From positions 248,001-312,000 of the forward strand of contig NZ_CP053836.1 of assembly GCF_013201825.1 (NCBI RefSeq): a DNA stretch of 64,000 nt, written 5' to 3'. The DNA comes from Halarcobacter ebronensis (GTDB lineage: Bacteria; Campylobacterota; Campylobacteria; Campylobacterales; Arcobacteraceae). Under the pieces are notes generated by a model, which was not told where the DNA came from, did not search any database, and worked only from the letters and a program-made list of their open reading frames with translations. This document shows, one piece after another, positions 1 through 64,000 of the stretch. The position numbers and the translations under genes are program-made. Numbering within the stretch: position 1 is the first letter of the stretch; each line of letters starts with the position of its first letter.

Positions 1-581
1 ACGATTTTTATTGAAATAACAATTGTAAGGGATGATAAAATGAGTATTAGTGTATAAATTAATCTACTTTTAACCCCTCTTAACGTTGCGTATTCGCTGT
101 CATAGGATACACTTAATATATCTCTATAAAGTACTGATATAGTTAATAAAACGAATACTAAAAGTGTAATCATAAAAATAATATCATCATTTGAAACTGC
201 TAATAAAGAACCAAATAAATAACTCATTAAATCTGTATTATATCCAGGAGTTAAATCTACAAGCAATATACCAAATGACATACCAAGTGCCCATGTTAGA
301 CCAATGATAACATCTAAATTACCTCTTTGCTTATAGCTTAAAATTGCAATAATGATTGTAATAAATATAGAAAATATAGAAGTGCAGAGTAAAATAGGTA
401 AGCCAAAAAATATTGCTATGCCAATTCCTCCATAGGCACTATGGGCTATGCCTCCTGATAAAAATACCATTTTATTCACTACAATTAGTGAACCAATAAT
501 TCCTGAGATAATACCAATTAATACTCCTGATATAAGGGCATTTTGCATAAAAGTATAAGATAAAGATTCTAACATTTGCAT
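1..581 (-). CDS. znuB: Zinc ABC transporter permease ZnuB (partial, C-terminus beyond the window edge)
   Basis: Reading the minus strand from an ATG at 581 (or a second ATG at 575) gives an open, very hydrophobic protein beginning MQMLESLSYTFMQNALISG. It runs through several membrane segments and leaves the window at base 1 without a stop. The sequence GGIAHSAYGGIGIAIFFG and the run of short hydrophobic helices are typical of the ABC-3 family of metal permeases (ZnuB/MntB). Together with the ATPase and the binding protein it would move zinc, or possibly manganese, across the inner membrane. The 575 start gives a 7-base ATGTTAG overlap with the stop of the ATPase gene, suggesting translational coupling. 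About 190 residues are visible of the usual 260-280. Metal specificity is inferred from the neighbouring histidine-rich binding protein. Confidence 0.85.
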   Translation of the reverse strand, partial: MQMLESLSYTFMQNALISGVLIGIISGIIGSLIVVNKMVFLSGGIAHSAYGGIGIAIFFGLPILLCTSIFSIFITIIIAILSYKQRGNLDVIIGLTWALGMSFGILLVDLTPGYNTDLMSYLFGSLLAVSNDDIIFMITLLVFVLLTISVLYRDILSVSYDSEYATLRGVKSRLIYTLILILSSLTIVISIKI

Positions 582-1318
582 TTCCCTAACATCTCTAAAA
601 GTTCAATTTCACATATATGAGAATTGATATTTTGAAATTCACTTTTCATTCTACTTAAATCATGAAAAGTAAGTTTTTTATTTATATATACTGCTTTTGT
701 TGCATATTTTAAGACAATTGAAATATCATGGCTTACAACAATTATAGTTATCTCTTGGGAGAGTTCTTTAAGTACACTATAGATCTGTTCACAGCCTTGT
801 AAATCGATATTTGATGTAGGTTCATCAAGTAATAAAATAGATGGATTTGAAAATAGAGCTCGTGCAATAAGAACCCTTTGCCTCTGCCCTCCTGATAAGT
901 TAGAGATTTTATAATTAAAGAAATCCTTCATACCTACTTTTTCTAAAGCATCTAAAGCATTTCTTTTTTCATCTTTTTTATACCCAAAGAGTCTTTTTTT
1001 AAAGGAGTTTTGTCCCATCATTACAACTTCTAAAACTTTTATAGGAAAGTCAATGTTTATATTTGTATTTTGTGGGACATAACCAATATTTTGTAATTCA
1101 TTTAAATAGGGGTTTCCAAAAATCTCAATTTTCCCTTTTTGCAAAGGGTTTATTCCTAAAATTATTTTAAGAAGAGTACTTTTCCCTCCACCATTTGGTC
1201 CAAGAATTGTTAGAAACTCATTTTTTTTAATTTCCAAATTTATATTTTCTAAAACAACCTCTTTTTCATATTTGAAAAAAAGGTTGTTTATGGTTAGAAC
1301 ATTAGTTGATGTTATCAA
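569..1318 (-). CDS. znuC: Zinc ABC transporter ATP-binding protein ZnuC
   Basis: This 249-residue ATPase energises the zinc importer. It carries a Walker A motif (GPNGGGKST, about residue 41), a Q-loop region (YVPQNT), the ABC signature LSGGQRQR, Walker B ILLLDEPTS and the switch histidine in VVSHD, in the expected order. Its length matches ZnuC/MntB-type ATPases, which often end in a short cysteine- or histidine-containing tail; here the tail is CKC. The start used is a TTG at 1318, inside the last codons of znuA (17-base overlap); no ATG lies close by. The gene sits between znuA and znuB in one minus-strand operon. Substrate assignment rests on the partner binding protein. Confidence 0.9.
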   Translation of the reverse strand: MITSTNVLTINNLFFKYEKEVVLENINLEIKKNEFLTILGPNGGGKSTLLKIILGINPLQKGKIEIFGNPYLNELQNIGYVPQNTNINIDFPIKVLEVVMMGQNSFKKRLFGYKKDEKRNALDALEKVGMKDFFNYKISNLSGGQRQRVLIARALFSNPSILLLDEPTSNIDLQGCEQIYSVLKELSQEITIIVVSHDISIVLKYATKAVYINKKLTFHDLSRMKSEFQNINSHICEIELLEMLGKCKC

Positions 1319-2579
1319 TTGCTTTAGCCATTTTTATTAGATTTTCAGACCAATTTGCAGATAAAGGAGTCTCTTTTATAACTTTAATATTAAGTTCACT
1401 TGCAATTGCTTTTGCACTTTTATCAGAAAACTCTTCTTGTGCAAAAATTGCTTTTACATTCTCCTCTTTTGCTTCATCTATTATTTTTTCAAGCATTTTT
1501 GGCTTTGGTTCTTTCCCTTCAACTTCAATAGGAAATTGAACTAAATCATAATCTCTAGCAAAATATCCCCAAGAAGGATGAAAAACCATAAATTTAGATT
1601 TTTTAGGAATATTTGATAATATTTTTCTAATAGTAGAATCAGTTTTATCAATCTCAGCTAAAAATGTTTTATAGTTTGTTTCATAATATTTTTTATTTTT
1701 CCCATCAACTTTAACTAAAGCATCAAAAATATTTTTAGCCATAATTTTTACATTTGCTGGGCTAGTCCAAGTGTGTGGATCAAACTCTCCATGATGATGG
1801 TGCTCATGTTCACTCTCTTCTGGATGTGTTAATGAAGCTTCTATATCATTCTTGTTAATGTCTTTAAAAAAGTGTTCGTGTCCTTCAAACTCTGTTGGCA
1901 TATGCTCTGTAAAAAATAGATATTTTCCATCTTCTTTAATATCAATTTTAAATGTTGATACCTCTTTGTTTTTATCAAAATTTAATTCATAAAAACTATT
2001 TGGATTTAATTTATAGTTATCTTCTACTTCAGTGATATTTGGTGAAGAGAACTCTTTTTTTGCTTCCTCTTCATATTGTTCAATAGTTGAAGTATCTTTT
2101 GAAGCTTTTTTTATTAAAAATTTCATACTAGGTTCGGCATATTTACCTTCAACTTTAGAAAAACTCCAAGAGTAAACACCTTTTTTTAAATCAAAAAGTC
2201 CAGCCCATTCGTATGGCAAATCAACTTCACTTGTTTCATGATGATGGTGGTGATGTGCAGGCATTTTTAAAAATTCTATACCTTTAGTCATATCAATAAA
2301 CTGCATAGTTGAATTTTGATTAGCAAATTTATCTAACCAAGCATTTTCAAACTCTATTTTGATTGGAAAATAAAGTTGAGCTTTTGTTATTGCCTTCATT
2401 TGAGAAGGTTTTGGTTCGTAAGAGTGGGGATCACTTCCTGGCTTAACCATAGCAGTAACTGTAACTTTATCCCCTCCAATTTTTTCAACAAATGTTTTTT
2501 GAGGTAAAATACTAACTACAATATCTATTTTTGCGAATAAGAATGTAGAAAGAAGAAGAATTGAAATTATGTATTTCAT
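1302..2579 (-). CDS. znuA: Zinc-binding periplasmic protein ZnuA with a large inserted domain
   Basis: This is the periplasmic solute-binding protein of a cluster A-I (ZnuA/TroA) metal transporter. The ATG at 2579 is preceded by AAGGA and starts a clear signal peptide (MKYIISILLLSTFLFA). Family landmarks are VKPGSDPHSYEPKPSQ near the N-terminus, DPHTWTSP in the middle, FHPSWGYFARDY and AQEEFSDKSAKAIA. At about 425 residues it is much longer than the usual 290-320. The extra 140-150 residues lie between a run of six histidines (about residue 110) and a second histidine cluster EHEHHHH (about residue 258). They include EWAGLFDLKKGVYSW, EGKYAEPSMK and FFTEHMPTEFEGHEHFF, so the insert looks like its own folded, metal-associated domain. 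The six histidines are natural coding sequence, not a purification tag. Two copies of one palindrome flank its promoter. Confidence 0.9.
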   Translation of the reverse strand: MKYIISILLLSTFLFAKIDIVVSILPQKTFVEKIGGDKVTVTAMVKPGSDPHSYEPKPSQMKAITKAQLYFPIKIEFENAWLDKFANQNSTMQFIDMTKGIEFLKMPAHHHHHHETSEVDLPYEWAGLFDLKKGVYSWSFSKVEGKYAEPSMKFLIKKASKDTSTIEQYEEEAKKEFSSPNITEVEDNYKLNPNSFYELNFDKNKEVSTFKIDIKEDGKYLFFTEHMPTEFEGHEHFFKDINKNDIEASLTHPEESEHEHHHHGEFDPHTWTSPANVKIMAKNIFDALVKVDGKNKKYYETNYKTFLAEIDKTDSTIRKILSNIPKKSKFMVFHPSWGYFARDYDLVQFPIEVEGKEPKPKMLEKIIDEAKEENVKAIFAQEEFSDKSAKAIASELNIKVIKETPLSANWSENLIKMAKAIDNIN

Positions 2580-2602
2580 ATATGTTCCTTTTAATATATA
2601 TT

Positions 2603-2615
2603 GCAACTAAGTTGC
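2603..2615. promoter_or_regulatory. Palindromic operator 1, znuA leader
   Basis: GCAACTAAGTTGC is a perfect inverted repeat around a central base and is the exact reverse complement of operator 2. It lies 24 bases upstream of the znuA start codon and downstream of the TATAAT-like -10 box of znuA (2639-2644, minus strand), where bound protein would block elongation. The regulator is not in the window; a zinc-sensing repressor such as Zur is a reasonable guess, but the motif does not match a Zur box I can name. Confidence 0.6.
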
Positions 2616-2643
2616 GTTTGAATATTACTGCAAGAAAAATTAT

Positions 2644-2660
2644 ATGCAACTTAGTTGCAT
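2644..2660. promoter_or_regulatory. Palindromic operator 2 between znuA and the methyltransferase
   Basis: ATGCAACTTAGTTGCAT is a perfect 17-base palindrome with the same core as operator 1; the two centres are 43 bp apart, about four helical turns. It abuts the znuA -10 box (2639-2644) and covers the -35 position of a promoter reading the other way (TATAAT at 2671-2676), so one protein could control both the zinc operon and the divergent methyltransferase gene. Confidence 0.65.
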
Positions 2661-2726
2661 TTATTAATTGTATAATAAAATATTTAATCAACAAAAAAAT
2701 ATTAAAATAAAAAATTAGGAGAGTTA

Positions 2727-3329
2727 ATGAGTCAACAACACTTTTGGAATGAAAAATTTTCAAGACAAGGATATCTTTACGGGAAAAAACCAAATGCTTT
2801 TATAGAGTCTTGTTCCCACCTCTTTAATAGAGAAAAAGCTTTTTTATGTTTAGGTGAGGGAGAAGGTAGAAATGCAATTTTTTTTGCAAAGAAGGGTTTT
2901 GATGTGATGGCACTTGATGCCTCTGACATAGCACTTAAAAAACTTCAAGAGTTTGCATCTTTTGAGAGTGTTCATGTAAAAACAAAATGTATAGATTTAA
3001 ATGAATGGGAGCCAAATAAGGCGTATGGTTCAATCGTAGCTTCTTATCTTCATATGCATAAAAGTGATAGGGATGTTCTATTTAAAAAAATTGAAGATAC
3101 TTTAGAAGAGGGAGGTTATTTTATAGGAGAGTTTTTTTCTACTAAACAGTTATCTTACAACAGTGGTGGTCCAAAAGATATTGATTTACTATATACCATA
3201 GAAGATTTTTTGAATAGATTTTTATATTGTAAAAAACTTAAGCTTGAAGAGCTAATTACCAAGTTAGACGAAGGAAAAGGCCATCAAGGTGAAGCAAGTG
3301 TCATTAGAGTTATTTTACAAAAAATATAG
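2727..3329 (+). CDS. TehB-like SAM-dependent methyltransferase
   Basis: This 200-residue class I methyltransferase has the glycine-rich SAM loop LCLGEGEGRNAIFFAKKG (about residues 40-57) and the acidic strand-2 end VMALDASDIAL. The opening HFWNEKFSRQGYLYGKKPN is typical of the TehB/thiopurine methyltransferase-like group. Some members act on tellurite or other chalcogen compounds, others on small thiols; the substrate here cannot be read from sequence. A good ribosome binding site (AGGAGAG) lies just upstream of the ATG. The gene diverges from znuA and shares the palindrome-bearing intergenic region, so it may belong to the same metal-responsive regulon. That link is inference. Confidence 0.8.
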   Translation: MSQQHFWNEKFSRQGYLYGKKPNAFIESCSHLFNREKAFLCLGEGEGRNAIFFAKKGFDVMALDASDIALKKLQEFASFESVHVKTKCIDLNEWEPNKAYGSIVASYLHMHKSDRDVLFKKIEDTLEEGGYFIGEFFSTKQLSYNSGGPKDIDLLYTIEDFLNRFLYCKKLKLEELITKLDEGKGHQGEASVIRVILQKI

Positions 3330-3427
3330 TTTTTTGTTTTTACAAGATTTTAAAGAGCTTTTTAATATACTCTTTGCTTAACTAAATAATAAACAATACT
3401 TATTTTATAGGGAATATAGATACTTAT

Positions 3428-6400
3428 ATGATTGAAAAAATAAAAGAAATAATAGAAAATAGAGTCTTAATTATAGATGGTGCAATGGGAACCCAACTTC
3501 AAATTGCAGATATTAAAAATGAATCTTGGCAATATGAAGGTAAAGATTTAGAAGGGTGTAATGAATTATTAAACTTAACTGCACCAAATATCTTAGAGGG
3601 AATTCATGATGCTTATGCTATTGCAGGGGCTGATTTAATCACTACAAATACTTTTGGTTCTATGCCTTGGGTATTAGAAGAGTATGGAATAGCAAAAACC
3701 TCTTATGAGCTTTCAAAACTGGGTGCACAACTTGTAAAAAAAAGTTGTGAGAAGTTTAGTACTAAAGAGAAACCTAGATTTGTTTTAGGTTCAATTGGTC
3801 CTGGAACAAAACTTCCTAGTCTTGGACATATAACTTATGATGAGATGTTTGAAGGGTATAAGATTATGGCTCAAGGTCTTGTTGATGGAGGATGTGACAT
3901 CTTCTTACTTGAGACTTGCCAAGATCCTCTTCAAATAAAAGCTGCACTTCATGCTTTAAAAGAGGTTTCTCCACAAACTCCTATTATGGTTTCTGTAACC
4001 ATTGAGTTAAGTGGAACAATGCTTATTGGGACAGATGCAATGACAATTGCAGCTATTATGGCTCCTTTTAATATTTTATCTTTAGGGTTTAACTGTGGAA
4101 CAGGACCAAAACAGGTACATAAACATGTAAAAGCTCTAAGTGAAGTTTGCAGATTCCCGATATCAGTTCACTCAAATGCAGGTCTTCCTCAAAATAGAGG
4201 TGGAGTAACTTATTATCCAATGCAGCCAAAAGAGTTTACCGAGCTTAGTATTGAGTTTTTAGAGTTTAATGGAGTCTCTTTTTTAGGTGGTTGTTGTGGA
4301 ACAACACCAGCACACATTGAAGCTTTGGCAAAAGAGGCTTCAAAGATAAAACCAAAAAAACCAAGTGGCTTTTTAAAAGCTTCATTGGCATCACTGTTTA
4401 ATGTAGTTCCCCTAAAACAAGATCCAGCACCGCTTCTAATAGGGGAGAGATCTAATGCAACAGGAAGTAAAGCCTTTAGAGAACTTCTAAAAGCAAATGA
4501 TTATGAGGGAACATTATCTGTTGGTCAACAACAAGTAAGAGCAGGAGCACATGTAATTGATGTTTCTGTCGGATTTGCTGGACGTGATGAAAGAGAAGAT
4601 ATGAATAAAGTTGTATCTTTATATTCTCAAAAAGTTGCACTTCCACTTATGCCAGACTCAACGCAACTTCCAGCTCTTGAAGAGGCTTTAAAACAGATTG
4701 GTGGAAGACCAATAATTAACTCAGTTAATCTTGAAGATGGGGAAGAGAAATTTGATGCAGTTTGTAATTTAGCCAAAAAGTTTGGTGCAGCACTTGTTTG
4801 TTTAGTTATTGATGAAGTTGGAATGGCAAAAACAAAGAATAGAAAACTTGAAGTTGCAGAAAGAATCTATGATTTATGTGTAAATAGACATGGCTTTAAT
4901 CCAGATGATTTAGTTTTTGATATGCTTACGTTTACTATTGGTTCAGGGGATGATGAGTATAGAACAGCAGGAATGGAAACCCTTGAAGCAATCAGAGAGT
5001 TTCAACTGCGTCATCCAGAAGTGGGTACCACTTTAGGACTATCAAATATCTCTTTTGGATTATCAATAAATGCAAGAATATATTTAAACTCAATCTATCT
5101 TGATCACTGTGTAAAAGCAGGGCTTACAAGTGCTATTGTAAATGTAAAACATATTTTGCCACTAAATAAAATAAGTGATGAAGATAGAAAAGCTTGTGAT
5201 AATCTAATTTTTAATAACCATGAAAATGGTGACCCACTTTTTGCTTTTATTGATCACTTTTCAAATGTGGAGTCGCAAGAAGACAAAAGTGATGAAGAGT
5301 ATGAGAAGTTGGAGTCAATAGATAAGGTAAAAAAACTTCTTTTAGATGGGGATAAAGAGAGAATGCTTCCCCTTGTTGAAGAGCTTAGACATAGTGTTAA
5401 CCCTGAGATAATAGTTAATGAATGGCTTATTGATGGAATGAAAGTAATAGGAGAACTTTTTGGAAGTGGTCAAATGCAACTTCCTTTTGTACTTCAAAGT
5501 GCTGAGACTATGAAAGCAACAGTTGATGCTTTAAATCCATATTTACCAAAAGAGGAAAAAGCAAGTGAAACCGTACTTGTATTAGGAACTGTAAAAGGAG
5601 ATGTTCATGATGTTGGTAAAAACCTTGTGGATATTATTCTTTCAAATAATGGTTTCAAAGTAATAAATATTGGAATAAAAGCTGATCTAAATGACTTTAT
5701 AATTGCTGTAAAAGAGCATAAAGCCCAAGCAATTGGAATGAGTGGATTGCTTGTAAAAAGTACCGCTGTAATGAAAGACAATCTTGAAGAGCTTCAAAAA
5801 CAAGGAATAGATATTCCTGTACTTTTAGGAGGAGCTGCCCTTACAAAAAGTTTTGTAAATGATTATTGCAGACCTATCTATGATGGTCCAATTTTCTATT
5901 GTAGAGATGCTTTTGATGGTGTTGTATCTATGCAAAGAATTGAAAGTGGCGAGTTAGATAACACCACTTTAGCAGCAGATTTAATAGATGAAGATGCAAT
6001 AGCAAAAAATGAAGAGCAAGAGATTATTGTAAAAGAGTCTGATGTTGAACTTCCTGAAGAGTCTACTTTTACTTTTCCTCCTCTTTGGGGAAGAGTTGCA
6101 CAAAATAAAAATATGATAAATAAAGAGCTTAGTTTTAAATGGATAAATCATAGGGTTTTATTTAGACAAAGATGGGGATATAAAAGAGCAAAACAATCTA
6201 GTGAAGAGTTTTTAAAACATGAAAAAGAGGTAGTTGAGCCGCTATATGAAAAACTAAAAGAGCAGTTTATTTCTAAAGGTTTGTTTGCTCCAATAGCAAT
6301 ATATGCATATTTCCCTTGTATTGCAAAAGAGAATAAGCTTTATATTTTTAGTGAAGAGTATGCTTTTCATTCCCTTGAAGAGGCAAAAAAAGTACCACCT

Positions 6401-6898
6401 TTGGAAAAAGCAATAAAAGTTTTTGAGTTCCCAAGGCAAAAAAGAAAACCACATAGATGTATTGCTGATTTCTTTGCGAATAATAGACTTGATGTGGTTG
6501 CCTTTTCACTTGCAAGTGCAGGAGTAAAATTAAGCCCTTATGAAGCTAAGCTTTATAAAGAGAGTAAATTTACGGAATATTATCAAGTTCATGGATTAGG
6601 AGTTGAGCTAGCTGAAGCTTTGGCTGAGGTGATTCATAAACAAGTAAGACTTGATTTGGATATTGTTCCAAAAGAAGGACATACGCTAAATGATGTACAG
6701 ATGAAACAATATGTAGGGTGTAGATACTCTCCAGGATACGCTGCTTGTCCAGAGTTAGAATTAAGCAAAGATATTTTTGATTTATTAAAACCTGAAGAGT
6801 TTGGAATAACTCTAAGTGAGACTTTCCAAATTGATCCAGAACAGAGTACTTGCGCCATAATAGTGCCACATCACAAAGCCAACTACTACAACATCTAG
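3428..6898 (+). CDS. metH: Cobalamin-dependent methionine synthase MetH
   Basis: MetH transfers a methyl group from 5-methyltetrahydrofolate to homocysteine through B12, making methionine in the cytoplasm. All four modules are present in 1156 residues. The homocysteine domain (about 1-310) has the zinc-binding GGCCGTTP at about 287-294. The pterin domain (about 330-590) begins around LLIGERSNATGSKAFREL. The helical cap and B12 domain contain GDVHDVGKN, whose His at about 727 is the lower cobalt ligand. The C-terminal AdoMet reactivation domain includes RCIADFFANN and YVGCRYSPGYAACPE. Length is slightly below the E. coli enzyme (about 1227). The gene stands alone, with a hairpin downstream. 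luxS, which recycles the methyl cycle, is 2.2 kb away on the other strand. Confidence 0.97.
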   Translation: MIEKIKEIIENRVLIIDGAMGTQLQIADIKNESWQYEGKDLEGCNELLNLTAPNILEGIHDAYAIAGADLITTNTFGSMPWVLEEYGIAKTSYELSKLGAQLVKKSCEKFSTKEKPRFVLGSIGPGTKLPSLGHITYDEMFEGYKIMAQGLVDGGCDIFLLETCQDPLQIKAALHALKEVSPQTPIMVSVTIELSGTMLIGTDAMTIAAIMAPFNILSLGFNCGTGPKQVHKHVKALSEVCRFPISVHSNAGLPQNRGGVTYYPMQPKEFTELSIEFLEFNGVSFLGGCCGTTPAHIEALAKEASKIKPKKPSGFLKASLASLFNVVPLKQDPAPLLIGERSNATGSKAFRELLKANDYEGTLSVGQQQVRAGAHVIDVSVGFAGRDEREDMNKVVSLYSQKVALPLMPDSTQLPALEEALKQIGGRPIINSVNLEDGEEKFDAVCNLAKKFGAALVCLVIDEVGMAKTKNRKLEVAERIYDLCVNRHGFNPDDLVFDMLTFTIGSGDDEYRTAGMETLEAIREFQLRHPEVGTTLGLSNISFGLSINARIYLNSIYLDHCVKAGLTSAIVNVKHILPLNKISDEDRKACDNLIFNNHENGDPLFAFIDHFSNVESQEDKSDEEYEKLESIDKVKKLLLDGDKERMLPLVEELRHSVNPEIIVNEWLIDGMKVIGELFGSGQMQLPFVLQSAETMKATVDALNPYLPKEEKASETVLVLGTVKGDVHDVGKNLVDIILSNNGFKVINIGIKADLNDFIIAVKEHKAQAIGMSGLLVKSTAVMKDNLEELQKQGIDIPVLLGGAALTKSFVNDYCRPIYDGPIFYCRDAFDGVVSMQRIESGELDNTTLAADLIDEDAIAKNEEQEIIVKESDVELPEESTFTFPPLWGRVAQNKNMINKELSFKWINHRVLFRQRWGYKRAKQSSEEFLKHEKEVVEPLYEKLKEQFISKGLFAPIAIYAYFPCIAKENKLYIFSEEYAFHSLEEAKKVPPLEKAIKVFEFPRQKRKPHRCIADFFANNRLDVVAFSLASAGVKLSPYEAKLYKESKFTEYYQVHGLGVELAEALAEVIHKQVRLDLDIVPKEGHTLNDVQMKQYVGCRYSPGYAACPELELSKDIFDLLKPEEFGITLSETFQIDPEQSTCAIIVPHHKANYYNI

Positions 6899-6939
6899 AA
6901 GAAATTGTTATTTTTAGCTTATTTCTTCGTTAAACTTCA

Positions 6940-6985
6940 AAAATTTAGAGAGTTATTTACTATATGTAAACTCCTCCCTAAATTT
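6940..6985 (+). terminator. Hairpin downstream of metH
   Basis: AAATTTAGAG near 6941 can pair with the CTCCCTAAATTTT segment ending at 6985, with inner pairing TTTAC/GTAAA, followed by TTCTTG. It is AT-rich and lies between metH and the convergent membrane-protein gene, so it may serve both directions. Confidence 0.55.
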
Positions 6986-7030
6986 TCTTGTTCGCCTTGA
7001 ACTAAACTAAAACTAGCAATTTCTTGGATT

Positions 7031-7630
7031 TTACTTTTCTATAAAAACTTTTAATTGCTTATTATGAATTTTACTTAATAAAACTAAGGCTAAAATAGCT
7101 CCTATTAGTGCCATAAGCATATCACTTTGTGTATCCCAAATATCTCCTTGTGTTCCTAAAAAAGCACTTGCTCCTTGTCCACTTAGAATGGCTACCCACC
7201 ACTCAATTAATTCATAAAAAGCTGATAGAGCTAAACAAAAGCAGATTATAAAAAAAGCTCTCCATTTTGGATACAAAATTATATTTTTTCTAATAACAAT
7301 CTCCCTAGCTATCATAGCTGGAATAAATCCTTGAGCTAAATGTCCAATCTTATCATAGTTGTTTCTACTTTGGTGAAATAGCTCTTTAATCGTATCAAAA
7401 AGGGGTACCTCTGCATAGGTGTAGTGACCACCAATCATTAGAATAATACAGTGTATTAAAATAAGGGCATAAAGCAAAGTAGTTAGTCTAAAACTATTAT
7501 AGGTCAAAGCCAATACAAAAAGACCAATTATTGCAGGGAAAACCTCTAAAATCCAAGTAAAATAATCCTTTGGATTGATCCCTGACCAGATAAAAACAGC
7601 AAAAAATAGAGTAAGCCACAAATATTTCAT
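7031..7630 (-). CDS. YjdF/DUF2238 family inner-membrane protein
   Basis: A polytopic membrane protein of about 199 residues with six likely transmembrane segments. It carries the hallmark strings of the DUF2238 (YjdF) family: GGHYTYAEVPLFD, RNNYDKIGHLAQGF, AREI, SAFYELIEWW and FLGTQGDIWDTQSDM. Conserved His, Tyr, Glu and Asp residues inside or near the membrane suggest a catalytic or ion-handling role, but no function is established to my knowledge. I prefer the ATG at 7630; a TTG four codons upstream (7642) is possible but sits directly against the AAGG. It is convergent with metH and divergent from the next gene. Confidence 0.85.
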   Translation of the reverse strand: MKYLWLTLFFAVFIWSGINPKDYFTWILEVFPAIIGLFVLALTYNSFRLTTLLYALILIHCIILMIGGHYTYAEVPLFDTIKELFHQSRNNYDKIGHLAQGFIPAMIAREIVIRKNIILYPKWRAFFIICFCLALSAFYELIEWWVAILSGQGASAFLGTQGDIWDTQSDMLMALIGAILALVLLSKIHNKQLKVFIEK

Positions 7631-7707
7631 AAAATTTCTCAACCTTGATTTGAGTAATTTTACTATTAATTAGATAAAATATGATTCATTAAACAGTAGG
7701 AAGAGTT

Positions 7708-8214
7708 ATGACAAAAGAAAAAAGCATTAAAGAGAAAATTTTAGATTACATCTATATTTTATCAAAACAACCTATCCTCTTAAGAGATTTGTTAGAAGCT
7801 AATAGACAATATAATGAAGGAATGCATGTTGACCCTGCAAAGCTTGGATTTAGACTAAAACTTGGCAGAGCATATTTAGTTTATATAGGAATTGTGCTTT
7901 TAATTTTGATACCACTTTCTGCAATAACTCACAAACCCTTGGCAAATATTGACCCACATATATCTATTTTGGGAGCTATGGTTATTACAGCAGTTATTTT
8001 TATGGGATTTAATTTCTTTAGATCTAAAATGAGAGATGAAATTACATACAAACAGATAAAAAGATCTTGGGCTCTTAGATTTCCATATTTTCCTTATGAC
8101 GAATATAATAAAAAGATTGAAGAGATATATCTAAAAGCTATTAAAAGTGAAGTATCTAAAAAAGATTTAGAAAAATATATTCTTGACAATATAGTTGAAG
8201 AGTCAAACAGTTAA
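7708..8214 (+). CDS. Hypothetical two-helix membrane protein
   Basis: I do not recognise this 168-residue protein. It has a soluble, basic N-terminus of about 50 residues, two hydrophobic segments (about 53-72, YLVYIGIVLLILIPLSAI, and about 86-104, ISILGAMVITAVIFMGFNFF), and a charged C-terminus of about 60 residues rich in Lys, Glu and aromatic residues. The topology predicts both ends in the cytoplasm. It has a good ribosome binding site (GGAAGAG) and codon use like its neighbours, so it is probably a real lineage-specific gene. It converges on the tRNA methyltransferase gene with only six bases between stops. Confidence 0.7.
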   Translation: MTKEKSIKEKILDYIYILSKQPILLRDLLEANRQYNEGMHVDPAKLGFRLKLGRAYLVYIGIVLLILIPLSAITHKPLANIDPHISILGAMVITAVIFMGFNFFRSKMRDEITYKQIKRSWALRFPYFPYDEYNKKIEEIYLKAIKSEVSKKDLEKYILDNIVEESNS

Positions 8215-8220
8215 AAGATA

Positions 8221-8958
8221 TTAAAGCTTATCATAGATAGCTTTTGCCTCTTTATTCCTTTGTTTTTTTAATTCCATATCTATATATTTAGCCTTTAACT
8301 CTTTTTTTTGTTTTATGGCAAAGGTTTGTTTTCTATTTCCATTTGGATTTATCTCATATATTTCAAAACCAGCTTCATATAGTGAAAGTCTTACATTTGT
8401 GGCAATAGAGTAGGTGGTTACTATACAATCATCTTTTGTTGCTTCAAAAATATCTTTAAAATACTCTACACTCCAAAGTTCACTATTTACTTCAGAGCTA
8501 AAAGCATCTTGATAGACTATATCTATCTCTTTTAAAGTTTTAATATATTCTCTAGCATCACCAATAAAAAGTTCGATTTTTAGCTTATTTTTTTGATATT
8601 TTTTATTTTTTGAAAGTTCTTCAATAATAGATTTTAACTCTTTAAATTCTTCTGGATATTCAAAATCTTTTAAAGATTCAATTAATTCTAAATCAAACTC
8701 TGGAGAGAATATTTCAAGATTAATCTCAATATTATTCTTTTGTAAATAATAGATTGTGCTTAGAGTGTTATATCCAATACCAAAACAGATATCAAGTATT
8801 TTTAAATTTTTTTTATTTTTATGGTATTTTAAACTTGGAATTATATGTTTTGTAAATGCTTCTTGGATAGCCCCTGTTTTTAAATCATGGAAATGTTGAT
8901 TATATTTTGTAGAAAATAGCGTGTTAGAGCCATCAATAGTTTTTATAAACTCTTTCAT
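8221..8958 (-). CDS. mnmD: MnmC-type tRNA wobble-uridine methyltransferase (stand-alone methyltransferase domain)
   Basis: A 245-residue SAM-dependent methyltransferase of the DUF752/MnmC N-terminal type, which makes the last methylation of 5-methylaminomethyl-uridine at tRNA position 34. Landmarks are the opening DGSNTLFSTKYNQHFHDLKTG, in which substrate-loop residues are conserved, the SAM loop LDICFGIGYNTLS (about 53-65), and YQDAFSSEVNSELWSVEYF followed by TTYSIATNVR. The C-terminal FAD oxidase half of E. coli MnmC is absent, as in other stand-alone versions. The gene lies alone between a convergent hypothetical gene and luxS. Family assignment is firm; the exact tRNA product is inferred. 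Confidence 0.85.
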   Translation of the reverse strand: MKEFIKTIDGSNTLFSTKYNQHFHDLKTGAIQEAFTKHIIPSLKYHKNKKNLKILDICFGIGYNTLSTIYYLQKNNIEINLEIFSPEFDLELIESLKDFEYPEEFKELKSIIEELSKNKKYQKNKLKIELFIGDAREYIKTLKEIDIVYQDAFSSEVNSELWSVEYFKDIFEATKDDCIVTTYSIATNVRLSLYEAGFEIYEINPNGNRKQTFAIKQKKELKAKYIDMELKKQRNKEAKAIYDKL

Positions 8959-9015
8959 TGTAAATTACTTCTCTTAATGGTAGTAATTGTTGTTTTATAG
9001 TATAAAATCGAGATA

Positions 9016-9045
9016 TTTTCAAAGGGTTGAAATAACCCTCTGAAA
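9016..9045 (-). terminator. Hairpin downstream of luxS
   Basis: TTTTCAAAGGGTT (9016-9028) pairs with AACCCTCTGAAAA (9033-9045) with one mismatch and a four-base loop. It lies just past the luxS stop codon. The following minus-strand sequence is only moderately T-rich, so termination may be partial. Confidence 0.6.
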
Positions 9046-9065
9046 AGATTTAATTTTTGTGTCAA

Positions 9066-9581
9066 TTAGCAACCTAAGCTATTTAACTTTTCATCAGATA
9101 GGTATAATTTTTCATTTGACATAACACCAATATCTTTACTTAGAATATTTTTTGCAATCTCTTGTGCCTCATCTAATGAGTGCATATTACAAGTTCCACA
9201 TTGAAAAATATTTAATTCAGGAATATCATTTTGTGATTGTACATTTAGCACGTCTTCCATAGAGTCTTTCCAAGCTTTTGCAACGTTCTCTTCTTTTGGT
9301 GCTCCTAAAAGGCTCATATAAAAACCTGTTCTGCAACCCATTGGTGAAATATCAATAATCTCAACATCTTTTGAGTTTAAATGGTTTCTCATAAATCCTG
9401 CAAAAAGGTGTTCTAAAGTGTGAATACCTCTCTCTTTCATAATCTCTTTATTTGGAACACAAAATCTTAAATCAAATACTGTAATAGTATCCCCTGAAGG
9501 AGACTTCATAGTTTTTGCAACCCTAACAGCAGGTGCAGGCATAATTGTGTGGTCAACTCTAAAACTGTCTAGTAGTGGCAT
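9066..9581 (-). CDS. luxS: S-ribosylhomocysteine lyase LuxS
   Basis: LuxS splits S-ribosylhomocysteine into homocysteine and DPD, the precursor of autoinducer-2, within the activated methyl cycle. The 171-residue protein shows the metal-binding [15 protein letters not shown] (HxxEH, about residues 54-58), the catalytic Cys region [15 protein letters not shown] (about 80-94) and the third metal ligand in [13 protein letters not shown] (Cys about 126). The N-terminus [20 protein letters not shown] is nearly invariant in the family. It is monocistronic, with a hairpin downstream. metH nearby uses the homocysteine product, though the two genes are not an operon. Confidence 0.96.
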
Positions 9582-9685
9582 AATTAATCCTTGAATATTT
9601 TTTGTGATTTTAGCTAAATTCTTATTTTAAAGGCTTAAATTGGTTTTGTAGTTAAATAATAAAGAGTTAGAAAAAATCTTTTAGT

Positions 9686-10042
9686 TTATAAAAGATTTAA
9701 ATTTTTTCTAACCATATGTTTAAATGCCTTCATATGAACTTTAAGCATAGAAGGTATTACTTCAACTCTACAAGCATGCACAATATTAGCATATTGGGGT
9801 TTTGAAAAGATAGTCTCTCTGTCTCGTGCTAAAAGAACAAGTTTATTGATATCGTCCTCTAGTTTAATGTCAGTTCTATCGCAAATAGCATCATAGACAT
9901 AAAAAAATATTTTTCTATCTTCGTGAGTCATTTTACATGAATCATCCAACATTTTTAGTGCTAATTTTGTAGCATACTCAATTTCGATTGATTCAAATTT
10001 GTATGTTTTAGCCCAATCGTAAGCTTTTTGATATAAATCCAT
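9686..10042 (-). CDS. Hypothetical small helical cytoplasmic protein
   Basis: I do not recognise this 118-residue protein. There is no signal peptide or membrane segment. It looks all-helical with mixed charge, contains two cysteines (DDSCKM and VHACRVE) and ends in a basic stretch, HMKAFKHMVRKNLNLL. The ATG follows a weak ribosome binding site. Its last codons overlap a long AT-rich hairpin: 9666-9676 pairs with 9702-9712, with an inner pairing inside. That hairpin may end its transcript upstream of luxS. Codon use resembles the surroundings. Confidence 0.6.
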   Translation of the reverse strand: MDLYQKAYDWAKTYKFESIEIEYATKLALKMLDDSCKMTHEDRKIFFYVYDAICDRTDIKLEDDINKLVLLARDRETIFSKPQYANIVHACRVEVIPSMLKVHMKAFKHMVRKNLNLL

Positions 10043-10073
10043 TCGCGCATCCTTGTTATCAAGTATGCAAGTT

Positions 10074-10472
10074 TTATTCCTTATTTATCTCTTTTTTAAT
10101 CTCTTCGAAAGTAGATTCAATATATTTGGTTGCAACTTTTTTTTGTAAAAATGTAAAAAGTACAACAATTATCAAACCAAAGCCATAGGTAAAAAGTATA
10201 CCAAGAACTATTAAAACTACTAGAATCCAAACATTTTGAAGTTCTCCTTCAAAACTTAAAGTAAAAGACTCTTTTTCTGCTTTTATATCAACAATTAAAT
10301 CGTAATACAAATATAGATTTGAGGGTTTAAATTTTCTAAATATTAGTTGAGATTTTGTAGATTCTGTCTCTTTAGAAAAAGTAGAAAGTTTCTCTTTTAG
10401 AAGTTTTACAACTTCATCTTTTTTTTCTATTTTATATGATTTTTGTTGTGTAGAGATATCGAATATACCCAT
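10074..10472 (-). CDS. Hypothetical membrane-anchored protein
   Basis: I do not recognise this 132-residue protein. The N-terminal 75 residues look soluble and beta-rich, with STFSKETESTKSQLIFRKF, a segment seen in small membrane proteins of unknown role. It is followed by a long hydrophobic stretch (about 78-112, VWILVVLIVLGILFTYGFG onward) that could form one or two transmembrane helices, and a charged C-terminal helix ending KKEINKE. It lies 31 bases upstream of the preceding small gene on the same strand, so the two may be cotranscribed. Confidence 0.55.
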   Translation of the reverse strand: MGIFDISTQQKSYKIEKKDEVVKLLKEKLSTFSKETESTKSQLIFRKFKPSNLYLYYDLIVDIKAEKESFTLSFEGELQNVWILVVLIVLGILFTYGFGLIIVVLFTFLQKKVATKYIESTFEEIKKEINKE

Positions 10473-10556
10473 TGTTTTCCCTGTTTTTTATTAGTATAAC
10501 AAAATTGTAATACAAATTTTACTTAAATTATGGGTAGCAAATATACAAAAACTATT

Positions 10557-11984
10557 TTATAGTTTTATAAGTGCTCTCTCTTGCGGTTGAGCAAATAAAA
10601 ATCCTTGCGAATAGTCAATTTTAAGCTCTTTTATAAGATTTGCCAACTCTTGTGAATCAACATACTCAGCAATTGTTTTTATCTCATTCATTTTTGAAAA
10701 TTCAACAATTAGTTTTATAAAGTTTATGTTTTTATCATTTCCAATTAGATTTTGGATAATACTTCCATCTATTTTAATATAGTTTGGTTTGAGTTTTATT
10801 ATATTATTCCAGTTTGAGTATCCAGCTCCAAAATCATCTAAAGCAACTTTTGTTCCATACTCTTTTATTTTTTTTGTAAATTCAATTAATAAATCATAAT
10901 CAGATATATTTTCAGTTTCAAGAAACTCTATAGTTAATCTTTTTGCAATTTGAGGATTTTTTTTCAACATAGAAAAGATAAAGTTACAAGTATTTTCATT
11001 AACTATATCAATATATGAAAGATTTATTGAAAACTCACATTGTGAATCTTTAAAATCATCAAAGGCATTCTCTATTATTCTGTGTGTAATTTTATGGTAA
11101 AGTTTAAATCTTTTTGAGATATCAATAAACTCATAAGGAGAGATTAGTTTTCCATCTTTTTTAATTCTGGCTAATGTCTCGTATTTGTATGTAGTATTTG
11201 AGTTATTGTCATATATTCCTTGATATACAGGGATCACTTGACTATTTTCTAAAGAGATTCTAATAGTGTTTAACATATCAAGGGAATTATTGCAAGATAT
11301 TTCATTATCTTTGCTATACTCTTTTATACTCTTTACAATTGATTTTCTTGTTGATAAAAGAGCTTCACAAGAAGTTAAATATTTTGGGCTTGTAGAAGAG
11401 TATGCTAGATTTAAGTGAATATAAAATTTATAGCCTTCAATACCAAATAGCCTCTTCTCAAATCTATTTTTAATTGATTCTAAAACCTTTTCAATATTTT
11501 CACAATCACAATAAAAAGCAAATTCATCACCATAGATTCTGTATAACTCTTCCCCTATCTCCTTTTCAAGTATTTTATTTAAAGTTATTGCTGCTTTTTT
11601 TAGTAGTTGATCCGCTTTTTTAAAACCTAAATGTTTATTAAAAATTGTAAAGTCTATAATATTTATAAGTACCAAATATTTTTTATTCTCTTCCGGAATT
11701 TTGAAAAAGGCATTTCTATTTTTCAAACTTGTCAACATATCCTTTTCACTGTAGTTGAATAAGACATTTTTAGTTTTTTTTAAATCAAAAGTTTTTTTAA
11801 AAGAGTAGACTGAAAGGCACACTAAAATTGCCAATACAATAATAAGAAGTTCATCCACTTGGTATCTTTCATACTCTCTTGAGAAAGCATAAAGCAGTTC
11901 AAAAATATTTATAGAAGTTAAAATAGGAATTATTATTAAGATTGAGAGTAGTAGAATAAGTTCATCTTTAAATTTGGATATCAT
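10557..11984 (-). CDS. Membrane-anchored GGDEF/EAL protein with a degenerate GGDEF motif
   Basis: A 475-residue protein of the cyclic-di-GMP signalling class. It has two N-terminal transmembrane segments (about 9-30 and 45-62), a GGDEF domain (about 80-225) and an EAL domain (about 235-470). The synthase motif reads YRIYGDEF instead of GG[D/E]EF, so the first glycine is lost. The EAL domain reads KYETLARI in place of EALLR but keeps the glutamate, the DDFGAGYSN loop, YIKIDG and AEYVDSQE, and ends QGFLFAQP. The likeliest role is a phosphodiesterase with a non-catalytic, perhaps GTP-sensing, GGDEF domain. It is monocistronic; upstream is about 300 bases of very AT-rich DNA holding a long perfect palindrome. 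Confidence 0.88.
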   Translation of the reverse strand: MISKFKDELILLLSILIIIPILTSINIFELLYAFSREYERYQVDELLIIVLAILVCLSVYSFKKTFDLKKTKNVLFNYSEKDMLTSLKNRNAFFKIPEENKKYLVLINIIDFTIFNKHLGFKKADQLLKKAAITLNKILEKEIGEELYRIYGDEFAFYCDCENIEKVLESIKNRFEKRLFGIEGYKFYIHLNLAYSSTSPKYLTSCEALLSTRKSIVKSIKEYSKDNEISCNNSLDMLNTIRISLENSQVIPVYQGIYDNNSNTTYKYETLARIKKDGKLISPYEFIDISKRFKLYHKITHRIIENAFDDFKDSQCEFSINLSYIDIVNENTCNFIFSMLKKNPQIAKRLTIEFLETENISDYDLLIEFTKKIKEYGTKVALDDFGAGYSNWNNIIKLKPNYIKIDGSIIQNLIGNDKNINFIKLIVEFSKMNEIKTIAEYVDSQELANLIKELKIDYSQGFLFAQPQERALIKL

Positions 11985-12073
11985 TTTAAACCTTTGAAAA
12001 TAATTTTTTGATTTTTATTATTTTTTTATTTGAGCTATTAAAAATTCGACGAAGTATAGCATATTTATATTAA

Positions 12074-12106
12074 ATATTAATTATTTATATTATAAATAAT
12101 TAATAT
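12074..12106. repeat. 33-base perfect AT palindrome
   Basis: Within the 11985-12298 gene-free stretch, ATATTAATTATTTATA (12074-12089) is followed by one T and then its exact reverse complement (12091-12106). All bases are A or T. It lies about 90-120 bases upstream of the GGDEF/EAL gene start. It could be an operator, a cruciform-prone promoter element or chance in AT-only sequence. The rest of the stretch shows only AT-rich promoter-like DNA and the por terminator. Confidence 0.6.
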
Positions 12107-12251
12107 ATAACTAATTAATATATAAATTGAATTAGTTTTTTATTTATTATACTTTAGTTATATATCAAAATAGTAACAATTGAAGTTAAAATGTTTATTG
12201 TTTGGATTTTACGGATTTTTAGGTATTAAAGTTGGTATTTATGTTAGAAAA

Positions 12252-12278
12252 TAGTAGAGAGGAGAAAGCTCTCTACTA
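12252..12278 (-). terminator. Terminator of the por operon
   Basis: TAGTAGAGAG (12252-12261) and CTCTCTACTA (12269-12278) form a perfect 10-bp stem with a seven-base loop. On the minus strand it is followed by ATTTTC. It lies 21 bases past the porB stop codon. Confidence 0.75.
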
Positions 12279-12298
12279 CAATAAAAAAAGAGAAATTT

Positions 12299-13255
12299 TT
12301 ATACTCTTGCCTCTTCTCTTCTTTGTAAATATTCCCATTTCTCATTAACTCTTTTTTGCCACTCTTCAATGATATGTTCATTTTCTGGTTTAAAAAGGTG
12401 TTTAAATCTAGGTTGGAATGCTAAATAATCTCTAACTGGAACAATATTTTTTGGTCTATAAGTAATATTTAGTTCAGTTCCATTTACTATCTCATAAAGT
12501 GGAAATACAAGTGAATCAACAGCTAAATCTGAAGCTTCAATTGTTTGATGAGGTTGAAACTTCCACTCTGTTGTACATGCACTCATTGCATTTATAAATA
12601 CAGGACCTTTTGTTGCAAATCCTGTTTGGATTTTTTTAACCATATCTTTCCATTTATTTGGAGCAACTTGTGCCACATAAGGTGAGCCATGAGCTGCCAT
12701 AATTTGAAGCATATCTTTTTTTACTTGTTTTTCACCGTAAGATGTTGAACCAGCAGGTGCAGTTGTTGTTGATGCTCCAATAGGAGTAGAAGAAGATCTT
12801 TGTCCTCCTGTGTTTGCATAAACTTCATTATCTAAACAAACATACATCATATCGTGACCTCTTTCAAAACATCCAGAGATCCATTGGAAACCAATATCAT
12901 AAGTAGCACCATCTCCACCAAATGCAACAAATTTTGGTTGTGGAGTATCTGCACTAATTCTTCCTTTGTTTCTAAGTGCCTTATTCATAGCTTCAGCTCC
13001 AGCAATTGCAGTTGAAGCATTTTCAAATCCAATATGAATCCAAGAACAGTCCCATGAAGTATGAGGATAAATAGCTGTACAAACTTCTAAACAACCAGTT
13101 GCAGCAGAAACTACAAGGTTGTCATTTGTTGCATTTAAAACCTCTCTTACAATAATAGAGTGCGCACACCCTGGACATAAAACGTGAGAACCCTCAAATC
13201 TTTCAGCCGAAGTTGAAAACGTTTTTAAGTTTTTAATTACTTTTTGATCACCCAT
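12299..13255 (-). CDS. porB: Pyruvate:ferredoxin/flavodoxin oxidoreductase, beta subunit PorB
   Basis: PorB is the thiamine-diphosphate subunit of the four-part pyruvate oxidoreductase that makes acetyl-CoA and passes electrons to ferredoxin or flavodoxin. The 318-residue protein has HVLCPGCAHSIIVRE (a cysteine pair for a 4Fe-4S cluster, about 24-38) and the TPP motif GGDGATYDIG with downstream LDNEVYANTGGQ. The order gamma-delta-alpha-beta matches the Helicobacter por operon. It follows porA by nine bases and is the last gene before a terminator. Assignment to pyruvate rather than 2-oxoglutarate rests on gene order and Helicobacter likeness. Confidence 0.93.
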   Translation of the reverse strand: MGDQKVIKNLKTFSTSAERFEGSHVLCPGCAHSIIVREVLNATNDNLVVSAATGCLEVCTAIYPHTSWDCSWIHIGFENASTAIAGAEAMNKALRNKGRISADTPQPKFVAFGGDGATYDIGFQWISGCFERGHDMMYVCLDNEVYANTGGQRSSSTPIGASTTTAPAGSTSYGEKQVKKDMLQIMAAHGSPYVAQVAPNKWKDMVKKIQTGFATKGPVFINAMSACTTEWKFQPHQTIEASDLAVDSLVFPLYEIVNGTELNITYRPKNIVPVRDYLAFQPRFKHLFKPENEHIIEEWQKRVNEKWEYLQRREEARV

Positions 13256-13264
13256 TTTTTCTCC

Positions 13265-14491
13265 TTACAGCTCATAAAAGCTTAATTCTGGTCCTCTAAC
13301 TCCATGAAGTCTTTGGATTTTTCCAGTTAATTTACCATTTTTTGCATCATTTTGTAAATCAGTAAATATCTCTTTTAATTCATTAACAGTAATATCTCTA
13401 CCACCAAGCCCATAGATTAAGTTTCTAAGTACTGGTCTTGCAGGAGTATTAAATAGAGCTCCAGCAACTTCATTATATAAAGCCCCAACAGTTCCACCAG
13501 GAGCAGATCTATCCATACATGCAAGAGCTTTAACATTTTGTAATTTTTGAGCTAATTGAACTAATGGAAAAGGTCTAAATAGTCTAGGTGCTATAACTCC
13601 AGCTTTAATCCCTTGTTCTCTTAATTCATCAGCTGCAATTGTTGCAGTTTCATAAGTAGTTCCTAAACAAACTATTGCAACTTCTGCATCATCCATTTTA
13701 TGAGTTTCAACTAGGTTGTACTCTCTTCCTGTTAACTTTTTGAACTCTTTAAATATCTCTTCAACTATTGGAAGTGCACCTTGTAGAGCTGCATGTTGTT
13801 TTGCTTTGTGTTCAAAATGCCAGTCATGTTCTGTTTGAACTCCATGCGTAACTGGTTTAGAAAAGTCTAACATTGCATTAACTTGTACATAATCTCCAAT
13901 AAAATCATAAGCAACTTTATCTGGAAGGGGTCTTACTGTTTGGGCTGTGTGTGAAGTTAAAAATCCATCTTGATTTGAGATAACTGGAAGTCTAACATCT
14001 TTGTGCTCTCCAATTTTAAATGACATAAGTGTTAAATCATAAGCCTCTTGTGCATTAAAAGAGTCAAGTTGAATCCAACCTGCATCTCTTGTTAAATACA
14101 TATCAGAATGGTCACCATTTACATTTAGTGGAGCTGCAAGTGCTCTATTTACTAAACATAAAACAGCAGGTAATCTCATACCAGCACATTGGTATAAAAC
14201 TTCAACCATAAGAGCACAACCTTGCGATGAAGTAGCTGTTGCAACTCTTCCTCCAGCTGCTGCTGCACCAACACATGCAGACATTGCAGCATGTTCTGAT
14301 TCAACCATAATAAACTCACCATCAACATATCCATTTGCATGAAATGTTGCATAGTTTTCAACTGTATTAGTAGAAGGAGTAATAGGGTATGCAGCAACTA
14401 CATCAACACTAGCTTGTCTAAATGCTTGTGCGTTACAGGTATTTCCATCCCATACTTCAACGCTGTTTAATTCCATCTCTTTTCTATTCAT
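13265..14491 (-). CDS. porA: Pyruvate:ferredoxin/flavodoxin oxidoreductase, alpha subunit PorA
   Basis: The 408-residue alpha subunit contributes the pyrimidine-binding domain. It shows AAYPITPSTNTVENYA (about 33-48), the E-rich VESEHAAMSACVGAAAAGGR segment, SSQGCALMVE and a C-terminal domain II with VCLGTTYETATIAADEL and CMDRSAPGGTVGALYNE. It overlaps the stop of porD by four bases (ATGA) and is followed by porB after nine bases, so the subunits are translationally linked. The enzyme is cytoplasmic and normally oxygen-labile, fitting a microaerophile. Confidence 0.94.
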   Translation of the reverse strand: MNRKEMELNSVEVWDGNTCNAQAFRQASVDVVAAYPITPSTNTVENYATFHANGYVDGEFIMVESEHAAMSACVGAAAAGGRVATATSSQGCALMVEVLYQCAGMRLPAVLCLVNRALAAPLNVNGDHSDMYLTRDAGWIQLDSFNAQEAYDLTLMSFKIGEHKDVRLPVISNQDGFLTSHTAQTVRPLPDKVAYDFIGDYVQVNAMLDFSKPVTHGVQTEHDWHFEHKAKQHAALQGALPIVEEIFKEFKKLTGREYNLVETHKMDDAEVAIVCLGTTYETATIAADELREQGIKAGVIAPRLFRPFPLVQLAQKLQNVKALACMDRSAPGGTVGALYNEVAGALFNTPARPVLRNLIYGLGGRDITVNELKEIFTDLQNDAKNGKLTGKIQRLHGVRGPELSFYEL

Positions 14492-14904
14492 TCTTCTTCA
14501 CCCTTTTTTTTCTTCTCAGGCCACTTTGTAAGTGCATCTTCATTTTTTTCTATTTCATTAAACATTAATAATGATTTCGGATTTGTTGGACAAACTTCTA
14601 CACAGATTCCACACCCTTTACAGTGATCATAATCAACTCCAACCATCTCTTTATTTCTTGAAATAATTGCAGTGTCTGGACAGAACAACCAACAGTTTTG
14701 ACAGTCAATACAAAGCTCACTATTCCAAACTGGTTTAAAAACTCTCCAATCTCCAACATATGCATTTTTTGAGTTTGTTTCTGCATATATTCTATCTTCT
14801 GGTTGAGTTTCAGCCATTAGATAATCTACATTTGCATTAAATGAAAATAGTGCAGCTCCTGGAACTAATTCGTCCCAACCCATCTCTTTTATAGATTTAC
14901 TCAT
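14488..14904 (-). CDS. porD: Pyruvate oxidoreductase delta subunit PorD (2x[4Fe-4S] ferredoxin)
   Basis: This 138-residue subunit carries the electrons out of the enzyme. Two classical cluster motifs are visible: CIDCQNCWLFCPDTAI (about 66-81) and CKGCGICVEVCPTNP (about 94-108). An N-terminal extension of some 60 residues precedes them, as in Helicobacter PorD, and a Lys/Glu-rich tail follows. It lies between porG (eight-base gap) and porA (four-base overlap). Confidence 0.94.
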   Translation of the reverse strand: MSKSIKEMGWDELVPGAALFSFNANVDYLMAETQPEDRIYAETNSKNAYVGDWRVFKPVWNSELCIDCQNCWLFCPDTAIISRNKEMVGVDYDHCKGCGICVEVCPTNPKSLLMFNEIEKNEDALTKWPEKKKKGEEE

Positions 14905-14912
14905 TATATCTC

Positions 14913-15476
14913 CTAATGTACTTCGTTATAAGCTCTTTGTATAGCAATCATATTTGCATCGATTACTTTTTGAGGCAGCTTTTTAAGTACTTTTTTCATC
15001 GCATTTTGAAAATACTCAAGTTCAAACATTCCACTTATTTTCATAAATGCACCTAACATTGGAGTATTAGGAATTGGTCTTCCAATAGTCTCTTGAGAGA
15101 TTTTTAAACAGTCTAAAATAAATGTTCTATCTTCTCTTCCTTGCAACGCTGGAACCATCTCTATTAACTCATCTTTTTTCAAGTGAGTTGTAATAATGTA
15201 TTGCGTTTTTTCAGTCTCATGTGCTGTAAAATCGTCTGTAAATGCTAAAGCTGGGTCTAAGATAAAGACATAGTTTGGGTGCATAAACTTCTCATGATTG
15301 ATAATTTGTTTATCATCAATTCTGTTATAAGCAGTCATTGATGCCCCTCTTTTTGCAGATCCGTAGAATGCAAAAGCTTGTACTTCTTTACCTGTCTCAG
15401 CAACAACAGAACCTAGTCCTTTAGCACCAGTTACTGCACCTTGACCAGCACGGCTGTGCCATCTAATTTCTAGCAT
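14913..15476 (-). CDS. porG: Pyruvate oxidoreductase gamma subunit PorG
   Basis: The 187-residue gamma subunit is the first gene of the operon. It begins MLEIRWHSRAGQGAVTGAKGLG, with the glycine-rich GQGAVTGAK loop of the family, followed by FAFYGSAKRGASMTAYNRI and later IGRPIPNTPMLGAFMKI. The ATG is preceded by TAGGAG. Upstream lies a 350-base spacer holding two copies of a 16-base palindrome, the best candidate control site for the operon. Confidence 0.93.
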   Translation of the reverse strand: MLEIRWHSRAGQGAVTGAKGLGSVVAETGKEVQAFAFYGSAKRGASMTAYNRIDDKQIINHEKFMHPNYVFILDPALAFTDDFTAHETEKTQYIITTHLKKDELIEMVPALQGREDRTFILDCLKISQETIGRPIPNTPMLGAFMKISGMFELEYFQNAMKKVLKKLPQKVIDANMIAIQRAYNEVH

Positions 15477-15616
15477 GGTTGCTCCTAAAATTTATTTAGA
15501 TTAGTAGACACCTCTAATTTGTCTGGGGGAAGTTTAGGGAAACAAAACTTAGCTTAAAATTAAAATATGTAATAAATATGTACAAAAATTGCGAAATTTG
15601 TAAATTTATTATGTTG

Positions 15617-15632
15617 ATGAACATATGTCCAT
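15617..15632. promoter_or_regulatory. Operator copy 1 (imperfect) upstream of por
   Basis: ATGAACATATGTCCAT differs at one base from the perfect palindrome 33 bp further on (15650-15665). It lies about 140 bases upstream of the porG start in the 15477-15828 spacer. Paired palindromes on the same helix face (33 bp, about three turns) suggest cooperative binding by a dimeric repressor or activator not encoded here. Confidence 0.6.
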
Positions 15633-15649
15633 TTTATGGGCTCTGTGTT

Positions 15650-15665
15650 ATGAACATATGTTCAT
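15650..15665. promoter_or_regulatory. Operator copy 2 (perfect palindrome) upstream of por
   Basis: ATGAACATATGTTCAT is its own reverse complement over all 16 bases. With copy 1 it is the only strong structure in the spacer apart from the nifJ terminator. It sits about 175 bases upstream of porG. Confidence 0.65.
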
Positions 15666-15796
15666 TATTGTACCTATTTTGATAACTTTTTCTTATGTAT
15701 TATAGTTTTTAGAAAGAAATTTTAAAGTAATTTAATGTGATAAATAAGAAGTAAAAATAAAACTTTTTGATAATTTATAGAATTTTGTTAGAAGAG

Positions 15797-15826
15797 AAAA
15801 AGTGAGGTAAACCTTACCTCACTTTT
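15797..15826 (-). terminator. Terminator of nifJ
   Basis: AAAAGTGAGGTAA (15798-15810) and TTACCTCACTTTT (15814-15826) form a perfect 13-bp stem with loop ACC. The minus-strand continuation is TTTTCTCTTC. It begins three bases past the nifJ stop codon. Confidence 0.85.
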
Positions 15827-15828
15827 AA

Positions 15829-18800
15829 TTAGCCTTGAATTTCGTCAGAGTAATCTGCTGCTGCCATTCTTGATAGTTGTCTATATCTGTATTGTGCATC
15901 TTTTTTATTTTGTTCTAATAAAAAGTCTGCATGTTCTGGATTTAATTTTTTAAGAGATCTATATCTGTTCTCTTTCATTAAAAACTCTTCATATCTTTCC
16001 CAATCAGGTTTTTTCCCAGAGATTTTAATAGGATTTTCTCCTTGGTCAATCTTTCTTGGATCGAAAGTATAAATTGGCCAATATCCACAATCTGTTGCAA
16101 GTTCACCATGTTCAACTGATTTCATCAATCCACCTTGAATACCGTGAGCAATACAAGGAGAGTAAGCGATGATTAATGATGGTCCATCATACTCTTCAGC
16201 CTCTTTCATAGCTTGAACTGCATGTTTTTGGTTTGCTCTTGAGTTAATTTGTGCAACAAAAATGTTTCCATAAGTCATTGAGATATAACCTAAGTCTTTT
16301 TTCTTATTTGGTTTCCCATCATTTGTAAAGTCAGCAATAGAACCAGTTCTAGCTGATTTTGAAGATTGACCTCCAGTATTTGAGTAAACCTCTGTATCAA
16401 CAACAAGCATATTTACATTTTCTCCTGTTGATAATACATGGTCAAGTCCACCATAACCAATATCATAAGCCCAACCATCTCCACCAATCATCCATTGAGA
16501 TTTTCTTACTATATATTTTTTAAGACTTAGTAAATCTTTTACTCCTGGAAGGTTTTGATTTTGTTCTAATTGTGGTACAAGTTTATCTCTAATCTCTTGA
16601 GTTTTTACACCATTGCTTCTATTTTCCAACCACTCTTTATATAAAACTTTTAGAGGATTAGTTACATCTTCCATAGTTTCATTCATAATTCTTGCAATTC
16701 TATTTCTAATAGTCTCATTTGCTGCATGCATTCCGTATCCAAACTCTGCCGCATCTTCAAATAGTGAGTTCGCCCAAGCTGGACCTTCCCCTTTTGCATT
16801 TTTAGTAAATGGAGTTGATGGAGCTGATGCAGAGTAAATAGAAGTACATCCTGTAGCATTTGAGATCATCATTCTATCACCAAATAGTTGTGTTGCCAAT
16901 GTGATATATGGAGTCTCACCACATCCTGGACATGCACTATGGAATTCAAATAGAGGTTGTGCAAACTGTGAACCTTGAACTGTATCTTTTTTAACTAAGT
17001 AGTCTTTATATGCTACATCATTAAATAAGTAGTCAGCATTTTCTTGTTCATTGTTTCCTGCTTCAACTTCATAAGGAACCATTTTAAGAGATTTCTCTTT
17101 TGTTGGACAGATATCAACACAAACATTACAACCTGTACAATCCATAATTGATACTTGAATTTTATATTTAAGACCTTGATCTTTAGTTCCTTTAGCTTTT
17201 GAATCAAGAGAGTGAGTTTTTACTCCTTCAGGAGCATTTTCAAACTCCTCTTCATCCATTAAAAATGGTCTAATAACCGCATGTGGGCACTCAAATGCAC
17301 ATTGATTACATTGAATACAGGTATCTTCATTCCATTGAGGAACCATAGTTGCAATTGTTCTTTTTTCATATTTTGTAGAACCATTTTCAAATGTTCCCCC
17401 TTCCATTCCAAGATTAACAACAGCAGATACAGGAAGTTCATCACCTTTTGCAGCATTTACAACTTTTGCAAAAGTTTCAACATATTCGCTTCCTTTGTAT
17501 TTAGATTGAACTACAAGTTTTCCACCCTCTAATTTTGACCAAGATGGATCAACTGGAACTTCAACAAGACCCTCTTCTCCTGAATCAATTGCAAGATAGT
17601 TCATTCTTACTATCTCTTCCCCTTTATTGCCATAAGCTTTTTCAGCATACTGTTTCATGTATGTTTTAGCCTCTTCATAAGGTATAATATCGGCTAGTTT
17701 GAAAAATGCAGCTTGCATAATAGTGTTTGTTCTATTTCCAAGACCAATATCTCTAGCTAGTTTTGTAGCATTGATGATATAGAATTTAACTTTTTTATCT
17801 GCAAGTATTTTTTTAACTCTGTCAGGAATTGTTTGTACTATTTCGTCTACTGAATGAATTGAGTTAAGTAAAAAAGTTCCACCCTCTTTGATTTTATCAA
17901 TTACTTCATATTGTTCTAGATAAACCTCTTTTGAACAGGCAACAAATCCTGGATTTGATACAAGATAAGTTGACCTAATAGGATTTTTGCTAAATCTTAG
18001 GTGAGATCTTGTATATCCACCACTTTTTTTAGAGTCATATGCAAAATATGCTTGTGCATAAAGATCTGTTTTATCTCCAATAATTTTAACTGAGTTTTTA
18101 TTTGCTCCAACAGTACCATCAGCTCCAAGACCATAGAATAGACACTCATTTACATCTTCCACAACTGATACATTTTCTTTAACTTCAATTGAAGTGAAAG
18201 TAACATCATCATTAATACCAACTGTAAAGTGATCTTTAGGGTTTGCACTTGCAAGGTTGTCAAATAGAGCAATAATTTGATTTGGTGGCACATCTTTAGA
18301 AGATAATCCATATCTTCCTCCAATAACTTTTGGTTGTTTTTTCTCACCATAAAATACTGCTTTTACATCTAAATATAGAGGTTCCCCTAAACTTCCTGGC
18401 TCTTTTGTTCTATCAATAACACAAATTCTTTCAACAGATTTTGGTAGAGCGTTTAAAAAATATTTTGTACTAAAAGGTCTATATAGATGAACTGTAAGAA
18501 GTCCAACTTTTCTTCCCTCTGTTTTTCTTAAATAATCAACTGTTTCTCTAATTGTTTCATTTACTGAACCCATTGCAATAATAACGTCTGTTGCTTCAGG
18601 ATCACCATAGAAAGTAAATGGTGCATAATCTCTTCCAGTAACTTTTGAAATCTCTTGCATATATTCATTTACAATATCAGGTACTGCATCATAAAATTTA
18701 TTTGATGCTTCTCTCCCTTGGAAGTAGATATCATCATTTTGTGCTGTTCCTCTTGTTATTGGAGATTCAGGATTAAGTGAAGTGTCTCTAAACTTTTGAA

Positions 18801-19398
18801 CTGCCTCATAGTCTAAAAGTCTGTCAAACACATCATATGACATAACTTCAATTTTATTGATTTCATGTGAAGTTCTAAATCCATCAAAGAAGTGTAAAAA
18901 TGGAACTCTTCCTTTAATTGCAGCAAGGTGTGCAACTCCTCCAATATCCATTACTTCTTGAACAGAACCAGTTGCAAGCATTGCAAAACCTGTTGTTCTA
19001 GCACTCATAACATCTTGGTGGTCTCCAAAGATTGATAATGCATGCGCTGCTAATGCTCTAGCACTTACATGTATAACTCCTGGTAATAATTGTCCAGCAA
19101 CTTTATACATATTAGGAATTTTAAGTAGTAAACCTTGAGATGCAGTATATGTTGTAGTAAGTGCACCTGCTTGAAGTGAACCGTGAAAAGTTCCAGCTGC
19201 CCCTGCTTCACTTTGCATTTCAATAACTTTTACTGTTGAACCGAATAGATTTTTTTTACCTTGTGTAGCCCACTTTTCAGTGTTATCTCCCATCTGAGAT
19301 GAAGGTGTAATCGGATAAACACCAGCAACTTCAGTAAAAGCATATGAAACATATGCTGCTGCTTCGTTACCATCCATTGTAGCAAATCGTTTTGACAT
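15829..19398 (-). CDS. nifJ: Single-chain pyruvate:ferredoxin (flavodoxin) oxidoreductase
   Basis: A 1189-residue homodimeric-type PFOR in which all domains are fused. Domain I has AGVYPITPSSQMGDN (about 26-40) and SEAGAAGTFHGSLQAGAL. The gamma-like domain lies around 410-600. A ferredoxin domain has CIQCNQCAFECPHAVI and CTGCNVCVDICPTKEKSL (about 695-770). The TPP domain has CPGCGETPYITL, NATGCTSIYSAS and GGDGWAYDIGYGG with TEVYSNTGGQSSKSA. It would oxidise pyruvate to acetyl-CoA, or run backwards in reductive carbon fixation. Presence beside a complete porGDAB operon is striking because the two enzymes do the same chemistry. Its upstream region holds two FNR-like sites and it has its own terminator, so control is separate from por. 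Confidence 0.96.
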   Translation of the reverse strand: MSKRFATMDGNEAAAYVSYAFTEVAGVYPITPSSQMGDNTEKWATQGKKNLFGSTVKVIEMQSEAGAAGTFHGSLQAGALTTTYTASQGLLLKIPNMYKVAGQLLPGVIHVSARALAAHALSIFGDHQDVMSARTTGFAMLATGSVQEVMDIGGVAHLAAIKGRVPFLHFFDGFRTSHEINKIEVMSYDVFDRLLDYEAVQKFRDTSLNPESPITRGTAQNDDIYFQGREASNKFYDAVPDIVNEYMQEISKVTGRDYAPFTFYGDPEATDVIIAMGSVNETIRETVDYLRKTEGRKVGLLTVHLYRPFSTKYFLNALPKSVERICVIDRTKEPGSLGEPLYLDVKAVFYGEKKQPKVIGGRYGLSSKDVPPNQIIALFDNLASANPKDHFTVGINDDVTFTSIEVKENVSVVEDVNECLFYGLGADGTVGANKNSVKIIGDKTDLYAQAYFAYDSKKSGGYTRSHLRFSKNPIRSTYLVSNPGFVACSKEVYLEQYEVIDKIKEGGTFLLNSIHSVDEIVQTIPDRVKKILADKKVKFYIINATKLARDIGLGNRTNTIMQAAFFKLADIIPYEEAKTYMKQYAEKAYGNKGEEIVRMNYLAIDSGEEGLVEVPVDPSWSKLEGGKLVVQSKYKGSEYVETFAKVVNAAKGDELPVSAVVNLGMEGGTFENGSTKYEKRTIATMVPQWNEDTCIQCNQCAFECPHAVIRPFLMDEEEFENAPEGVKTHSLDSKAKGTKDQGLKYKIQVSIMDCTGCNVCVDICPTKEKSLKMVPYEVEAGNNEQENADYLFNDVAYKDYLVKKDTVQGSQFAQPLFEFHSACPGCGETPYITLATQLFGDRMMISNATGCTSIYSASAPSTPFTKNAKGEGPAWANSLFEDAAEFGYGMHAANETIRNRIARIMNETMEDVTNPLKVLYKEWLENRSNGVKTQEIRDKLVPQLEQNQNLPGVKDLLSLKKYIVRKSQWMIGGDGWAYDIGYGGLDHVLSTGENVNMLVVDTEVYSNTGGQSSKSARTGSIADFTNDGKPNKKKDLGYISMTYGNIFVAQINSRANQKHAVQAMKEAEEYDGPSLIIAYSPCIAHGIQGGLMKSVEHGELATDCGYWPIYTFDPRKIDQGENPIKISGKKPDWERYEEFLMKENRYRSLKKLNPEHADFLLEQNKKDAQYRYRQLSRMAAADYSDEIQG

Positions 19399-19429
19399 GT
19401 AATTTCCTTCAAATATATTTTCTTATGGA

Positions 19430-19443
19430 TTGATATTAATTAA
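19430..19443. promoter_or_regulatory. FNR/CRP-like site 1 upstream of nifJ
   Basis: TTGATATTAATTAA matches the FNR-type pattern TTGAT-N4-ATCAA at nine of ten positions. It lies about 32 bases upstream of the nifJ start. The same 14 bases recur 52 bp away. Confidence 0.5.
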
Positions 19444-19481
19444 AGTAAACTTATATACTCTTGAATGTGAACTGAAATAAG

Positions 19482-19495
19482 TTGATATTAATTAA
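19482..19495. promoter_or_regulatory. FNR/CRP-like site 2 upstream of nifJ
   Basis: An exact second copy of TTGATATTAATTAA, 52 bp (about five helical turns) from copy 1. The pairing and spacing make chance less likely even in AT-rich DNA. Oxygen or redox control of nifJ is the suggested purpose. Confidence 0.5.
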
Positions 19496-19601
19496 TATAA
19501 TTAATTAAATACACAAATTATGTACCCTTTAAGAATAAAAAAAAGGTGCTAATATTTTAGGAATTTACAAAATTGTAACTATTGTTTTTGCTGGTATAAA
19601 A

Positions 19602-20255
19602 TTAGCTTTGTGAGATAGTTTTTATTAGTTCAACAGCCTCTAAGGGGTTGCTTACTATGTATGATGTGTGCTCTTTTAAAGTCTCTTCTTTCCCATAACC
19701 ACACAAAACTCCAACTGAGTTAATACCAGCGCTATTTGCAGCAATTAAATCAAGTTCTGTATCTCCAACCATCCAAATATCACAAGTTCCTTCTATTTTC
19801 ATTAGATCCAGAGTTTTATGTATTGGTTCAGGATGAGGTTTAGGGTGTTCAACATTCTCTCTTCCTGTTACAAATTCGAAATATTTCATAAGTTCAAGAT
19901 GTTCTAAAAGCTCTTTGCTATAAAGCCCAGTTTTTGTGGTAACCACTGAAAGTCTTGCAAAGGTATTAGCCAACTCAATTGCCTCTTTTGCAAATTTTAG
20001 AAGTTCTGTTTGTTGTTTAGATATAACTCTATATCTCTCTTTATAGGCATGTACAAAATCCCAAACAACCTCTTTTTCAATACCTAATTCTAGATACATA
20101 ATATCAAGAGGATAACCAATTAGTGTTTTGATATCTTCGTCAGTACCTTTGAAGTCATAGTTTAGTTCTTTAAAAGAGTGGTGAAATGTTGAGATGATTG
20201 CATCAGTTGAGTCAATTAGTGTTCCATCTAAGTCAAATAGAATGATTTTTTGCAA
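19602..20255 (-). CDS. HAD-superfamily phosphatase, phosphoglycolate phosphatase-like
   Basis: A 217-residue haloacid-dehalogenase phosphatase. Motif I is FDLDGTLIDSTDAI (about 6-19, nucleophile Asp and acid Asp), motif II is SVVTTK, motif III is the lysine in HPKPHPEP and motif IV is MVGDTELDLIAANSAG. The helical cap between motifs I and II is the type found in Gph/PpaX. The substrate is likely a small phosphorylated metabolite such as phosphoglycolate, but cap residues do not settle it. It is monocistronic on the minus strand. Confidence 0.85.
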   Translation of the reverse strand: MQKIILFDLDGTLIDSTDAIISTFHHSFKELNYDFKGTDEDIKTLIGYPLDIMYLELGIEKEVVWDFVHAYKERYRVISKQQTELLKFAKEAIELANTFARLSVVTTKTGLYSKELLEHLELMKYFEFVTGRENVEHPKPHPEPIHKTLDLMKIEGTCDIWMVGDTELDLIAANSAGINSVGVLCGYGKEETLKEHTSYIVSNPLEAVELIKTISQS

Positions 20256-20337
20256 ATTTATACCTTCATTATTTTATAGGCAAGTAGTTTAGTAAAAAAA
20301 AGATTACAAGCATATTTAATAGAAGAATTAATATATT

Positions 20338-21849
20338 TTAAGGTTTAATCCACTCAATTTGATTATGCATAATACCAATAAAAGATGGTTCAATATTTTT
20401 TATGTCTTTGTTTACAACTGAAATAGAGTTTGGAATATACAAAAAGAGATAAGGATTATCATGGGTAATAAGAGAAAAAAGTTCTTTATAAATTTTAGAT
20501 AATTTATTTATATCAACTATCTCTGAACCTTTCTCTATTAATTCATCAACTTTTTTATTGTGATATCCAACTAAATTAAATCCACCCAGAAAATCTGATT
20601 TACTGTGCCATAAAGGATAAGCATCTGGCATTAGAGCCAAACTCCATCCCATAACTATGGTTTCAAAATTTTTTGGAGTGATAATCGTATTTAAAAAAGC
20701 TTGCCATTCCATAATTTTAATGGTAACTTTTACTCCAATTTTTGATAGTTGATATTGAATAATTTGAGCTACATTAACCCTTGTTTCATTCCCTGCATTT
20801 GTTGCTATTTCAAAAGAGAAAGGGTGTTTTTCGTCATATCCAGCTTCTTTTAAAAGCTCTTTTGCTTTTTGCAAATTTTGTTTTATAGGTTTAATCTCTT
20901 TATTAAAGGCAAAACTTCCTGGCAAAAAAGGACCTGTACAAACTTTTCCATGTCCAAAGAAAAGAATATCTACCATCTCTTGTCTATCTATAGCCAAAGA
21001 GAGAGCTTCTCTTATTTTTGGGTTTTGGAATTTTTTATTTTTTAAGTTAAAACCTAAATAGTCATAGGAGAAACTTGGTCTCTCTATTATTTTAAATTTG
21101 TCCTTAAATTTATCATCAATTTGTCTATCAATTTGAAGAGGAGTTAAACCTCCTATATCAAGAAGTTTTTGCTTTAACATCAAAAAAGAGGTGTTAGAAT
21201 CAGGTAAAAACTTATAATGAATTTTTTCAATTTTAGGTTTTCCTTCAAAATAGTTCTCATTTGCAATAAGCTCAATATCAGAACCAGTTTTAAATTCTGC
21301 TAATTTATAAGGACCTGTACCTATTGGTTTTCTGTTAAACTCAGAAGTCATTAAATCTTTTTGTTTTTCTAAAATATGTTTAGGAATAATCTCAATCATC
21401 CAGATTATAAGAGCTTTAAAATAGGCTCTTTTATAGTTAACTTCTATTGTATAGTTATCTAGTTTTTTTACAGATTCAACCTCTTTATAGTTTGTTTTTC
21501 TAGGAGTGAAGATATTTTTATCCATAATCTTTTCATAGGTAAAAATAACATCATCAGCTGTTAGTTCAACTCCATCATGCCACTTAATACCTTTTTTTAA
21601 TTCAATAATCAATTTTTTATCATTCAAAAAATAGTAAGATTTTGCCAAGTCAGTTACTATATTTCCATCTTTATCATATTTTAAAAGACCGTTAAAAAGC
21701 CATTGTGTTATCTCTGAGCTTGTGCTATCTGCTGCAATAATTGGATTTAGTCTACTTGGACTTGAGGAGATAGAGAGATTTAAGGTACTTGCGAGTAAAT
21801 TAATTAATAAAAATGATTTAATTGTAAAAAATATAATAACTCTTTTCAT
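20338..21849 (-). CDS. Periplasmic ABC-transporter binding protein, peptide/nickel family (SBP_bac_5)
   Basis: A 503-residue secreted binding protein with a signal peptide (MKRVIIFFTIKSFLLINLLAS). Family features are the early LNPIIAADSTSSEITQWLFNG, WHDGVELTADDVIFTYEKI, RKPIGTGPYKL, the FDYLGFN-like SYDYLGFNLKN, REALSLAIDRQEMVDILFFG and the conserved NAGNETRVNVAQIIQYQL. The family binds oligopeptides, dipeptides or nickel. No permease or ATPase genes are adjacent, so it is an orphan binding protein that would need a transporter encoded elsewhere. The terminator at 21951-21980 belongs to the genes upstream of it. Confidence 0.88.
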   Translation of the reverse strand: MKRVIIFFTIKSFLLINLLASTLNLSISSSPSRLNPIIAADSTSSEITQWLFNGLLKYDKDGNIVTDLAKSYYFLNDKKLIIELKKGIKWHDGVELTADDVIFTYEKIMDKNIFTPRKTNYKEVESVKKLDNYTIEVNYKRAYFKALIIWMIEIIPKHILEKQKDLMTSEFNRKPIGTGPYKLAEFKTGSDIELIANENYFEGKPKIEKIHYKFLPDSNTSFLMLKQKLLDIGGLTPLQIDRQIDDKFKDKFKIIERPSFSYDYLGFNLKNKKFQNPKIREALSLAIDRQEMVDILFFGHGKVCTGPFLPGSFAFNKEIKPIKQNLQKAKELLKEAGYDEKHPFSFEIATNAGNETRVNVAQIIQYQLSKIGVKVTIKIMEWQAFLNTIITPKNFETIVMGWSLALMPDAYPLWHSKSDFLGGFNLVGYHNKKVDELIEKGSEIVDINKLSKIYKELFSLITHDNPYLFLYIPNSISVVNKDIKNIEPSFIGIMHNQIEWIKP

Positions 21850-21950
21850 GTTAGGATTATATCCTATTAAATCTTTTTTATGTCCTTAAACATAACTATA
21901 ATAGCATTAGCTTATTTTTTATTAGTTTAGTAAGATATTTTTATATAAAA

Positions 21951-21980
21951 AAAGGGGAAAGACATCTGTCTTCCCCCTTT
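21951..21980 (-). terminator. Terminator of the rplM-rpsI operon
   Basis: AAAGGGGAAAGACA (21951-21964) pairs with TGTCTTCCCCCTTT (21967-21980) with one mismatch. The minus-strand continuation is TTTTTTTATA. It lies 40 bases past the rpsI stop codon. Confidence 0.85.
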
Positions 21981-22020
21981 GAATAGAAAATCTGTAATCT
22001 TTGAAAAGATATAGTAGATA

Positions 22021-22410
22021 TTATCTTTTTGAAAACTGAGTTGATTTTCTCGCTTTTTTCTTTCCGTATTTTTTTCTTTCAACAGATCTTGCATCTCTTG
22101 TTAATAATCCGTAAGGTTTTAAAATTGCTCTGAATTGCTCATCGAAAGCTACTAAAGCTCTAGAGATACCATGTCTTACTGCATCTGCTTGAGCTGAATA
22201 TCCACCACCAAGTGTTTTTACAACAATATTTACAGAAGAGTCTTGTTTAGATACTTCTAATGGTTGCATTACTCTTTTTTTAATTGCTTCATGTCCACCT
22301 AGCCATGCGTCTAAAGTTTGACCATTGATTGTAAGTTGACCGTTTCCGTTTTCTAACCATACTTTAGCTATAGAAGTTTTTCTTCTTCCAGTTGCATATA
22401 CTTTTGCCAT
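22021..22410 (-). CDS. rpsI: 30S ribosomal protein S9
   Basis: The 129-residue S9 protein binds the 30S head near the decoding site. It begins with [20 protein letters not shown], contains [23 protein letters not shown] and ends in the basic tail [17 protein letters not shown] that reaches toward the P-site tRNA. It follows rplM by five bases in the universal rplM-rpsI pair, with a strong terminator downstream. Confidence 0.98.
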
Positions 22411-22415
22411 TAGTC

Positions 22416-22835
22416 TTATCCTTTAATTTGCGCAGAGTGTGGGTGTTCGCTTCCTGCGTATACTTTTAATTTTTTTAACATTTCTTTACCAAGTTTTGTT
22501 TTTGGTAACATCCCTCTAGTAGCTAGTTTGTATAATTTTTCAGGGTTTTTGTCTAGCATTTCAGCCATTTTGTGAGTTTTAGTACTTCCAAAATATCCTG
22601 AGTGAGTATAGTAATTTTTATTTTCAAGTTTTGTTCCTGAAAATTTTGCTTTTGAAGCATTGATAATAATTACATTATCTCCACAGTCTACGTGAGGAGT
22701 ATATGAAGGTTTATGTTTACCTTTTAATAGTGTTGCAACTTCAGTAATAATTCTACCAAATATTTTATCTGTTGCATCAACTACTATCCAATCTCTTTCG
22801 ATTTCGTTAGCTTTTGCCATTTGAGTAAATTTCAT
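22416..22835 (-). CDS. rplM: 50S ribosomal protein L13
   Basis: The 139-residue L13 is an early 50S assembly protein. It shows [57 protein letters not shown] and [22 protein letters not shown], all conserved. It is first in the rplM-rpsI operon. A ribosome binding site is visible in the AT-rich leader shared with the histidine-kinase gene's 3' side. Confidence 0.98.
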
Positions 22836-22911
22836 CTATTTTCTCCGATTTTGTTAATGAGGTGGAATAATAGTCTAGTTAAGCTTAAAAAATACTTAAT
22901 TTAAGTGATAT

Positions 22912-24288
22912 TTAATATTTTATTTTAAATTCTGAGCCTTGCGCCAGTTTACTTGTGATAATTAGCTCAAAATCATGAAGTTTTAAAATGGCATGAACAA
23001 TAAATAGTCCAAGTCCTAAAGAGTTGTTCCAACCATTTTGAGATACTCTGTAAAATTTCTGATTTATCTTTTTAATTTCATGTTCATCTATTCCTATCCC
23101 TTTATCTATAATAGAGATAAATTCATCATCAATTTTTATAATTACTTCATCTTCAGAATATTTTAGAGCATTTTCAATTAAGTTTGTAAGTGCCATAGAA
23201 AAGAGTGTTTCATCTACATTTATCTCTTTATCCTTCCCTATTATAGTAACTTCTCTTTGGGCATATTTTTCTTTTAAATCGGAGATTATGTCATTTAAAA
23301 GATCATGAAGAGAACATTGGGTAGTTAAGATAGTCTGTTTTCCCTCTTCAAGTTTTAAAGTCAGCCTTAGTTTGTCAATAATTTGAGACATTTTATTACC
23401 ACTGGTATAAATTTTATTTAAAAATTTAGTTTTCATTTTCTCTGGTAAATCTTTGTCATTTAAAATAGTTTCCGCATATCCTGTAATAATTGCAATTGGA
23501 TTCTTAAACTCATGGGAAATTGCAGAGATTATCTCATCTTTTTGTCTATTAGCAAGTTTTAGTTTTGCTGTTTGTTTATCTTTTTGTTTCTCTTTTTTAG
23601 AGAGCTTATTTGCAACTTTATTTAAAAGTCTTGTAATCTTATTAAACTCCTCAGAAAACTCTGAATATATCTCATATTTTGGTCTTTTATTACTCATTTG
23701 AATTAAAAAGTCTAAAATAGAGTTTGTTTCATCTTTGATTTTTAAACTTAAGTAATAAGTTACAATAAAAAAACCAACTAAGAATAGGGCAATAAGACCT
23801 ATTAATTGATAGATTAATTCTGTAAAATTATCTCTTATTTTTGAAGTATAGTCAGCTAATCTTATGTAGTAAATTTTATCATCAATAACAATCTTTTTAG
23901 CTACATACAAAAGTTCTTGTTCTAATGTGTGAGAATATCTAATTGATTTACCATAACCATTATATTTTGCATGGATAATCTCATCTCTATTTGCGTGATT
24001 TTCCATACTCTCCTTATCTTTATCACTATCTGCAACTACAACACCATCTTCATCAATAACTGTAATTCTATTTCCAGTTTTTGCTTTAAAGGTTTTAACA
24101 ATATATGAAGCATTATCCAAAGTGTTAAAGGAGAATGAGAGAGAGTCAATATTTTGTGAAAGATTTTTCTCTATTTGGTCTAAATATATATGTTTTGACC
24201 AAAAATATATGGTGATACTTAATACTATAAGAAGAAGTAAAAAGATAAGAGAAAAGGTTCTTAAAAAGAGTTGGTGAATCTTTAACAA
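22912..24288 (-). CDS. phoR: PhoR-like sensor histidine kinase of the phosphate cluster
   Basis: A 458-residue membrane sensor kinase. Two transmembrane segments (about 8-30 and 155-177) flank a periplasmic domain of about 125 residues. The kinase core has the H-box ISHEFKNPIAIITGYAE, N-box ALTNLIENALKYS, G1 DKGIGIDEHE and G2 GLGLGLFIVHAIL. It overlaps the response-regulator stop by seven bases and closes a run of phosphate genes, so a PhoR/PhosS role is likely. The sensed signal is inferred from context; its periplasmic domain is larger than that of E. coli PhoR. Confidence 0.88.
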   Translation of the reverse strand: MLKIHQLFLRTFSLIFLLLLIVLSITIYFWSKHIYLDQIEKNLSQNIDSLSFSFNTLDNASYIVKTFKAKTGNRITVIDEDGVVVADSDKDKESMENHANRDEIIHAKYNGYGKSIRYSHTLEQELLYVAKKIVIDDKIYYIRLADYTSKIRDNFTELIYQLIGLIALFLVGFFIVTYYLSLKIKDETNSILDFLIQMSNKRPKYEIYSEFSEEFNKITRLLNKVANKLSKKEKQKDKQTAKLKLANRQKDEIISAISHEFKNPIAIITGYAETILNDKDLPEKMKTKFLNKIYTSGNKMSQIIDKLRLTLKLEEGKQTILTTQCSLHDLLNDIISDLKEKYAQREVTIIGKDKEINVDETLFSMALTNLIENALKYSEDEVIIKIDDEFISIIDKGIGIDEHEIKKINQKFYRVSQNGWNNSLGLGLFIVHAILKLHDFELIITSKLAQGSEFKIKY

Positions 24289-24956
24289 AATAGGTAACCT
24301 TCCCCTCTAATTGATTTTATATACTCTTTTTTATTTTTCGGGTCAATTTTTGCTTTTAATCTTTTAATTGCAACATTTACTGTTTTTAGTTTTTTATCAT
24401 ATGAGTCTTCCCAAACTGTTTCAAGAAGATGTTCTCTAGTCATAAGAATATCTCTATTTTTCATAAACTCCAAAAGTAAATCATGCTCTAAGTGGGTTAA
24501 TACAATCTCATCATCATCTATATAGAATTTTTTATTTGAGGCTTTATAGACAATATCTCTAACTTTTAATACATCTACATCATTGCTTGATCTTCTAATA
24601 ACAGCTTTTATTCTAGCTAGAGTCTCTTTTATATTGAATGGTTTAGTTATGTAATCATCTGCATGGGCATCAAAACCTTCAAGAATATCTTCATCTTTAT
24701 CTTTTGCAGTTAGATAAACAATAGGAATATTATAACCCTTTTTCTTTATGCTATTTACAAACTCAGTTCCATCAATACCAGGAAGATTTCTATCCATAAT
24801 AATAAGATTAACTGGCTCCTCATCTAAAACTTTTTCTACTTTGTCATTTACATTTAAAAAGCCAATTGTTTCATAGCCTTCTTTTTGTAAAGAGTATTCC
24901 AAAAGTTCTAAGATATCCTCTTCATCTTCCACAATTAATATTAGTTTTTCATTCAT
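24282..24956 (-). CDS. phoB: PhoB-like response regulator
   Basis: A 224-residue OmpR/PhoB-type regulator. The receiver domain has EDEED near residue 12, phosphoacceptor Asp in IIMDRNLPG (about 55), TAKDKDEDILEGFDAHADDY and KPFN (conserved Lys about 105). The winged-helix domain has LTHLEHDLLLEFM, LMTREHLLETVW and TVNVAIKRLKAKI, ending SIRGEGYLF. It likely binds the 7-4-7 direct repeats upstream of pstS and pstC. It is cotranscribed with the kinase gene. Confidence 0.9.
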   Translation of the reverse strand: MNEKLILIVEDEEDILELLEYSLQKEGYETIGFLNVNDKVEKVLDEEPVNLIIMDRNLPGIDGTEFVNSIKKKGYNIPIVYLTAKDKDEDILEGFDAHADDYITKPFNIKETLARIKAVIRRSSNDVDVLKVRDIVYKASNKKFYIDDDEIVLTHLEHDLLLEFMKNRDILMTREHLLETVWEDSYDKKLKTVNVAIKRLKAKIDPKNKKEYIKSIRGEGYLFC

Positions 24957-24982
24957 CTTTTACTCTATGTAGAAGTATCTAG

Positions 24983-25375
24983 TTAGATACTTTTATTTTT
25001 ATTTGGGTTAATTTTAATAATTCCTGGTGAATATTTTAATGCTAAAATCCTAAAAATAAAGAATATAAAAATCACAAGAAGAAGAAAAAGTATATTAAAA
25101 TAATCTTTTGAAGATTGGGAAGTGTTGATAATTACATCCCTAATTAAAAAGATAATAAATATATCAATTACAAATCTAAGTCTTAGCTTCTCTTTTTTTA
25201 TAAAATCAGAAATCATCTTTATGACTTCCATTACGACAATAAATTCTAACATTAGAACGATAGCTTTACTAAATTCAAATTTAGTAGCTATAATAAGTGC
25301 AAAAATAACTATAGCTACTAAAACTTCTAAATTGTATCGGAACTTTTTTTTAAGTTTTAAAATTTTTTCTTCCAT
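24983..25375 (-). CDS. PsiE-family (phosphate-starvation-inducible E) membrane protein
   Basis: A 130-residue protein with four hydrophobic segments. The stretch MLEFIVVMEVIKMISDFIK followed by RFVIDIFIIFLIRDVIIN resembles the conserved core of the PsiE family, whose function is unknown but which is often under phosphate control. Position between phoU and phoB supports the assignment. Similarity is moderate by eye, so the symbol is left blank. Confidence 0.7.
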   Translation of the reverse strand: MEEKILKLKKKFRYNLEVLVAIVIFALIIATKFEFSKAIVLMLEFIVVMEVIKMISDFIKKEKLRLRFVIDIFIIFLIRDVIINTSQSSKDYFNILFLLLVIFIFFIFRILALKYSPGIIKINPNKNKSI

Positions 25376-25384
25376 ATATTTGAA

Positions 25385-26056
25385 CTATTTTGCTTGTTCA
25401 ATTACTCCACCAGCATGTGCAAACAGTAAAAGGTTTGCAATTGAAGCAGCTCTGTCTGCAGTTTTTTCTAATCTTCTTAAACTACTTAAAACATCAAAAT
25501 AGTCTTTTGAAAGTTCAATTTTTTTAGCAATTAGTTTTAAAGTGTTTTTCTCAATGATTGCATATAAATCATCGGTTTTACTCTCTTCAACACTTACCTT
25601 TTGGAAACCAGTTTCAATAACTTTTTCATCTGTCTCTTTAATAAGTTGCATTGCAGTCTCTAAAGCTTGATTTGATGCTTTAAGCAAAGGAATTGCATAC
25701 TCCAAAATAGCGTGTTTATCTAAATCATCAACAAATGATTTTTTAAAAGTTTTAACAAAAGCTTTAGAGTTTGCTCCTGCTCTTAAAAGCTCATTTGTAA
25801 TTTTTAAAAATGATACCATTTCCCTTAAATCTCTTGCCTCAGGAGAGTATAGAGCTAGAGTTTTAACTATTAAATTATCAACTTCATTTGACTTAGTTGA
25901 AAGACTTTTTATTGATAGATTTATGTCTTTTAACATTGTTAAATCATTCTCTTTAAGAGCAGCCAAAGAGATTTTATTTGCATGTACAACTTCTTGACCT
26001 ATGCTGTATATCTCATCTTTTATTTTTTGTACATTCTCTTCATATGGTTTTAACAT
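25385..26056 (-). CDS. phoU: Phosphate regulatory protein PhoU
   Basis: A 223-residue all-helical protein of the PhoU family, which restrains the Pst transporter and PhoR when phosphate is plentiful. Recognisable parts are the paired helical repeats with DLREMVSFLKITNELLRAGANS, which matches the usual DLR-x-IxxxLKIxxDLERIGD motif in altered form, and the C-terminal LRRLEKTADRAASIANLLLF. The stop of pstB overlaps its start by one base. The typical metal-binding ERIGD residues are changed to ELLRAGANS in the first repeat, which may affect metal binding. Confidence 0.85.
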   Translation of the reverse strand: MLKPYEENVQKIKDEIYSIGQEVVHANKISLAALKENDLTMLKDINLSIKSLSTKSNEVDNLIVKTLALYSPEARDLREMVSFLKITNELLRAGANSKAFVKTFKKSFVDDLDKHAILEYAIPLLKASNQALETAMQLIKETDEKVIETGFQKVSVEESKTDDLYAIIEKNTLKLIAKKIELSKDYFDVLSSLRRLEKTADRAASIANLLLFAHAGGVIEQAK

Positions 26057-26823
26057 TATCCAAACCTTCCTGTAATATAGTCTTCTGTTTTTTTATTTGA
26101 TGGGTTAACAAAAATTGTATCTGTTTCATCATATTCAATCAATTTTCCTAAATGGAAAAATGCAGTATAGTCTGCAACTCTTGCCGCTTGTTGCATATTG
26201 TGAGTTACTGTTATAATTGTATATTTTTCTTTTAATTCAAGCATTAAAGCTTCAATCTTTTCAGTTGAAATAGGATCAAGTGCTGAAGTTGGTTCATCCA
26301 TTAAAATAACTTCTGGTTTAACAGCAATTGTTCTAGCAATACAAAGTCTTTGTTGTTGTCCACCAGATAGTGAAGTTCCAGGTTGCGCTAGTTTATCTTT
26401 TACCTCTTCCCACAGACCTGCATCTCTAAGAGATTTTTCTACAAGCTCATCACAAGCTTTTCCTTTTTTTACATGACCATGCTTTAAAGGAGCATAAGAG
26501 ACATTATCATAAATTGATTTTGGAAAAGGATTTGGTTGTTGAAATACCATTCCAATTTTTTTTCTTACACTCACTTCATCAACATCTTTATCATAGATAT
26601 TTTTATTGTCAATTACAACTGAACCATCAATTTTAACAATAGATATAAGGTCATTCATTCTATTTAAACATCTTAAAAATGTAGATTTACCACATCCTGA
26701 TGGTCCAATTAAAGCTGTTATTTTATTTTCATATAAAGGAACAGTTATATTGTGTAAAGCATGGTTTTCCCCATACCAAAGATTTAATTCGCTTACATCA
26801 ACTTTTATATTTTTATTAGACAT
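26056..26823 (-). CDS. pstB: Phosphate ABC transporter ATP-binding protein PstB
   Basis: PstB hydrolyses ATP for phosphate uptake. The protein (about 255 residues from the ATG at 26823, which follows AAGGAAAAAA) has Walker [10 protein letters not shown], PstB-specific [12 protein letters not shown]-loop [16 protein letters not shown], signature [16 protein letters not shown] and Walker [15 protein letters not shown] start six codons upstream (26841) would overlap pstA and is less well placed. It sits between pstA and phoU. Confidence 0.96.
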
Positions 26824-26834
26824 TTTTTTCCTTA

Positions 26835-28019
26835 TTACCATTTAACTTCATATTTTTTTCTAAGATATATTGCAAAAGAGTTAAGTGAAATTAATATTGT
26901 TAATAACACCATAATCCCTGCAGCAGTCTTCTCAACATACATTCTCTCTGGCATTCCTGACCAAGTAAACAATTGTGCAGGCATAACCGTTGCTGCATGA
27001 AAAACCGAACTTGGAGCATCTGGAATAAATGCAATCATACCAATGATAATCAGAGGGGCAGTCTCACCCATTGCTTGTGCTAGACCAATAATTGAACCAG
27101 TTAGAATTCCAGGGAATGCTAAAGGCAGTACGTGGTCTCTTGTTACTTCAATTTTAGTTAGTCCCAAACCATAACCAGCTTGTCTAATAGAATCAGGTAC
27201 TGCTCTTAATGCTGCTCTAGAACTAACTATAATAATTGGTAGTGTCATAAGCGCAAGAGTTAAACCTCCAACAAGAGGTGAACTTCTTGGAAGTCCAAAA
27301 AGATTAATAAAAATAGCAAGTCCCAAAAGACCAAAAAGAATTGAAGGAATTGCAGCAAGGTTGTTAATATTTACCTCTATTGTTTGGGTAAATTTATTAT
27401 CATCTGCAAACTCTTCAAGGTAAATTGCTGTCATAACCCCAATTGGAAAAGCAAAAAGCATAGTTATAATCAGAGTTAAAATTGAACCAATAACTGCCGA
27501 GTTTAATCCAGCAAATTCAGGGATTTTTGAGTCACCATTTGTAAAAAATATCTTATTAAATTTAAGTTCAACATTTCCATAAGCTTTTAAATCGTCAATC
27601 AAAGCTCTATCTTTTCTTTTTAGTTTATAGTAGTGCCCTTTTAAATATTGGTCAACTTGGTCATCTGCTAGAGCCCAAACAGAAATAGTTTGTCCCATCA
27701 AAGAAGGATTTTGTTCAACATGTCTTGGAATCTCTCTAAGCCAAGCTCTTGATACAACACCTAAATATTCAGAACTAATTGCAGTTCTTGAATTCTCTAT
27801 TGACTCTTCATTATAAGTCACATCTACTTTTATATAAGCTTGTTCAAATGCAGGTGTTCCTTTTGAAATCATATCATATAGAAAGAATATCAAAAATGCT
27901 ATTGAGAAAATTAAAGAGGTAGCAGTAAAAGCTTTAAACCTTTTTGATTTTCTATGTCTTCCATTTAGAGTTGGATCATAAAATGGGTTATCAATATGTT
28001 TATTGTTTCTTTTAATCAT
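26835..28019 (-). CDS. pstA: Phosphate ABC transporter permease PstA
   Basis: A 394-residue inner-membrane permease. The C-terminal half is standard: [41 protein letters not shown] and the EAA-loop [30 protein letters not shown], then [10 protein letters not shown]. It is about 100 residues longer than E. coli PstA because a periplasmic segment of about 130 residues (about 60-190) is placed between the first and second membrane helices. Its start overlaps pstC's stop by four bases. Confidence 0.94.
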
Positions 28020-28945
28020 AATGTGTTCACTTTATATTTTTCTTTAAATTTTCTAATCATCATCAATGAAATAATGTTCAAAAATAATGTTACGACAAAT
28101 AGTGCAAGCCCTAATGCAAATGCAGATAGAGTTTCAGGTGAGTTAAAAGCTTGATCCCCAACAAGAGCATCAACAATCCTAACTGTAACAGTTGTCATAT
28201 CTTCCAAAGGATTAAAAGATAGATTTGGTCTAAGACCTGCTGCCATTACAACAATCATTGTCTCTCCAATTGCTTTTGAAAAACCAAGAAGTGTTGCTGA
28301 GATGATACCTGGAAGTGCAGAAGGCAAAACAATATTTTTGATTGTCTCTCCTTGTGTCATACCAAGACCAAGAGAGGCTTTTCTTTGGCTATCAGGAACT
28401 GCTCTAATTACATCATCTGAAAGTGATGAAATTACAGGAATAATCATAATTCCCATAACTATTCCAGATGCAAGTGCTGAGTTAAATGTAGCTTCTAGAC
28501 CAAAAAAATCTGCTGCTTTTACAACAAAAGGTGCCACAGTAATTGCAGCAAAGAAACCATATACAACAGTAGGTATTCCTGCAAGAATTTCAAGTACAGG
28601 TTTTAGATAATCTCTTGTTCTCCCCGTTGCATATTCACTCATATAAATAGCACTTCCTAAACCAACTGGTAGGGCAACTGCCATTGCAATAAATGTAATC
28701 ATTAATGTGCCTGCAAAGATAGGTACTGCACCAAATTGACTTCCTATAACTCCTGGAGACCAAGTAGTTCCTGTAAGAAAGTACCAAAAACTTCTTAATT
28801 GGAAAAATGAGATAGCTTCAAACAATATTGAAAAAAGGATTCCAAAAGTAGTTAAAATTGAAATAGTTGATGCAAGAATCAAAGCAATTTTAATAACTCT
28901 CTCTTTTAATATTGTAGATCTGTTTTTTGATTCAAAAGAATGCAA
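28016..28945 (-). CDS. pstC: Phosphate ABC transporter permease PstC
   Basis: A 309-residue permease with six predicted transmembrane helices. Family motifs are LFEAISFFQLRSFWYFLTGT, PVLEILAGIPTVVYGFFA, GIVMGIMIIPVISSLSDD and the EAA-loop RKASLGLGMTQGETIKNIVLPSALPGI, followed by SKAIGETMIVVMAAG. It heads the pstCAB-phoU part of the cluster; a direct-repeat Pho-box candidate lies 45-63 bases upstream of the start. Confidence 0.95.
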   Translation of the reverse strand: MHSFESKNRSTILKERVIKIALILASTISILTTFGILFSILFEAISFFQLRSFWYFLTGTTWSPGVIGSQFGAVPIFAGTLMITFIAMAVALPVGLGSAIYMSEYATGRTRDYLKPVLEILAGIPTVVYGFFAAITVAPFVVKAADFFGLEATFNSALASGIVMGIMIIPVISSLSDDVIRAVPDSQRKASLGLGMTQGETIKNIVLPSALPGIISATLLGFSKAIGETMIVVMAAGLRPNLSFNPLEDMTTVTVRIVDALVGDQAFNSPETLSAFALGLALFVVTLFLNIISLMMIRKFKEKYKVNTL

Positions 28946-28990
28946 TGTCTACCTTTCAAATAAATTTTTGTGATATTCTATTAAAAGATG

Positions 28991-29008
28991 GTTACAGTAA
29001 AGTTACAT
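28991..29008 (-). promoter_or_regulatory. Candidate Pho box upstream of pstC
   Basis: On the minus strand ATGTAAC-TTTA-CTGTAAC is a direct repeat of seven bases with a four-base gap, the geometry of PhoB boxes (11-bp period). It overlaps the stop codon of the upstream EAL-GGDEF gene, so pstC may have its own phosphate-controlled promoter. Confidence 0.55.
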
Positions 29009-30733
29009 GTCTAGACAGACTCCAAATGGATAATCAACTCTTTTAGATAGTTTTTTAAATTCACCCAATTTTGAGTTTAGATTTTCTAAACTACTTTTTT
29101 TGCAAATCTCAATAATTGCACAAGAGACACTAAGCAGTTTAAAATCTCTCTCTACTCCAAATCTATCTTTTGCTGTAATAAATCCTTTTTTTATATCCTC
29201 TTCATTATATAGACTTTGTACACTAATTTCGAATTCACTTTGAATATGCGCGATAACTTCATTTACATATTCAAAAGTTGAGTTAATAAAACCAACAAAA
29301 AAGTCATCTCCACCAATATGTGCTATAAAACTCTCCCTTGAGAGATTTTTTTGAAGAATCTCTGAAAACATAAGTATTGCTCTATCTCCAAGTCTAAAGC
29401 CGTAGGTGTCATTAAATGGTTTGAAATCATTAAAATCAAAATAGATAATCTGTGATTGATATTTATTGTTAAAAACATTATAGATAAAATCATCAATTTG
29501 ATTATTCCCTGGAAGTTTAGTCAAAGGATTTTGGTTTTGAGCTATTTCAAGATTTCTTTTATATGAGAGTGAAAGAAGATTATTAAGGCTTATAAAACCA
29601 TAATATTTAGAATCTTTACTAACAAAAATACCTTTTGCATCGTTTCTCATATTAAATATCTCTAAAGCTTTATCAATACCCCAACTAATATCAATCTCTG
29701 GAACAGGTCTTAAATAGTGTTTTAATTTAGCTTTAAAAGATTGATTTTTTGCTAAAGAGAGACCATATTGAGAATAAGATATCTGTTTTATATCAACTTC
29801 ATATATAGCTCCTAAAATCTGTTTTTCTCTATTTACAATTGGTACAAAAGTATTTTTTGTATGCTCTTTAAAATATACGAATAGATCATGGAGTGAAGAG
29901 TCTTCATTTATTGCATCAATTTTTTCTATAAAAGATTTGTCAATACTATTACTTGCTAATCTTTTGTCTTTTTTGAAAAAACTCATATTTTTGTAGCTCT
30001 TTTTTACTTCATTTACATTTAGAGTTGGTCTACAAAAAAGGTAACCTTGGAGGTAATCAACTTTAATATCTTTACAAGTAAAGTACTCTTCAACTCTTTC
30101 AATCCCTTCTGCAATAACTCTTATGCCCATTATATGAGCCATTTCAACAACTGAAGAGCAAAAAAGCCTTTTTTTCTGATCTATATCAATATTTGTAATA
30201 AAAAATTTATCTATTTTAACAAAATTTGCATCTGAAATATAAAGAAGATGAAGACCTGATACTCCTGTACCAAAATCATCAATTGCAATATTTATATTAT
30301 CTTTTTTATAGTTTTGAATTGCCTCTTGAAAAAGATTTTCATCGCTAAAAGGATTATGTTCTGTTAGCTCAAAACAGAGTCTATCACTACTTAAGTCCAG
30401 TTCATCTAATATTTCAGCTGTTTTACCAAATGCTCTATTTGGCATGGTGAAAAATCTATTATCAATATTGTAAAAAAGTTTTAGATTTGGTACATCAATA
30501 AGAGTAAATTTTTTTATAGCAATTTTTCTTAATTTTATATCATAATCAAAGAGTATCTCTTTGTTTGCAAGGTAGTCAAAAAAGTCATTAATTGACTGGA
30601 AACCAATCTCTTGATAGTTTCTTATTAAGGCTTCAACAGCGAAAGTTTTTCCAGATTGTGTGTTTATAATAGGTTGATAAGCAAAATCTATTTTGCTTAG
30701 GTCTAGTTCCTTTTCTATCTTAGAATCCTCAAT
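29003..30733 (-). CDS. EAL-CBS-GGDEF cyclic-di-GMP protein inside the pst cluster; no canonical start codon
   Basis: A protein of about 570 residues. EAL domain first (about 1-240): FAYQPIINTQSGKTFAVEAL, LCFELTEHNPF, IAIDDFGTGVSGL, IAEGIERVEEY and QGYLFCRP. Then paired CBS domains (about 260-390), then GGDEF (about 400-565) with LTKLPGNNQIDDF and FIAHIGGDDFFVGF. Catalytic residues of both domains look intact. The first ATG (30445) lies 91 codons inside the EAL domain and would remove its active-site EAL motif. The open frame extends to a TAA at 30734-30736 but contains no ATG, GTG or TTG before 30445. The remaining options are ATA at 30718 (with GAGGA seven bases before it), ATT at 30733, or a damaged start: an in-frame ATG at 30745 is followed by AAA ATC TAA. 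Position between pstS and pstC suggests phosphate-linked signalling. Confidence 0.75.
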   Translation of the reverse strand: MEDSKIEKELDLSKIDFAYQPIINTQSGKTFAVEALIRNYQEIGFQSINDFFDYLANKEILFDYDIKLRKIAIKKFTLIDVPNLKLFYNIDNRFFTMPNRAFGKTAEILDELDLSSDRLCFELTEHNPFSDENLFQEAIQNYKKDNINIAIDDFGTGVSGLHLLYISDANFVKIDKFFITNIDIDQKKRLFCSSVVEMAHIMGIRVIAEGIERVEEYFTCKDIKVDYLQGYLFCRPTLNVNEVKKSYKNMSFFKKDKRLASNSIDKSFIEKIDAINEDSSLHDLFVYFKEHTKNTFVPIVNREKQILGAIYEVDIKQISYSQYGLSLAKNQSFKAKLKHYLRPVPEIDISWGIDKALEIFNMRNDAKGIFVSKDSKYYGFISLNNLLSLSYKRNLEIAQNQNPLTKLPGNNQIDDFIYNVFNNKYQSQIIYFDFNDFKPFNDTYGFRLGDRAILMFSEILQKNLSRESFIAHIGGDDFFVGFINSTFEYVNEVIAHIQSEFEISVQSLYNEEDIKKGFITAKDRFGVERDFKLLSVSCAIIEICKKSSLENLNSKLGEFKKLSKRVDYPFGVCLDM

Positions 30734-30802
30734 TTAGATTTTCATCTAGATTCAAACCTATCTCTTCGCGTAAAATAGGATAAATCTAGATGAAAATCTA
30801 AA
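30733..30802. repeat. 20-bp perfect inverted repeat at the 5' end of the EAL-CBS-GGDEF gene
   Basis: TTTAGATTTTCATCTAGATT (30733-30752) is the exact reverse complement of 30783-30802, with a 30-base centre. The centre includes GCG-rich TCTCTTCGCGT. One arm contains the in-frame ATG and the TAA that interrupt the 5' end of the signalling gene; the other abuts the pstS terminator. Confidence 0.8.
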
Positions 30803-30828
30803 AAGAGAAGAGAAACTCTTCCCTTTAA
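30803..30828 (-). terminator. Terminator of pstS
   Basis: On the minus strand AGGGAAGAG, loop TTT, CTCTTCTCT then TTTTTAG forms a nine-pair stem with one G-U pair, a few bases past the pstS stop codon. It would end or attenuate transcripts, giving high pstS and lower downstream expression. Confidence 0.7.
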
Positions 30829-30834
30829 AGAAAA

Positions 30835-31881
30835 CTATTTTTTAGATAAATCTTCTAAAGTAAGTTTTTTACCTGCTAATACAGACTCTCTATATGAAGC
30901 TCTTTCGTCAGCTGGTAGTGGGATTAAACCGATTTCAGTTAAGATACCACTTTTACCAATCATATTTTCTGACATAAACATTTCAACATAGTTTTTCATA
31001 GCTGGAACATCTTGTTTATGTGAGTTTTTAGTATAGAAAAATAATGATCTAGATACTGGGTATTTAGCTGATGAGATATTCTCTGGAGTTGGAGCGATAC
31101 CATTGATAGTTGAACCAGATAATTTGTCATCATTCTCTTCTAAGAATGAGAATCCGAAGATACCAAATGCAGTTTTATTTTTAGTTAATTTTTGTACGAT
31201 AATATTATCATTTTCTCCTGATGGTACATAAACACCGTCAGTTCTAATTACTGAATATTTTTTATATTTTTTATCTTCAGAAGCTTTGCTAGTATATACA
31301 TCCATTTTTTTGAAAGTGTGTTGCATTACTAACTCTTCAAAAGCATCTCTTGTACCAGAAGATTTTGGTGGTCCATAAACAATAATTTCTCTATTTGGTA
31401 AAGAAGCATCAATTTCTGACCAGTTTTTATATGGATTTTTAACTAAAGTTTTACCATCTTTTGAAGGAACTTCTTCAGCAACAGCTAATGCTAATTGTTC
31501 TCTTGTCACATTAAAAGCAGCATTTGATTTATCTTGAGCAAATGCAATACCATCAAATCCGATAACAGCTTCAGTAATATCAGTTACACCATTTTTTTGA
31601 CATAATTCAAACTCTTTTGCTTTCATTCTTCTTGAAGCATTTGTGATATCAGGAGTATTTAAATCATTTCCTGCACAAAATAGTTTCATACCACCACCTG
31701 AACCAGTTGATTCAACTACTGGAGTTGGGAATTTTGTTGTTGCACCTAATTCTTCAGCTACTGCAGAAGAGAAAGGGTAAACTGTAGATGAACCTACAAT
31801 TTTAATTTGGTCTCTAGCACTTAATGAAACAGTAAGCGCAGCAGATGCTAATAGAGCAAGTGTTGTTTTTTTCATAGTCAT
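30835..31881 (-). CDS. pstS: Phosphate-binding periplasmic protein PstS
   Basis: A 348-residue secreted phosphate binder. The signal peptide is KKTTLALLASAALTVSLSA. The mature protein starts with DQIKIVGSSTVYPFSSAVAEE and has the phosphate-binding loops STGSGGGMKLFCAG, NASRRMK and YGPPKSSGTRDAFEELV. The first ATG (31881) is six bases after GGAG and is preferred to the ATG two codons later. It is the first gene of the phosphate cluster, with a terminator after it and a Pho-box candidate before it. Confidence 0.95.
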   Translation of the reverse strand: MTMKKTTLALLASAALTVSLSARDQIKIVGSSTVYPFSSAVAEELGATTKFPTPVVESTGSGGGMKLFCAGNDLNTPDITNASRRMKAKEFELCQKNGVTDITEAVIGFDGIAFAQDKSNAAFNVTREQLALAVAEEVPSKDGKTLVKNPYKNWSEIDASLPNREIIVYGPPKSSGTRDAFEELVMQHTFKKMDVYTSKASEDKKYKKYSVIRTDGVYVPSGENDNIIVQKLTKNKTAFGIFGFSFLEENDDKLSGSTINGIAPTPENISSAKYPVSRSLFFYTKNSHKQDVPAMKNYVEMFMSENMIGKSGILTEIGLIPLPADERASYRESVLAGKKLTLEDLSKK

Positions 31882-31928
31882 ATTTTTCTCCGTTAAAAAA
31901 TTAAGATATGAAATTTTATTGTTTATTG

Positions 31929-31946
31929 ATTACATTTCGGTTACTA
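31929..31946 (-). promoter_or_regulatory. Candidate Pho box upstream of pstS
   Basis: On the minus strand TAGTAAC-CGAA-ATGTAAT is a 7-4-7 direct repeat closely matching the pstC box (ATGTAAC-TTTA-CTGTAAC). It lies about 48-65 bases upstream of the pstS start codon. Confidence 0.55.
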
Positions 31947-32015
31947 CTAAATGTATGAAGTGGGTATCAAAAAAGTGTATTAAAAAAAGGAGTTATGTGG
32001 CAAAGAAGAGAAGGA

Positions 32016-33083
32016 TTATAATCCATTCGCTTCTATAAGTCTTGATTGATAGTCTGCTATTAAAGGATCAATTATTTCATCAAATAATCCATCATTCATA
32101 ATATAGTCTAGTCTATATAGTGTTAAATTAATTCTATGGTCAGATACTCTGTTTTGTGGATAGTTATATGTTCTAATTCTTCCACTTCTATCACCAGTAC
32201 CTACTTGTTCTTTTCTGTTTGCGCCTTCTGCTTCCATTTTCTCTTGCATTTGAATGTCATAAAGTCTAGCTTTAAGTACTTTCATAGCTTTTTCTTTGTT
32301 TTTGTGTTGAGATTTTTGGTCTTGGTTTGTAACAACAATTCCTGTTGGAAGGTGAGTAATTCTAACTGCTGAGTCAGTAGTATTTACCGATTGTCCACCA
32401 CAACCACTTGAACGCATTACATCAATTTTTAAATCGTTTGGATTTATATCAACTTCAACATCATCAACTTCTGGCATAACTGCAACTGTAATAGCTGAAG
32501 TATGAACTCTTCCTTGTGATTCTGTTGCAGGAACTCTTTGAACTCTGTGGGTACCACCTTCAAACTTTAGTTTTGAATAGACATGGTCACCTTTAAAAAG
32601 GGCAACAATCTCTTTGTATCCTCCTGCCTCACTCTCACTTTGACTCATAAGTTCAACTTTCCAGCCATTGTTCTCTGCGTATCTTAGATATCCTCTAAAA
32701 AGATCTCCAACAAATATTGCAGCTTCATCTCCCCCAGTTCCTGCTCTAAGTTCCAAATAGATATTTTTTGCATCATTTGGATCTTTTGGAATCATTAAGA
32801 ACTTAATATCATCTTCCAATTGAGGTTTTTTAACTTCTAACTCTTTTAGTTCCTCTTTTGCAAGTTCTCCAAGCTCTTCATCTTCTAGCATTAGTTTGTT
32901 ATCTTCAATATCAGCTAATACTTTAAGATACTCTTTTGCTTTAGTAACAATAGGTTCAATACTTGATTGTTCTTTTGAAAGACCAGTCATTTTTTTAATG
33001 TCTGAAATGATATCAGGAGAACTTAACAGTTGGTTAATCTCCTCATATCTATCAATAAAAGGCAGTAATTTATCTTTTAGCAT
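32016..33083 (-). CDS. prfA: Peptide chain release factor 1
   Basis: RF1 ends translation at UAA and UAG. The 355-residue protein has the stop-codon reading region around [20 protein letters not shown], which includes the P-A-T motif, and the catalytic GGQ within [19 protein letters not shown] (about 228-246). It then has [15 protein letters not shown] and [20 protein letters not shown]. It follows rpsT by 45 bases on the same strand, so the two are probably cotranscribed. Confidence 0.97.
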
Positions 33084-33128
33084 TGTTGTCTATATTTTTT
33101 ATAAAAATGTTCTATTATAATGTATTAA

Positions 33129-33389
33129 TTATAGAGCGTTAACTTTTACTTGTAATCTACTAACTTTTCTTGAAGCATTCGCTTTTTTAAGAATACCTTT
33201 TGAAACGCAGTGATGTAAGTATTTGTTAGCCGTTTTCATTGCTTCAACCGCTTTATCTTTATCTGCAGTTTCAACCGCAGCTAATACGTTTTTAACAACA
33301 TTTTTAATTCTTGTTTTATAGAATCTATTTCTTTCTGTTTTGATTCCAGTTTGTCTTGCTCTTTTTTCAGCAGATTTATGATTTGCCAT
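33129..33389 (-). CDS. rpsT: 30S ribosomal protein S20
   Basis: An 86-residue basic helical protein beginning [22 protein letters not shown], the S20 signature, and ending [19 protein letters not shown]. It binds 16S rRNA early in assembly. It is divergent from glmM and upstream of prfA, a common arrangement in Campylobacterota. Confidence 0.97.
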
Positions 33390-33497
33390 ATTAATTTAAC
33401 CTCTTTGTAAAATTTTTAAGGGTAGAATATTACCTAAATAACTTTAAAGTTAGTTTAAAATAAGCTTAGTTTAATAAAAAACAGGAAGAGTCAACAG

Positions 33498-34832
33498 ATG
33501 AAACTATTTGGAACTGATGGTGTAAGAGGTAAAGCAGGGGAGTATCTTGATGCAATTACCGTATTAAAGCTGGCAAAAGCAGCTGGAATATATTTTAAAA
33601 AATATTCAACTACAAAGAAGATTTTAGTTGGAAAAGATACAAGAAGAAGTGGATATATGATAGAAAATGCACTTGTAAGTGGACTTACTTCAGTTGGATA
33701 CAATGTTATTCAAATTGGACCAATGCCAACTCCAGCAATTGCATATTTGACTGAATCTATGAGATGTGATGCAGGAATTATGATTTCTGCTTCTCATAAT
33801 CCTTTTGAAGATAATGGAATTAAATTTTTTAACAATCATGGAGATAAACTAGGAATTGAGAGTGAAGCTGAGATTGAAAAAATATTTCACAATGACGATT
33901 TACTTCAAGCAGAAGAAGCAACAGGGAGAAATATAGGCTCTTCAAAAAGAATTGATGATGTTATAGGAAGATATATTGTTTCAATTAAAAGTTCATTTCC
34001 CCATGATTTAGCGCTAAATGGGATAAGAGTTGTTCTTGATTGTGCAAATGGAGCAGCTTATAAAGTTGCACCTACAATTTTAGATGAATTGGGTGCTGAT
34101 GTAATCACTGTAAATAACAAACCAAACGGTTACAACATAAATGAGAGTTGTGGTGCACTTCATCCAGAAGAGGTTTGTAATTTAGTTAAAGAGTATAGAG
34201 CTGACATTGGTATAGCTTTAGATGGTGATGCTGATAGACTTGTTGTTGTTGATGAAGAGGGAGAAGTTGTTGATGGAGATAAACTTCTAGGAGCTTTGGC
34301 ACTATTTTTGAAAAATGAGAAGATGCTAAAAGGTGATGCTTGTGTAGCAACAGTAATGTCAAACAAAGCCCTTGAAGATTTTTTGGCAATCCATAAAATA
34401 GGTCTAATAAGAGCTAATGTTGGAGATAAATATGTTTTAGATGAGATGAAGAAAAATGGTGTAAATTTTGGTGGTGAACAAAGTGGACATATTATTTTTT
34501 CTGATGTTGCAAAAACAGGTGATGGTTTAGCTTCAGCTCTACAAGTTTTAGCACTTATTTTAAGAAGTGGGAAAAAAGCAAGTGAAGTGTTGAACCCTTT
34601 TGAACTTTATCCTCAAAAATTGGTTAATGTTAAAGTATTAGAGAAAAAACCATTAAATGAGATTGATGGCTTAGAAGATATTTTAAAAGGTATTAGAGAA
34701 AAAGGTATTAGAGAGTTAATTAGATACTCAGGAACTGAAAATAAAATTAGACTTCTTTTAGAGGGTAAAGATAAAAAAGAGGTTGAAAAGTCTATGAAAG
34801 AGTTAGAGTCTTTCATTAAAAAAGTTTTATGA
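33498..34832 (+). CDS. glmM: Phosphoglucosamine mutase GlmM
   Basis: GlmM converts glucosamine-6-phosphate to glucosamine-1-phosphate for cell-wall precursors. The 444-residue protein shows [12 protein letters not shown] at the start, the phosphoserine loop [19 protein letters not shown] (about 95-113), the metal loop [13 protein letters not shown] and the sugar loop [10 protein letters not shown], with the phosphate-binding [15 protein letters not shown] near the end. The ATG follows AGGAAGAG. lspA overlaps its stop by four bases. Confidence 0.97.
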
Positions 34833-35290
34833 TAGATAAATTTAAAATAGCTTGTTCTATTTTTATTGCATTATTAATAGTTGACCAAGTTATAAAATTT
34901 GGCTTTGCACACTTTGGTTGGGGTGTGCAAGGTCCTATTATCTCTTTACAACTTGCATATAATTATGGAGTAGCATTCTCAATGTTCTCTTTTTTGGCTG
35001 AATATTTAAAATATATTCAGTTAACTCTTGTGATTATTGGAAGCTTTTATTTATATAAAAATCAATATCTTTTTAAAGAGTACTATCTTGCAATTGCACT
35101 TTTATATGCAGGAGGCTTGTCAAATATTCTAGATAGGTTTACATATGGTGCAGTGGTGGATTATGTATATTGGCACTATATGTTTGAGTTTGCAATATTT
35201 AACTTAGCTGATGTGTTAATAGATTTAGCTGTTGCTTTAATAATATATAAGCAATTTAGGAATTCAAAAAAGAGTCAAGAGACTCTTTAG
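34829..35290 (+). CDS. lspA: Lipoprotein signal peptidase LspA
   Basis: A 153-residue inner-membrane aspartyl protease that removes lipoprotein signal peptides. Four transmembrane segments are visible. The active-site aspartates are in [21 protein letters not shown] (about 92-112, D near residue 108) and [12 protein letters not shown] (about 124-135). [11 protein letters not shown] is the conserved asparagine segment. It is coupled to glmM by an ATGA overlap. Its last codons form AAAGAGTC-AAGA-GACTCTTT, a small hairpin overlapping the stop. Confidence 0.96.
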
Positions 35291-35352
35291 CTTTGGTAGT
35301 TAATGGAAATTTAGCTATAATCCACAAAAAATAAAATTAAAGCGAGTGATTA

Positions 35353-36633
35353 ATGGGTCAAACTATTACAGAAAAAATATTTAGTGAACACGTAGGAAAA
35401 GAGGTTTACGCTGGAGAAATAGTTAGAAGTCCAATTGATATGGTAATTGGTAATGATATTACAACTCCTATTTCAATTAAAGCGTTTGAAGATGGTGGCT
35501 TTGAAAAATTAGCTAATCCTGATGGATTTGCAATTGTTCTTGATCACTTTATTCCTGCAAAAGATATAGCAAGTGCAAATCAAGCAAAAATCTCTAGAGA
35601 TTTTGCATTAAAACATAACTTGAAAAACTATTTTGATGAAAAAGATATGGGTATAGAACATGCACTTTTACCTGAAAAAGGTTTAGTTTTACCAGGAGAT
35701 GTTATTATTGGGGCAGATTCACATACCTGTACACATGGAGCTCTAGGAGCATTTTCTACAGGAATGGGAAGTACAGATATCTCTTTTGGAATGATTACTG
35801 GTGGAAACTGGTTTAAAGTTCCAGAATCAATTAAAGTTGTCTTTAAAGGAAAACCAGCACCATTTGTAACAGGAAAAGATTTAATTTTAGAAATTATTAG
35901 AATCCTAGGTGTTGATGGAGCATTATATAAAGCTTTAGAGTTTACAGGTGATACTATTCAATACCTATCAATGGATGATAGATTCTCTTTATGTAATATG
36001 GCTATTGAAGCTGGAGCAAAAAATGGTATTGTTGCATACGATGAAACTACAAAAGAGTTCTTAGATAAAGTATCTGCTACAAATGGTGGATTAAGAGCTG
36101 AACCTAAAATTCATTATAGTGATGAAGATGCAAACTACTGTCAAATTATTGAAATAGATGTTGCAAAACTTGAACCAGTAATTGCATATCCATTTTTACC
36201 ATCAAATGGACACTCTGTTTCACAAGCAGTAAGTGATAATATTAAAGTTGACCAAGTATTTATTGGAAGCTGTACAAATGGTAGATTAAGTGATTTTAAA
36301 ATGGCAGCTGAGATTTTAAAAGATAAAAAAGTGGCACGACATGTAAGACTAATCTTAACTCCTGGAACACAAAAAATCCTAAGAGAAGCAACAAAGCTTG
36401 GATATATTGATACTTTAGTTGATGCAGGTGCTGTTGTATCAAATCCAACTTGTGGAGCATGTTTAGGTGGATATATGGGGATTTTAGGAGATAATGAAGT
36501 TTGTATCTCTACAACTAATAGAAATTTTGTAGGAAGAATGGGATCAAGAAGCTCTAAAATTTACCTTGCAAATAGTGCAGTTGCAGCAGCAAGTGCAATC
36601 TCAGGATATATTACAGATCCAAAAAGTCTTTAA
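35353..36633 (+). CDS. leuC: 3-isopropylmalate dehydratase large subunit LeuC
   Basis: A 426-residue aconitase-family enzyme of leucine synthesis that needs a small LeuD subunit, not found in this window. Cluster-binding cysteines are in IGSCTNGRLSDFKMA (about residue 317) and NPTCGACLGGYMG (about 375-387). GADSHTCTHGALGAFSTGMGS is the active-site segment. The size fits the bacterial and archaeal LeuC/HacA subgroup of about 420 residues. A role in 2-methylcitrate or homoaconitate chemistry is less likely but not excluded. Confidence 0.9.
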   Translation: MGQTITEKIFSEHVGKEVYAGEIVRSPIDMVIGNDITTPISIKAFEDGGFEKLANPDGFAIVLDHFIPAKDIASANQAKISRDFALKHNLKNYFDEKDMGIEHALLPEKGLVLPGDVIIGADSHTCTHGALGAFSTGMGSTDISFGMITGGNWFKVPESIKVVFKGKPAPFVTGKDLILEIIRILGVDGALYKALEFTGDTIQYLSMDDRFSLCNMAIEAGAKNGIVAYDETTKEFLDKVSATNGGLRAEPKIHYSDEDANYCQIIEIDVAKLEPVIAYPFLPSNGHSVSQAVSDNIKVDQVFIGSCTNGRLSDFKMAAEILKDKKVARHVRLILTPGTQKILREATKLGYIDTLVDAGAVVSNPTCGACLGGYMGILGDNEVCISTTNRNFVGRMGSRSSKIYLANSAVAAASAISGYITDPKSL

Positions 36634-36634
36634 G

Positions 36635-37210
36635 ATGGAAACTCCATATTTTGAAATACCTTGTGTAATTCTATGTGGAGGTAAAAGCTCACGAATGGGA
36701 GAAGACAAAGCTCTTCTTCCTTTTTCAAACTATCCAACACTTTCACAATTTCAATATGAAAGATTAAAACCATTTTTTAAAGAGATATATCTTTCATCAA
36801 AAACTGATAAATTTAATTTTGAAAAAAATTTAATTTTAGATAAAGAAAATATACATTCACCTATGGTTGCCCTTAAAAATATTTTTGAAACTCTTAAAAA
36901 TGAAGATAAGATATTTATAATTACAGTTGATACTCCTTTTGTTAAAATAGAAACAATAGAAAAAATAATTAATAATTCACAAGAATATAGTATAACTGTG
37001 GCGAAAACAGAAAAAACTCATAATTTGTGTGGTCTTTTTCATAAATCTTGCTTATCATTTATAAATAAGATGCTTGAAGAGGATATTCATAAGGTAGGTT
37101 TCCTTTTGAAAAATTCTGCAACAAAAGAGCTTCAATTCGAGGATGAAGACGAGTTTTTAAATATGAATAATAAAGACGAGTATTTAAAAGCAAAATCAAT
37201 TATAAGCTGA
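36635..37210 (+). CDS. mobA: Molybdenum cofactor guanylyltransferase MobA
   Basis: MobA adds GMP to molybdopterin, making the guanine-dinucleotide cofactor used by DMSO-reductase-family enzymes. The protein (about 191 residues) begins METPYFEIPCVILCGGKSSRMGEDKALLPF, whose LCGGKSSRMGEDK is the nucleotide-binding signature, and has the metal-binding Asp in FIITVDTPFVK. The ATG at 36635 is one base past the leuC stop. The product matures the PsrA-like molybdoenzyme encoded 5 kb downstream, so its position just before the sulfur island is meaningful. Confidence 0.9.
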   Translation: METPYFEIPCVILCGGKSSRMGEDKALLPFSNYPTLSQFQYERLKPFFKEIYLSSKTDKFNFEKNLILDKENIHSPMVALKNIFETLKNEDKIFIITVDTPFVKIETIEKIINNSQEYSITVAKTEKTHNLCGLFHKSCLSFINKMLEEDIHKVGFLLKNSATKELQFEDEDEFLNMNNKDEYLKAKSIIS

Positions 37211-37303
37211 AGTAATAATTATAATTAATCAATTCAGCAACTATTAAGTTTTCTATTATCTTATTTTCGATAATCTATCAAAAACAATTTCAAAGGACGC
37301 TAT

Positions 37304-38788
37304 ATGGCAAATAATGATGAGCTTAAAAAAGCTTTAGAATTATTAGATTCAGAGTTAAAAAAGAAAGGAATTTCAAGAAGAGATGCCTTTAAACTAGCTG
37401 GACTTGGTTCAGCATCATTTTTAATGGGTAATACAACTGAAGCTGAAGCTGCAACAGTGGCAAAAGCAAGTGAAGCAAAAGGAAAAATTGTAATCGTTGG
37501 TGGAGGTTTGGCAGGTATTGCAACAGCAGCTAAATTAACACATGATTTATCTAATCCTGATATTACAATTATTGAACCAAATCCTGTTTCAGTATCATAC
37601 CAACCAGGACAAACTTTAGTTGCTGGTGGAGTTTGGGAAAAATCTGATATTGTTTATAATACAAAAGATTTTGTACCAAGTGGTGTAAAAATGATAAAAG
37701 ATAAAGTTGTAGAGTTTAATCCTGAAGCTAATAAAGTATTAACTCAAGGGGGAGAGACTATTTCTTATGATTATTTAATTGTTGCAACAGGTCTAGTTTT
37801 AGATTATGGTGAAATTAAAGGACTAGAAGGGGTAGGTCATTCATCAGAAGCAAATGAAGAGGTATCTAAAAAAGTAGGTAAAAATGGTTTACATTCAATC
37901 TACTATGCTGATGGAGCAGTAAACACTTGGAAGGGTATCCAAGAGCTGATTTCAGAAGCAAAAACAGGGAAAAAATTAAAAGCACTATATACACACCCAA
38001 ATACTCCAATCAAATGTGGTGGGGCTCCAAAGAAAATTATGTATCTAACAGAAGCAAGACTTAGAGAAGCTGGAGTAAGAGACAATGTAGATATGTGGTT
38101 CTATCCTAATGGAGGAACAATGTTTGGTGTTCCTGAGTATCATGAAGCGATTGTAAAACAGTTTGAAGCAAGAAATATGCACTGGGAATATAAAAACAAT
38201 TTAGTTGAAGTTGATACTGAGAAAAAAATTGCAACTTTTGAAAAAAGATGGTTTGAAAAAGGTGCATGGGATCCAGATATTGAAGATTATGAAATGGTTC
38301 CAATGAGTGAAAAAATAGAAAGAGAGTATGACTTTATGCATGTTACTCCTCCTATGAGAGCTCCTGATGCGGTTAAAAATTCTAGTTTAGCTTGGCAAAA
38401 AGGAAGTGCTGCAAAAGGTGGATGGGTTGAATTAAATAAAGAGACTCTTCAACATACAAGATATCCAAATGTATTTGGTATAGGTGATGTTGCTGGTATT
38501 CCAATGGGGAAAACCGGTGGTAGTGCAAGAAAACAGTATAAAGTATTAGTTGAAAACTTAATATCTGCAATGGAGGGTAAAGATTTAACTTCTAAATATG
38601 CTGGATATACAGTTTGTCCACTAATTACTGATTTAGGTAAAGTAATGCTTGCTGAGTTTGACTGGTCTAAAAAACCAACTCCATCATTCCCTCTTGATCC
38701 TACTCAAGAGAGATATATTTGGTGGCTATTAAAAGTTTATTTACTTAAACCAATGACAGTATATGGAATGCTTTCTGGTAGAGCGTAA
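37304..38788 (+). CDS. sqr: Type II sulfide:quinone oxidoreductase with a Tat-like leader
   Basis: A 494-residue flavoprotein that oxidises sulfide and reduces the quinone pool. The FAD-binding Rossmann motif is IVIVGGGLAGIATA (62-75). Redox cysteines are in PIKCGGAPKKIMYL (C238) and GYTVCPLIT (C438), matching the two catalytic cysteines of mitochondrial SQOR. YPNVFGIGDVAGIPMGKTGG is the second FAD segment. HVTPPM and the LAEFDW-like C-terminus also resemble the human enzyme. Before the flavin domain is a 60-residue leader with SRRDAFKLAGLGSASFLMG (24-42), a twin-arginine-type signal, so the enzyme should face the periplasm. A membrane-associating amphipathic C-terminus follows. It heads the sulfur island. 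Confidence 0.9.
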   Translation: MANNDELKKALELLDSELKKKGISRRDAFKLAGLGSASFLMGNTTEAEAATVAKASEAKGKIVIVGGGLAGIATAAKLTHDLSNPDITIIEPNPVSVSYQPGQTLVAGGVWEKSDIVYNTKDFVPSGVKMIKDKVVEFNPEANKVLTQGGETISYDYLIVATGLVLDYGEIKGLEGVGHSSEANEEVSKKVGKNGLHSIYYADGAVNTWKGIQELISEAKTGKKLKALYTHPNTPIKCGGAPKKIMYLTEARLREAGVRDNVDMWFYPNGGTMFGVPEYHEAIVKQFEARNMHWEYKNNLVEVDTEKKIATFEKRWFEKGAWDPDIEDYEMVPMSEKIEREYDFMHVTPPMRAPDAVKNSSLAWQKGSAAKGGWVELNKETLQHTRYPNVFGIGDVAGIPMGKTGGSARKQYKVLVENLISAMEGKDLTSKYAGYTVCPLITDLGKVMLAEFDWSKKPTPSFPLDPTQERYIWWLLKVYLLKPMTVYGMLSGRA

Positions 38789-38803
38789 GAAGGTATTGTT
38801 AAA

Positions 38804-39379
38804 ATGATATTTAAAAACAGTCTTATATTTTTATTATCAATGCTATTTGTGCAAAATATATATGCTCAAGAAGTAACTTTGATAGAAGCAAAAGAGCTTG
38901 CATATAAAGTTACAAAAGAGTTTGAATCTAGACTTAAAAGAGAGCTAAAAGAGGCGAAAAAAGTAAATGATACAAAAGGTATGACAGATTATTGTATTAA
39001 TGAATCAAAAAAAGTTTTAGAAGAGATTAATAGTAAGTATGGTCCTAAAGTTTCTATTAAAAGAGTTAGTTTAAATAATAGAAATGAAAAAGCAAAACCA
39101 GAGAATAATGAAATAAATATCTTAAAAGCTTTTGATTTAATACAAAAATCAGATGCCTACGAGCCTGAGCAGATAGTACAAGTTATAAACGATAATACTT
39201 ATAAAATCTATTCTCCAATTGAGATGAATAGTAGAGACTGTAAAAAATGTCATGGTTTAGATAGTAAAGTTGATAAAGAGTCAAAGAGAAGATTCTCTGA
39301 AGTTTATAAAAATGATAGAGGATACGGACACAAGAGTGGAGATATAAGAGGTGCGGTTGTAATAACCATCTCTAGGTAA
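38804..39379 (+). CDS. Periplasmic monoheme cytochrome c, DUF3365 (Tll0287-like) family
   Basis: A 191-residue secreted protein with a signal peptide (MIFKNSLIFLLSMLFVQNIYA). The DUF3365 sensor-like fold is indicated by a lysine-rich helical N-terminal half (YCINESKKVLEEI near 63-75) and the covalent heme motif CKKCH (146-150) followed by GLDSKVDKES. DUF3365 proteins bind one heme and can act as redox sensors or electron carriers. It lies 15 bases after the SQR gene, so cotranscription is likely; it could accept or gauge electrons in sulfide oxidation. Confidence 0.85.
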   Translation: MIFKNSLIFLLSMLFVQNIYAQEVTLIEAKELAYKVTKEFESRLKRELKEAKKVNDTKGMTDYCINESKKVLEEINSKYGPKVSIKRVSLNNRNEKAKPENNEINILKAFDLIQKSDAYEPEQIVQVINDNTYKIYSPIEMNSRDCKKCHGLDSKVDKESKRRFSEVYKNDRGYGHKSGDIRGAVVITISR

Positions 39380-39398
39380 AAAATAGAAAAGGATATTT

Positions 39399-40052
39399 AT
39401 GCAAGTAAAAAAAGCAGTTTTAATAAGTTTCATTGTTTCTGTTATGGCTGTGGCAGCAAATGCAGAAGATTATACTAATGCAGAAATTTATACTAAAATG
39501 TGTTCAAAATGTCATGGATTAAGTGCAGAGGGGAACCCAGAAAAAAAGGGACCTGCATTAAATGACCAAACTGCACATGAGCTTGAGATTAGTCTATACG
39601 ATTTAAAAAGTGGTGGATTAAATCAATCTTCTGGTACAGAGCATGAGATTATGGAACACAATATGAAGAAAATCATTGAAAAGGGTATGAATTATGAGCC
39701 TAAATCAATGTCAGAATATATTTTCTTTAAATTTAATCCAAACGCAAAATACTATAAAAAAGTTTCAGAGTCTAAATATACTGTTTCTGAAATATATGGA
39801 AAAATGTGTTCAAAATGTCATGGAATAGATGCAGAGGGAAATCCTAAGAAAAAAGGACCTGCACTTAATAAAATGACAGCTCATGAGATTGAATCTGAAT
39901 TATTAGAGATTCAAAGAGGAAGCGTAACACAATCTTCAGGAACTGACCATGAAGTAATGGAACACAACCAAGAGAAGATTGAAGACAAAGGTATGAGATA
40001 TAGCCCAGATGAAATGGCTAAATATATAGAGACAAATTTCTATAAAAAATAG
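39399..40052 (+). CDS. Tandem-repeat diheme periplasmic cytochrome c
   Basis: A 217-residue secreted protein with a signal peptide (KKAVLISFIVSVMAVAANA) and two near-identical cytochrome domains (about 25-115 and 127-217). Each has MCSKCHG (35-39 and 137-141 heme motifs) then a GNP-KKGPALN segment, a QSSGT-H-E-MEHN segment and a C-terminal MSEY or MAKYI methionine. The internal repeat is clear by eye and points to recent duplication of a class I domain. A hairpin (40059-40081) follows. It probably shuttles electrons among the SQR, the b561 protein and terminal oxidases or the molybdoenzyme. Confidence 0.9.
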   Translation: MQVKKAVLISFIVSVMAVAANAEDYTNAEIYTKMCSKCHGLSAEGNPEKKGPALNDQTAHELEISLYDLKSGGLNQSSGTEHEIMEHNMKKIIEKGMNYEPKSMSEYIFFKFNPNAKYYKKVSESKYTVSEIYGKMCSKCHGIDAEGNPKKKGPALNKMTAHEIESELLEIQRGSVTQSSGTDHEVMEHNQEKIEDKGMRYSPDEMAKYIETNFYKK

Positions 40053-40058
40053 TATGAA

Positions 40059-40081
40059 AGAGTAAGGCTTTTCCTTACTCT
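40059..40081 (+). terminator. Hairpin after the diheme cytochrome gene
   Basis: AGAGTAAGG, loop CTTTT, CCTTACTCT: a perfect 9-bp stem, but followed by AAATAG rather than a T tract. It may stabilise the upstream mRNA or attenuate transcription rather than terminate it. Confidence 0.5.
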
Positions 40082-40099
40082 AAATAGTTAGGACGAATT

Positions 40100-40327
40100 T
40101 TGATTAATTTAAAAAAAGAGTTGATAATCTTTTTTTCACTATTAGTGATTGTATCTATTGGAATACATTTCGATGCTTGGATAAACCATCCAATGGAACA
40201 TATGGAGTCACTGTTTTCTCACTCTATGGCATATCATCCTTTCCTTTATGTTTTTTTGATATATCTAGTAATAGGATTTTTTAGAGTTATTATTAATTTA
40301 ATAAAAAAATTGTTTAAGAGAAAATAG
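40100..40327 (+). CDS. Small inner-membrane protein of the sulfur island
   Basis: I do not recognise this 75-residue protein. It starts with TTG seven bases after AGGA. It has two transmembrane segments (about 8-23 and 48-65) separated by a short loop rich in His and Met: HFDAWINHPMEHMESLFSHSMAYH. It ends in a basic tail KKLFKRK. The His/Met-rich loop facing the periplasm suggests metal or heme contact, perhaps with the following b561 protein. Its place between cytochrome genes argues that it is real. Confidence 0.65.
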   Translation: MINLKKELIIFFSLLVIVSIGIHFDAWINHPMEHMESLFSHSMAYHPFLYVFLIYLVIGFFRVIINLIKKLFKRK

Positions 40328-40347
40328 TTTTTAAAAATATATTTAAA

Positions 40348-40365
40348 TGAATGAATAGTCATATA
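40348..40365. promoter_or_regulatory. Operator-like site upstream of the b561 gene
   Basis: TGAATGAATAGTCATATA contains the core ATGAATAGTCAT shared, apart from one base, with sites before psrA and before the DUF3373 gene. It lies nine bases before the b561 start codon, where binding would block translation initiation or transcription. The right half is imperfect. Confidence 0.45.
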
Positions 40366-40373
40366 GGTTAGCT

Positions 40374-41510
40374 ATGGAACAAATTCAAAATAAAACTTAC
40401 GTCTGGTCTTTTCTAGGACGAATAAGTCACTGGCTTTTAGTAGTATCTTTCTTTAGCTGCTTTGTAACTTCTTTTTATGAAAATATGTTAACACTACATA
40501 TTAGCTTAGGTATAGTTGTTTTTGGTATGCTTCTTATGAAAATTGTATGGGGCTTAATTGGTCCAAAATATGCAAGATGGAGCGATTTTCGTTTTGCATT
40601 AAAGGATTTAAAATTTTATTTTATACAAAAAATAAAAGATAGATATAGACAAATACAGCCAGGACATAATCCTGCTTCTTCATGGTTCGCTTTTTTAGTT
40701 ACATGGTTTGGGATAGTATGTTGTATTAGTGGGTTTGTATTATATGGAATTCAAGAGGGAAATGGATTACTCTCTTTTCTTAATGATAAATATATCTCTT
40801 ATGCAAATGGTCTTGATAATATACATATTTTTTTAGCTTATTTACTCTTAATAATGATAGCTACACATATAACAGGCGTGTTAATAGAACAGTTTTACCA
40901 TAAAACAAATATGGTAATGGCAATGATAAGCGGCTACAAAAGAGCAAAGGGTGAAGATATAACTACAACCTTTAGAATGAAACTTTTAGGAAGTCTATAT
41001 ATCTTGCTAACGCTTGTAGTGGCATATTATACTTATTTAGTTCCAGAAAATATTTTTACTAAGAGTAAATTCCAACCAGTCGATTATAAAGCTTTAGATG
41101 CAGATTTCCATTTTGAGTGTTCAGATTGTCATAATCTATTCCCTCCATATCTTTTACCTTCTGCCTCATGGAAAAAAATGTTTAAAGATCAACATGAACA
41201 CTATGGAGAAGATTTAGAGTTAGATGAATCCCTTGTCAAAAAAATTGAGAACTTTATGGTTACTAGATCAGCAGAGTTTTCAACACAAGAATCTGCTTAT
41301 GAAATAAATAAAGAGTTAAAAAATAGTAGTGAGTATACTATAACAAAAACTAATTATTGGAAAATAATTCATAAAGATATTAAAAAAGATATTTTTGAAA
41401 ATAATATAGTTGAAAGAAAATCAAATTGTGTTGCATGTCATAAAGATTTTGAAAAGGGAATAATTTATGACATAAATATTACATATCCTCAAAATGTAAC
41501 CAAAAATTAA
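40374..41510 (+). CDS. Cytochrome b561 fused to a diheme cytochrome c (DHC-like) domain
   Basis: A 378-residue membrane protein. The N-terminal 220 residues form a four-helix cytochrome b561 (histidines in RISHWLL at 19, LHISLG at 42, NIHIF at 151, ATHITG at 165 as heme b ligands). A fifth hydrophobic segment (about 205-222) leads into a periplasmic C-terminal domain with CSDCHNLFPPYLLPSASW (heme motif 249-253) and CVACH (352-356), resembling the DHC diheme cytochrome c family. In many bacteria these are two separate proteins; here they are one chain. It would connect the quinone pool to periplasmic cytochromes. It is followed by a 140-base spacer before psrA. Confidence 0.88.
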   Translation: MEQIQNKTYVWSFLGRISHWLLVVSFFSCFVTSFYENMLTLHISLGIVVFGMLLMKIVWGLIGPKYARWSDFRFALKDLKFYFIQKIKDRYRQIQPGHNPASSWFAFLVTWFGIVCCISGFVLYGIQEGNGLLSFLNDKYISYANGLDNIHIFLAYLLLIMIATHITGVLIEQFYHKTNMVMAMISGYKRAKGEDITTTFRMKLLGSLYILLTLVVAYYTYLVPENIFTKSKFQPVDYKALDADFHFECSDCHNLFPPYLLPSASWKKMFKDQHEHYGEDLELDESLVKKIENFMVTRSAEFSTQESAYEINKELKNSSEYTITKTNYWKIIHKDIKKDIFENNIVERKSNCVACHKDFEKGIIYDINITYPQNVTKN

Positions 41511-41560
41511 TTAATTTTACTTATAATACTGTGTAAAAATAAAAAAAACTTATAAAAATG

Positions 41561-41578
41561 TATGAATAATCATTCATA
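41561..41578. promoter_or_regulatory. Palindromic operator upstream of the psrA-like gene
   Basis: TATGAAT-AATC-ATTCATA is an inverted repeat with seven-base arms, 72 bases before the psrA start. Its 16-base centre ATGAATAATCATTCAT is identical to the one before the DUF3373 gene. The form resembles TetR-family operators such as the FadR type TGAATGA-N4-TCATTCA. Confidence 0.65.
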
Positions 41579-41649
41579 ATAAGATTTTTTTATCAAAAAA
41601 TATGTTAATATTAGTACTAAATAATAAGTAAAAATTAAGAGGAGAAGAG

Positions 41650-44097
41650 ATGCAAGTTGAGATTTCAAGAAGAAAATTTCTTCAAGGTACTGTTGCACTA
41701 TCTGTAGTTGCAGCATCAACTTCAGCACTGTCAAATGCAAAAACAGATGAGGGTAAAAAAGTTTATGGGACAACAAAAACTTCATCAAATGCAAATGATA
41801 TAAAGATTATTCCCACACTATGTGAAATGTGTGTAAATAAATGTGCTGCATATGCAAGAGTTGAAAACAATGTGGTTACCAAATTAGACCCAAATCCACA
41901 TTTTCCTAAATCACAAAATATGTTATGTGCAAGAGGAAATGCAGGAATCCAAGCATTATATGATCCAGATAGAATTAAATATCCACTTATTAGAGTAGGA
42001 AAAAGAGGGGATGGAAAGTATAAAAGAGTTACTTGGGATGAAGCATATACATATATATCTGAAAAATTAACAAAAATATTAGATGAAGAGAAAGATAATA
42101 GATCTTGTATTGGTTATTGTGCAGGTGAAGGAATGGCTGAACACACTTTTAAAACTTTTATGTTTGATAAATTTGGTTCAACAAACTTTATAAATCACTC
42201 ATCAATTTGTCTACAAACTACAGTTTCTGGTTATGCACTTACAATAGGTGGTTATGGACAAGCAGATTTAGAGAATGCTGATTATGTGATAATGGCTGGG
42301 GCAAATAGAGCTGAAGCAATTGTAACTCCTGATACTATGGAACTTTTTAAAAGAACTAAAGGAAGAGGTGCAAAACTTGTTGTAATTGATCCTAGATTTA
42401 CAAATACAGCTGCCCATGCAGATGAATGGGTTGCAATTGAAGTGGGAACTGATTTGGCTTTAGTTCTTGCAATGACTCATGTGGTAATAACAGAAGAGTT
42501 ATATAACAAAAAGTTTGTTTCACTAAATTTCAATGGATTTGAAGAGTACAAACAACATATACTAAGTAATAACTATACTCCCCAATGGGCAGAAAAAATA
42601 ACTGGTGTGAAAGTTGCTCAAATTAAAAAAATGGCAAGAGATTTTATGCACTATGCACCAAAATCAATCTACTATCAAGGAAGAAGATCAGCTTGGAGTA
42701 AACAAGATTTCCAATTAAGAAGAGCACAAGCAATCTTTACAGCACTTGGTGGAGGAATTGATAAAGAAGGAGGTATTGTTTTTGGTAAAACTCTTCCTTT
42801 AGGAACTCATAAAGTAAATGCTCCAATGTATGCAAATGCACAAAGTAGAATTGAAAAAAATGAAGCTGCAATAATAGGTGGAGCAGGTTCTTGGATAGCT
42901 TGGAGAAATATGATAGTTGAAGGAAGAACTCCATATCCAATTAGAGGAATGTTTATCTATAAACAAAATCCTATGTTAAGTGTTCCAAATGTTGCAAAAA
43001 CTAGAGAAATGTTTGAAAAAATGGATTTAGTTGTTGCAATTGATACAATGCCAAGTGATTCTGCAATTATGGCTGATGTAATTTTACCAGAGTGTACATA
43101 CTTAGAGAGAGAAGATCCCGTAAAATCATTTGGTGGGGCTCAACCCTCTATTGCTCTTAGACAAGCTGCTGTAAAACCTCTTTGGGAAACAAAACCAGTA
43201 ATTGAAATTGTGCAGGGTCTATCTAAAAAACTTTCAAAACCTTTATGGGAAATTACAAAAAAATATGATGAAGATGTTCAAGATGAGATTGAAGGGATGT
43301 CTGAAGATGAGGTTGAAGAGTTTTATAAAAAAAGTGGTTTTGATTTAGCAGATGCCTTTGAACACTCACAAAAAGAGATTAATAGACATATGGTTGAAGA
43401 AGTTTATGGAAAAGAGGCTTGGGATACTTTAAGAGAAAAAGGTGTTTATTATCTAAATATGGACAAATACTTCAAAAAACTATCTGCAAATAGATATGAG
43501 TGGTATCCTAAAAAAAGAAGATTTTACTCAGTTGTAAGGGGTGAGTTTAAAGCTGATGTTTTCCATGATACTTGTGTAGATGAAAAAGAGATAGCAGTTT
43601 TGAAAAAAGATTTTAAAACTCCAACAGGAAAAGTTGAGTGTGTATTGGAAAACCTAGCAAGAAAAGGTGTTGATGCAATGCCAACATGGAGAGATGAGAT
43701 GTTCACAGCAGTTCCTAAAGATAAGTTTAGATTTATTACAGGACGACATGCTCAATTTACACAAAATTCAACATGTAATAATGCAATGTTATTAGATTTA
43801 CTTCCTGAGAATTATCTTTGGGTAAATAAAAGAGTTGCAAAAAATAGAGGTATTGAATTTGGTGATTTAGTTGAAGTAGAAAGTAGTGCAGGAAAAATCC
43901 AAATAAAAGCATATCCAACAGAAAAGATAGGGCAAAACACACTATTTTTTGTACATGGATTTGGTTCCTCTTCAGATAATTTAAGCCTTGCAAAAGGGAA
44001 TGGTGCAAGTGATAATATTATTATTGAAGATGTTATAGAACCAGTATTTGGTAGTGCAGCGATGCATGAAACAATAGTAGATATTAGAAAGGTTTAA
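41650..44097 (+). CDS. psrA: Molybdopterin oxidoreductase catalytic subunit, polysulfide/thiosulfate reductase family (PsrA/PhsA-like)
   Basis: An 815-residue Mo-bis-MGD enzyme. A Tat signal, SRRKFLQGTVALSVVAAS (6-23), sends it to the periplasm. The 4Fe-4S motif C58-x2-C61-x3-C65-x27-C93 is intact (LCEMCVNKCAAYA, MLCARGNAG). SSICLQTT places Cys187 as the likely molybdenum ligand. ADYVIMAGANRAEA, DPRFTNTAAHADEWV and ECTYLEREDP are cofactor-binding segments. It could reduce polysulfide, thiosulfate or tetrathionate, or run oxidatively; sequence alone does not decide. Its partners psrB and psrC follow. The rhodanese downstream suggests a polysulfide-like sulfane-sulfur substrate. Confidence 0.85.
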   Translation: MQVEISRRKFLQGTVALSVVAASTSALSNAKTDEGKKVYGTTKTSSNANDIKIIPTLCEMCVNKCAAYARVENNVVTKLDPNPHFPKSQNMLCARGNAGIQALYDPDRIKYPLIRVGKRGDGKYKRVTWDEAYTYISEKLTKILDEEKDNRSCIGYCAGEGMAEHTFKTFMFDKFGSTNFINHSSICLQTTVSGYALTIGGYGQADLENADYVIMAGANRAEAIVTPDTMELFKRTKGRGAKLVVIDPRFTNTAAHADEWVAIEVGTDLALVLAMTHVVITEELYNKKFVSLNFNGFEEYKQHILSNNYTPQWAEKITGVKVAQIKKMARDFMHYAPKSIYYQGRRSAWSKQDFQLRRAQAIFTALGGGIDKEGGIVFGKTLPLGTHKVNAPMYANAQSRIEKNEAAIIGGAGSWIAWRNMIVEGRTPYPIRGMFIYKQNPMLSVPNVAKTREMFEKMDLVVAIDTMPSDSAIMADVILPECTYLEREDPVKSFGGAQPSIALRQAAVKPLWETKPVIEIVQGLSKKLSKPLWEITKKYDEDVQDEIEGMSEDEVEEFYKKSGFDLADAFEHSQKEINRHMVEEVYGKEAWDTLREKGVYYLNMDKYFKKLSANRYEWYPKKRRFYSVVRGEFKADVFHDTCVDEKEIAVLKKDFKTPTGKVECVLENLARKGVDAMPTWRDEMFTAVPKDKFRFITGRHAQFTQNSTCNNAMLLDLLPENYLWVNKRVAKNRGIEFGDLVEVESSAGKIQIKAYPTEKIGQNTLFFVHGFGSSSDNLSLAKGNGASDNIIIEDVIEPVFGSAAMHETIVDIRKV

Positions 44098-44099
44098 TT

Positions 44100-44663
44100 A
44101 TGGCTAGATACGCAATGGCACTAGATTATAAAAATTGTATAAATTGTAAAGCTTGTGAGACAGCCTGCAAAGAGGAAAATGGTGTCCTTTTAGGAGCACA
44201 AAACCATAGAATTTGGGTTGGTACAAAAGAGATAGAAGGGGAGTTTCCTCTTTTAAATATCTCATCTAGTAATTTTTTACCAAGCCAATGCCAACAGTGT
44301 TCAAATGCACCTTGTCAAGAGGTTTGTCCAACAAATGCTACATATTATGATGAACATGGTGTGGTAAGAGTAGATTCTGATAAATGTATTTTATGCAGTT
44401 ATTGTATGACAGCTTGTCCTTATGATGCGAGATATGTTGATGATAGAACAAATACTGTTGATAAATGTAATTTCTGTTCAGATACAAGAATTGCAAGGGG
44501 TGAGATAACAACTGCATGTCAGGCAACATGTCCAACAAAAGTTAGAATCTTTGGTGATTTAGATGATCCAAATAGTGAGATATCAGAAGTTTTAAGAACA
44601 AGAGAGCACTTCTCTTTAAAATCATATTTGGGTACTGACCCTAAACTATTCTATTTAACTTAA
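44100..44663 (+). CDS. psrB: Four-cluster ferredoxin subunit, PsrB-like
   Basis: A 187-residue iron-sulfur protein with four cysteine groups: CINCKACETACKEEN (about 15-29), CQQCSNAPCQEVCPTNA (about 66-82), CILCSYCMTACPYDA and CNFCSDTR with CQATCPTK. The pattern is that of the DMSO-reductase-family electron-transfer subunit and passes electrons between PsrC and PsrA. It has no signal peptide, so it would be exported with PsrA by the Tat system. It is two bases after psrA. Confidence 0.9.
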   Translation: MARYAMALDYKNCINCKACETACKEENGVLLGAQNHRIWVGTKEIEGEFPLLNISSSNFLPSQCQQCSNAPCQEVCPTNATYYDEHGVVRVDSDKCILCSYCMTACPYDARYVDDRTNTVDKCNFCSDTRIARGEITTACQATCPTKVRIFGDLDDPNSEISEVLRTREHFSLKSYLGTDPKLFYLT

Positions 44664-44673
44664 GGAGACTATT

Positions 44674-45855
44674 ATGAATTTTAAATCTATTATTCCAATT
44701 AAAGAGGTCTCTATAAAAGAGCTATTTAGTTTCAAGATGAGTTTTTCAAATGTAACTATGGCAATGATTACTTTAGGATTGGTTGCACTTTTTACTGCGG
44801 GGGCAATTACATATTTTATTGAAGGTCATCACGCTTATAATGTAACAAGAGAACATCCATGGGGATTGATTATTGGTATGTATGTATTTTTTGTTGTATC
44901 AAGTACAGGACTTTGTATTATGTCTTCAATTGGTCATGTATTTGGTGTAAAAGAGTTTGAGATTATAGGTAAAAGAGCAATCTTAGGAGCAATACTTACA
45001 ATTTGTACAGGATTTTTAGTTATTGCACTTGAAATAGGTCATCCAGTTAGAATGGTAATCTATAATATATTAACTCCAGGATTTACTTCTGCTATTTGGT
45101 GGATGGGGACACTATATGGACTATATTTATGTTTTATTATCTTTGAATTTATATTCTTAATTAGAAATGATCATAAATGGTCAAAAATCTTTGGTCTTGG
45201 GGGATTATTAGTAGGTATTGCGGCACATAGTAATTTGGGTGCAGTATTTGGATTTTTAATAGCAAGACCGATTGCAAATGGAGTATTTTTCCCAATATAC
45301 TTTATTCTTTCAGCCATGATTACAGGTTCATATTTATTATTTTTAATGTACGGGTTTAGATATAAAATGAATTTTCCCAAAGAGGTCGAAGATATGCTTG
45401 TAAAATTGGCAAAAATTTTAGGTCTTCTTTTGGCAATATTAATGTTTTTTGAAATTTGGAGAATGTTAACATCAATTTATGGAGGTGTACCAGGACGAGC
45501 AGAGATTGCAAAACATATTTTAATGAGTCCTAATTTTTTAGTAGGAGAGGTTCTTTTAGGGATGCTTATTCCTTTTATTATTATCTTAGTAAGCAAAGGT
45601 AAAAATATTAAAGGTTTAGTTTGGGCTTCAATTTTAGGTATGGTAGGTATTTTCTTTATGAGATATGATTTAGTTCACGATACACAACTAATGCCACTAC
45701 AATTACTTAAAATAAGGGAGTATCAATTACCACCATCTCTAGTTGAGTATTTCCCATCATTTGCAGAAATTGCTATCTCAATTGGTGGAATTGGTGTCTG
45801 CTTATTAGTATACTATTTTGCAGAAAAGTTTTTTAATCTTGATTATGATAAATAG
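44674..45855 (+). CDS. psrC: NrfD/PsrC-type membrane anchor and quinone-reactive subunit
   Basis: A 393-residue protein with about ten hydrophobic segments and the NrfD-family pattern: FVVSSTGLCIMSSIGHVFG, ALEIGHPVRMVIYNILTPG, PIANGVFFPIYFILSAMITG, and a late GVPGRAEIAKHILMSPNF. It binds quinone in the inner membrane and exchanges electrons with PsrB. It is ten bases after psrB and overlaps nothing; the rhodanese gene begins 13 bases beyond its stop. Confidence 0.9.
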   Translation: MNFKSIIPIKEVSIKELFSFKMSFSNVTMAMITLGLVALFTAGAITYFIEGHHAYNVTREHPWGLIIGMYVFFVVSSTGLCIMSSIGHVFGVKEFEIIGKRAILGAILTICTGFLVIALEIGHPVRMVIYNILTPGFTSAIWWMGTLYGLYLCFIIFEFIFLIRNDHKWSKIFGLGGLLVGIAAHSNLGAVFGFLIARPIANGVFFPIYFILSAMITGSYLLFLMYGFRYKMNFPKEVEDMLVKLAKILGLLLAILMFFEIWRMLTSIYGGVPGRAEIAKHILMSPNFLVGEVLLGMLIPFIIILVSKGKNIKGLVWASILGMVGIFFMRYDLVHDTQLMPLQLLKIREYQLPPSLVEYFPSFAEIAISIGGIGVCLLVYYFAEKFFNLDYDK

Positions 45856-45868
45856 AAAAGGATTAGCC

Positions 45869-47059
45869 ATGAAATTATCACTAATTACAAAGAGTCTGTT
45901 CGCAGTAACACTTTTATCGACATTGATGCTGGCAAATGAACCAGCAAACTTATCAAAACCAACAGAAAAGGTACAGTCATTAATTGATAAGTATAAATTG
46001 GAAGTAGTTGATTATAATTATGTAAAGGGAAAAATAGGAAAAGGAACAAGAGATAGTGCAAAGGTTGTTTTAATTGATGCAAGACCTGATAAAAAATATA
46101 TCTCTGGTACTATTCCTAGTTCATTAAATATTCCAGATACAGAATATGAGAAATATGTAGGACAGTTAAAAGATACACCAAAAAACAAAGAGATTTTAGT
46201 TTATTGTGGTGGCTGGGCTTGCGCGAAAAGTCCAAAAGTTGCAGGACTTCTTAAAAAAGATGGTTTTACAAAGGTAAAATTATATCAAGCAGGTGAACCA
46301 GAGTGGGGGCAAAAAAGTTATTTAGAAGTTGGTACTGAAGTTGTAAAAAGTGCATTAAGTAAAAATGCAGCGGTTATAATTGATGCGCGACCTTATGCTA
46401 AATATATGCAAGAGACTATTCCAGGAAGTATCTCAATCCCCGATACTGAGTTAGAGCAATTAAAAGGTAGATTTCCAGTTAATCATATGGAAAAGATTAT
46501 TACATTTTGTGGTGGATATAAATGTGCAAAATCTCATGTAGTAGCTAAAAAACTTATTTCTATGGGATACAAAAATGTAACTGTTTATGCTGCTGGATTA
46601 CCAGCTTGGAAAGAAGCAGGTTTATCAACTACAAAAAGTAGTGAGACAGCTAAAAATGATAAAAAAGAGAATAAACCAGAGTTTAGTAAAAATGGTGCAA
46701 AACTTGGTTCTGATGAAGGAAGTATTGATGGAGAATGGTTATACTCATTTATAAAAGAGGATAAAGTTCCTTCATTTATTCAAATAGTTGATGTTACTTC
46801 TCCTGAAGAGTTTAATAAAGGACATATTAAAGGTGCAATCAATATAACAGCAGAGAACTATTCAGCAAAAGAGTTTATATCAAAACTTCCAAAGAATAAA
46901 ACTATTGTATTTAATTGTACACAAGGTGGAAGATCTATTGATGCTTGGAATAAATTGAAAAAAGCTGGATATGATATTTCAGAGGTTTTCTATTTTGATG
47001 CAAATATTGATTGCAAAGGAAACGATTGTAAAATAAAAGTTAATGAGCCTTTAGAGTAG
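45869..47059 (+). CDS. Secreted triple-rhodanese sulfurtransferase
   Basis: A 396-residue protein with a signal peptide (MKLSLITKSLFAVTLLSTLMLA) and three rhodanese domains. Domain 1 (about 40-155) has VVLIDARPDKKY and CGGWACAKS (C113, C118). Domain 2 (about 157-255) has VIIDARPYAKY and CGGYKCAKS (C214, C219). Domain 3 (about 285-390), after a Lys/Ser/Thr-rich linker, has IVDVTSPEEFNKGHIKGA and CTQGGRS (C350). Domains 1 and 2 are duplicated and share an extra second cysteine five residues after the first. The ATG at 45869 follows AAAAGGATTAGCC. As with Wolinella Sud, it could carry sulfane sulfur to or from the PsrA-like enzyme in the periplasm. A terminator follows. Confidence 0.88.
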   Translation: MKLSLITKSLFAVTLLSTLMLANEPANLSKPTEKVQSLIDKYKLEVVDYNYVKGKIGKGTRDSAKVVLIDARPDKKYISGTIPSSLNIPDTEYEKYVGQLKDTPKNKEILVYCGGWACAKSPKVAGLLKKDGFTKVKLYQAGEPEWGQKSYLEVGTEVVKSALSKNAAVIIDARPYAKYMQETIPGSISIPDTELEQLKGRFPVNHMEKIITFCGGYKCAKSHVVAKKLISMGYKNVTVYAAGLPAWKEAGLSTTKSSETAKNDKKENKPEFSKNGAKLGSDEGSIDGEWLYSFIKEDKVPSFIQIVDVTSPEEFNKGHIKGAINITAENYSAKEFISKLPKNKTIVFNCTQGGRSIDAWNKLKKAGYDISEVFYFDANIDCKGNDCKIKVNEPLE

Positions 47060-47065
47060 ATTTAA

Positions 47066-47100
47066 AAGGAGTGTATTTTTTGCACTCCTTGATTTTTTTT
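47066..47100 (+). terminator. Terminator ending the sulfur island
   Basis: AAGGAGTG (47066-47073) pairs with CACTCCTT (47083-47090) and is followed by GATTTTTTTT. It is a standard intrinsic terminator just past the rhodanese gene. Confidence 0.9.
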
Positions 47101-47185
47101 GATTTTCTTTTGTGTAGAAAGGAAAAAGCTGTTTATTTCATTTAACTTTAGCTTTTAAGTATGATGTTTAAAACGAGCCTACTGT

Positions 47186-48262
47186 TCATTGTTTTACTAG
47201 CATCTTATTTAGAGCAGCATGGATTTTATATTTCATATTCCGTTTTTTAACGGACAATATTTTTTCTTTAGGGTATGCTCCTGTATCAGACATTCGTAAT
47301 AAATCTTTTTCCGTAGGCAGTGAATATCCTGATGATTGACAGTGTTCATTCAACCAAGATTCTGTTACTTGTACAAATCTATTTAGTTGTTGACATTTGT
47401 AATGTTCATCAACTTTTCTCCACCATAAAAGAATTGATGCAGATATCCTTCTTTGTATATCATCTAAATATTCCGGTGTTGTGAGTGCGAAACTTGAAAC
47501 AATATATTCGACAATGCAAAGCGTATAAAAAAGTAAGTAAGGTATACGACTATATAAATAAGACCATTGAGAAATCTTTTGTTCCCAGCCCGAGAAAATA
47601 AAATTGATATTTAACTGCTCTGTACGTATTGCTTTATGCTCTGTAAATAAATGCATCGCATGATTACATATTCCATCAAAACTATCATCATGAGCTTTAT
47701 CATATCTGAGTTGTGCAATATACGAAGCATCGAAACGGGAAGACTCATTCAATATATCTAATACTTTTTGGATTCGTATTCCATGTGCATTAACACCTCC
47801 GGCATTTTGCGAACGAAGTTTTAAAGGGTCTTCCGCAAGTTTTTCTGAAAAGTCTAATTCATCTAGAACGATTGCCTCCAATAAATATAAACTTTCTTGA
47901 AGAGGTTTTCTTATGAGCATATATGAAATATTTAACTTACTTTTTCTTGAACTTTCTAAAGCTTCATATATACAATGTAACATGTCAGATAAAATCGCGG
48001 GTAAAACAGTAATTTTTAATACTTTTGCTCGATCATTAAATCGATTTTGAACTTTCAACCAAGCAAATATATCATTAGACTTTTCTAATGATTCATTGTC
48101 ATCATTGTTTTCAATATCAATGGTTGTTGTAAAAAAGTTTCCTTCTTTTCCCGATTGGATTATTTGTGCCATAACATCATGAATAATAAAACTTAATTCA
48201 TGAGCTATAGCAAATTCTTTGGGTAAAAAGCTGTTTTTCTTATTTTTTAACGAAGAAACCAA
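47186..48262 (-). CDS. Orphan hypothetical protein with atypical codon use
   Basis: I do not recognise this 358-residue protein. It looks soluble and mostly helical, apart from a hydrophobic stretch around 230-255 (YLYSRIPYLLFYTLCIVEY onward). Notable parts are RKPLQESLYLLEAIVLDELDF, LRSQNAGGVNAHGIRIQKVLD and a C-terminal basic segment SVKKRNMKYKIHAALNKML. It uses CGA, CGG and CGT arginine codons and more G+C in third positions than neighbours, which nearly always use AGA. It stands alone between a terminator and a long inverted repeat, with no partner gene. It looks horizontally acquired; a role in defence or a mobile element is possible but nothing in the sequence proves one. Confidence 0.65.
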   Translation of the reverse strand: MVSSLKNKKNSFLPKEFAIAHELSFIIHDVMAQIIQSGKEGNFFTTTIDIENNDDNESLEKSNDIFAWLKVQNRFNDRAKVLKITVLPAILSDMLHCIYEALESSRKSKLNISYMLIRKPLQESLYLLEAIVLDELDFSEKLAEDPLKLRSQNAGGVNAHGIRIQKVLDILNESSRFDASYIAQLRYDKAHDDSFDGICNHAMHLFTEHKAIRTEQLNINFIFSGWEQKISQWSYLYSRIPYLLFYTLCIVEYIVSSFALTTPEYLDDIQRRISASILLWWRKVDEHYKCQQLNRFVQVTESWLNEHCQSSGYSLPTEKDLLRMSDTGAYPKEKILSVKKRNMKYKIHAALNKMLVKQ

Positions 48263-48376
48263 TTTGATCCTTTATCCGTAGAAAGATAACTACTCATTAG
48301 TAATATAGTATATATAAATAATATATAAAAATACCTAATAGGAGAATATTTTTACTGTACGTCTTGACTTCTTCCG

Positions 48377-48400
48377 ACTTTCTTTTATGAAAAAGAAAGT
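48377..48400. repeat. 10-bp perfect hairpin
   Basis: ACTTTCTTTT, loop ATGA, AAAAGAAAGT. A stable stem with a four-base loop, 14 bases before the larger nested repeat. It may be part of the same repeat element. Confidence 0.6.
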
Positions 48401-48413
48401 AGTAAAGAAATCA

Positions 48414-48579
48414 CCCTACAAGGTTTTGAAGGCGAAGCTTTCCTCGTTTATTATATATCTCTTTTTAGTGAGTAAAAACTTGCTAAAGAGTGCATTAAAG
48501 CACTCTTCTTAACGCTTCAAACAGTTTACTCACTTGTTTCAAAAGAGATAAATAAACACTCGGCTTCAAAAATGTAGGG
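48414..48579. repeat. Long nested inverted repeat (166 bp), repeat-element or structured RNA candidate
   Basis: Successive segments pair inward: CCCTACA/TTTTGAAG at 48414-48431 with 48564-48579; GTTTATT (48446-48452) with AATAAAC (48550-48556); TATCTCTTTT (48457-48466) with AAAAGAGATA (48541-48550); AGTGAGTAAA (48467-48476) with TTTACTCACT (48525-48534). The innermost hairpin is AAGAGTGC (48486-48493) with GCACTCTT (48500-48507). The gene-free stretch 48263-48743 otherwise holds only AT-rich promoter-like DNA for the orphan gene and the rplT terminator. Confidence 0.65.
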
Positions 48580-48689
48580 AGTAGGATAAGGACATTGTTT
48601 TTCTTTTATACCATTTTATTTAAACTGGTGTTGTATTAAATTTATATTATAAAGATTATGGTTTAGATGAAAGTTGATTTTTAGGCATA

Positions 48690-48724
48690 AAAAAAGGGAT
48701 AGAGTTAAACTCTATCCCTTTTTT
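48690..48724 (-). terminator. Terminator of rplT
   Basis: AAAAAAGGGATAGAGTT (48690-48706) and its exact reverse complement (48708-48724) form a 17-bp palindrome with T runs at both ends, so it can work in either direction. It lies 20 bases past the rplT stop codon. Confidence 0.9.
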
Positions 48725-48743
48725 ATTTGCAAATTTATATAAA

Positions 48744-49103
48744 TTATGCTGTTAATGCACTTTTAGCTTTTACTACTAATGAAGAGAATGCTTGAGCATC
48801 ATTCATAGCCATATCAGCTAAGATTTTTCTATCTAGTTCTATGTTAGCTAATTTTAAACCATTCATAAATCTAGAGTAGTTAATATCATTTAATCTGCAA
48901 CCAGCATTAATTCTTACGATCCAAAGCTTTCTAATATCTCTTTTTTTCTGTCTTCTGTCTCTATAAGCGTATACTAATGAGTGTTCTAATTGCTCTTTAG
49001 CTTTTCTAAAATGTTTTCTTCTACCGCTATAAAAACCTCTAGCTTGTTTTAAGACTTTTTTGTGTCTTCTTCTTCTTACTACACCAGTTTTAACTCTAGG
49101 CAT
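48744..49103 (-). CDS. rplT: 50S ribosomal protein L20
   Basis: A 119-residue 23S rRNA-binding assembly protein: [62 protein letters not shown] and [19 protein letters not shown] are all conserved. It ends the thrS-infC-rpmI-rplT series. The 100-base spacer before it contains small stems (TCGATTTTTAATCGA, TCCACATCTTCTGTGGA) that could be an L20 control site, as L20 regulates its own operon in other bacteria. Confidence 0.98.
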
Positions 49104-49203
49104 ATTGTTTCCTTTCTTTACCGTATATTTAATAATAGGTGTCGATTTTTAATCGAACTTATCCACATCTTCTGTGGAGGGACAAAGTAATTAAAAAATT
49201 TAA

Positions 49204-49398
49204 TTACGCGTTTAACATTGCTTTAACTCTTGATAAATCAGAGCTTGCAATAACTTGTGGATTTCTAAGATTTCTTTTTCTTTTTTGGCTTTTTTTAGTT
49301 AGAATGTGGCTTCTAAAAGCTGATCCTCTTTTGATAGAACCATTTTTTTTCACTTTAAATCTTTTTAAAGCACTACTAACTGATTTCATCTTTGGCAT
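49204..49398 (-). CDS. rpmI: 50S ribosomal protein L35
   Basis: A 64-residue protein starting [21 protein letters not shown] with [23 protein letters not shown] place the start at 49398, which follows GAAAGGAACTTATACG and matches the family; an upstream in-frame ATG at 49428 would add ten unconserved residues. It lies between infC and rplT. Confidence 0.96.
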
Positions 49399-49538
49399 CG
49401 TATAAGTTCCTTTCCTATAAATTTGCATTTTCTATTATGAAAAAGTTTGTGATTTTACTTAAAAATATCTTAAATTAAGGTTAAGTATATAAGAAGGAGA
49501 GAAAGACAAAGTCCTTCTCTTTTTTTGATTCTATTTTC

Positions 49539-50063
49539 CTAAGATTTAGGAATGATATACATATTAACGAATCTTCCCTCTTGTTTAGGTTCTGATTCTC
49601 TTGTTCCATACTCTTCAAGCATTGGCCATACTTTTTCAAGTACTTCAACTCCTGCTTCAGGATGAGACATCTCTCTTCCTTTTAAGAATACTCTACATTT
49701 AACATGATACCCTTTTTCAAGAAACTCAATAGCATGTTTAACTTTATAGTTAATATCATTTTCAGCAATTTTTACAGAGAATTTAACCTCTTTAATTACT
49801 ATAACTTTTTGGTTCTTTTTAGCCTCTTTTTTCTTTTTCTCTTGTTGGTATCTATATTTGCCATAGTCCATGATTTTTGCAACAGGAGGCTTTCCATCAG
49901 GTGCAATTAGAACTAGGTCCAATCCTAATTCATCAGCTGTAGCTTGCGCTTCACTTGTTGAAATTATTCCATAATTTGTTCCATCATCACCTAAGCATCT
50001 TACCTCTTTTACAGTGATTTCTTCATTCATAATTACATCTGACTTTTTTGAATCTTTACTCAA
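49539..50063 (-). CDS. infC: Translation initiation factor IF-3
   Basis: A 174-residue factor that checks start-codon pairing and keeps subunits apart. It shows [40 protein letters not shown] and the linker [20 protein letters not shown], then [16 protein letters not shown]. The start is a TTG overlapping the thrS stop (TTGA); infC commonly uses non-AUG starts that IF-3 itself disfavours, giving autoregulation. Members in Campylobacter also begin MSK at this point. Confidence 0.96.
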
Positions 50064-51868
50064 ATTTTACTCCCTATTTTTAGTTGATTTATCATAGTTA
50101 AGAACTCTTCTTTTGTTAAATTAGATTGTTCTCTTTTTCTTCTGTCTCTTAATGCAATTGTTTGATGTTGAACTTCATCATCTCCAATAACTACAATCAT
50201 AGGTACTCTTTTTTTCTCAGCCATTCTAATTCTTTTGTTTAGGCTCTCATTCATACTATAAACTTCTGAATCAATCTCTTCTTCAATAAGTTCTTTTTGA
50301 AGTTGTTTTGCATATTCAACATGAGGTTCAGCAATTGGCACAAAAATAACTTGTGTTGGAGCAATAATAAATGGAAACTCTCCTGCACAGTGTTCTGTTA
50401 AAATACCAATAAATCTCTCAAAAGAACCAAGAATTGCTCTATGAATCATCACAGGTTGTTCTTTTTCACCTTTGTCATTTATATATTCTGCTTCAAATCT
50501 ACTAGGTAGATTCATATCCACTTGAACTGTACCACATTGCCATTTTCTACCAATAGCATCAAGAATCTTAATATCAATTTTTGGTCCATAGAAAGCTCCA
50601 CCACCTTCATCAATACCATAATTGATACCTTTTTCATCTAATGCATCCATTATACCTTTTGTAGTCTTTTCCCAGAAAATATCATCACCAATTGCTTTTT
50701 CTGGTTTTGTTGAAACTTCAATTTCATATTTAAAATCAAATAATGTTAATAATGAATCAACAAACTCTAGTACTTCAAAAATAACCTCTTTGATTTGGTC
50801 TTGTGTACAAAAAATATGTGAATCATCTTGAGTAAATTCTCTTACTCTAAATAGACCGTGCATAGCACCACTCATTTCATGTCTATGTACAACTCCATAC
50901 TCAAAAAGTTTTTTTGGTAAATCTTTATATGATACTAAGCTGTTTTTAAATATTTGAATATGACCAACACAGTTCATAGGTTTTATCCCATACTCTTGTT
51001 CATCAATTACAGTAAAATACATATTCTCTTTATAATTTTGATAGTGACCTGAAATTTTCCACATCTCTGCTTTTAATATTTCTGGACCACGTACTGGTTC
51101 ATAACCTCTTACTCTATGAGCTTTATATAGAAGTTTTTCTAGTTTTCCTCTAAGTCTAGAACCGCTAGGTAGCCATAAAGGAAGACCTGCACCAATGTCA
51201 TCATTAAATGCAAATAGTTCTAATTCTGTACCAAGTTTTCTATGGTCTCTTTTTTTTGCTTCTTCTAACATTGTAATATAATCATTTAACTCTTGTTTGT
51301 CAAAAAAAGCAATACCATAGATTCTTGTAATCATCTCATTTTTTTCATCACCACCAAGATAAGCTCCTGCTACTCTTGTTAGTTTAAATGCTCTAATCAT
51401 TCTTGTATTTGGTACATGAGGACCTCTACATAAGTCTTCAAAATCACCTTGCTTATAAAGGGTTAATGTATTATCGGTAATATTTTTTAAAACAGCTTGT
51501 TTTAATTCGTCATGGGCAAATTTCGTCAGTATCTCTTCTCTTGTAGCTTCGTATCTTTCTATAGGTAGTTTTTTATTTGCAAGGTCTTTCATTCTCTTTT
51601 CAATTTTTGGTAAATCTTCTTCAGAGATTTTTGAATCAACTTTGAAATCATAATAGAATCCCTCTTTTACAACAGGACCTACGAAAAATTTTGCTTCAGG
51701 ATACAACTCTTTGATAGCTTGTGCCATCAAGTGAGCACATGAGTGTCTTAGAATTTCTAGAGACTCAGCAGAATTATCAGCTTTAATCTCTTTTCCAGAG
51801 ATGCTTAAAGCTTCAGCCGTTTGAAGATCATAAATTTGACCCTCACTTAATACACCAATTGGTTCCAA
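50060..51868 (-). CDS. thrS: Threonyl-tRNA synthetase
   Basis: A 602-residue class II synthetase. The editing domain has [16 protein letters not shown] (His pair, about 48-63). The catalytic core has [27 protein letters not shown] with a zinc-ligand Cys, [23 protein letters not shown] (motif 2) and [20 protein letters not shown] (motif 3). The C-terminal anticodon domain ends the protein. The N-terminal TGS domain is shortened compared with E. coli, as usual in Campylobacterota. It is the first gene of the operon with infC. Confidence 0.97.
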
Positions 51869-51980
51869 TAATTTCCTTTTTATATATATTTTTTTAAAAA
51901 TTCTTACATTTTATCTTATTTGCACTTAAAACTATTCGAATACTACTATTTTTTTTAATATTATTTTGTTAGAATAACTT

Positions 51981-52496
51981 ATGATTTTAAATTTATCTAA
52001 AATAAAAACAGAAGCTCTGTTACTTTTTTGCAAAGATTTAATTGACTCTTATATTGATAAAGAAGAGCATCTTTTTAATATTGATGAAGAGCTTGATTCT
52101 TATATAAATAAGATATCTAAAGATATGTTAAAACAGATAAATATTGCTACATTACCTACAAAATATTATATTGAAAATAGAAATCATTACAGGATAAAAG
52201 CTGTATTAAATGCATACAATTTTATAAATAAAGAGCTAACAATAGAGTTAAAAAAAGGAAAAGCTTTTAACCCATCAATGTTATATTTCTCTTTTTTAGC
52301 TGTTTGGTTTAAAGAGTTAGATAAAGAGAGCAAATCAAAAGAGTATATCTATTTTACAATCTATCCATACACTAATGTATATGACAAACTTCTAATAAAT
52401 ATAAAAGATGAAAAATTTAAACTTTTAAATATAAAGATGCTTGAGATAGCTGAAAAAGTAGTTTATAAGTTAGATAAACTATCTTTGAAAGCTTAA
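51981..52496 (+). CDS. Hypothetical cytoplasmic protein
   Basis: I do not recognise this 171-residue protein. It lacks signal or membrane segments and is rich in Lys, Leu, Ile and Tyr. Visible traits are an amphipathic N-terminal helix region, TLPTKYYIENRNHYRIKAVL in the middle and YIYFTIYPYTNVYDKLL near the C-terminus. It diverges from thrS and converges on the outer-membrane gene, sharing a bidirectional hairpin whose 5' arm includes its stop codon. Codon use is like the neighbours. Confidence 0.65.
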   Translation: MILNLSKIKTEALLLFCKDLIDSYIDKEEHLFNIDEELDSYINKISKDMLKQINIATLPTKYYIENRNHYRIKAVLNAYNFINKELTIELKKGKAFNPSMLYFSFLAVWFKELDKESKSKEYIYFTIYPYTNVYDKLLINIKDEKFKLLNIKMLEIAEKVVYKLDKLSLKA

Positions 52497-52518
52497 GAAG
52501 AGGCTAACCTCTTCTTAA
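52493..52518. terminator. Bidirectional terminator
   Basis: TTAAGAAGAGG (52493-52503), loop CTAA, CCTCTTCTTAA (52508-52518): a perfect 11-bp stem between two convergent genes, with T-rich or A-rich flanks suited to both directions. Confidence 0.85.
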
Positions 52519-52520
52519 TT

Positions 52521-54125
52521 TTAGAATCTATATCTAATATATGCTTTTATATCTTGTGCACTTTTTACTGCATCTGAAGCAGCAGCTTGAGCACTATCTA
52601 TGTCATAAGGAGTACCTTCTGCACCAAAGAATGAGTTACTTCCTGTATAGTCATAATCTATATATAGATAACTTAGCCCAAACTCAAGAGCATCAGTAAG
52701 TTTTTGATTTCTATAGATTTCCCATGCATCCCCTCTTGCAGCAATTTTACTTCCTGCATAAGTATCTTCACCATAAGTCATAGATCTCCAGTATTTTGTA
52801 CCATGATTCCACTCTATACCAATTCTAGCTTTATCAGGATCCAATGGACAAGGCATATTTAATCCAATCCAGAATGATTGTCCAACTTTAGAATCAGTAG
52901 TCCCTAACATACCAAGTGCAGTTGGGTGAGTAACACTCATAGCATAAGATGCAAAGAATGTTGTATCATCTAAGAAATCAGAGATTCCATCACCTATACC
53001 TTCAGCTTTAAACATAATTGTTGCTAAATCCATATCTCCAACATCATTAAATGATAATCCAGCTCTTGCATTCATCATATCTGAATAACTTGTTGCAGCT
53101 GCCATATTACTTTGGTATGTTTGTAATTGAGATCCTGTATAACCTATTAAGTTCCAAGCTCTTGCATAGTTTGTATGAACAGAGTATTGTCCATTATCCC
53201 AAGGGACAAAAATGAATCCTAACATATCAACATTATCATTTAATGTATCATCATCAGAGTAATCTGTTCCATCCATTGTAAATCTTTGTTTAGCATTAGT
53301 TAAACCTCTACCTGCACAAAGTTTAAACCACATACCTTCAATTCCTGTAACTTTATCAAGATTAAATCTTGCACTTGCCCCATCAAATTCTACATTAACT
53401 GTATGTGAAAGTGGAGATTTTCTTTTTTGATCTGCTCTTAAGTTAATTCCTAAACCATCAGTTGAAGGTCTTCTACCAACAGAAGCTGTCCAAGAAACAT
53501 CTTTATTTCCCAAAAATGAGTCATTTGTATATAACCAGTAAGCCTCTTTTACTTTTACACTATTATCAGTAGCATTTTCATTTGTAACCCAGTCAAAATC
53601 TGCATATCCAGGATTTGTATTAGATTGACTATGGTTTGCAGTATCACCAAATGCTTTGTTATATGATAATGTACCATAGAAAATAGAGTTTGTATCAGCT
53701 TGATATGCCATTCCAAGCCATAATCTATTTGTCATAAGTGCATTGTTTTTAGATTTTTTTCCAGAGACATGTTTATATTGAATATTATCAACTTGTGTTC
53801 TAAAATCAACATCCCATTTTAAATTGTCTCCACCACTTTGTATTTTTGCATCGGTTGCAGTTTTCCCTATGTTGTCAACCTTTTTTTCAAGTTTCTTGAA
53901 TCTTGCATCATTAACAGTTATAGAATCACTATTCATCATTTTTTCTAATGATTCTTTATTTGCTTTTGTTGTAGTTTCAGTTGCCCCTAACTTATTTTCT
54001 AGCGCTTCAATCTGAGCTTTCAAAGCTTCGATTTGTTTCATCATATCTGCTGTACTTACATTTGCAGCAAAAGATGAGGTGCCAATGGTAGCTATCGCAC
54101 TTAGTGCAATAATTGTTTTTTTCAT
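52521..54125 (-). CDS. DUF3373 family outer-membrane protein
   Basis: A 534-residue protein with a signal peptide (MKKTIIALSAIATIGTSSFA), a coiled-coil segment (about 25-85, MMKQIEALKAQIEALENKLG), then a beta-rich region ending in the outer-membrane signature YIRYRF. Landmarks include NRLWLGMAYQADTN, SVGRRPSTDGLGINLR and VHTNYARAWNLIGY. The size and pattern fit the DUF3373 family of Campylobacterota outer-membrane barrels, probably a porin for small solutes. Upstream is a palindrome identical in its 16-base core to that before psrA. The 107-residue secreted protein gene next to it is on the same strand. Confidence 0.85.
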   Translation of the reverse strand: MKKTIIALSAIATIGTSSFAANVSTADMMKQIEALKAQIEALENKLGATETTTKANKESLEKMMNSDSITVNDARFKKLEKKVDNIGKTATDAKIQSGGDNLKWDVDFRTQVDNIQYKHVSGKKSKNNALMTNRLWLGMAYQADTNSIFYGTLSYNKAFGDTANHSQSNTNPGYADFDWVTNENATDNSVKVKEAYWLYTNDSFLGNKDVSWTASVGRRPSTDGLGINLRADQKRKSPLSHTVNVEFDGASARFNLDKVTGIEGMWFKLCAGRGLTNAKQRFTMDGTDYSDDDTLNDNVDMLGFIFVPWDNGQYSVHTNYARAWNLIGYTGSQLQTYQSNMAAATSYSDMMNARAGLSFNDVGDMDLATIMFKAEGIGDGISDFLDDTTFFASYAMSVTHPTALGMLGTTDSKVGQSFWIGLNMPCPLDPDKARIGIEWNHGTKYWRSMTYGEDTYAGSKIAARGDAWEIYRNQKLTDALEFGLSYLYIDYDYTGSNSFFGAEGTPYDIDSAQAAASDAVKSAQDIKAYIRYRF

Positions 54126-54186
54126 TTTTCTTCCTTGTGTTAAAGTCTAAAAGTATTATATAATCTATAAGTTTAAGCTAATATTA

Positions 54187-54208
54187 ATAATGAATAATCA
54201 TTCATTAT
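54187..54208. promoter_or_regulatory. Palindromic operator upstream of the DUF3373 gene
   Basis: ATAATGAAT-AATC-ATTCATTAT has nine-base arms around a four-base centre. Its inner 16 bases are identical to the psrA operator at 41562-41577. It lies 62-83 bases upstream of the DUF3373 start codon. The rest of the 54126-54345 spacer is AT-rich promoter DNA plus the terminator below. Confidence 0.7.
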
Positions 54209-54281
54209 AATAATTAGAACTTATAGTTATAATTTTTATTTGCGAATTTTTTGTTTTACTATATAAATAAGTTTAGATAAT

Positions 54282-54310
54282 AAAAAAGGGGATAAGCAAA
54301 ACTTATCCCC
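54282..54310 (-). terminator. Terminator after the 107-residue secreted protein gene
   Basis: GGGGATAAG (54288-54296) and CTTATCCCC (54302-54310) pair perfectly; the minus strand continues TTTTTTA. It separates this gene from the DUF3373 gene downstream. Confidence 0.88.
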
Positions 54311-54345
54311 AAAACTTAAACTATATAGTTGTTATTATTTAATAA

Positions 54346-54669
54346 TTAACAAGATGGTACATTACCTGAATCATTTGCATATTCATGAGAGAAATCATAA
54401 ATATGAGGTAACCAAGCATCTTTAATATCACCCTCTTGAACTTTTGGACAAATTTTCATTAACTCTTCTTTAAATTTTCCATTTGAATTAATTGCTTCCC
54501 ACTCAGCTTGAGAGTGTTTTGCAGCAAATTTAGCTCCATTAAAACCGCAAGCATCTTTAAACTTTTTTATAAAAAGCTTTTGACCCTTTACAGCATCTGC
54601 AGAAGCAGTAGTTGAAGCAACACCAAGAACTAGTGCGCTAGCAAGTGCAATTTTCAATAATTTAGACAT
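54346..54669 (-). CDS. Small periplasmic cytochrome-like protein lacking a heme motif
   Basis: A 107-residue secreted protein with a signal peptide (SKLLKIALASALVLGVASTTASA). The mature start DAVKGQKLFIKKFKDACGFNGAKFAAKH resembles class I cytochrome c (G-x-LF, then C-x-x-CH), but the CxxCH motif is missing: only one cysteine, CGFNGAKFAAKH, remains there. Two more cysteines are in KICPKV and at the C-terminus, NVPSC. It may keep a cytochrome-like fold, form a disulfide or bind another ligand. It lies upstream of the DUF3373 gene on the same strand but is separated from it by a terminator. Confidence 0.7.
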   Translation of the reverse strand: MSKLLKIALASALVLGVASTTASADAVKGQKLFIKKFKDACGFNGAKFAAKHSQAEWEAINSNGKFKEELMKICPKVQEGDIKDAWLPHIYDFSHEYANDSGNVPSC

Positions 54670-54757
54670 TATTCTTCTCCTAATATTAATTTTGGTATTA
54701 TTATAACAAATATATATAAAATAATTCTTATGTAAGATAAGATAAAGTGAATTTAAA

Positions 54758-56086
54758 GTGAAATATTATCTATTAAAAGAGATTGTGGCTTATATTAACG
54801 ACAATGCCCAAAAAATAAAGTTTATAAAGAGAATTGAAAACAATACAATTATAATTGAATTTAATAATAAGAACTCTTTGTATTTTGATATGACGAAGGG
54901 AAAGAGTCTTATTTATAAAAAGAGAGATGAGGCAAAAGTAAAAAAAGATTTTAATGCTCCTTTTGATGTTCTTTTACAAAAAAGATTTATCAATGCGAAT
55001 ATTGAAAATGTTGAACTATATAATGATGACAAGATAATTAATATAAAAGTTAGTTCTTCCTCTTCATATAAAAAGTTAATTACTATACTTCAATTAGAGT
55101 TTACAGGAAAACATACAAATATAATTATTTTAGATGAAAATAGAGTTATATTAGAGGCTTTACGACATATTGATGAGTTCTCTTCAAGTAGAGTGGTAAA
55201 GGTTGGAGTGAAACTAGATGAAATTCCAAAGATAGATATTAATTTCAAAATTGAAGATATAGATGACATTGAAAAGATCCTTTATGAAACCTATGATGAG
55301 TTGGAGAAAAAGAATTTAGAGAACTATATAAATCAGAAAATCTCTAGTGTTAATAAAAAATTAAAAAAATTGGAGAACATATTAAAAGCTTTACCTAAAA
55401 AAGAGGCTTTAGAAAAAGAGTCAAAAGAGCTTTACGAAGATGCAAATTTAATTTTAAATAATTTGCATAATATAAAACCATATCAAAAGTCTTTAAAAAC
55501 ATACAATTATTTAGGGGAAGAGGTTGAAATTGCACTAAGTGAGCAAACTGCTGCATCTAAATACTCAAACGAACTTTTTAAAAAGGCTAAAAAGCTTAAA
55601 CATAAAGCAATAAATATTGATATTGAAAAGGGAAATATTGAGGAGAAAATAGATTTTTTAAAAAGAATGATTGTTTCTTTACAAAAAGCTAATAGTATTG
55701 ATGAAATAGAGTTTTTATACCCTAAAAAAGAGAAAAATCAGACAAAAACCAAAAAGAGCCAAAATTATGAGAGTTTCTTTTTTGATGGTTATAAAATTAT
55801 GTTAGGAACAAGCGAAAGAGAAAATATCTATTTGTTACAAAATAGCAAAGCAAGTGATTTTTGGTTTCATTTAAAAGATAGACCCTCTTCCCATGTAATT
55901 GTGCAAAATAGCAAAAAAACAATACCCCAAGCTGTAATAGAGAAAGCAGCAACAATTTGTGCACAATTTTCTACAGATTTCTCTGGAACCTATGAGGTTG
56001 ATTATACCCAAAGAAGAAATGTGAAAATACAAAATGGTGCAAATGTACTATATAATCCATATACAACAATAGTTGTTAAGATATAG
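54758..56086 (+). CDS. rqcH: Ribosome quality-control NFACT protein RqcH
   Basis: A 442-residue NFACT protein that rescues split 50S subunits carrying stalled chains, adding alanine tails. The N-terminal NFACT-N domain includes FTGKHTNIIILDENRVILEAL and a later coiled coil (about 190-225 and 275-310, KLKKLENILKALPKKEALE). The C-terminal NFACT-R domain shows GYKIMLGTSERENIYLLQN, SDFWFHLKDRPSSHVIV and YTQRRNVKIQNGA. The start is GTG. It is shorter than Bacillus RqcH (about 570), a size usual in Campylobacterota. It is divergent from the cytochrome-like gene. Confidence 0.9.
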   Translation: MKYYLLKEIVAYINDNAQKIKFIKRIENNTIIIEFNNKNSLYFDMTKGKSLIYKKRDEAKVKKDFNAPFDVLLQKRFINANIENVELYNDDKIINIKVSSSSSYKKLITILQLEFTGKHTNIIILDENRVILEALRHIDEFSSSRVVKVGVKLDEIPKIDINFKIEDIDDIEKILYETYDELEKKNLENYINQKISSVNKKLKKLENILKALPKKEALEKESKELYEDANLILNNLHNIKPYQKSLKTYNYLGEEVEIALSEQTAASKYSNELFKKAKKLKHKAINIDIEKGNIEEKIDFLKRMIVSLQKANSIDEIEFLYPKKEKNQTKTKKSQNYESFFFDGYKIMLGTSERENIYLLQNSKASDFWFHLKDRPSSHVIVQNSKKTIPQAVIEKAATICAQFSTDFSGTYEVDYTQRRNVKIQNGANVLYNPYTTIVVKI

Positions 56087-56149
56087 AAAAATATTAAAAA
56101 AAGTTAAACTTTTGTATAATCTACAATTACAAATAAAGATAGGTTACTT

Positions 56150-56908
56150 ATGAAAGATATTATAAAATCGAGTTCAACAAGAATTAAAACAGCTTTAGCC
56201 CTTTTTGTGGCTGCATTGATAATAGGCTATATAGATTCATTTTTTGTAATGTGGTTACTCTTTGGTGGTTTGCTTGTTATTGCAATAAATGAGTCACAAA
56301 AACTATATGATATTAAAATGGATTCTATCTACTACTATGTTGGTGCAATGTGGTTTGTTGCATATTTTTATCCAAGCCCTGAAGATTTGATTTTTGTAGT
56401 TGCAATAGTTTTAGCTTCAGTTCTAGCATATACTAAAAATTTAGACAAAAAAATATTTTTGATACTGTTTTATCCTACTGTATCTTTCCTTTTCCTTTTA
56501 ACTTTATACATGGAGTATGGAGTTATGTCTCTTCTTTGGCTACTTATGATAGTTGCAGGAGCAGATGTGGGAGCATATTATGTTGGAAAATCTATTGGTA
56601 AAACAAAGTTCTGTGAAACAAGCCCAAATAAGACAATTGAAGGTGTTGCTGGTGGTTTAGTTGTTGCAACAATTTTTGGGTTAATCTTTGCTATTGATAA
56701 TGTTTCAGTTTTTGGAGCAATAGTAATCTCTGTGGCAGTTGCCTTAGCTTCAGTTTTTGGAGATCTATTTGAAAGCTATTTAAAAAGAGAGGCTGGAGTT
56801 AAAGATAGTGGAGATATTCTTCCAGGACATGGAGGAATATTAGATAGAATGGATGGATATCTATTTGGCTCAGTAATAATGTTAGTAATTTTAAGAGCAG
56901 TGATGTGA
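56150..56908 (+). CDS. cdsA: Phosphatidate cytidylyltransferase CdsA
   Basis: CdsA makes CDP-diacylglycerol for phospholipids. The 252-residue protein has seven or eight hydrophobic segments and ends in the family signature SVFGDLFESYLKREAGVKDSGDILPGHGGILDRMDG, given here in parts: SVFGDLFESYLKRE then KDSGDILPGHGGILDRMDG. The ATG follows AGATAGG. Its stop overlaps the dxr GTG by four bases (GTGA). Confidence 0.95.
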   Translation: MKDIIKSSSTRIKTALALFVAALIIGYIDSFFVMWLLFGGLLVIAINESQKLYDIKMDSIYYYVGAMWFVAYFYPSPEDLIFVVAIVLASVLAYTKNLDKKIFLILFYPTVSFLFLLTLYMEYGVMSLLWLLMIVAGADVGAYYVGKSIGKTKFCETSPNKTIEGVAGGLVVATIFGLIFAIDNVSVFGAIVISVAVALASVFGDLFESYLKREAGVKDSGDILPGHGGILDRMDGYLFGSVIMLVILRAVM

Positions 56909-57972
56909 TTGTATTAGGAAGCACAGGTTCAATTGGAGTTAATACTCTAAATATTGCTAGAAAATTTAATCTAAATATTGAAGTATTAGTTGCAGGCAAT
57001 AATATAGAACTTTTAAATAAGCAAATTGAAGAGTTTAAACCTAAAAGAGTCGTAGTAGCAAACAAAGAGAATGTTCATAAAGTAAACCACTTTAATGTAG
57101 GTTTTGCAGAGAGTGATATCTTAAAAGCAATTGAAGAGAGTGAATCTAAAACAGTTGTTAATGCATTAGTTGGTTTTTTAGGTTTAAGACCAACTTTAAA
57201 AGCAATAGAGTGCGGTAAAAAAATAGCTTTGGCAAATAAAGAGTCTTTGGTAGCTGCAGGAAAGTTTATAGACCAAAGTCAATTAAGTCCAATTGATTCA
57301 GAGCATTTTGGACTTTGGTATTTAAGACAAGAGAAAAAAATCTCATCAATGACAATTACAGCTAGTGGAGGATCTTTTAGAGATTATCCCCTTGAAAAAT
57401 TAGCAAATGTTTCAATTAAAGAGGCATTAAATCATCCAAACTGGTCAATGGGAAATAAAATTACAATTGATAGTGCAACAATGACCAATAAACTATTTGA
57501 ATTAGTTGAAGCAGCTTGGCTTTTTGACACTAGAAAAGTTGATGCAATAATAGAGACAAAATCACTAATTCATGCTCTTATAAATTTTGAAGATGGAAGT
57601 ACAACCGCTCATATTGCAAATGCATCAATGCAACTTCCTATTGCTTATGCAATACTTGGAAAGTGTGATGAAAAGATTTTAAAACCAATTGATTTACTTG
57701 AAGTTGGCTCTTTAGAGTTTAGAAAAATTGACTCAAAAAGATATCCAATTTGGCAAATAAAAGAGGAACTCCTAAAAAATTTAGATTTAGGAGTAATTTT
57801 AAATGCTGCAAATGAGGTTGCAGTTAATAAGTTTTTAAATGGAAAAATAGGTTTCCTTGATATACCTAAGATATCTTTAGAAGCAATAGAGAAATTTAGT
57901 AGTTTAAAAGCAAAAACCATTGAGGATATTTTTGAGATTGATAAAGAAGTGAGGGCTTTTTGTGGCTATTGA
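56905..57972 (+). CDS. dxr: 1-deoxy-D-xylulose 5-phosphate reductoisomerase
   Basis: Dxr makes MEP in the non-mevalonate isoprenoid pathway. The 355-residue protein shows the NADPH motif VLGSTGSIGVNTL (2-14), ALANKESLVAAG, the metal ligands in PIDSEHFGLW, the flexible-loop TASGGSFRDYPL, HPNWSMGNKITIDSATMTNK and NAANEVAVNKFL. It is translationally coupled to cdsA (GTGA) and overlaps the next small gene by 11 bases. Confidence 0.96.
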   Translation: MIVLGSTGSIGVNTLNIARKFNLNIEVLVAGNNIELLNKQIEEFKPKRVVVANKENVHKVNHFNVGFAESDILKAIEESESKTVVNALVGFLGLRPTLKAIECGKKIALANKESLVAAGKFIDQSQLSPIDSEHFGLWYLRQEKKISSMTITASGGSFRDYPLEKLANVSIKEALNHPNWSMGNKITIDSATMTNKLFELVEAAWLFDTRKVDAIIETKSLIHALINFEDGSTTAHIANASMQLPIAYAILGKCDEKILKPIDLLEVGSLEFRKIDSKRYPIWQIKEELLKNLDLGVILNAANEVAVNKFLNGKIGFLDIPKISLEAIEKFSSLKAKTIEDIFEIDKEVRAFCGY

Positions 57973-58237
57973 TTTACTAATCCCTTTTATAATTCTAATT
58001 GTACTTGTTGTATATTTGATATATACACGAAATAAATTTGAAAAAAATATTTTAGATATGTACGATAAAAAATTTGAAGAGTGGAAAACTAATAGTACAT
58101 CAAATAGAGTTGAAAAGCCATGTAAAGAGTTGGTTGGATTAATTTATAAAGATGGGTATAATATAAATATAGAATTATTAGATGGAAGTGTATCTTCATC
58201 TATACAACAAGGAAAGTTTAAAATAAAGGATAAGTAA
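57962..58237 (+). CDS. Hypothetical small membrane-anchored protein
   Basis: I do not recognise this 91-residue protein. A GTG start at 57962 overlaps the end of dxr by 11 bases. It has one N-terminal transmembrane segment (about 4-22, DLLIPFIILIVLVVYLIY) followed by a charged helix and a short soluble domain with PCKELVGLIYKDGYNINIEL and GSVSSSIQQGKFKI. Tight packing between dxr and the DUF1566 gene indicates a real member of this operon. Confidence 0.65.
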   Translation: MAIDLLIPFIILIVLVVYLIYTRNKFEKNILDMYDKKFEEWKTNSTSNRVEKPCKELVGLIYKDGYNINIELLDGSVSSSIQQGKFKIKDK

Positions 58238-58668
58238 TGAGATATTTACTTCTATTTTTTCTCCTCTTTGCTTTCTCTTTCTCTTTGGATTTAAAAAGAG
58301 ATAGAACATTAAAAGTTGTAATTGATTCAGTAAACAAATTAATGTGGATGGATGATCCTTCTGTATTAAAAGTTAATAAATCCCATGAAGATGCTATTGA
58401 TTATTGTGATGATTTGAATTTTGCAGGTTATGAAAATTGGAGGCTTCCAAAAATTGAAGAGTATGAGCTGATTGTAGATAAGAGCAATCCTCAAAGTTAT
58501 ATAAATAGAGCCTTTAGATATAATAAAAAAGATGGATATTGGGCAAGAAAAGCCCATTGGAGAACATTTTGGTTTTATGCAGATTATATGTACTTTGTAA
58601 GTGGTACACCATATTATGACAGTAGACATAAACTAAAATATGTAAGATGTGTAAGAGATACAAAATAA
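58237..58668 (+). CDS. Secreted DUF1566 (Lcl C-terminal-like) protein
   Basis: A 143-residue secreted protein with a signal peptide (RYLLLFFLLFAFSFSLDL). The DUF1566 core is plain: LMWMDDPSV, AIDYCDDLNFAGYENWRLPKIEEYE (given in part: YENWRLPKIEEYE), GYWARKAHWRTFWFYA and YVRCVRD. The two cysteines likely form a disulfide. The family is found in secreted or adhesion-type proteins of unknown role. Its ATG overlaps the stop of the preceding gene by one base. Confidence 0.85.
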   Translation: MRYLLLFFLLFAFSFSLDLKRDRTLKVVIDSVNKLMWMDDPSVLKVNKSHEDAIDYCDDLNFAGYENWRLPKIEEYELIVDKSNPQSYINRAFRYNKKDGYWARKAHWRTFWFYADYMYFVSGTPYYDSRHKLKYVRCVRDTK

Positions 58669-58676
58669 GAGGTTAT

Positions 58677-59234
58677 ATGGAAAAAAGAGTTTTGATACTG
58701 CATGGATTAGGTGGGAGTGATTATCCCCATTGGCAAGCTCATTTGGCAATTGATTTAATCAAACAAAATACACCAGTATCTTTCCCTTCTCTCCCAAATA
58801 GAGATAATCCAAGTTTACAAAAGTGGAAAGAGTCTGTAAAAAAAGAGATTGAAAATTTTAAACCAACTGTGGTAGTTTGTCACTCTTTGGCAAATATTTT
58901 ATGGTTTCATCTTTGTGAAGAGTTAGATATTAACTTAGATAAACTAATGTTAGTAGCTCCTGTTAGAATAACTTGTGATATAAAAGAGATAAAAGAGTTT
59001 TTCCCTTATCCTATCCCTCAAGATTTAAAATCAAAAGAGGTGATTATGGCAGCTTCAACAAATGATCCTTATATGAATGTGGAAGAGGCAATTAGACTAC
59101 AAAGTAAATTAAAAGTAGGAATGAAACTTTTAGAAGAGGCAGGACATATAAATGCAGCTTCAGGATATGGAAAACTTGATTGTGCATTAGATTGGATTAA
59201 CAAAGAAGAAGAGTGTGAAGAGGAAAATCATTGA
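58677..59234 (+). CDS. RBBP9/YdeN-family serine hydrolase
   Basis: A 185-residue alpha/beta hydrolase. It starts KRVLILHGLGGSDYPHWQAHL, with the nucleophile in VVCHSLANILW (Ser about 74), the aspartate in STNDPYMNVEEA and the histidine in EEAGHINAASGYG. This is the RBBP9/YdeN pattern. The ATG at 58677 follows AAGAGG; an ATG at 58647 would overlap the previous gene and lacks support. The tail GAAGAGGAAAATCATTGA is part of a direct repeat with the tsaD start. Confidence 0.85.
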   Translation: MEKRVLILHGLGGSDYPHWQAHLAIDLIKQNTPVSFPSLPNRDNPSLQKWKESVKKEIENFKPTVVVCHSLANILWFHLCEELDINLDKLMLVAPVRITCDIKEIKEFFPYPIPQDLKSKEVIMAASTNDPYMNVEEAIRLQSKLKVGMKLLEEAGHINAASGYGKLDCALDWINKEEECEEENH

Positions 59235-59353
59235 TTTTAAGGATTGTCCTCGTCGTTAACACTCCTGCGGGATAAATTTCTAACAATCATTAAAATGATT
59301 GTTGAAATGTATGAATCAAATAAAAAGGATAAAATCGTTGATTTTAAGTATTG
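59224..59353. repeat. 23-bp direct repeat flanking an apparent 84-bp insertion before tsaD
   Basis: 59224-59246 and 59331-59353 agree at 21 of 23 positions and are 107 bp apart. Each contains TTGATTTTAAG. The first copy holds the stop of the hydrolase gene (TTGA); the second holds the tsaD TTG start. Between them is GC-richer DNA (CCTCGTCG, ACTCCTGCGGG) and a perfect hairpin AACAATCATT-AA-AATGATTGTT (59282-59303). Confidence 0.75.
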
Positions 59354-60333
59354 AATCAAGTTGTGATGATAGTTCAATAGCAATTACTGAAATAGAAACA
59401 AAAAAACTAATTTATCATAAAAAAATCTCTCAAGAGTTGCAACACTCAATGTATGGAGGTGTTGTTCCAGAACTTGCTGCAAGATTACATGCAGAAGCAT
59501 TACCAAAAATACTTGAAGAGTGTAAAGATTATTTTCCAAAATTAAAAGCTATAGCAGTTACAAATGCTCCTGGACTTTCTGTTACTTTAATGGAAGGGGT
59601 AACTATGGCAAAAGCTTTAAGTCTTGCCTTAGATCTGCCTCTTATTGCTGTAAATCATTTAAAAGGACACATCTATTCTCTCTTTATAGAAAAAGAGGAG
59701 ATTTTCCCTTGTACAATTCTTTTAGTTTCAGGTGGACATACACAAATTATTGAAGCAAAAAATCATGAGAATATGAGACTTTTGGCAACAACATTAGATG
59801 ATAGTTTTGGAGAGAGTTTTGACAAAGTTGCTAAAATGATGGGCTTAGGTTATCCAGGTGGTCCTATTGTTCAAGAAAAGGGATTAAAAGGGGATGAAAA
59901 CAGATTTGATTTTCCAGTTCCTTTAAGACAGAGTCCAAATATTGAGTTTAGTTACTCTGGACTTAAAAATGCAGTTAGAATGCAAATTGAAAAGTTAGGA
60001 GAAAATGGGTTAACTGAACAAGATATTTGTGATATTGCAGCCTCTTTTGAAAAGAGTGCAGTAGCACATATAATGCAAAAAATAAAAAAACTTTTTAAAA
60101 CAAAAAATGCTAAAAATTTTGCGATAGTTGGTGGAGCTAGTGCAAATATAAGATTAAGAACAGCAATAGAAGAGTTTTGCAAACAAAAAGGAATGAAACT
60201 ATATTTAAGTGAATTGAAATATTGTTCAGATAATGCTGCAATGATTGGAAGAGTTGCAGTGGAACAGTATAAAAGAGCTGATTTTACAACTATTGATGAT
60301 ATAGATGTTAAAACAAGAATCAAAGAGTTTTAA
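59338..60333 (+). CDS. tsaD: tRNA threonylcarbamoyladenosine transferase TsaD
   Basis: TsaD transfers the threonylcarbamoyl group to A37 of ANN-decoding tRNAs with TsaB and TsaE. The protein (331 residues) starts [15 protein letters not shown] and has the metal-binding [10 protein letters not shown] (HxxxH region), [11 protein letters not shown] and the late [10 protein letters not shown] and [11 protein letters not shown] choose the TTG at 59338, eight bases after AAGGA, because family members begin MILxIESSCDD; in-frame ATGs upstream lie inside the inserted segment. Downstream is AGACATT-TC-AATGTCT, a weak hairpin. Confidence 0.94.
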
Positions 60334-60362
60334 AGACATTTCAATGTCTCTTTAGGGTTTGA

Positions 60363-60398
60363 TACTTTAGTTATAGCTTTGCTATAACAGTAAAAGTA
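60363..60398 (+). other. Hairpin in the SUI1-gene leader
   Basis: TACTTT...GTTATAGC (60370-60377), loop TTT, GCTATAAC (60381-60388)...AAAGTA: an 8-bp perfect inner stem with a 6-bp outer stem. It lies in the tsaD-SUI1 spacer, not followed by a T run. Confidence 0.55.
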
Positions 60399-60410
60399 GT
60401 AAAAATGCAG

Positions 60411-60442
60411 GTCCCTTTTAAAATGGGACATTTTAAAAGGAG
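60411..60442 (+). promoter_or_regulatory. Hairpin burying the ribosome binding site of the SUI1-family gene
   Basis: CCTTTTAAAAT (60414-60424), loop GGGAC, ATTTTAAAAGG (60430-60440) is a perfect 11-bp stem that includes the AAGGAG ribosome binding site (60437-60442). A second, exclusive pairing, GTCCC (60411-60415) with GGGAC (60425-60429), would free it. Confidence 0.55.
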
Positions 60443-60447
60443 TTTTG

Positions 60448-60774
60448 ATGATATTTGAGATGGGAGCAAAATTAGAAGGTGATAGTTTTGACACCTCTAA
60501 AAATGATAAAAAACAAAAAAAGATAGAGGGTGAACTAAAACCAAAAAATGAACACCAATTAGTCTTTACTTTTGAAAAAAGAAATGGTAAACCAGTTACC
60601 TTAGTTGGAAGATTTTATATAGAAGAGAAAGAAAAAAAAGAGGTTCTAAAACTTCTTAAGAAAAAACTTGCTTGCGGTGGAGCCATTAAAGACGAGTGGC
60701 TTGAACTACAAGGGGATCTAAAAGATAAAGTAAAAGAAGTGTTGCAAAAAGAGAATTGGAAATTTAGAAAATAA
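60448..60774 (+). CDS. SUI1/eIF1-family translation factor (YciH-like)
   Basis: A protein of 108 residues with the SUI1 fold. The signature is RNGKPVTLVGRFYIEEKEKK, followed by LLKKKLACGGAIKDEWLELQGD, the bacterial YciH pattern. YciH proteins bind 30S and can disfavour non-canonical initiation; a role in this bacterium is unproven. The ATG at 60448 lies five bases after AAGGAG; the TTG just before it would be three bases closer. Its ribosome binding site lies in a perfect hairpin. nnr follows nine bases later. Confidence 0.88.
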   Translation: MIFEMGAKLEGDSFDTSKNDKKQKKIEGELKPKNEHQLVFTFEKRNGKPVTLVGRFYIEEKEKKEVLKLLKKKLACGGAIKDEWLELQGDLKDKVKEVLQKENWKFRK

Positions 60775-60783
60775 GGATCTATA

Positions 60784-62169
60784 ATGCAAAATCTCTATTA
60801 TGAAGTTGGAAGTTTAGACAAGAGATGTTATGAGAAGTTTTCTTTGACTGAAGATTTATTAATGGAGCATGCAGCTTCAAATATACAAGAAGAGATTGAA
60901 AAGAGATTTAAAAAAGGTTCATCAGTTTTAATAGTTTGTGGCTCTGGAAACAATGGAGCTGATGGGATAGCATTAGCTAGACTACTTTATAAAAAATATG
61001 AGGTAAAACTCTATATTGCTTTTGAACTTAAATCAAAAATGGCAAAATTACAACTTCAAAGGGCAGAACTTCTAGGTTTGAAAACGGTTGATGAGCTTAG
61101 CTCTTGCGATGTAGTTGTAGATTGCCTTTTTGGAACAGGCTTAAATAAAGATTTAGATAGGGTTTCACAAGAGCTTATTGAAAATCTTAATGGTTTTGAT
61201 TCTTTTAAAATTGCTTGTGATATTCCAAGTGGAATAAATCCTAAAGGCGAAATAACAACAACTGCTTTTTTTGCTGATTTAACTGTAACAATGGGAGCTT
61301 TAAAACAAGCTTTGTATTCAGATATGGCAAAAGATTATATTGGTGAAGTAAAAGTAGCTAATCTTGGAGTTCAAAGGGAAGTATATGAAATACAGACAAA
61401 TGTATTTTTGCTTGATAAAGGGGATTTGAAACTTCCACTAAGAGATAAAAAAGATGCACATAAAGGTAGTTTTGGACATCTAAATGTAATTGCTGGATGT
61501 AAAAAAGGTGCTGGTGTAATTGCAGCTAAAGCAGCATTTGGTTTTGGTGCGGGACTTGTTAGTGTAATATGTCATGATAATATAGATTTGCCATATCACA
61601 TTATGCAAACCCATAAATTAGCGCAAAATTGCACAGCAATAGCAATTGGAATGGGACTTGGACTCTATGACGAAAAAGAGATAAAAGAAATTCTAAACAC
61701 AAATCTTCCTATGATTATTGATGCAGACCTATTTCATGAAAATATCACACTAAACATTTTAGAAAAAGAGGTAGTTTTAACTCCCCATCCAAAAGAGTTT
61801 TGTTCTCTTTTAAAGCTTTGTAATTTAGCAGATATTAAAGTAGAAGAACTTCAAAGAGATAGATTTTTTTATGTGAAAGAGTTCTGTAAAAAGTATCCAA
61901 AAGTTGTACTTCTATTAAAAGGTGCGAATGTTTTAATAGCCCAAAAAGATAAAATATATGTAAATCCTTTAGGAAGTGCTGTTTTAAGTAAAGGTGGAAG
62001 TGGAGATGTTTTAAGTGGACTTGTGGGAGCACTTTTAGCTCAAGGGTATAGTGCAATTGATGCCGCAATACATGCATCTTTAGCGCACACAATAGCAGCA
62101 AGTAACTACAAAAAAAACAACTACTCTTTGATACCATCAGATTTAATTGAAGAGGTTAAAAAATTATGA
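60784..62169 (+). CDS. nnr: Bifunctional NAD(P)HX epimerase/dehydratase
   Basis: A 461-residue repair enzyme that rescues hydrated NAD(P)H. The N-terminal epimerase domain (about 1-205) has LLMEHAASNIQEEI, VCGSGNNGADGIALARLL (about 51-68) and DCLFGTGLNKDL. The C-terminal dehydratase domain (about 215-460) has DAHKGSFGHLNVIAGCKKGAGV, LTPHPKEF and the ATP-binding GGSGDVLSGLVGALLAQG (about 400-417). cutA overlaps its stop by four bases. Confidence 0.94.
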   Translation: MQNLYYEVGSLDKRCYEKFSLTEDLLMEHAASNIQEEIEKRFKKGSSVLIVCGSGNNGADGIALARLLYKKYEVKLYIAFELKSKMAKLQLQRAELLGLKTVDELSSCDVVVDCLFGTGLNKDLDRVSQELIENLNGFDSFKIACDIPSGINPKGEITTTAFFADLTVTMGALKQALYSDMAKDYIGEVKVANLGVQREVYEIQTNVFLLDKGDLKLPLRDKKDAHKGSFGHLNVIAGCKKGAGVIAAKAAFGFGAGLVSVICHDNIDLPYHIMQTHKLAQNCTAIAIGMGLGLYDEKEIKEILNTNLPMIIDADLFHENITLNILEKEVVLTPHPKEFCSLLKLCNLADIKVEELQRDRFFYVKEFCKKYPKVVLLLKGANVLIAQKDKIYVNPLGSAVLSKGGSGDVLSGLVGALLAQGYSAIDAAIHASLAHTIAASNYKKNNYSLIPSDLIEEVKKL

Positions 62170-62477
62170 AAACTATAATAGTACAAACAACTTGTGCAAA
62201 CAAAGATGAGGCGAAAGCAATCTCAAAAATTCTAATACAAAAAAGACTGGCAGCTTGTGTTCATATGAGTAAAATTGACTCCTTTTATCTTTGGAATAAT
62301 GAGTTCTGTGAAGATAGTGAGATGTTACTTAGCATCAAAACGAAAAAAGAACTTTTTAAAAAGGTGGAAAGCAAAATTAAAGAATTACATAGCTATGATG
62401 TGCCTGAAATTATAAGTATAAATATAAAAAATGTTAGTAAAGATTATAGAAAATTTATAGGTGAGAGCTGTAAATAA
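62166..62477 (+). CDS. cutA: Divalent-cation tolerance protein CutA
   Basis: A 103-residue small trimeric protein. It has TTCANKDEAKAISKILIQKRLAACVH (in parts TTCANKDEA and RLAACVH), SFYLWNNEFCEDSEMLLSIKT and the end HSYDVPEIISINIKN, all typical of CutA1. The family is linked to metal tolerance, although the biochemical role is unclear. It overlaps nnr by four bases and precedes thiG by 69 bases. Confidence 0.94.
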   Translation: MKTIIVQTTCANKDEAKAISKILIQKRLAACVHMSKIDSFYLWNNEFCEDSEMLLSIKTKKELFKKVESKIKELHSYDVPEIISINIKNVSKDYRKFIGESCK

Positions 62478-62546
62478 AAAGTGAATTGTTCCCTTTTTTC
62501 AAGCTTGAAACCGAAAGTTTTATGTTAAACAAATTGGAGGCAAAAA

Positions 62547-63326
62547 ATGAGTGACATTTTAAGAATAGGTAAATATGAATTTAATAGTAGATTAATCGTA
62601 GGTTCTGGAAAATATAAAGATTTCCAAACTACAAAAGAAGCAACATTAGCTTCAGGTTCTGAACTGATTACTGTTGCAATTAGAAGAGTAAATATTACAA
62701 ACCCAAATGAAGAGAATCTACTAGATTATTTTAAAGATACAAATGTAAAACTTCTTCCAAATAGTGCAGGTTGTTTTACAGCCCAAGAGGCAATAACTAC
62801 TTTTAGACTTATGAGAGAAGCAACTGGAATTGATTTAATAAAATTAGAGGTAATTGGAGATGCACAAAAAACTCTATATCCTGATGTAATAGAAACAATA
62901 AAAGCTTGTGAAATCTTAAAAAAAGATGGTTTTACAATAATGGCATACACAAATGATGATCCAATTATTGCAAAAAGACTAGAAGAGGTAGGAGCTGATG
63001 CAATTATGCCATTAGCTGCACCAATTGGTTCAGGTCTTGGTATTCAGAATAGATACAATATTGCTTTTATTAAAGATGCGGTAAAGGTTCCAGTAATTGT
63101 GGATGCAGGAGTTGGATGTGCAAGTGATGCTTCAATTGCAATGGAACTTGGGGCTGAAGCCGTTTTAACAAATACAGCGATTGCTGGGGCACAAGATCCA
63201 ATAGCTATGGCACAAGCTATGAAATATGCAGTAATTGCAGGAAGAATGGGTTATAAAGCAGGAAGGATCCCTAAAAAACCTTATGCAACAGCATCTTCTC
63301 CTGTGGATGGTTTGATTCAGTTTTAA
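62547..63326 (+). CDS. thiG: Thiazole synthase ThiG
   Basis: ThiG forms the thiazole ring of thiamine from DXP, dehydroglycine and ThiS thiocarboxylate. The 259-residue barrel shows [21 protein letters not shown], the Schiff-base lysine in [11 protein letters not shown] (about residue 98), [14 protein letters not shown] and [20 protein letters not shown]. The 69-base upstream spacer has no TPP riboswitch-like sequence. It has its own terminator. Confidence 0.96.
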
Positions 63327-63327
63327 G

Positions 63328-63362
63328 AAAAGTTAGAAATTATAAAAATTTCTAACTTTTTT
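63328..63362 (+). terminator. Terminator of thiG
   Basis: AAAAGTTAGAAATT (63328-63341) pairs perfectly with AATTTCTAACTTTT (63347-63360), followed by TTGAGAG. It starts right at the stop codon's end. Confidence 0.85.
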
Positions 63363-63373
63363 GAGAGAAAGTC

Positions 63374-63402
63374 TTGACTTTTTTTTTAAAACTTTGTATA
63401 AT
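63374..63402 (+). promoter_or_regulatory. Near-consensus promoter of the tRNA cluster
   Basis: TTGACT (63374-63379), 17 bases, TATAAT (63397-63402), about 31 bases before the first tRNA. This is the clearest sigma-70 promoter in the window and fits a stable-RNA operon. Confidence 0.85.
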
Positions 63403-63433
63403 TCCGTCCACTTTTTGAAAGATTAGTGTTTGT

Positions 63434-63511
63434 CGGGGCGTAGCGCAGTCTGGTTAGCGCACCTGGTTTGGGACCAGGGGGCCGGAGGTTCGAATCCTCT
63501 CGCCCCGACCA
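63434..63511 (+). tRNA. tRNA-Pro (anticodon TGG)
   Basis: A full cloverleaf with encoded CCA: acceptor CGGGGCG (63434) pairs with CGCCCCG (63501), anticodon loop TTTGGGA inside stem CCTGG/CCAGG, T arm GGTTCGAATCC. First of five tRNAs. Confidence 0.96.
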
Positions 63512-63546
63512 TTTGGAAATTAATAAAATATGATAAAACCCAGGAT

Positions 63547-63624
63547 GGTAGATATAGCTCAGTTGGTTAGAGCATCGGGTTGTGGTTCCGAGGGTCGTGG
63601 GTTCGAGCCCCATTATCTACCCCA
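63547..63624 (+). tRNA. tRNA-His (anticodon GTG)
   Basis: Cloverleaf with the extra G-1 (63547) opposite C73, the tRNA-His identity element. Acceptor GTAGATA pairs with TATCTAC, anticodon loop TTGTGGT, and CCA is encoded. Confidence 0.95.
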
Positions 63625-63653
63625 TTTATCTATTTTAGATTTTTCTTATTGAT

Positions 63654-63730
63654 GCGTCTGTAGCTCAGCTGGATAGAGCACACGCCTTCTAAGCGTGCGG
63701 TCACAGGTTCGAATCCTGTCAGGCGTACCA
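63654..63730 (+). tRNA. tRNA-Arg (anticodon TCT)
   Basis: Cloverleaf from GCGTCTG to encoded CCA at 63730, anticodon loop CTTCTAA within stem CACGC/GCGTG, T arm GGTTCGAATCC. It reads AGA, the dominant arginine codon in this AT-rich genome. Confidence 0.96.
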
Positions 63731-63774
63731 CTTTAATTAGATTTGAGTTTTACTCAGTCTTTTAAACTTTTTGT

Positions 63775-63859
63775 GCGGATGTGGTGAAATTGGTAGACAC
63801 GCCAGACTTAGGATCTGGTGCCTCACGGTGTGGAGGTTCGAGTCCTCTCATCCGCACCA
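63775..63859 (+). tRNA. tRNA-Leu (anticodon TAG)
   Basis: Class II tRNA with a long variable arm (TGCCTCACGGTGT). Acceptor GCGGATG pairs with CATCCGC, anticodon loop CTTAGGA, CCA encoded. Confidence 0.95.
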
Positions 63860-63922
63860 CTTTTTAAATATAACTTATCTTTAATTTATCACTTGATTTA
63901 ATTAGATTTATTTTAAACAAAC

Positions 63923-63999
<77 letters not shown>

Positions 64000-64000
64000 A

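Follow-up and report, generated by a model that had tools for sequence, protein, structure and literature searches.

A putative two-way periplasmic sulfur-respiration island of three modules in Halarcobacter ebronensis

Gene content of the island

The window analysed here is a stretch of 64,000 nucleotides from the 3.17-Mb genome of Halarcobacter ebronensis (genus Halarcobacter, Arcobacteraceae). Nine genes, all open reading frames on the + strand, occupy positions 37304–47059, and are real, intact and correctly placed. The original prediction had named these genes, and its list is borne out, the families being backed by Pfam, NCBIfam or structure matches. The features of the locus are:

36635..37210, + strand: mobA (molybdenum cofactor guanylyltransferase), constant upstream neighbour; NCBIfam PRK00560.1
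37304..38788, + strand: Tat-leader type II sulfide:quinone oxidoreductase (SQR); human SQOR best solved relative
38804..39379, + strand: Tll0287-like (DUF3365) monohaem c-type cytochrome; PF11845, one CxxCH
39399..40052, + strand: c-type cytochrome with internal tandem duplication; halves 61% identical
40100..40327, + strand: 75-aa two-helix membrane protein, TTG start; 20 homologues, no Pfam/NCBIfam family
40374..41510, + strand: cytochrome b561 fused to dihaem cytochrome c (b561-DHC); PF01292 and PF09626
41562..41577, no strand: palindrome ATGAAT-N4-ATTCAT 5' of psrA, putative operator; core kept in psr-positive genomes of genus
41650..44097, + strand: psrA-like molybdopterin oxidoreductase, Tat leader; PF00384/PF04879/PF01568, Thermus 2vpw
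44100..44663, + strand: psrB-like 4Fe-4S protein; PF13247 (Fer4_11)
44674..45855, + strand: psrC-like NrfD membrane subunit, type a, 393 aa; PF03916, 85.9 bits
45869..47059, + strand: three-domain rhodanese, secretion-signal-like start; three PF00581 stretches
47066..47090, + strand: intrinsic-terminator-like hairpin 3' of rhodanese; 10-pair stem, then T run
52521..54125, - strand: DUF3373 outer-membrane porin-like protein, putative co-regulated partner; PF11853, 431.7 bits
54190..54205, no strand: second palindrome copy, 5' of porin gene; identical to psrA copy including spacer
54346..54669, - strand: 107-aa secreted-looking protein, no Pfam/NCBIfam family; homologues in L186, L190 and L225

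Instead of a single pathway, the island consists of three modules joined together. The first is the resident family locus, comprising mobA, a type II SQR, the 75-aa protein, the triple rhodanese and rplT; the second is a recurrent unit of type II SQR, c-type cytochrome and b561-DHC fusion. The third is the psrABC cassette, which is exchangeable and probably under its own control.

The closest solved relative of the SQR is human mitochondrial SQOR (E 3e-81, versus 4e-15 for the type I SQR 3hyv), and both regions of redox-active cysteines align with it, placing the enzyme in the type II group. It differs from the human SQOR group in lying among a c-type cytochrome and a b561-DHC of its own. Because the C-terminal SQOR region is kept, the SQR is, on its sequence, a predicted quinone reductase. 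FCSD flavin chains match it weakly over the FAD region (E 1e-15 to 2e-13), and the FCSD flavin-binding family is absent from its Pfam matches at E up to 0.001, leaving it outside that family. The leader is twin-arginine (SRRDAF), a motif reported for epsilonproteobacterial type II SQRs in one survey (PMC4584964).

The b561-DHC protein carries both domains in one chain, with invariant histidines and two CxxCH. The halves of its predicted structure match FdnI (1kqf_C, E 0.098) and the DHC of Rhodobacter sphaeroides (2fw5, E 7.8e-4), and the C-terminal half models as 2fw5 and 3u99, resembling the DHC of R. sphaeroides and Shewanella; unlike these, it shares a chain with an FdnI-like b-type half in the membrane, and its gene is linked to that of SQR. 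The Tll0287-like cytochrome has one CxxCH in translation and scores 73.2 bits against PF11845, which we take to be DUF3365. The tandem cytochrome is a doubled version of a monohaem family found after sqr in other families, with single-domain homologues behind sqr elsewhere, and the family shares a distinctive motif across the 21 homologues read. Twenty homologues of the 75-aa protein keep H23, H46, P47 and Y55 without exception; neither Pfam nor NCBIfam gave a family for it, and a fold search with its structure model gave no match.

The psrABC cassette encodes molybdenum, 4Fe-4S and NrfD subunits in A-B-C order with a Tat-like leader on A, as in PsrABC of Wolinella and Thermus and PhsABC of Salmonella, and Thermus 2vpw is the closest solved relative of PsrA. 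The cassette differs from these systems in being joined to SQR, cytochromes and b561-DHC; in a PsrA that reaches 474.4 bits against NCBIfam PhsA, under the 694 cut-off, and so is not filed as the thiosulfate reductase PhsA; and in a PsrC for which sequence searches gave no solved relative, either with the protein itself (E up to 0.01) or with profiles of PsrC types a and b (E up to 0.1). PsrA C187, invariant in 10 homologues and within the region aligned to Thermus PsrA, would be the conserved active-site cysteine of PsrA/PhsA, the exact equivalence being our own reading; a role for this cysteine in relatives has been reported (PMC10045233). The same source reports the four PsrA of Sulfurovum indicum to be without the Tat-like leader seen here. 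Sequence is described as not revealing the substrate (PMC13047784). The triple rhodanese likely starts at the ATG at 45869, and C113, C118, C214, C219, C350, C382 and C387 are invariant in 13 homologues.

Occurrence of the modules in genus, family and order

Ten of the 16 Halarcobacter genomes carry the psrABC cassette, and in three of these it has been exchanged in place for a divergent type. Chance would not account for the arrangement: the whole gene order is contiguous in eight of the nine other psr-positive genomes, three of these eight having the exchanged psrABC, and is split over two contigs in the ninth (G007). Across the family, an SQR homologue is present in 85 of 104 genomes; the locus of SQR, small protein and rhodanese also occurs without psr, as does the unit of SQR, cytochrome and b561-DHC. 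The stretch from SQR to rhodanese varies, holding little, a second SQR, psrABC or the entire insert. Rhodanese distances were taken in 59 of the 63 genomes with a match (G006, G031, G098 and G102, with short matches alone, were dropped), and the family b561 count comprises 33 rows with full-length alignment and at least 33% identity. As to the earlier remark that mobA stands just before the island, the identity is sound (PRK00560.1, 211.5 bits versus a cut-off of 182) but is no evidence for a sulfur unit; membership of mobA was rejected, since it stands at the same locus in relatives that lack psr there.

Among 328 genomes sampled from the order, at least 39 of 103 b561-DHC matches have a listed SQR upstream of them, on the same strand (at least 38 of 85 genomes, eight families). 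Within the 39 listed, 34 are within 1.7 kb and five, all of family f4, at 5–5.8 kb, psrABC separating b561-DHC from SQR in that family. The remaining 64 matches, b561-DHC paralogues that stand beside no listed SQR, include 41 in genomes with a listed SQR, none of which comes closer than 12 kb to it; at least one match, in G242, adjoins a fragmentary SQR where a contig ends (L156). The order sqr, cytochrome, b561-DHC is kept in most loci fetched, in eight families. The named loci used for comparison, 79 of 532, are those with the best scores and not a random sample.

This conserved order, together with the distinctive cytochrome motif, might suggest that SQR, cytochrome and b561-DHC are one complex, a flavocytochrome-c-like sulfide dehydrogenase passing electrons from flavin directly to cytochrome c, with the two-helix protein as membrane subunit. 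The 75-aa protein would suit such a role, having invariant histidines and staying near the unit even in opposite orientation, and SQR shows weak sequence similarity to FCSD flavin subunits over the FAD region. We nonetheless judge this unlikely, given that the SQR retains the quinone-reductase C-terminal region, that psrABC stands between b561-DHC and SQR in f4, and that the 75-aa protein has no fold match. Such a complex would be compatible with either direction of Psr. A related and slightly less improbable proposal, which we offer tentatively, is that SQR, its dedicated cytochrome, b561-DHC and the 75-aa protein form an undescribed membrane complex that would oxidise sulfide and feed its electrons to the quinone pool as well as to cytochromes of the periplasm, joined in some lineages to PsrABC as a reversible sulfide/polysulfide converter.

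A psrA gene lies within 3 kb of b561-DHC in 17 genomes of five families, beginning 119–213 bp after it (by aligned ends) in 12 genomes of f1, f6, f7 and f16, and standing 1.8–2.9 kb upstream of it in five genomes of f4. Five families of the order have SQR, cytochrome, b561-DHC and psrABC together, and psrABC or psrAB beside a homologous rhodanese is also seen in records of Sulfurospirillum and Desulfobulbaceae. The condition set for rejecting the original prediction, genes that fail to co-occur in relatives, was checked and did not arise. The genes do belong together; what does not stand is one fixed pathway, as the modules occur separately and psrABC is exchangeable. The variable stretch between SQR and rhodanese could instead mean that the neighbourhood of mobA is a permissive site where unrelated respiratory genes have gathered without being functionally linked. 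This is very improbable and largely refuted by the order-wide linkage, as the combination recurs at other loci, in other order and in other families, and the porin-side palindrome (below) tracks psr presence.

How the modules came together was approached through trees. In a quick SQR tree, the SQR of psr-positive Halarcobacter groups with the module SQRs of other families (SH-aLRT 96). AU tests, from which the long branch L099 was dropped beforehand, rejected neither a single Arcobacteraceae SQR clade (p 0.227) nor a clade uniting the psr-positive Halarcobacter with every SQR from the other families (p 0.083). A module SQR may have taken the place of the resident one in psr-positive Halarcobacter. 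The midpoint-rooted tree of flanking genes, with three rows less than half filled, is compatible with gain or loss. A plasmid origin is not supported: a plasmid collection, from which records near the window's genome are possibly absent, gave no match.

A palindrome shared with a porin gene

The core of the psrA palindrome, TGAAT-N4-ATTCA, is kept at a similar distance upstream in all ten psr-positive genomes of the genus. A 5-N4-5 palindrome is the geometry of CRP/FNR-type operators, and the site is a putative operator of this type. It is rare outside the genus: the 15 occurrences among 115 distinct stretches upstream of psrA are the ten of the genus, Malaciobacter L107, L038 (one copy), L046, L119 and L137. 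No palindrome was found in 31 stretches upstream of sqr or 27 upstream of the rhodanese, short or repeated stretches being dropped.

The genome holds four copies, versus one for the reversed pattern, a small count. One sits between convergent genes, and one, examined in this genome, precedes a formate-dehydrogenase-like operon and at the same time stands 57 bp ahead of a divergent ORF. Another, about 12 kb from psrA and identical to that copy including the spacer, lies at the DUF3373 gene, whose product we read as an outer-membrane porin. The palindrome stands 5' of this gene, or of the preceding 107-aa gene, in 8 of 10 psr-positive and none of six psr-negative genomes examined (psr-negative G011 was left out). 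Two of the ten psr-positive Halarcobacter genomes lack this site; Malaciobacter L225 lacks it too and carries both psr and the porin. In L186 and L190 a DUF3373 homologue precedes sqr and a homologue of the 107-aa protein comes after psrC; in L225 the 107-aa homologue comes after the rhodanese.

A proposed two-way sulfur respiration

We regard it as somewhat probable that the three modules make up a two-way periplasmic sulfur-respiration island, with reaction directions, substrates, electron path, sulfur hand-over and regulator all read from gene content and context. The type II SQR would oxidise sulfide outside the inner membrane and reduce menaquinone; b561-DHC would act as a quinol:cytochrome c oxidoreductase, in which electrons run from b haems to the two c haems of the fusion, then to the c-type cytochromes encoded next to it and so to terminal acceptors. 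The order-wide linkage of SQR and b561-DHC supports this reading. The triple rhodanese would carry the released sulfane sulfur. Once better oxidants are scarce, PsrABC, behind its own operator-like palindrome, would draw on menaquinol to reduce polysulfide, possibly thiosulfate, to sulfide, with the porin and the 107-aa protein as co-regulated helpers, perhaps for sulfur entry. SoxB, encoded elsewhere in the genome (838 bits, cut-off 550), offers a further route for sulfane sulfur.

An SQR beside PsrABC would also suit a PsrABC working oxidatively alongside it, converting sulfide and sulfite to thiosulfate or oxidising rhodanese-borne sulfane sulfur, and feeding menaquinone or b561-DHC and the cytochromes. 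This is also the direction that the original prediction had proposed. Thiosulfate reductase can run in reverse, which counts for the oxidative direction. So does the arrangement in Sulfurovum- and Sulfurimonas-named records (L148, L152, L157, L178, L180), where psrABC follows SQR, cytochrome and b561-DHC, these genera being described as sulfur oxidisers (PMC9948710). We hold oxidative PsrABC to be doubtful, since Sulfurospirillum-type genomes carry psrABC-rhodanese cassettes apart from the SQR unit, the unit itself exists without psr, and psrA has its own palindrome. Reduction by Psr is favoured by the homologous psrABC-rhodanese cassettes of Sulfurospirillum, described as mostly sulfur-reducing, and by the palindrome copy ahead of the formate-dehydrogenase-like operon.

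Physiology that favours the two-way scheme comes from Halarcobacter anaerophilus IR-1: H2S is a reported donor, elemental sulfur a reported acceptor, and sqr, sox and psrAB are reported for it, the polysulfide in sulfur cultures being, according to its authors, possibly of chemical origin (PMC4584990). IR-1 is reported not to grow on formate, which disfavours a formate-to-polysulfide chain there, nor to use thiosulfate as acceptor. Its NrfD protein, reported as 420 aa and 72% identical to that of S. arcachonense, appears to fit the exchanged type b PsrC and not the 393-aa type a of the window, so IR-1 may not represent the window. An assignment of type a to polysulfide and type b to thiosulfate reductase, from S. 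multivorans naming, was set aside, as IR-1 appears to be type b yet is reported without thiosulfate as acceptor.

A link between SQR and PsrABC via menaquinone, as an internal sulfur cycle, has already been published for a Campylobacterales population genome (PMC4674564). The same two enzymes are joined through menaquinone in both proposals, whereas that account, in the portion available, includes neither b561-DHC nor a rhodanese, and neither a common gene cluster nor common control. No description of the SQR-cytochrome-b561-DHC unit was found in the literature searched, so far as the texts available extend.

A published account counts Campylobacterota among the major oxidisers of sulfur at vents (PMC9948710). 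The island seems able to support both sulfide oxidation and sulfur respiration, and its core trio is adjacent in several related families. It offers a candidate role for DUF3373 proteins, the 107-aa protein and an unnamed 75-aa membrane protein, and it is directly testable, being a small recurrent set of genes in a genus of which some members are in culture and which has natural psr-positive and psr-negative relatives.

Island layout and the resident locus

The nine genes of the original prediction are all intact and positioned as it claimed, as judged by ORF calls, Pfam and NCBIfam; the window corresponds to bases 248001-312000 of a one-contig genome of 3.17 Mb. The features discussed are:

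37304-47059 (+): island, just downstream of mobA; in order sqr (human SQOR-like type II sulfide:quinone oxidoreductase, SQR), two c-type cytochromes, small-protein gene, b561-DHC (cytochrome b561 fused to dihaem cytochrome c), psrABC, triple rhodanese
40059-40081: hairpin AGAGTAAGG/CCTTACTCT in the gap that separates the cytochrome and small-protein genes; lacks a T tail
40100-40327 (+): 75-aa two-helix membrane protein
47186-48262 (-): 358-aa ORF, unmatched in Pfam and NCBIfam
52521-54125 (-): DUF3373 gene, read as a porin
54346-54669 (-): 107-aa gene

By their coordinates, the genes from sqr to b561-DHC are separated by 15-47 bp and those from psrA through psrB and psrC to the rhodanese by 2-13 bp, with a 139-bp gap preceding psrA. 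Downstream of the rhodanese lies a hairpin that, with its T run, resembles a terminator, and such sites number nine across 12 kb against 4.0 expected; a promoter scan (59 against 61.0) gave no excess and is uninformative on start sites. The hairpin at 40059-40081 is possibly an RNA processing or stability element. At the fetched loci of nine relatives, no homologue of the 358-aa ORF was found.

Among 104 Arcobacteraceae genomes, with counts subject to the E-value limits of each search, a rhodanese homologue was found in 63, window-like psrA in 26 and SQR in 85, the last in contrast to the discussion of PMC4584990, which calls sqr unique to H. anaerophilus IR-1, yet whose Table 3 gives Sqr for three species. 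Where a long rhodanese match exists (59 genomes), it follows SQR within 8 kb, on the same strand, in 54: 43 within 400 bp, nine at ~7.1-7.3 kb, as in the window, and two at ~5.5 kb. The five exceptions are G007 (split contig), G112, G023, G125 and G026. The 75-aa protein was detected by BLAST in 14 of 20 fetched loci, with alignable ORFs in two more (L090 and L103), and mobA and rplT flank 17 of the 20. Together, this linkage, the small protein and the shared flanks make it likely that SQR, small protein and rhodanese form an ancestral core, with a variable slot between. Homologues of the 75-aa protein, which share invariant His, Pro and Tyr residues, accompany SQR or psrABC in several families; Pfam, NCBIfam and a fold search returned no match. 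Two family genomes (G067 and G088) have a stop codon within the rhodanese reading, perhaps reflecting decay.

An SQR, cytochrome and b561-DHC unit across the order

In an order-wide sample of 328 Campylobacterales genomes, SQR is present in at least 160, and b561-DHC gave 103 matches in 85. For at least 39 of these matches, from 38 genomes in eight families, a listed SQR is found upstream on the same strand. The other 64 include 41 from genomes that also have a listed SQR; among the matches listed, none of the 41 lies within 12 kb of one, so that they serve as an internal control for the linkage. Exceptionally, b561-DHC of G242 adjoins a partial SQR at the end of a contig (L156); the G309 match is also at a contig end. 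The same cytochrome family follows SQR in the fetched loci, including those lacking psr (L191, L196-L200 and L202), and most sequences read share a motif around CxKCHG and a SGTxHDxMEHN-like stretch. The window and Malaciobacter (L107) carry this cytochrome as a tandem duplication; in sequences read from outside these two genera it is single-domain.

As the SQOR-like C-terminus is retained, SQR most likely still reduces quinone. In the structural model of b561-DHC, the membrane half is FdnI-like and the other half DHC-like, which would fit a quinol:cytochrome c path. The simplest reading of PsrABC is a reductase under its own control, a reaction direction that we infer. SoxB is also present in the window's genome.

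Exchange and candidate control of psrABC

In the same sample, psrA gave 123 matches in 81 of the 328 genomes. Of the 52 that also have b561-DHC, 17 have the two genes on one strand and no more than 3 kb apart, two have them 14.7 kb apart on opposite strands, and the remaining 33 have them further apart or on separate contigs. Of 16 genomes from the window's genus, taken to be Halarcobacter, 10 carry the psrABC cassette, three of them (G014, G013 and G002) with a divergent type b (420-aa PsrC) rather than the window's type a (393-aa PsrC); identity to the window is 69-74% for psrA, 59-60% for psrB and ~22% for psrC, whereas sqr (83-90%) and rhodanese (69-73%) are window-like. PsrA is 92-97% identical to the G014 type in alignment columns 61-180 and unevenly so beyond (39% to 86%), a pattern that fits recombination inside psrA. 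At L036, L037 and L039 the cassette is swapped in place for the divergent type, with an apparent break inside psrA and unchanged flanks. Both types stand in tandem elsewhere, for example in G058 and in several Sulfurospirillum records; in the latter, one or both cassettes are followed by a rhodanese homologue.

A palindrome (core TGAAT-N4-ATTCA) ends 72 bp upstream of psrA in the window, and recurs at a similar position in all nine other psr-positive genomes of the genus. In the window's genome, ATGAAT-N4-ATTCAT occurs at four places, against one for the reversed control. Two copies, identical in their spacer, precede psrA and the DUF3373 gene. A third is ~250 bp upstream of a ferredoxin-like gene leading to a formate-dehydrogenase-like gene; a divergent ORF also starts 57 bp from this copy. 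The fourth, probably a chance occurrence, falls between two convergent genes. The formate-dehydrogenase-like gene has an in-frame TGA, its best NCBIfam match being TIGR01591 (348.6 bits over the post-TGA part, below the cut-off of 666). Eight of the 10 psr-positive genomes retain the porin-locus copy; it lies immediately upstream of the porin in five of them and ahead of a porin-adjacent copy of the 107-aa gene in three. None of the six psr-negative genomes that were examined, G091 and five from Halarcobacter, has this site; the porin is present in two of the six. The site is also missing from Malaciobacter L225, which has psr and porin. Four psr-negative loci (L219, L221, L222 and L223) carry a two-domain rhodanese homologue at the position of the DUF3373 gene in psr-positive genomes. 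In another family (L186 and L190), DUF3373 genes lie just upstream of sqr and a 107-aa protein homologue downstream of psrC.

Substrates and relation to known systems

In S. multivorans, PMC4794192 assigns SMUL_0342-0344 to polysulfide reductase and SMUL_0346-0348 to thiosulfate reductase. With the order in S. cavolei L114 (type a, rhodanese, type b, rhodanese), type a would fit polysulfide and type b thiosulfate. The latter assignment was dropped: IR-1 apparently carries type b, since its NrfD protein, of 420 aa, is 72% identical to S. arcachonense, as is type b PsrC, likewise of 420 aa, to its counterpart in S. arcachonense L127, yet IR-1 is reported to use sulfur, not thiosulfate, as acceptor (PMC4584990). 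The same protein, which resembles this island's type b PsrC, is linked to ferric iron reduction in that paper. According to PMC4794192, S. arcachonense has neither reductase; contrary to this, its record L127 holds two psrABC sets, one of each type. Our main statement is independent of the type b assignment, and our confidence in it is therefore unchanged.

The component enzyme families are all known already, and PMC4674564 proposes an SQR-Psr cycle. The accessible literature on b561/dihaem cytochromes with SQR or psr, with subscription journals mostly outside it, yielded no description of this unit, and that on Arcobacteraceae names single genes, with no description of the cluster found. We take it to be a recurrent gene unit built of known families which, on the boldest reading, would be a candidate complex.
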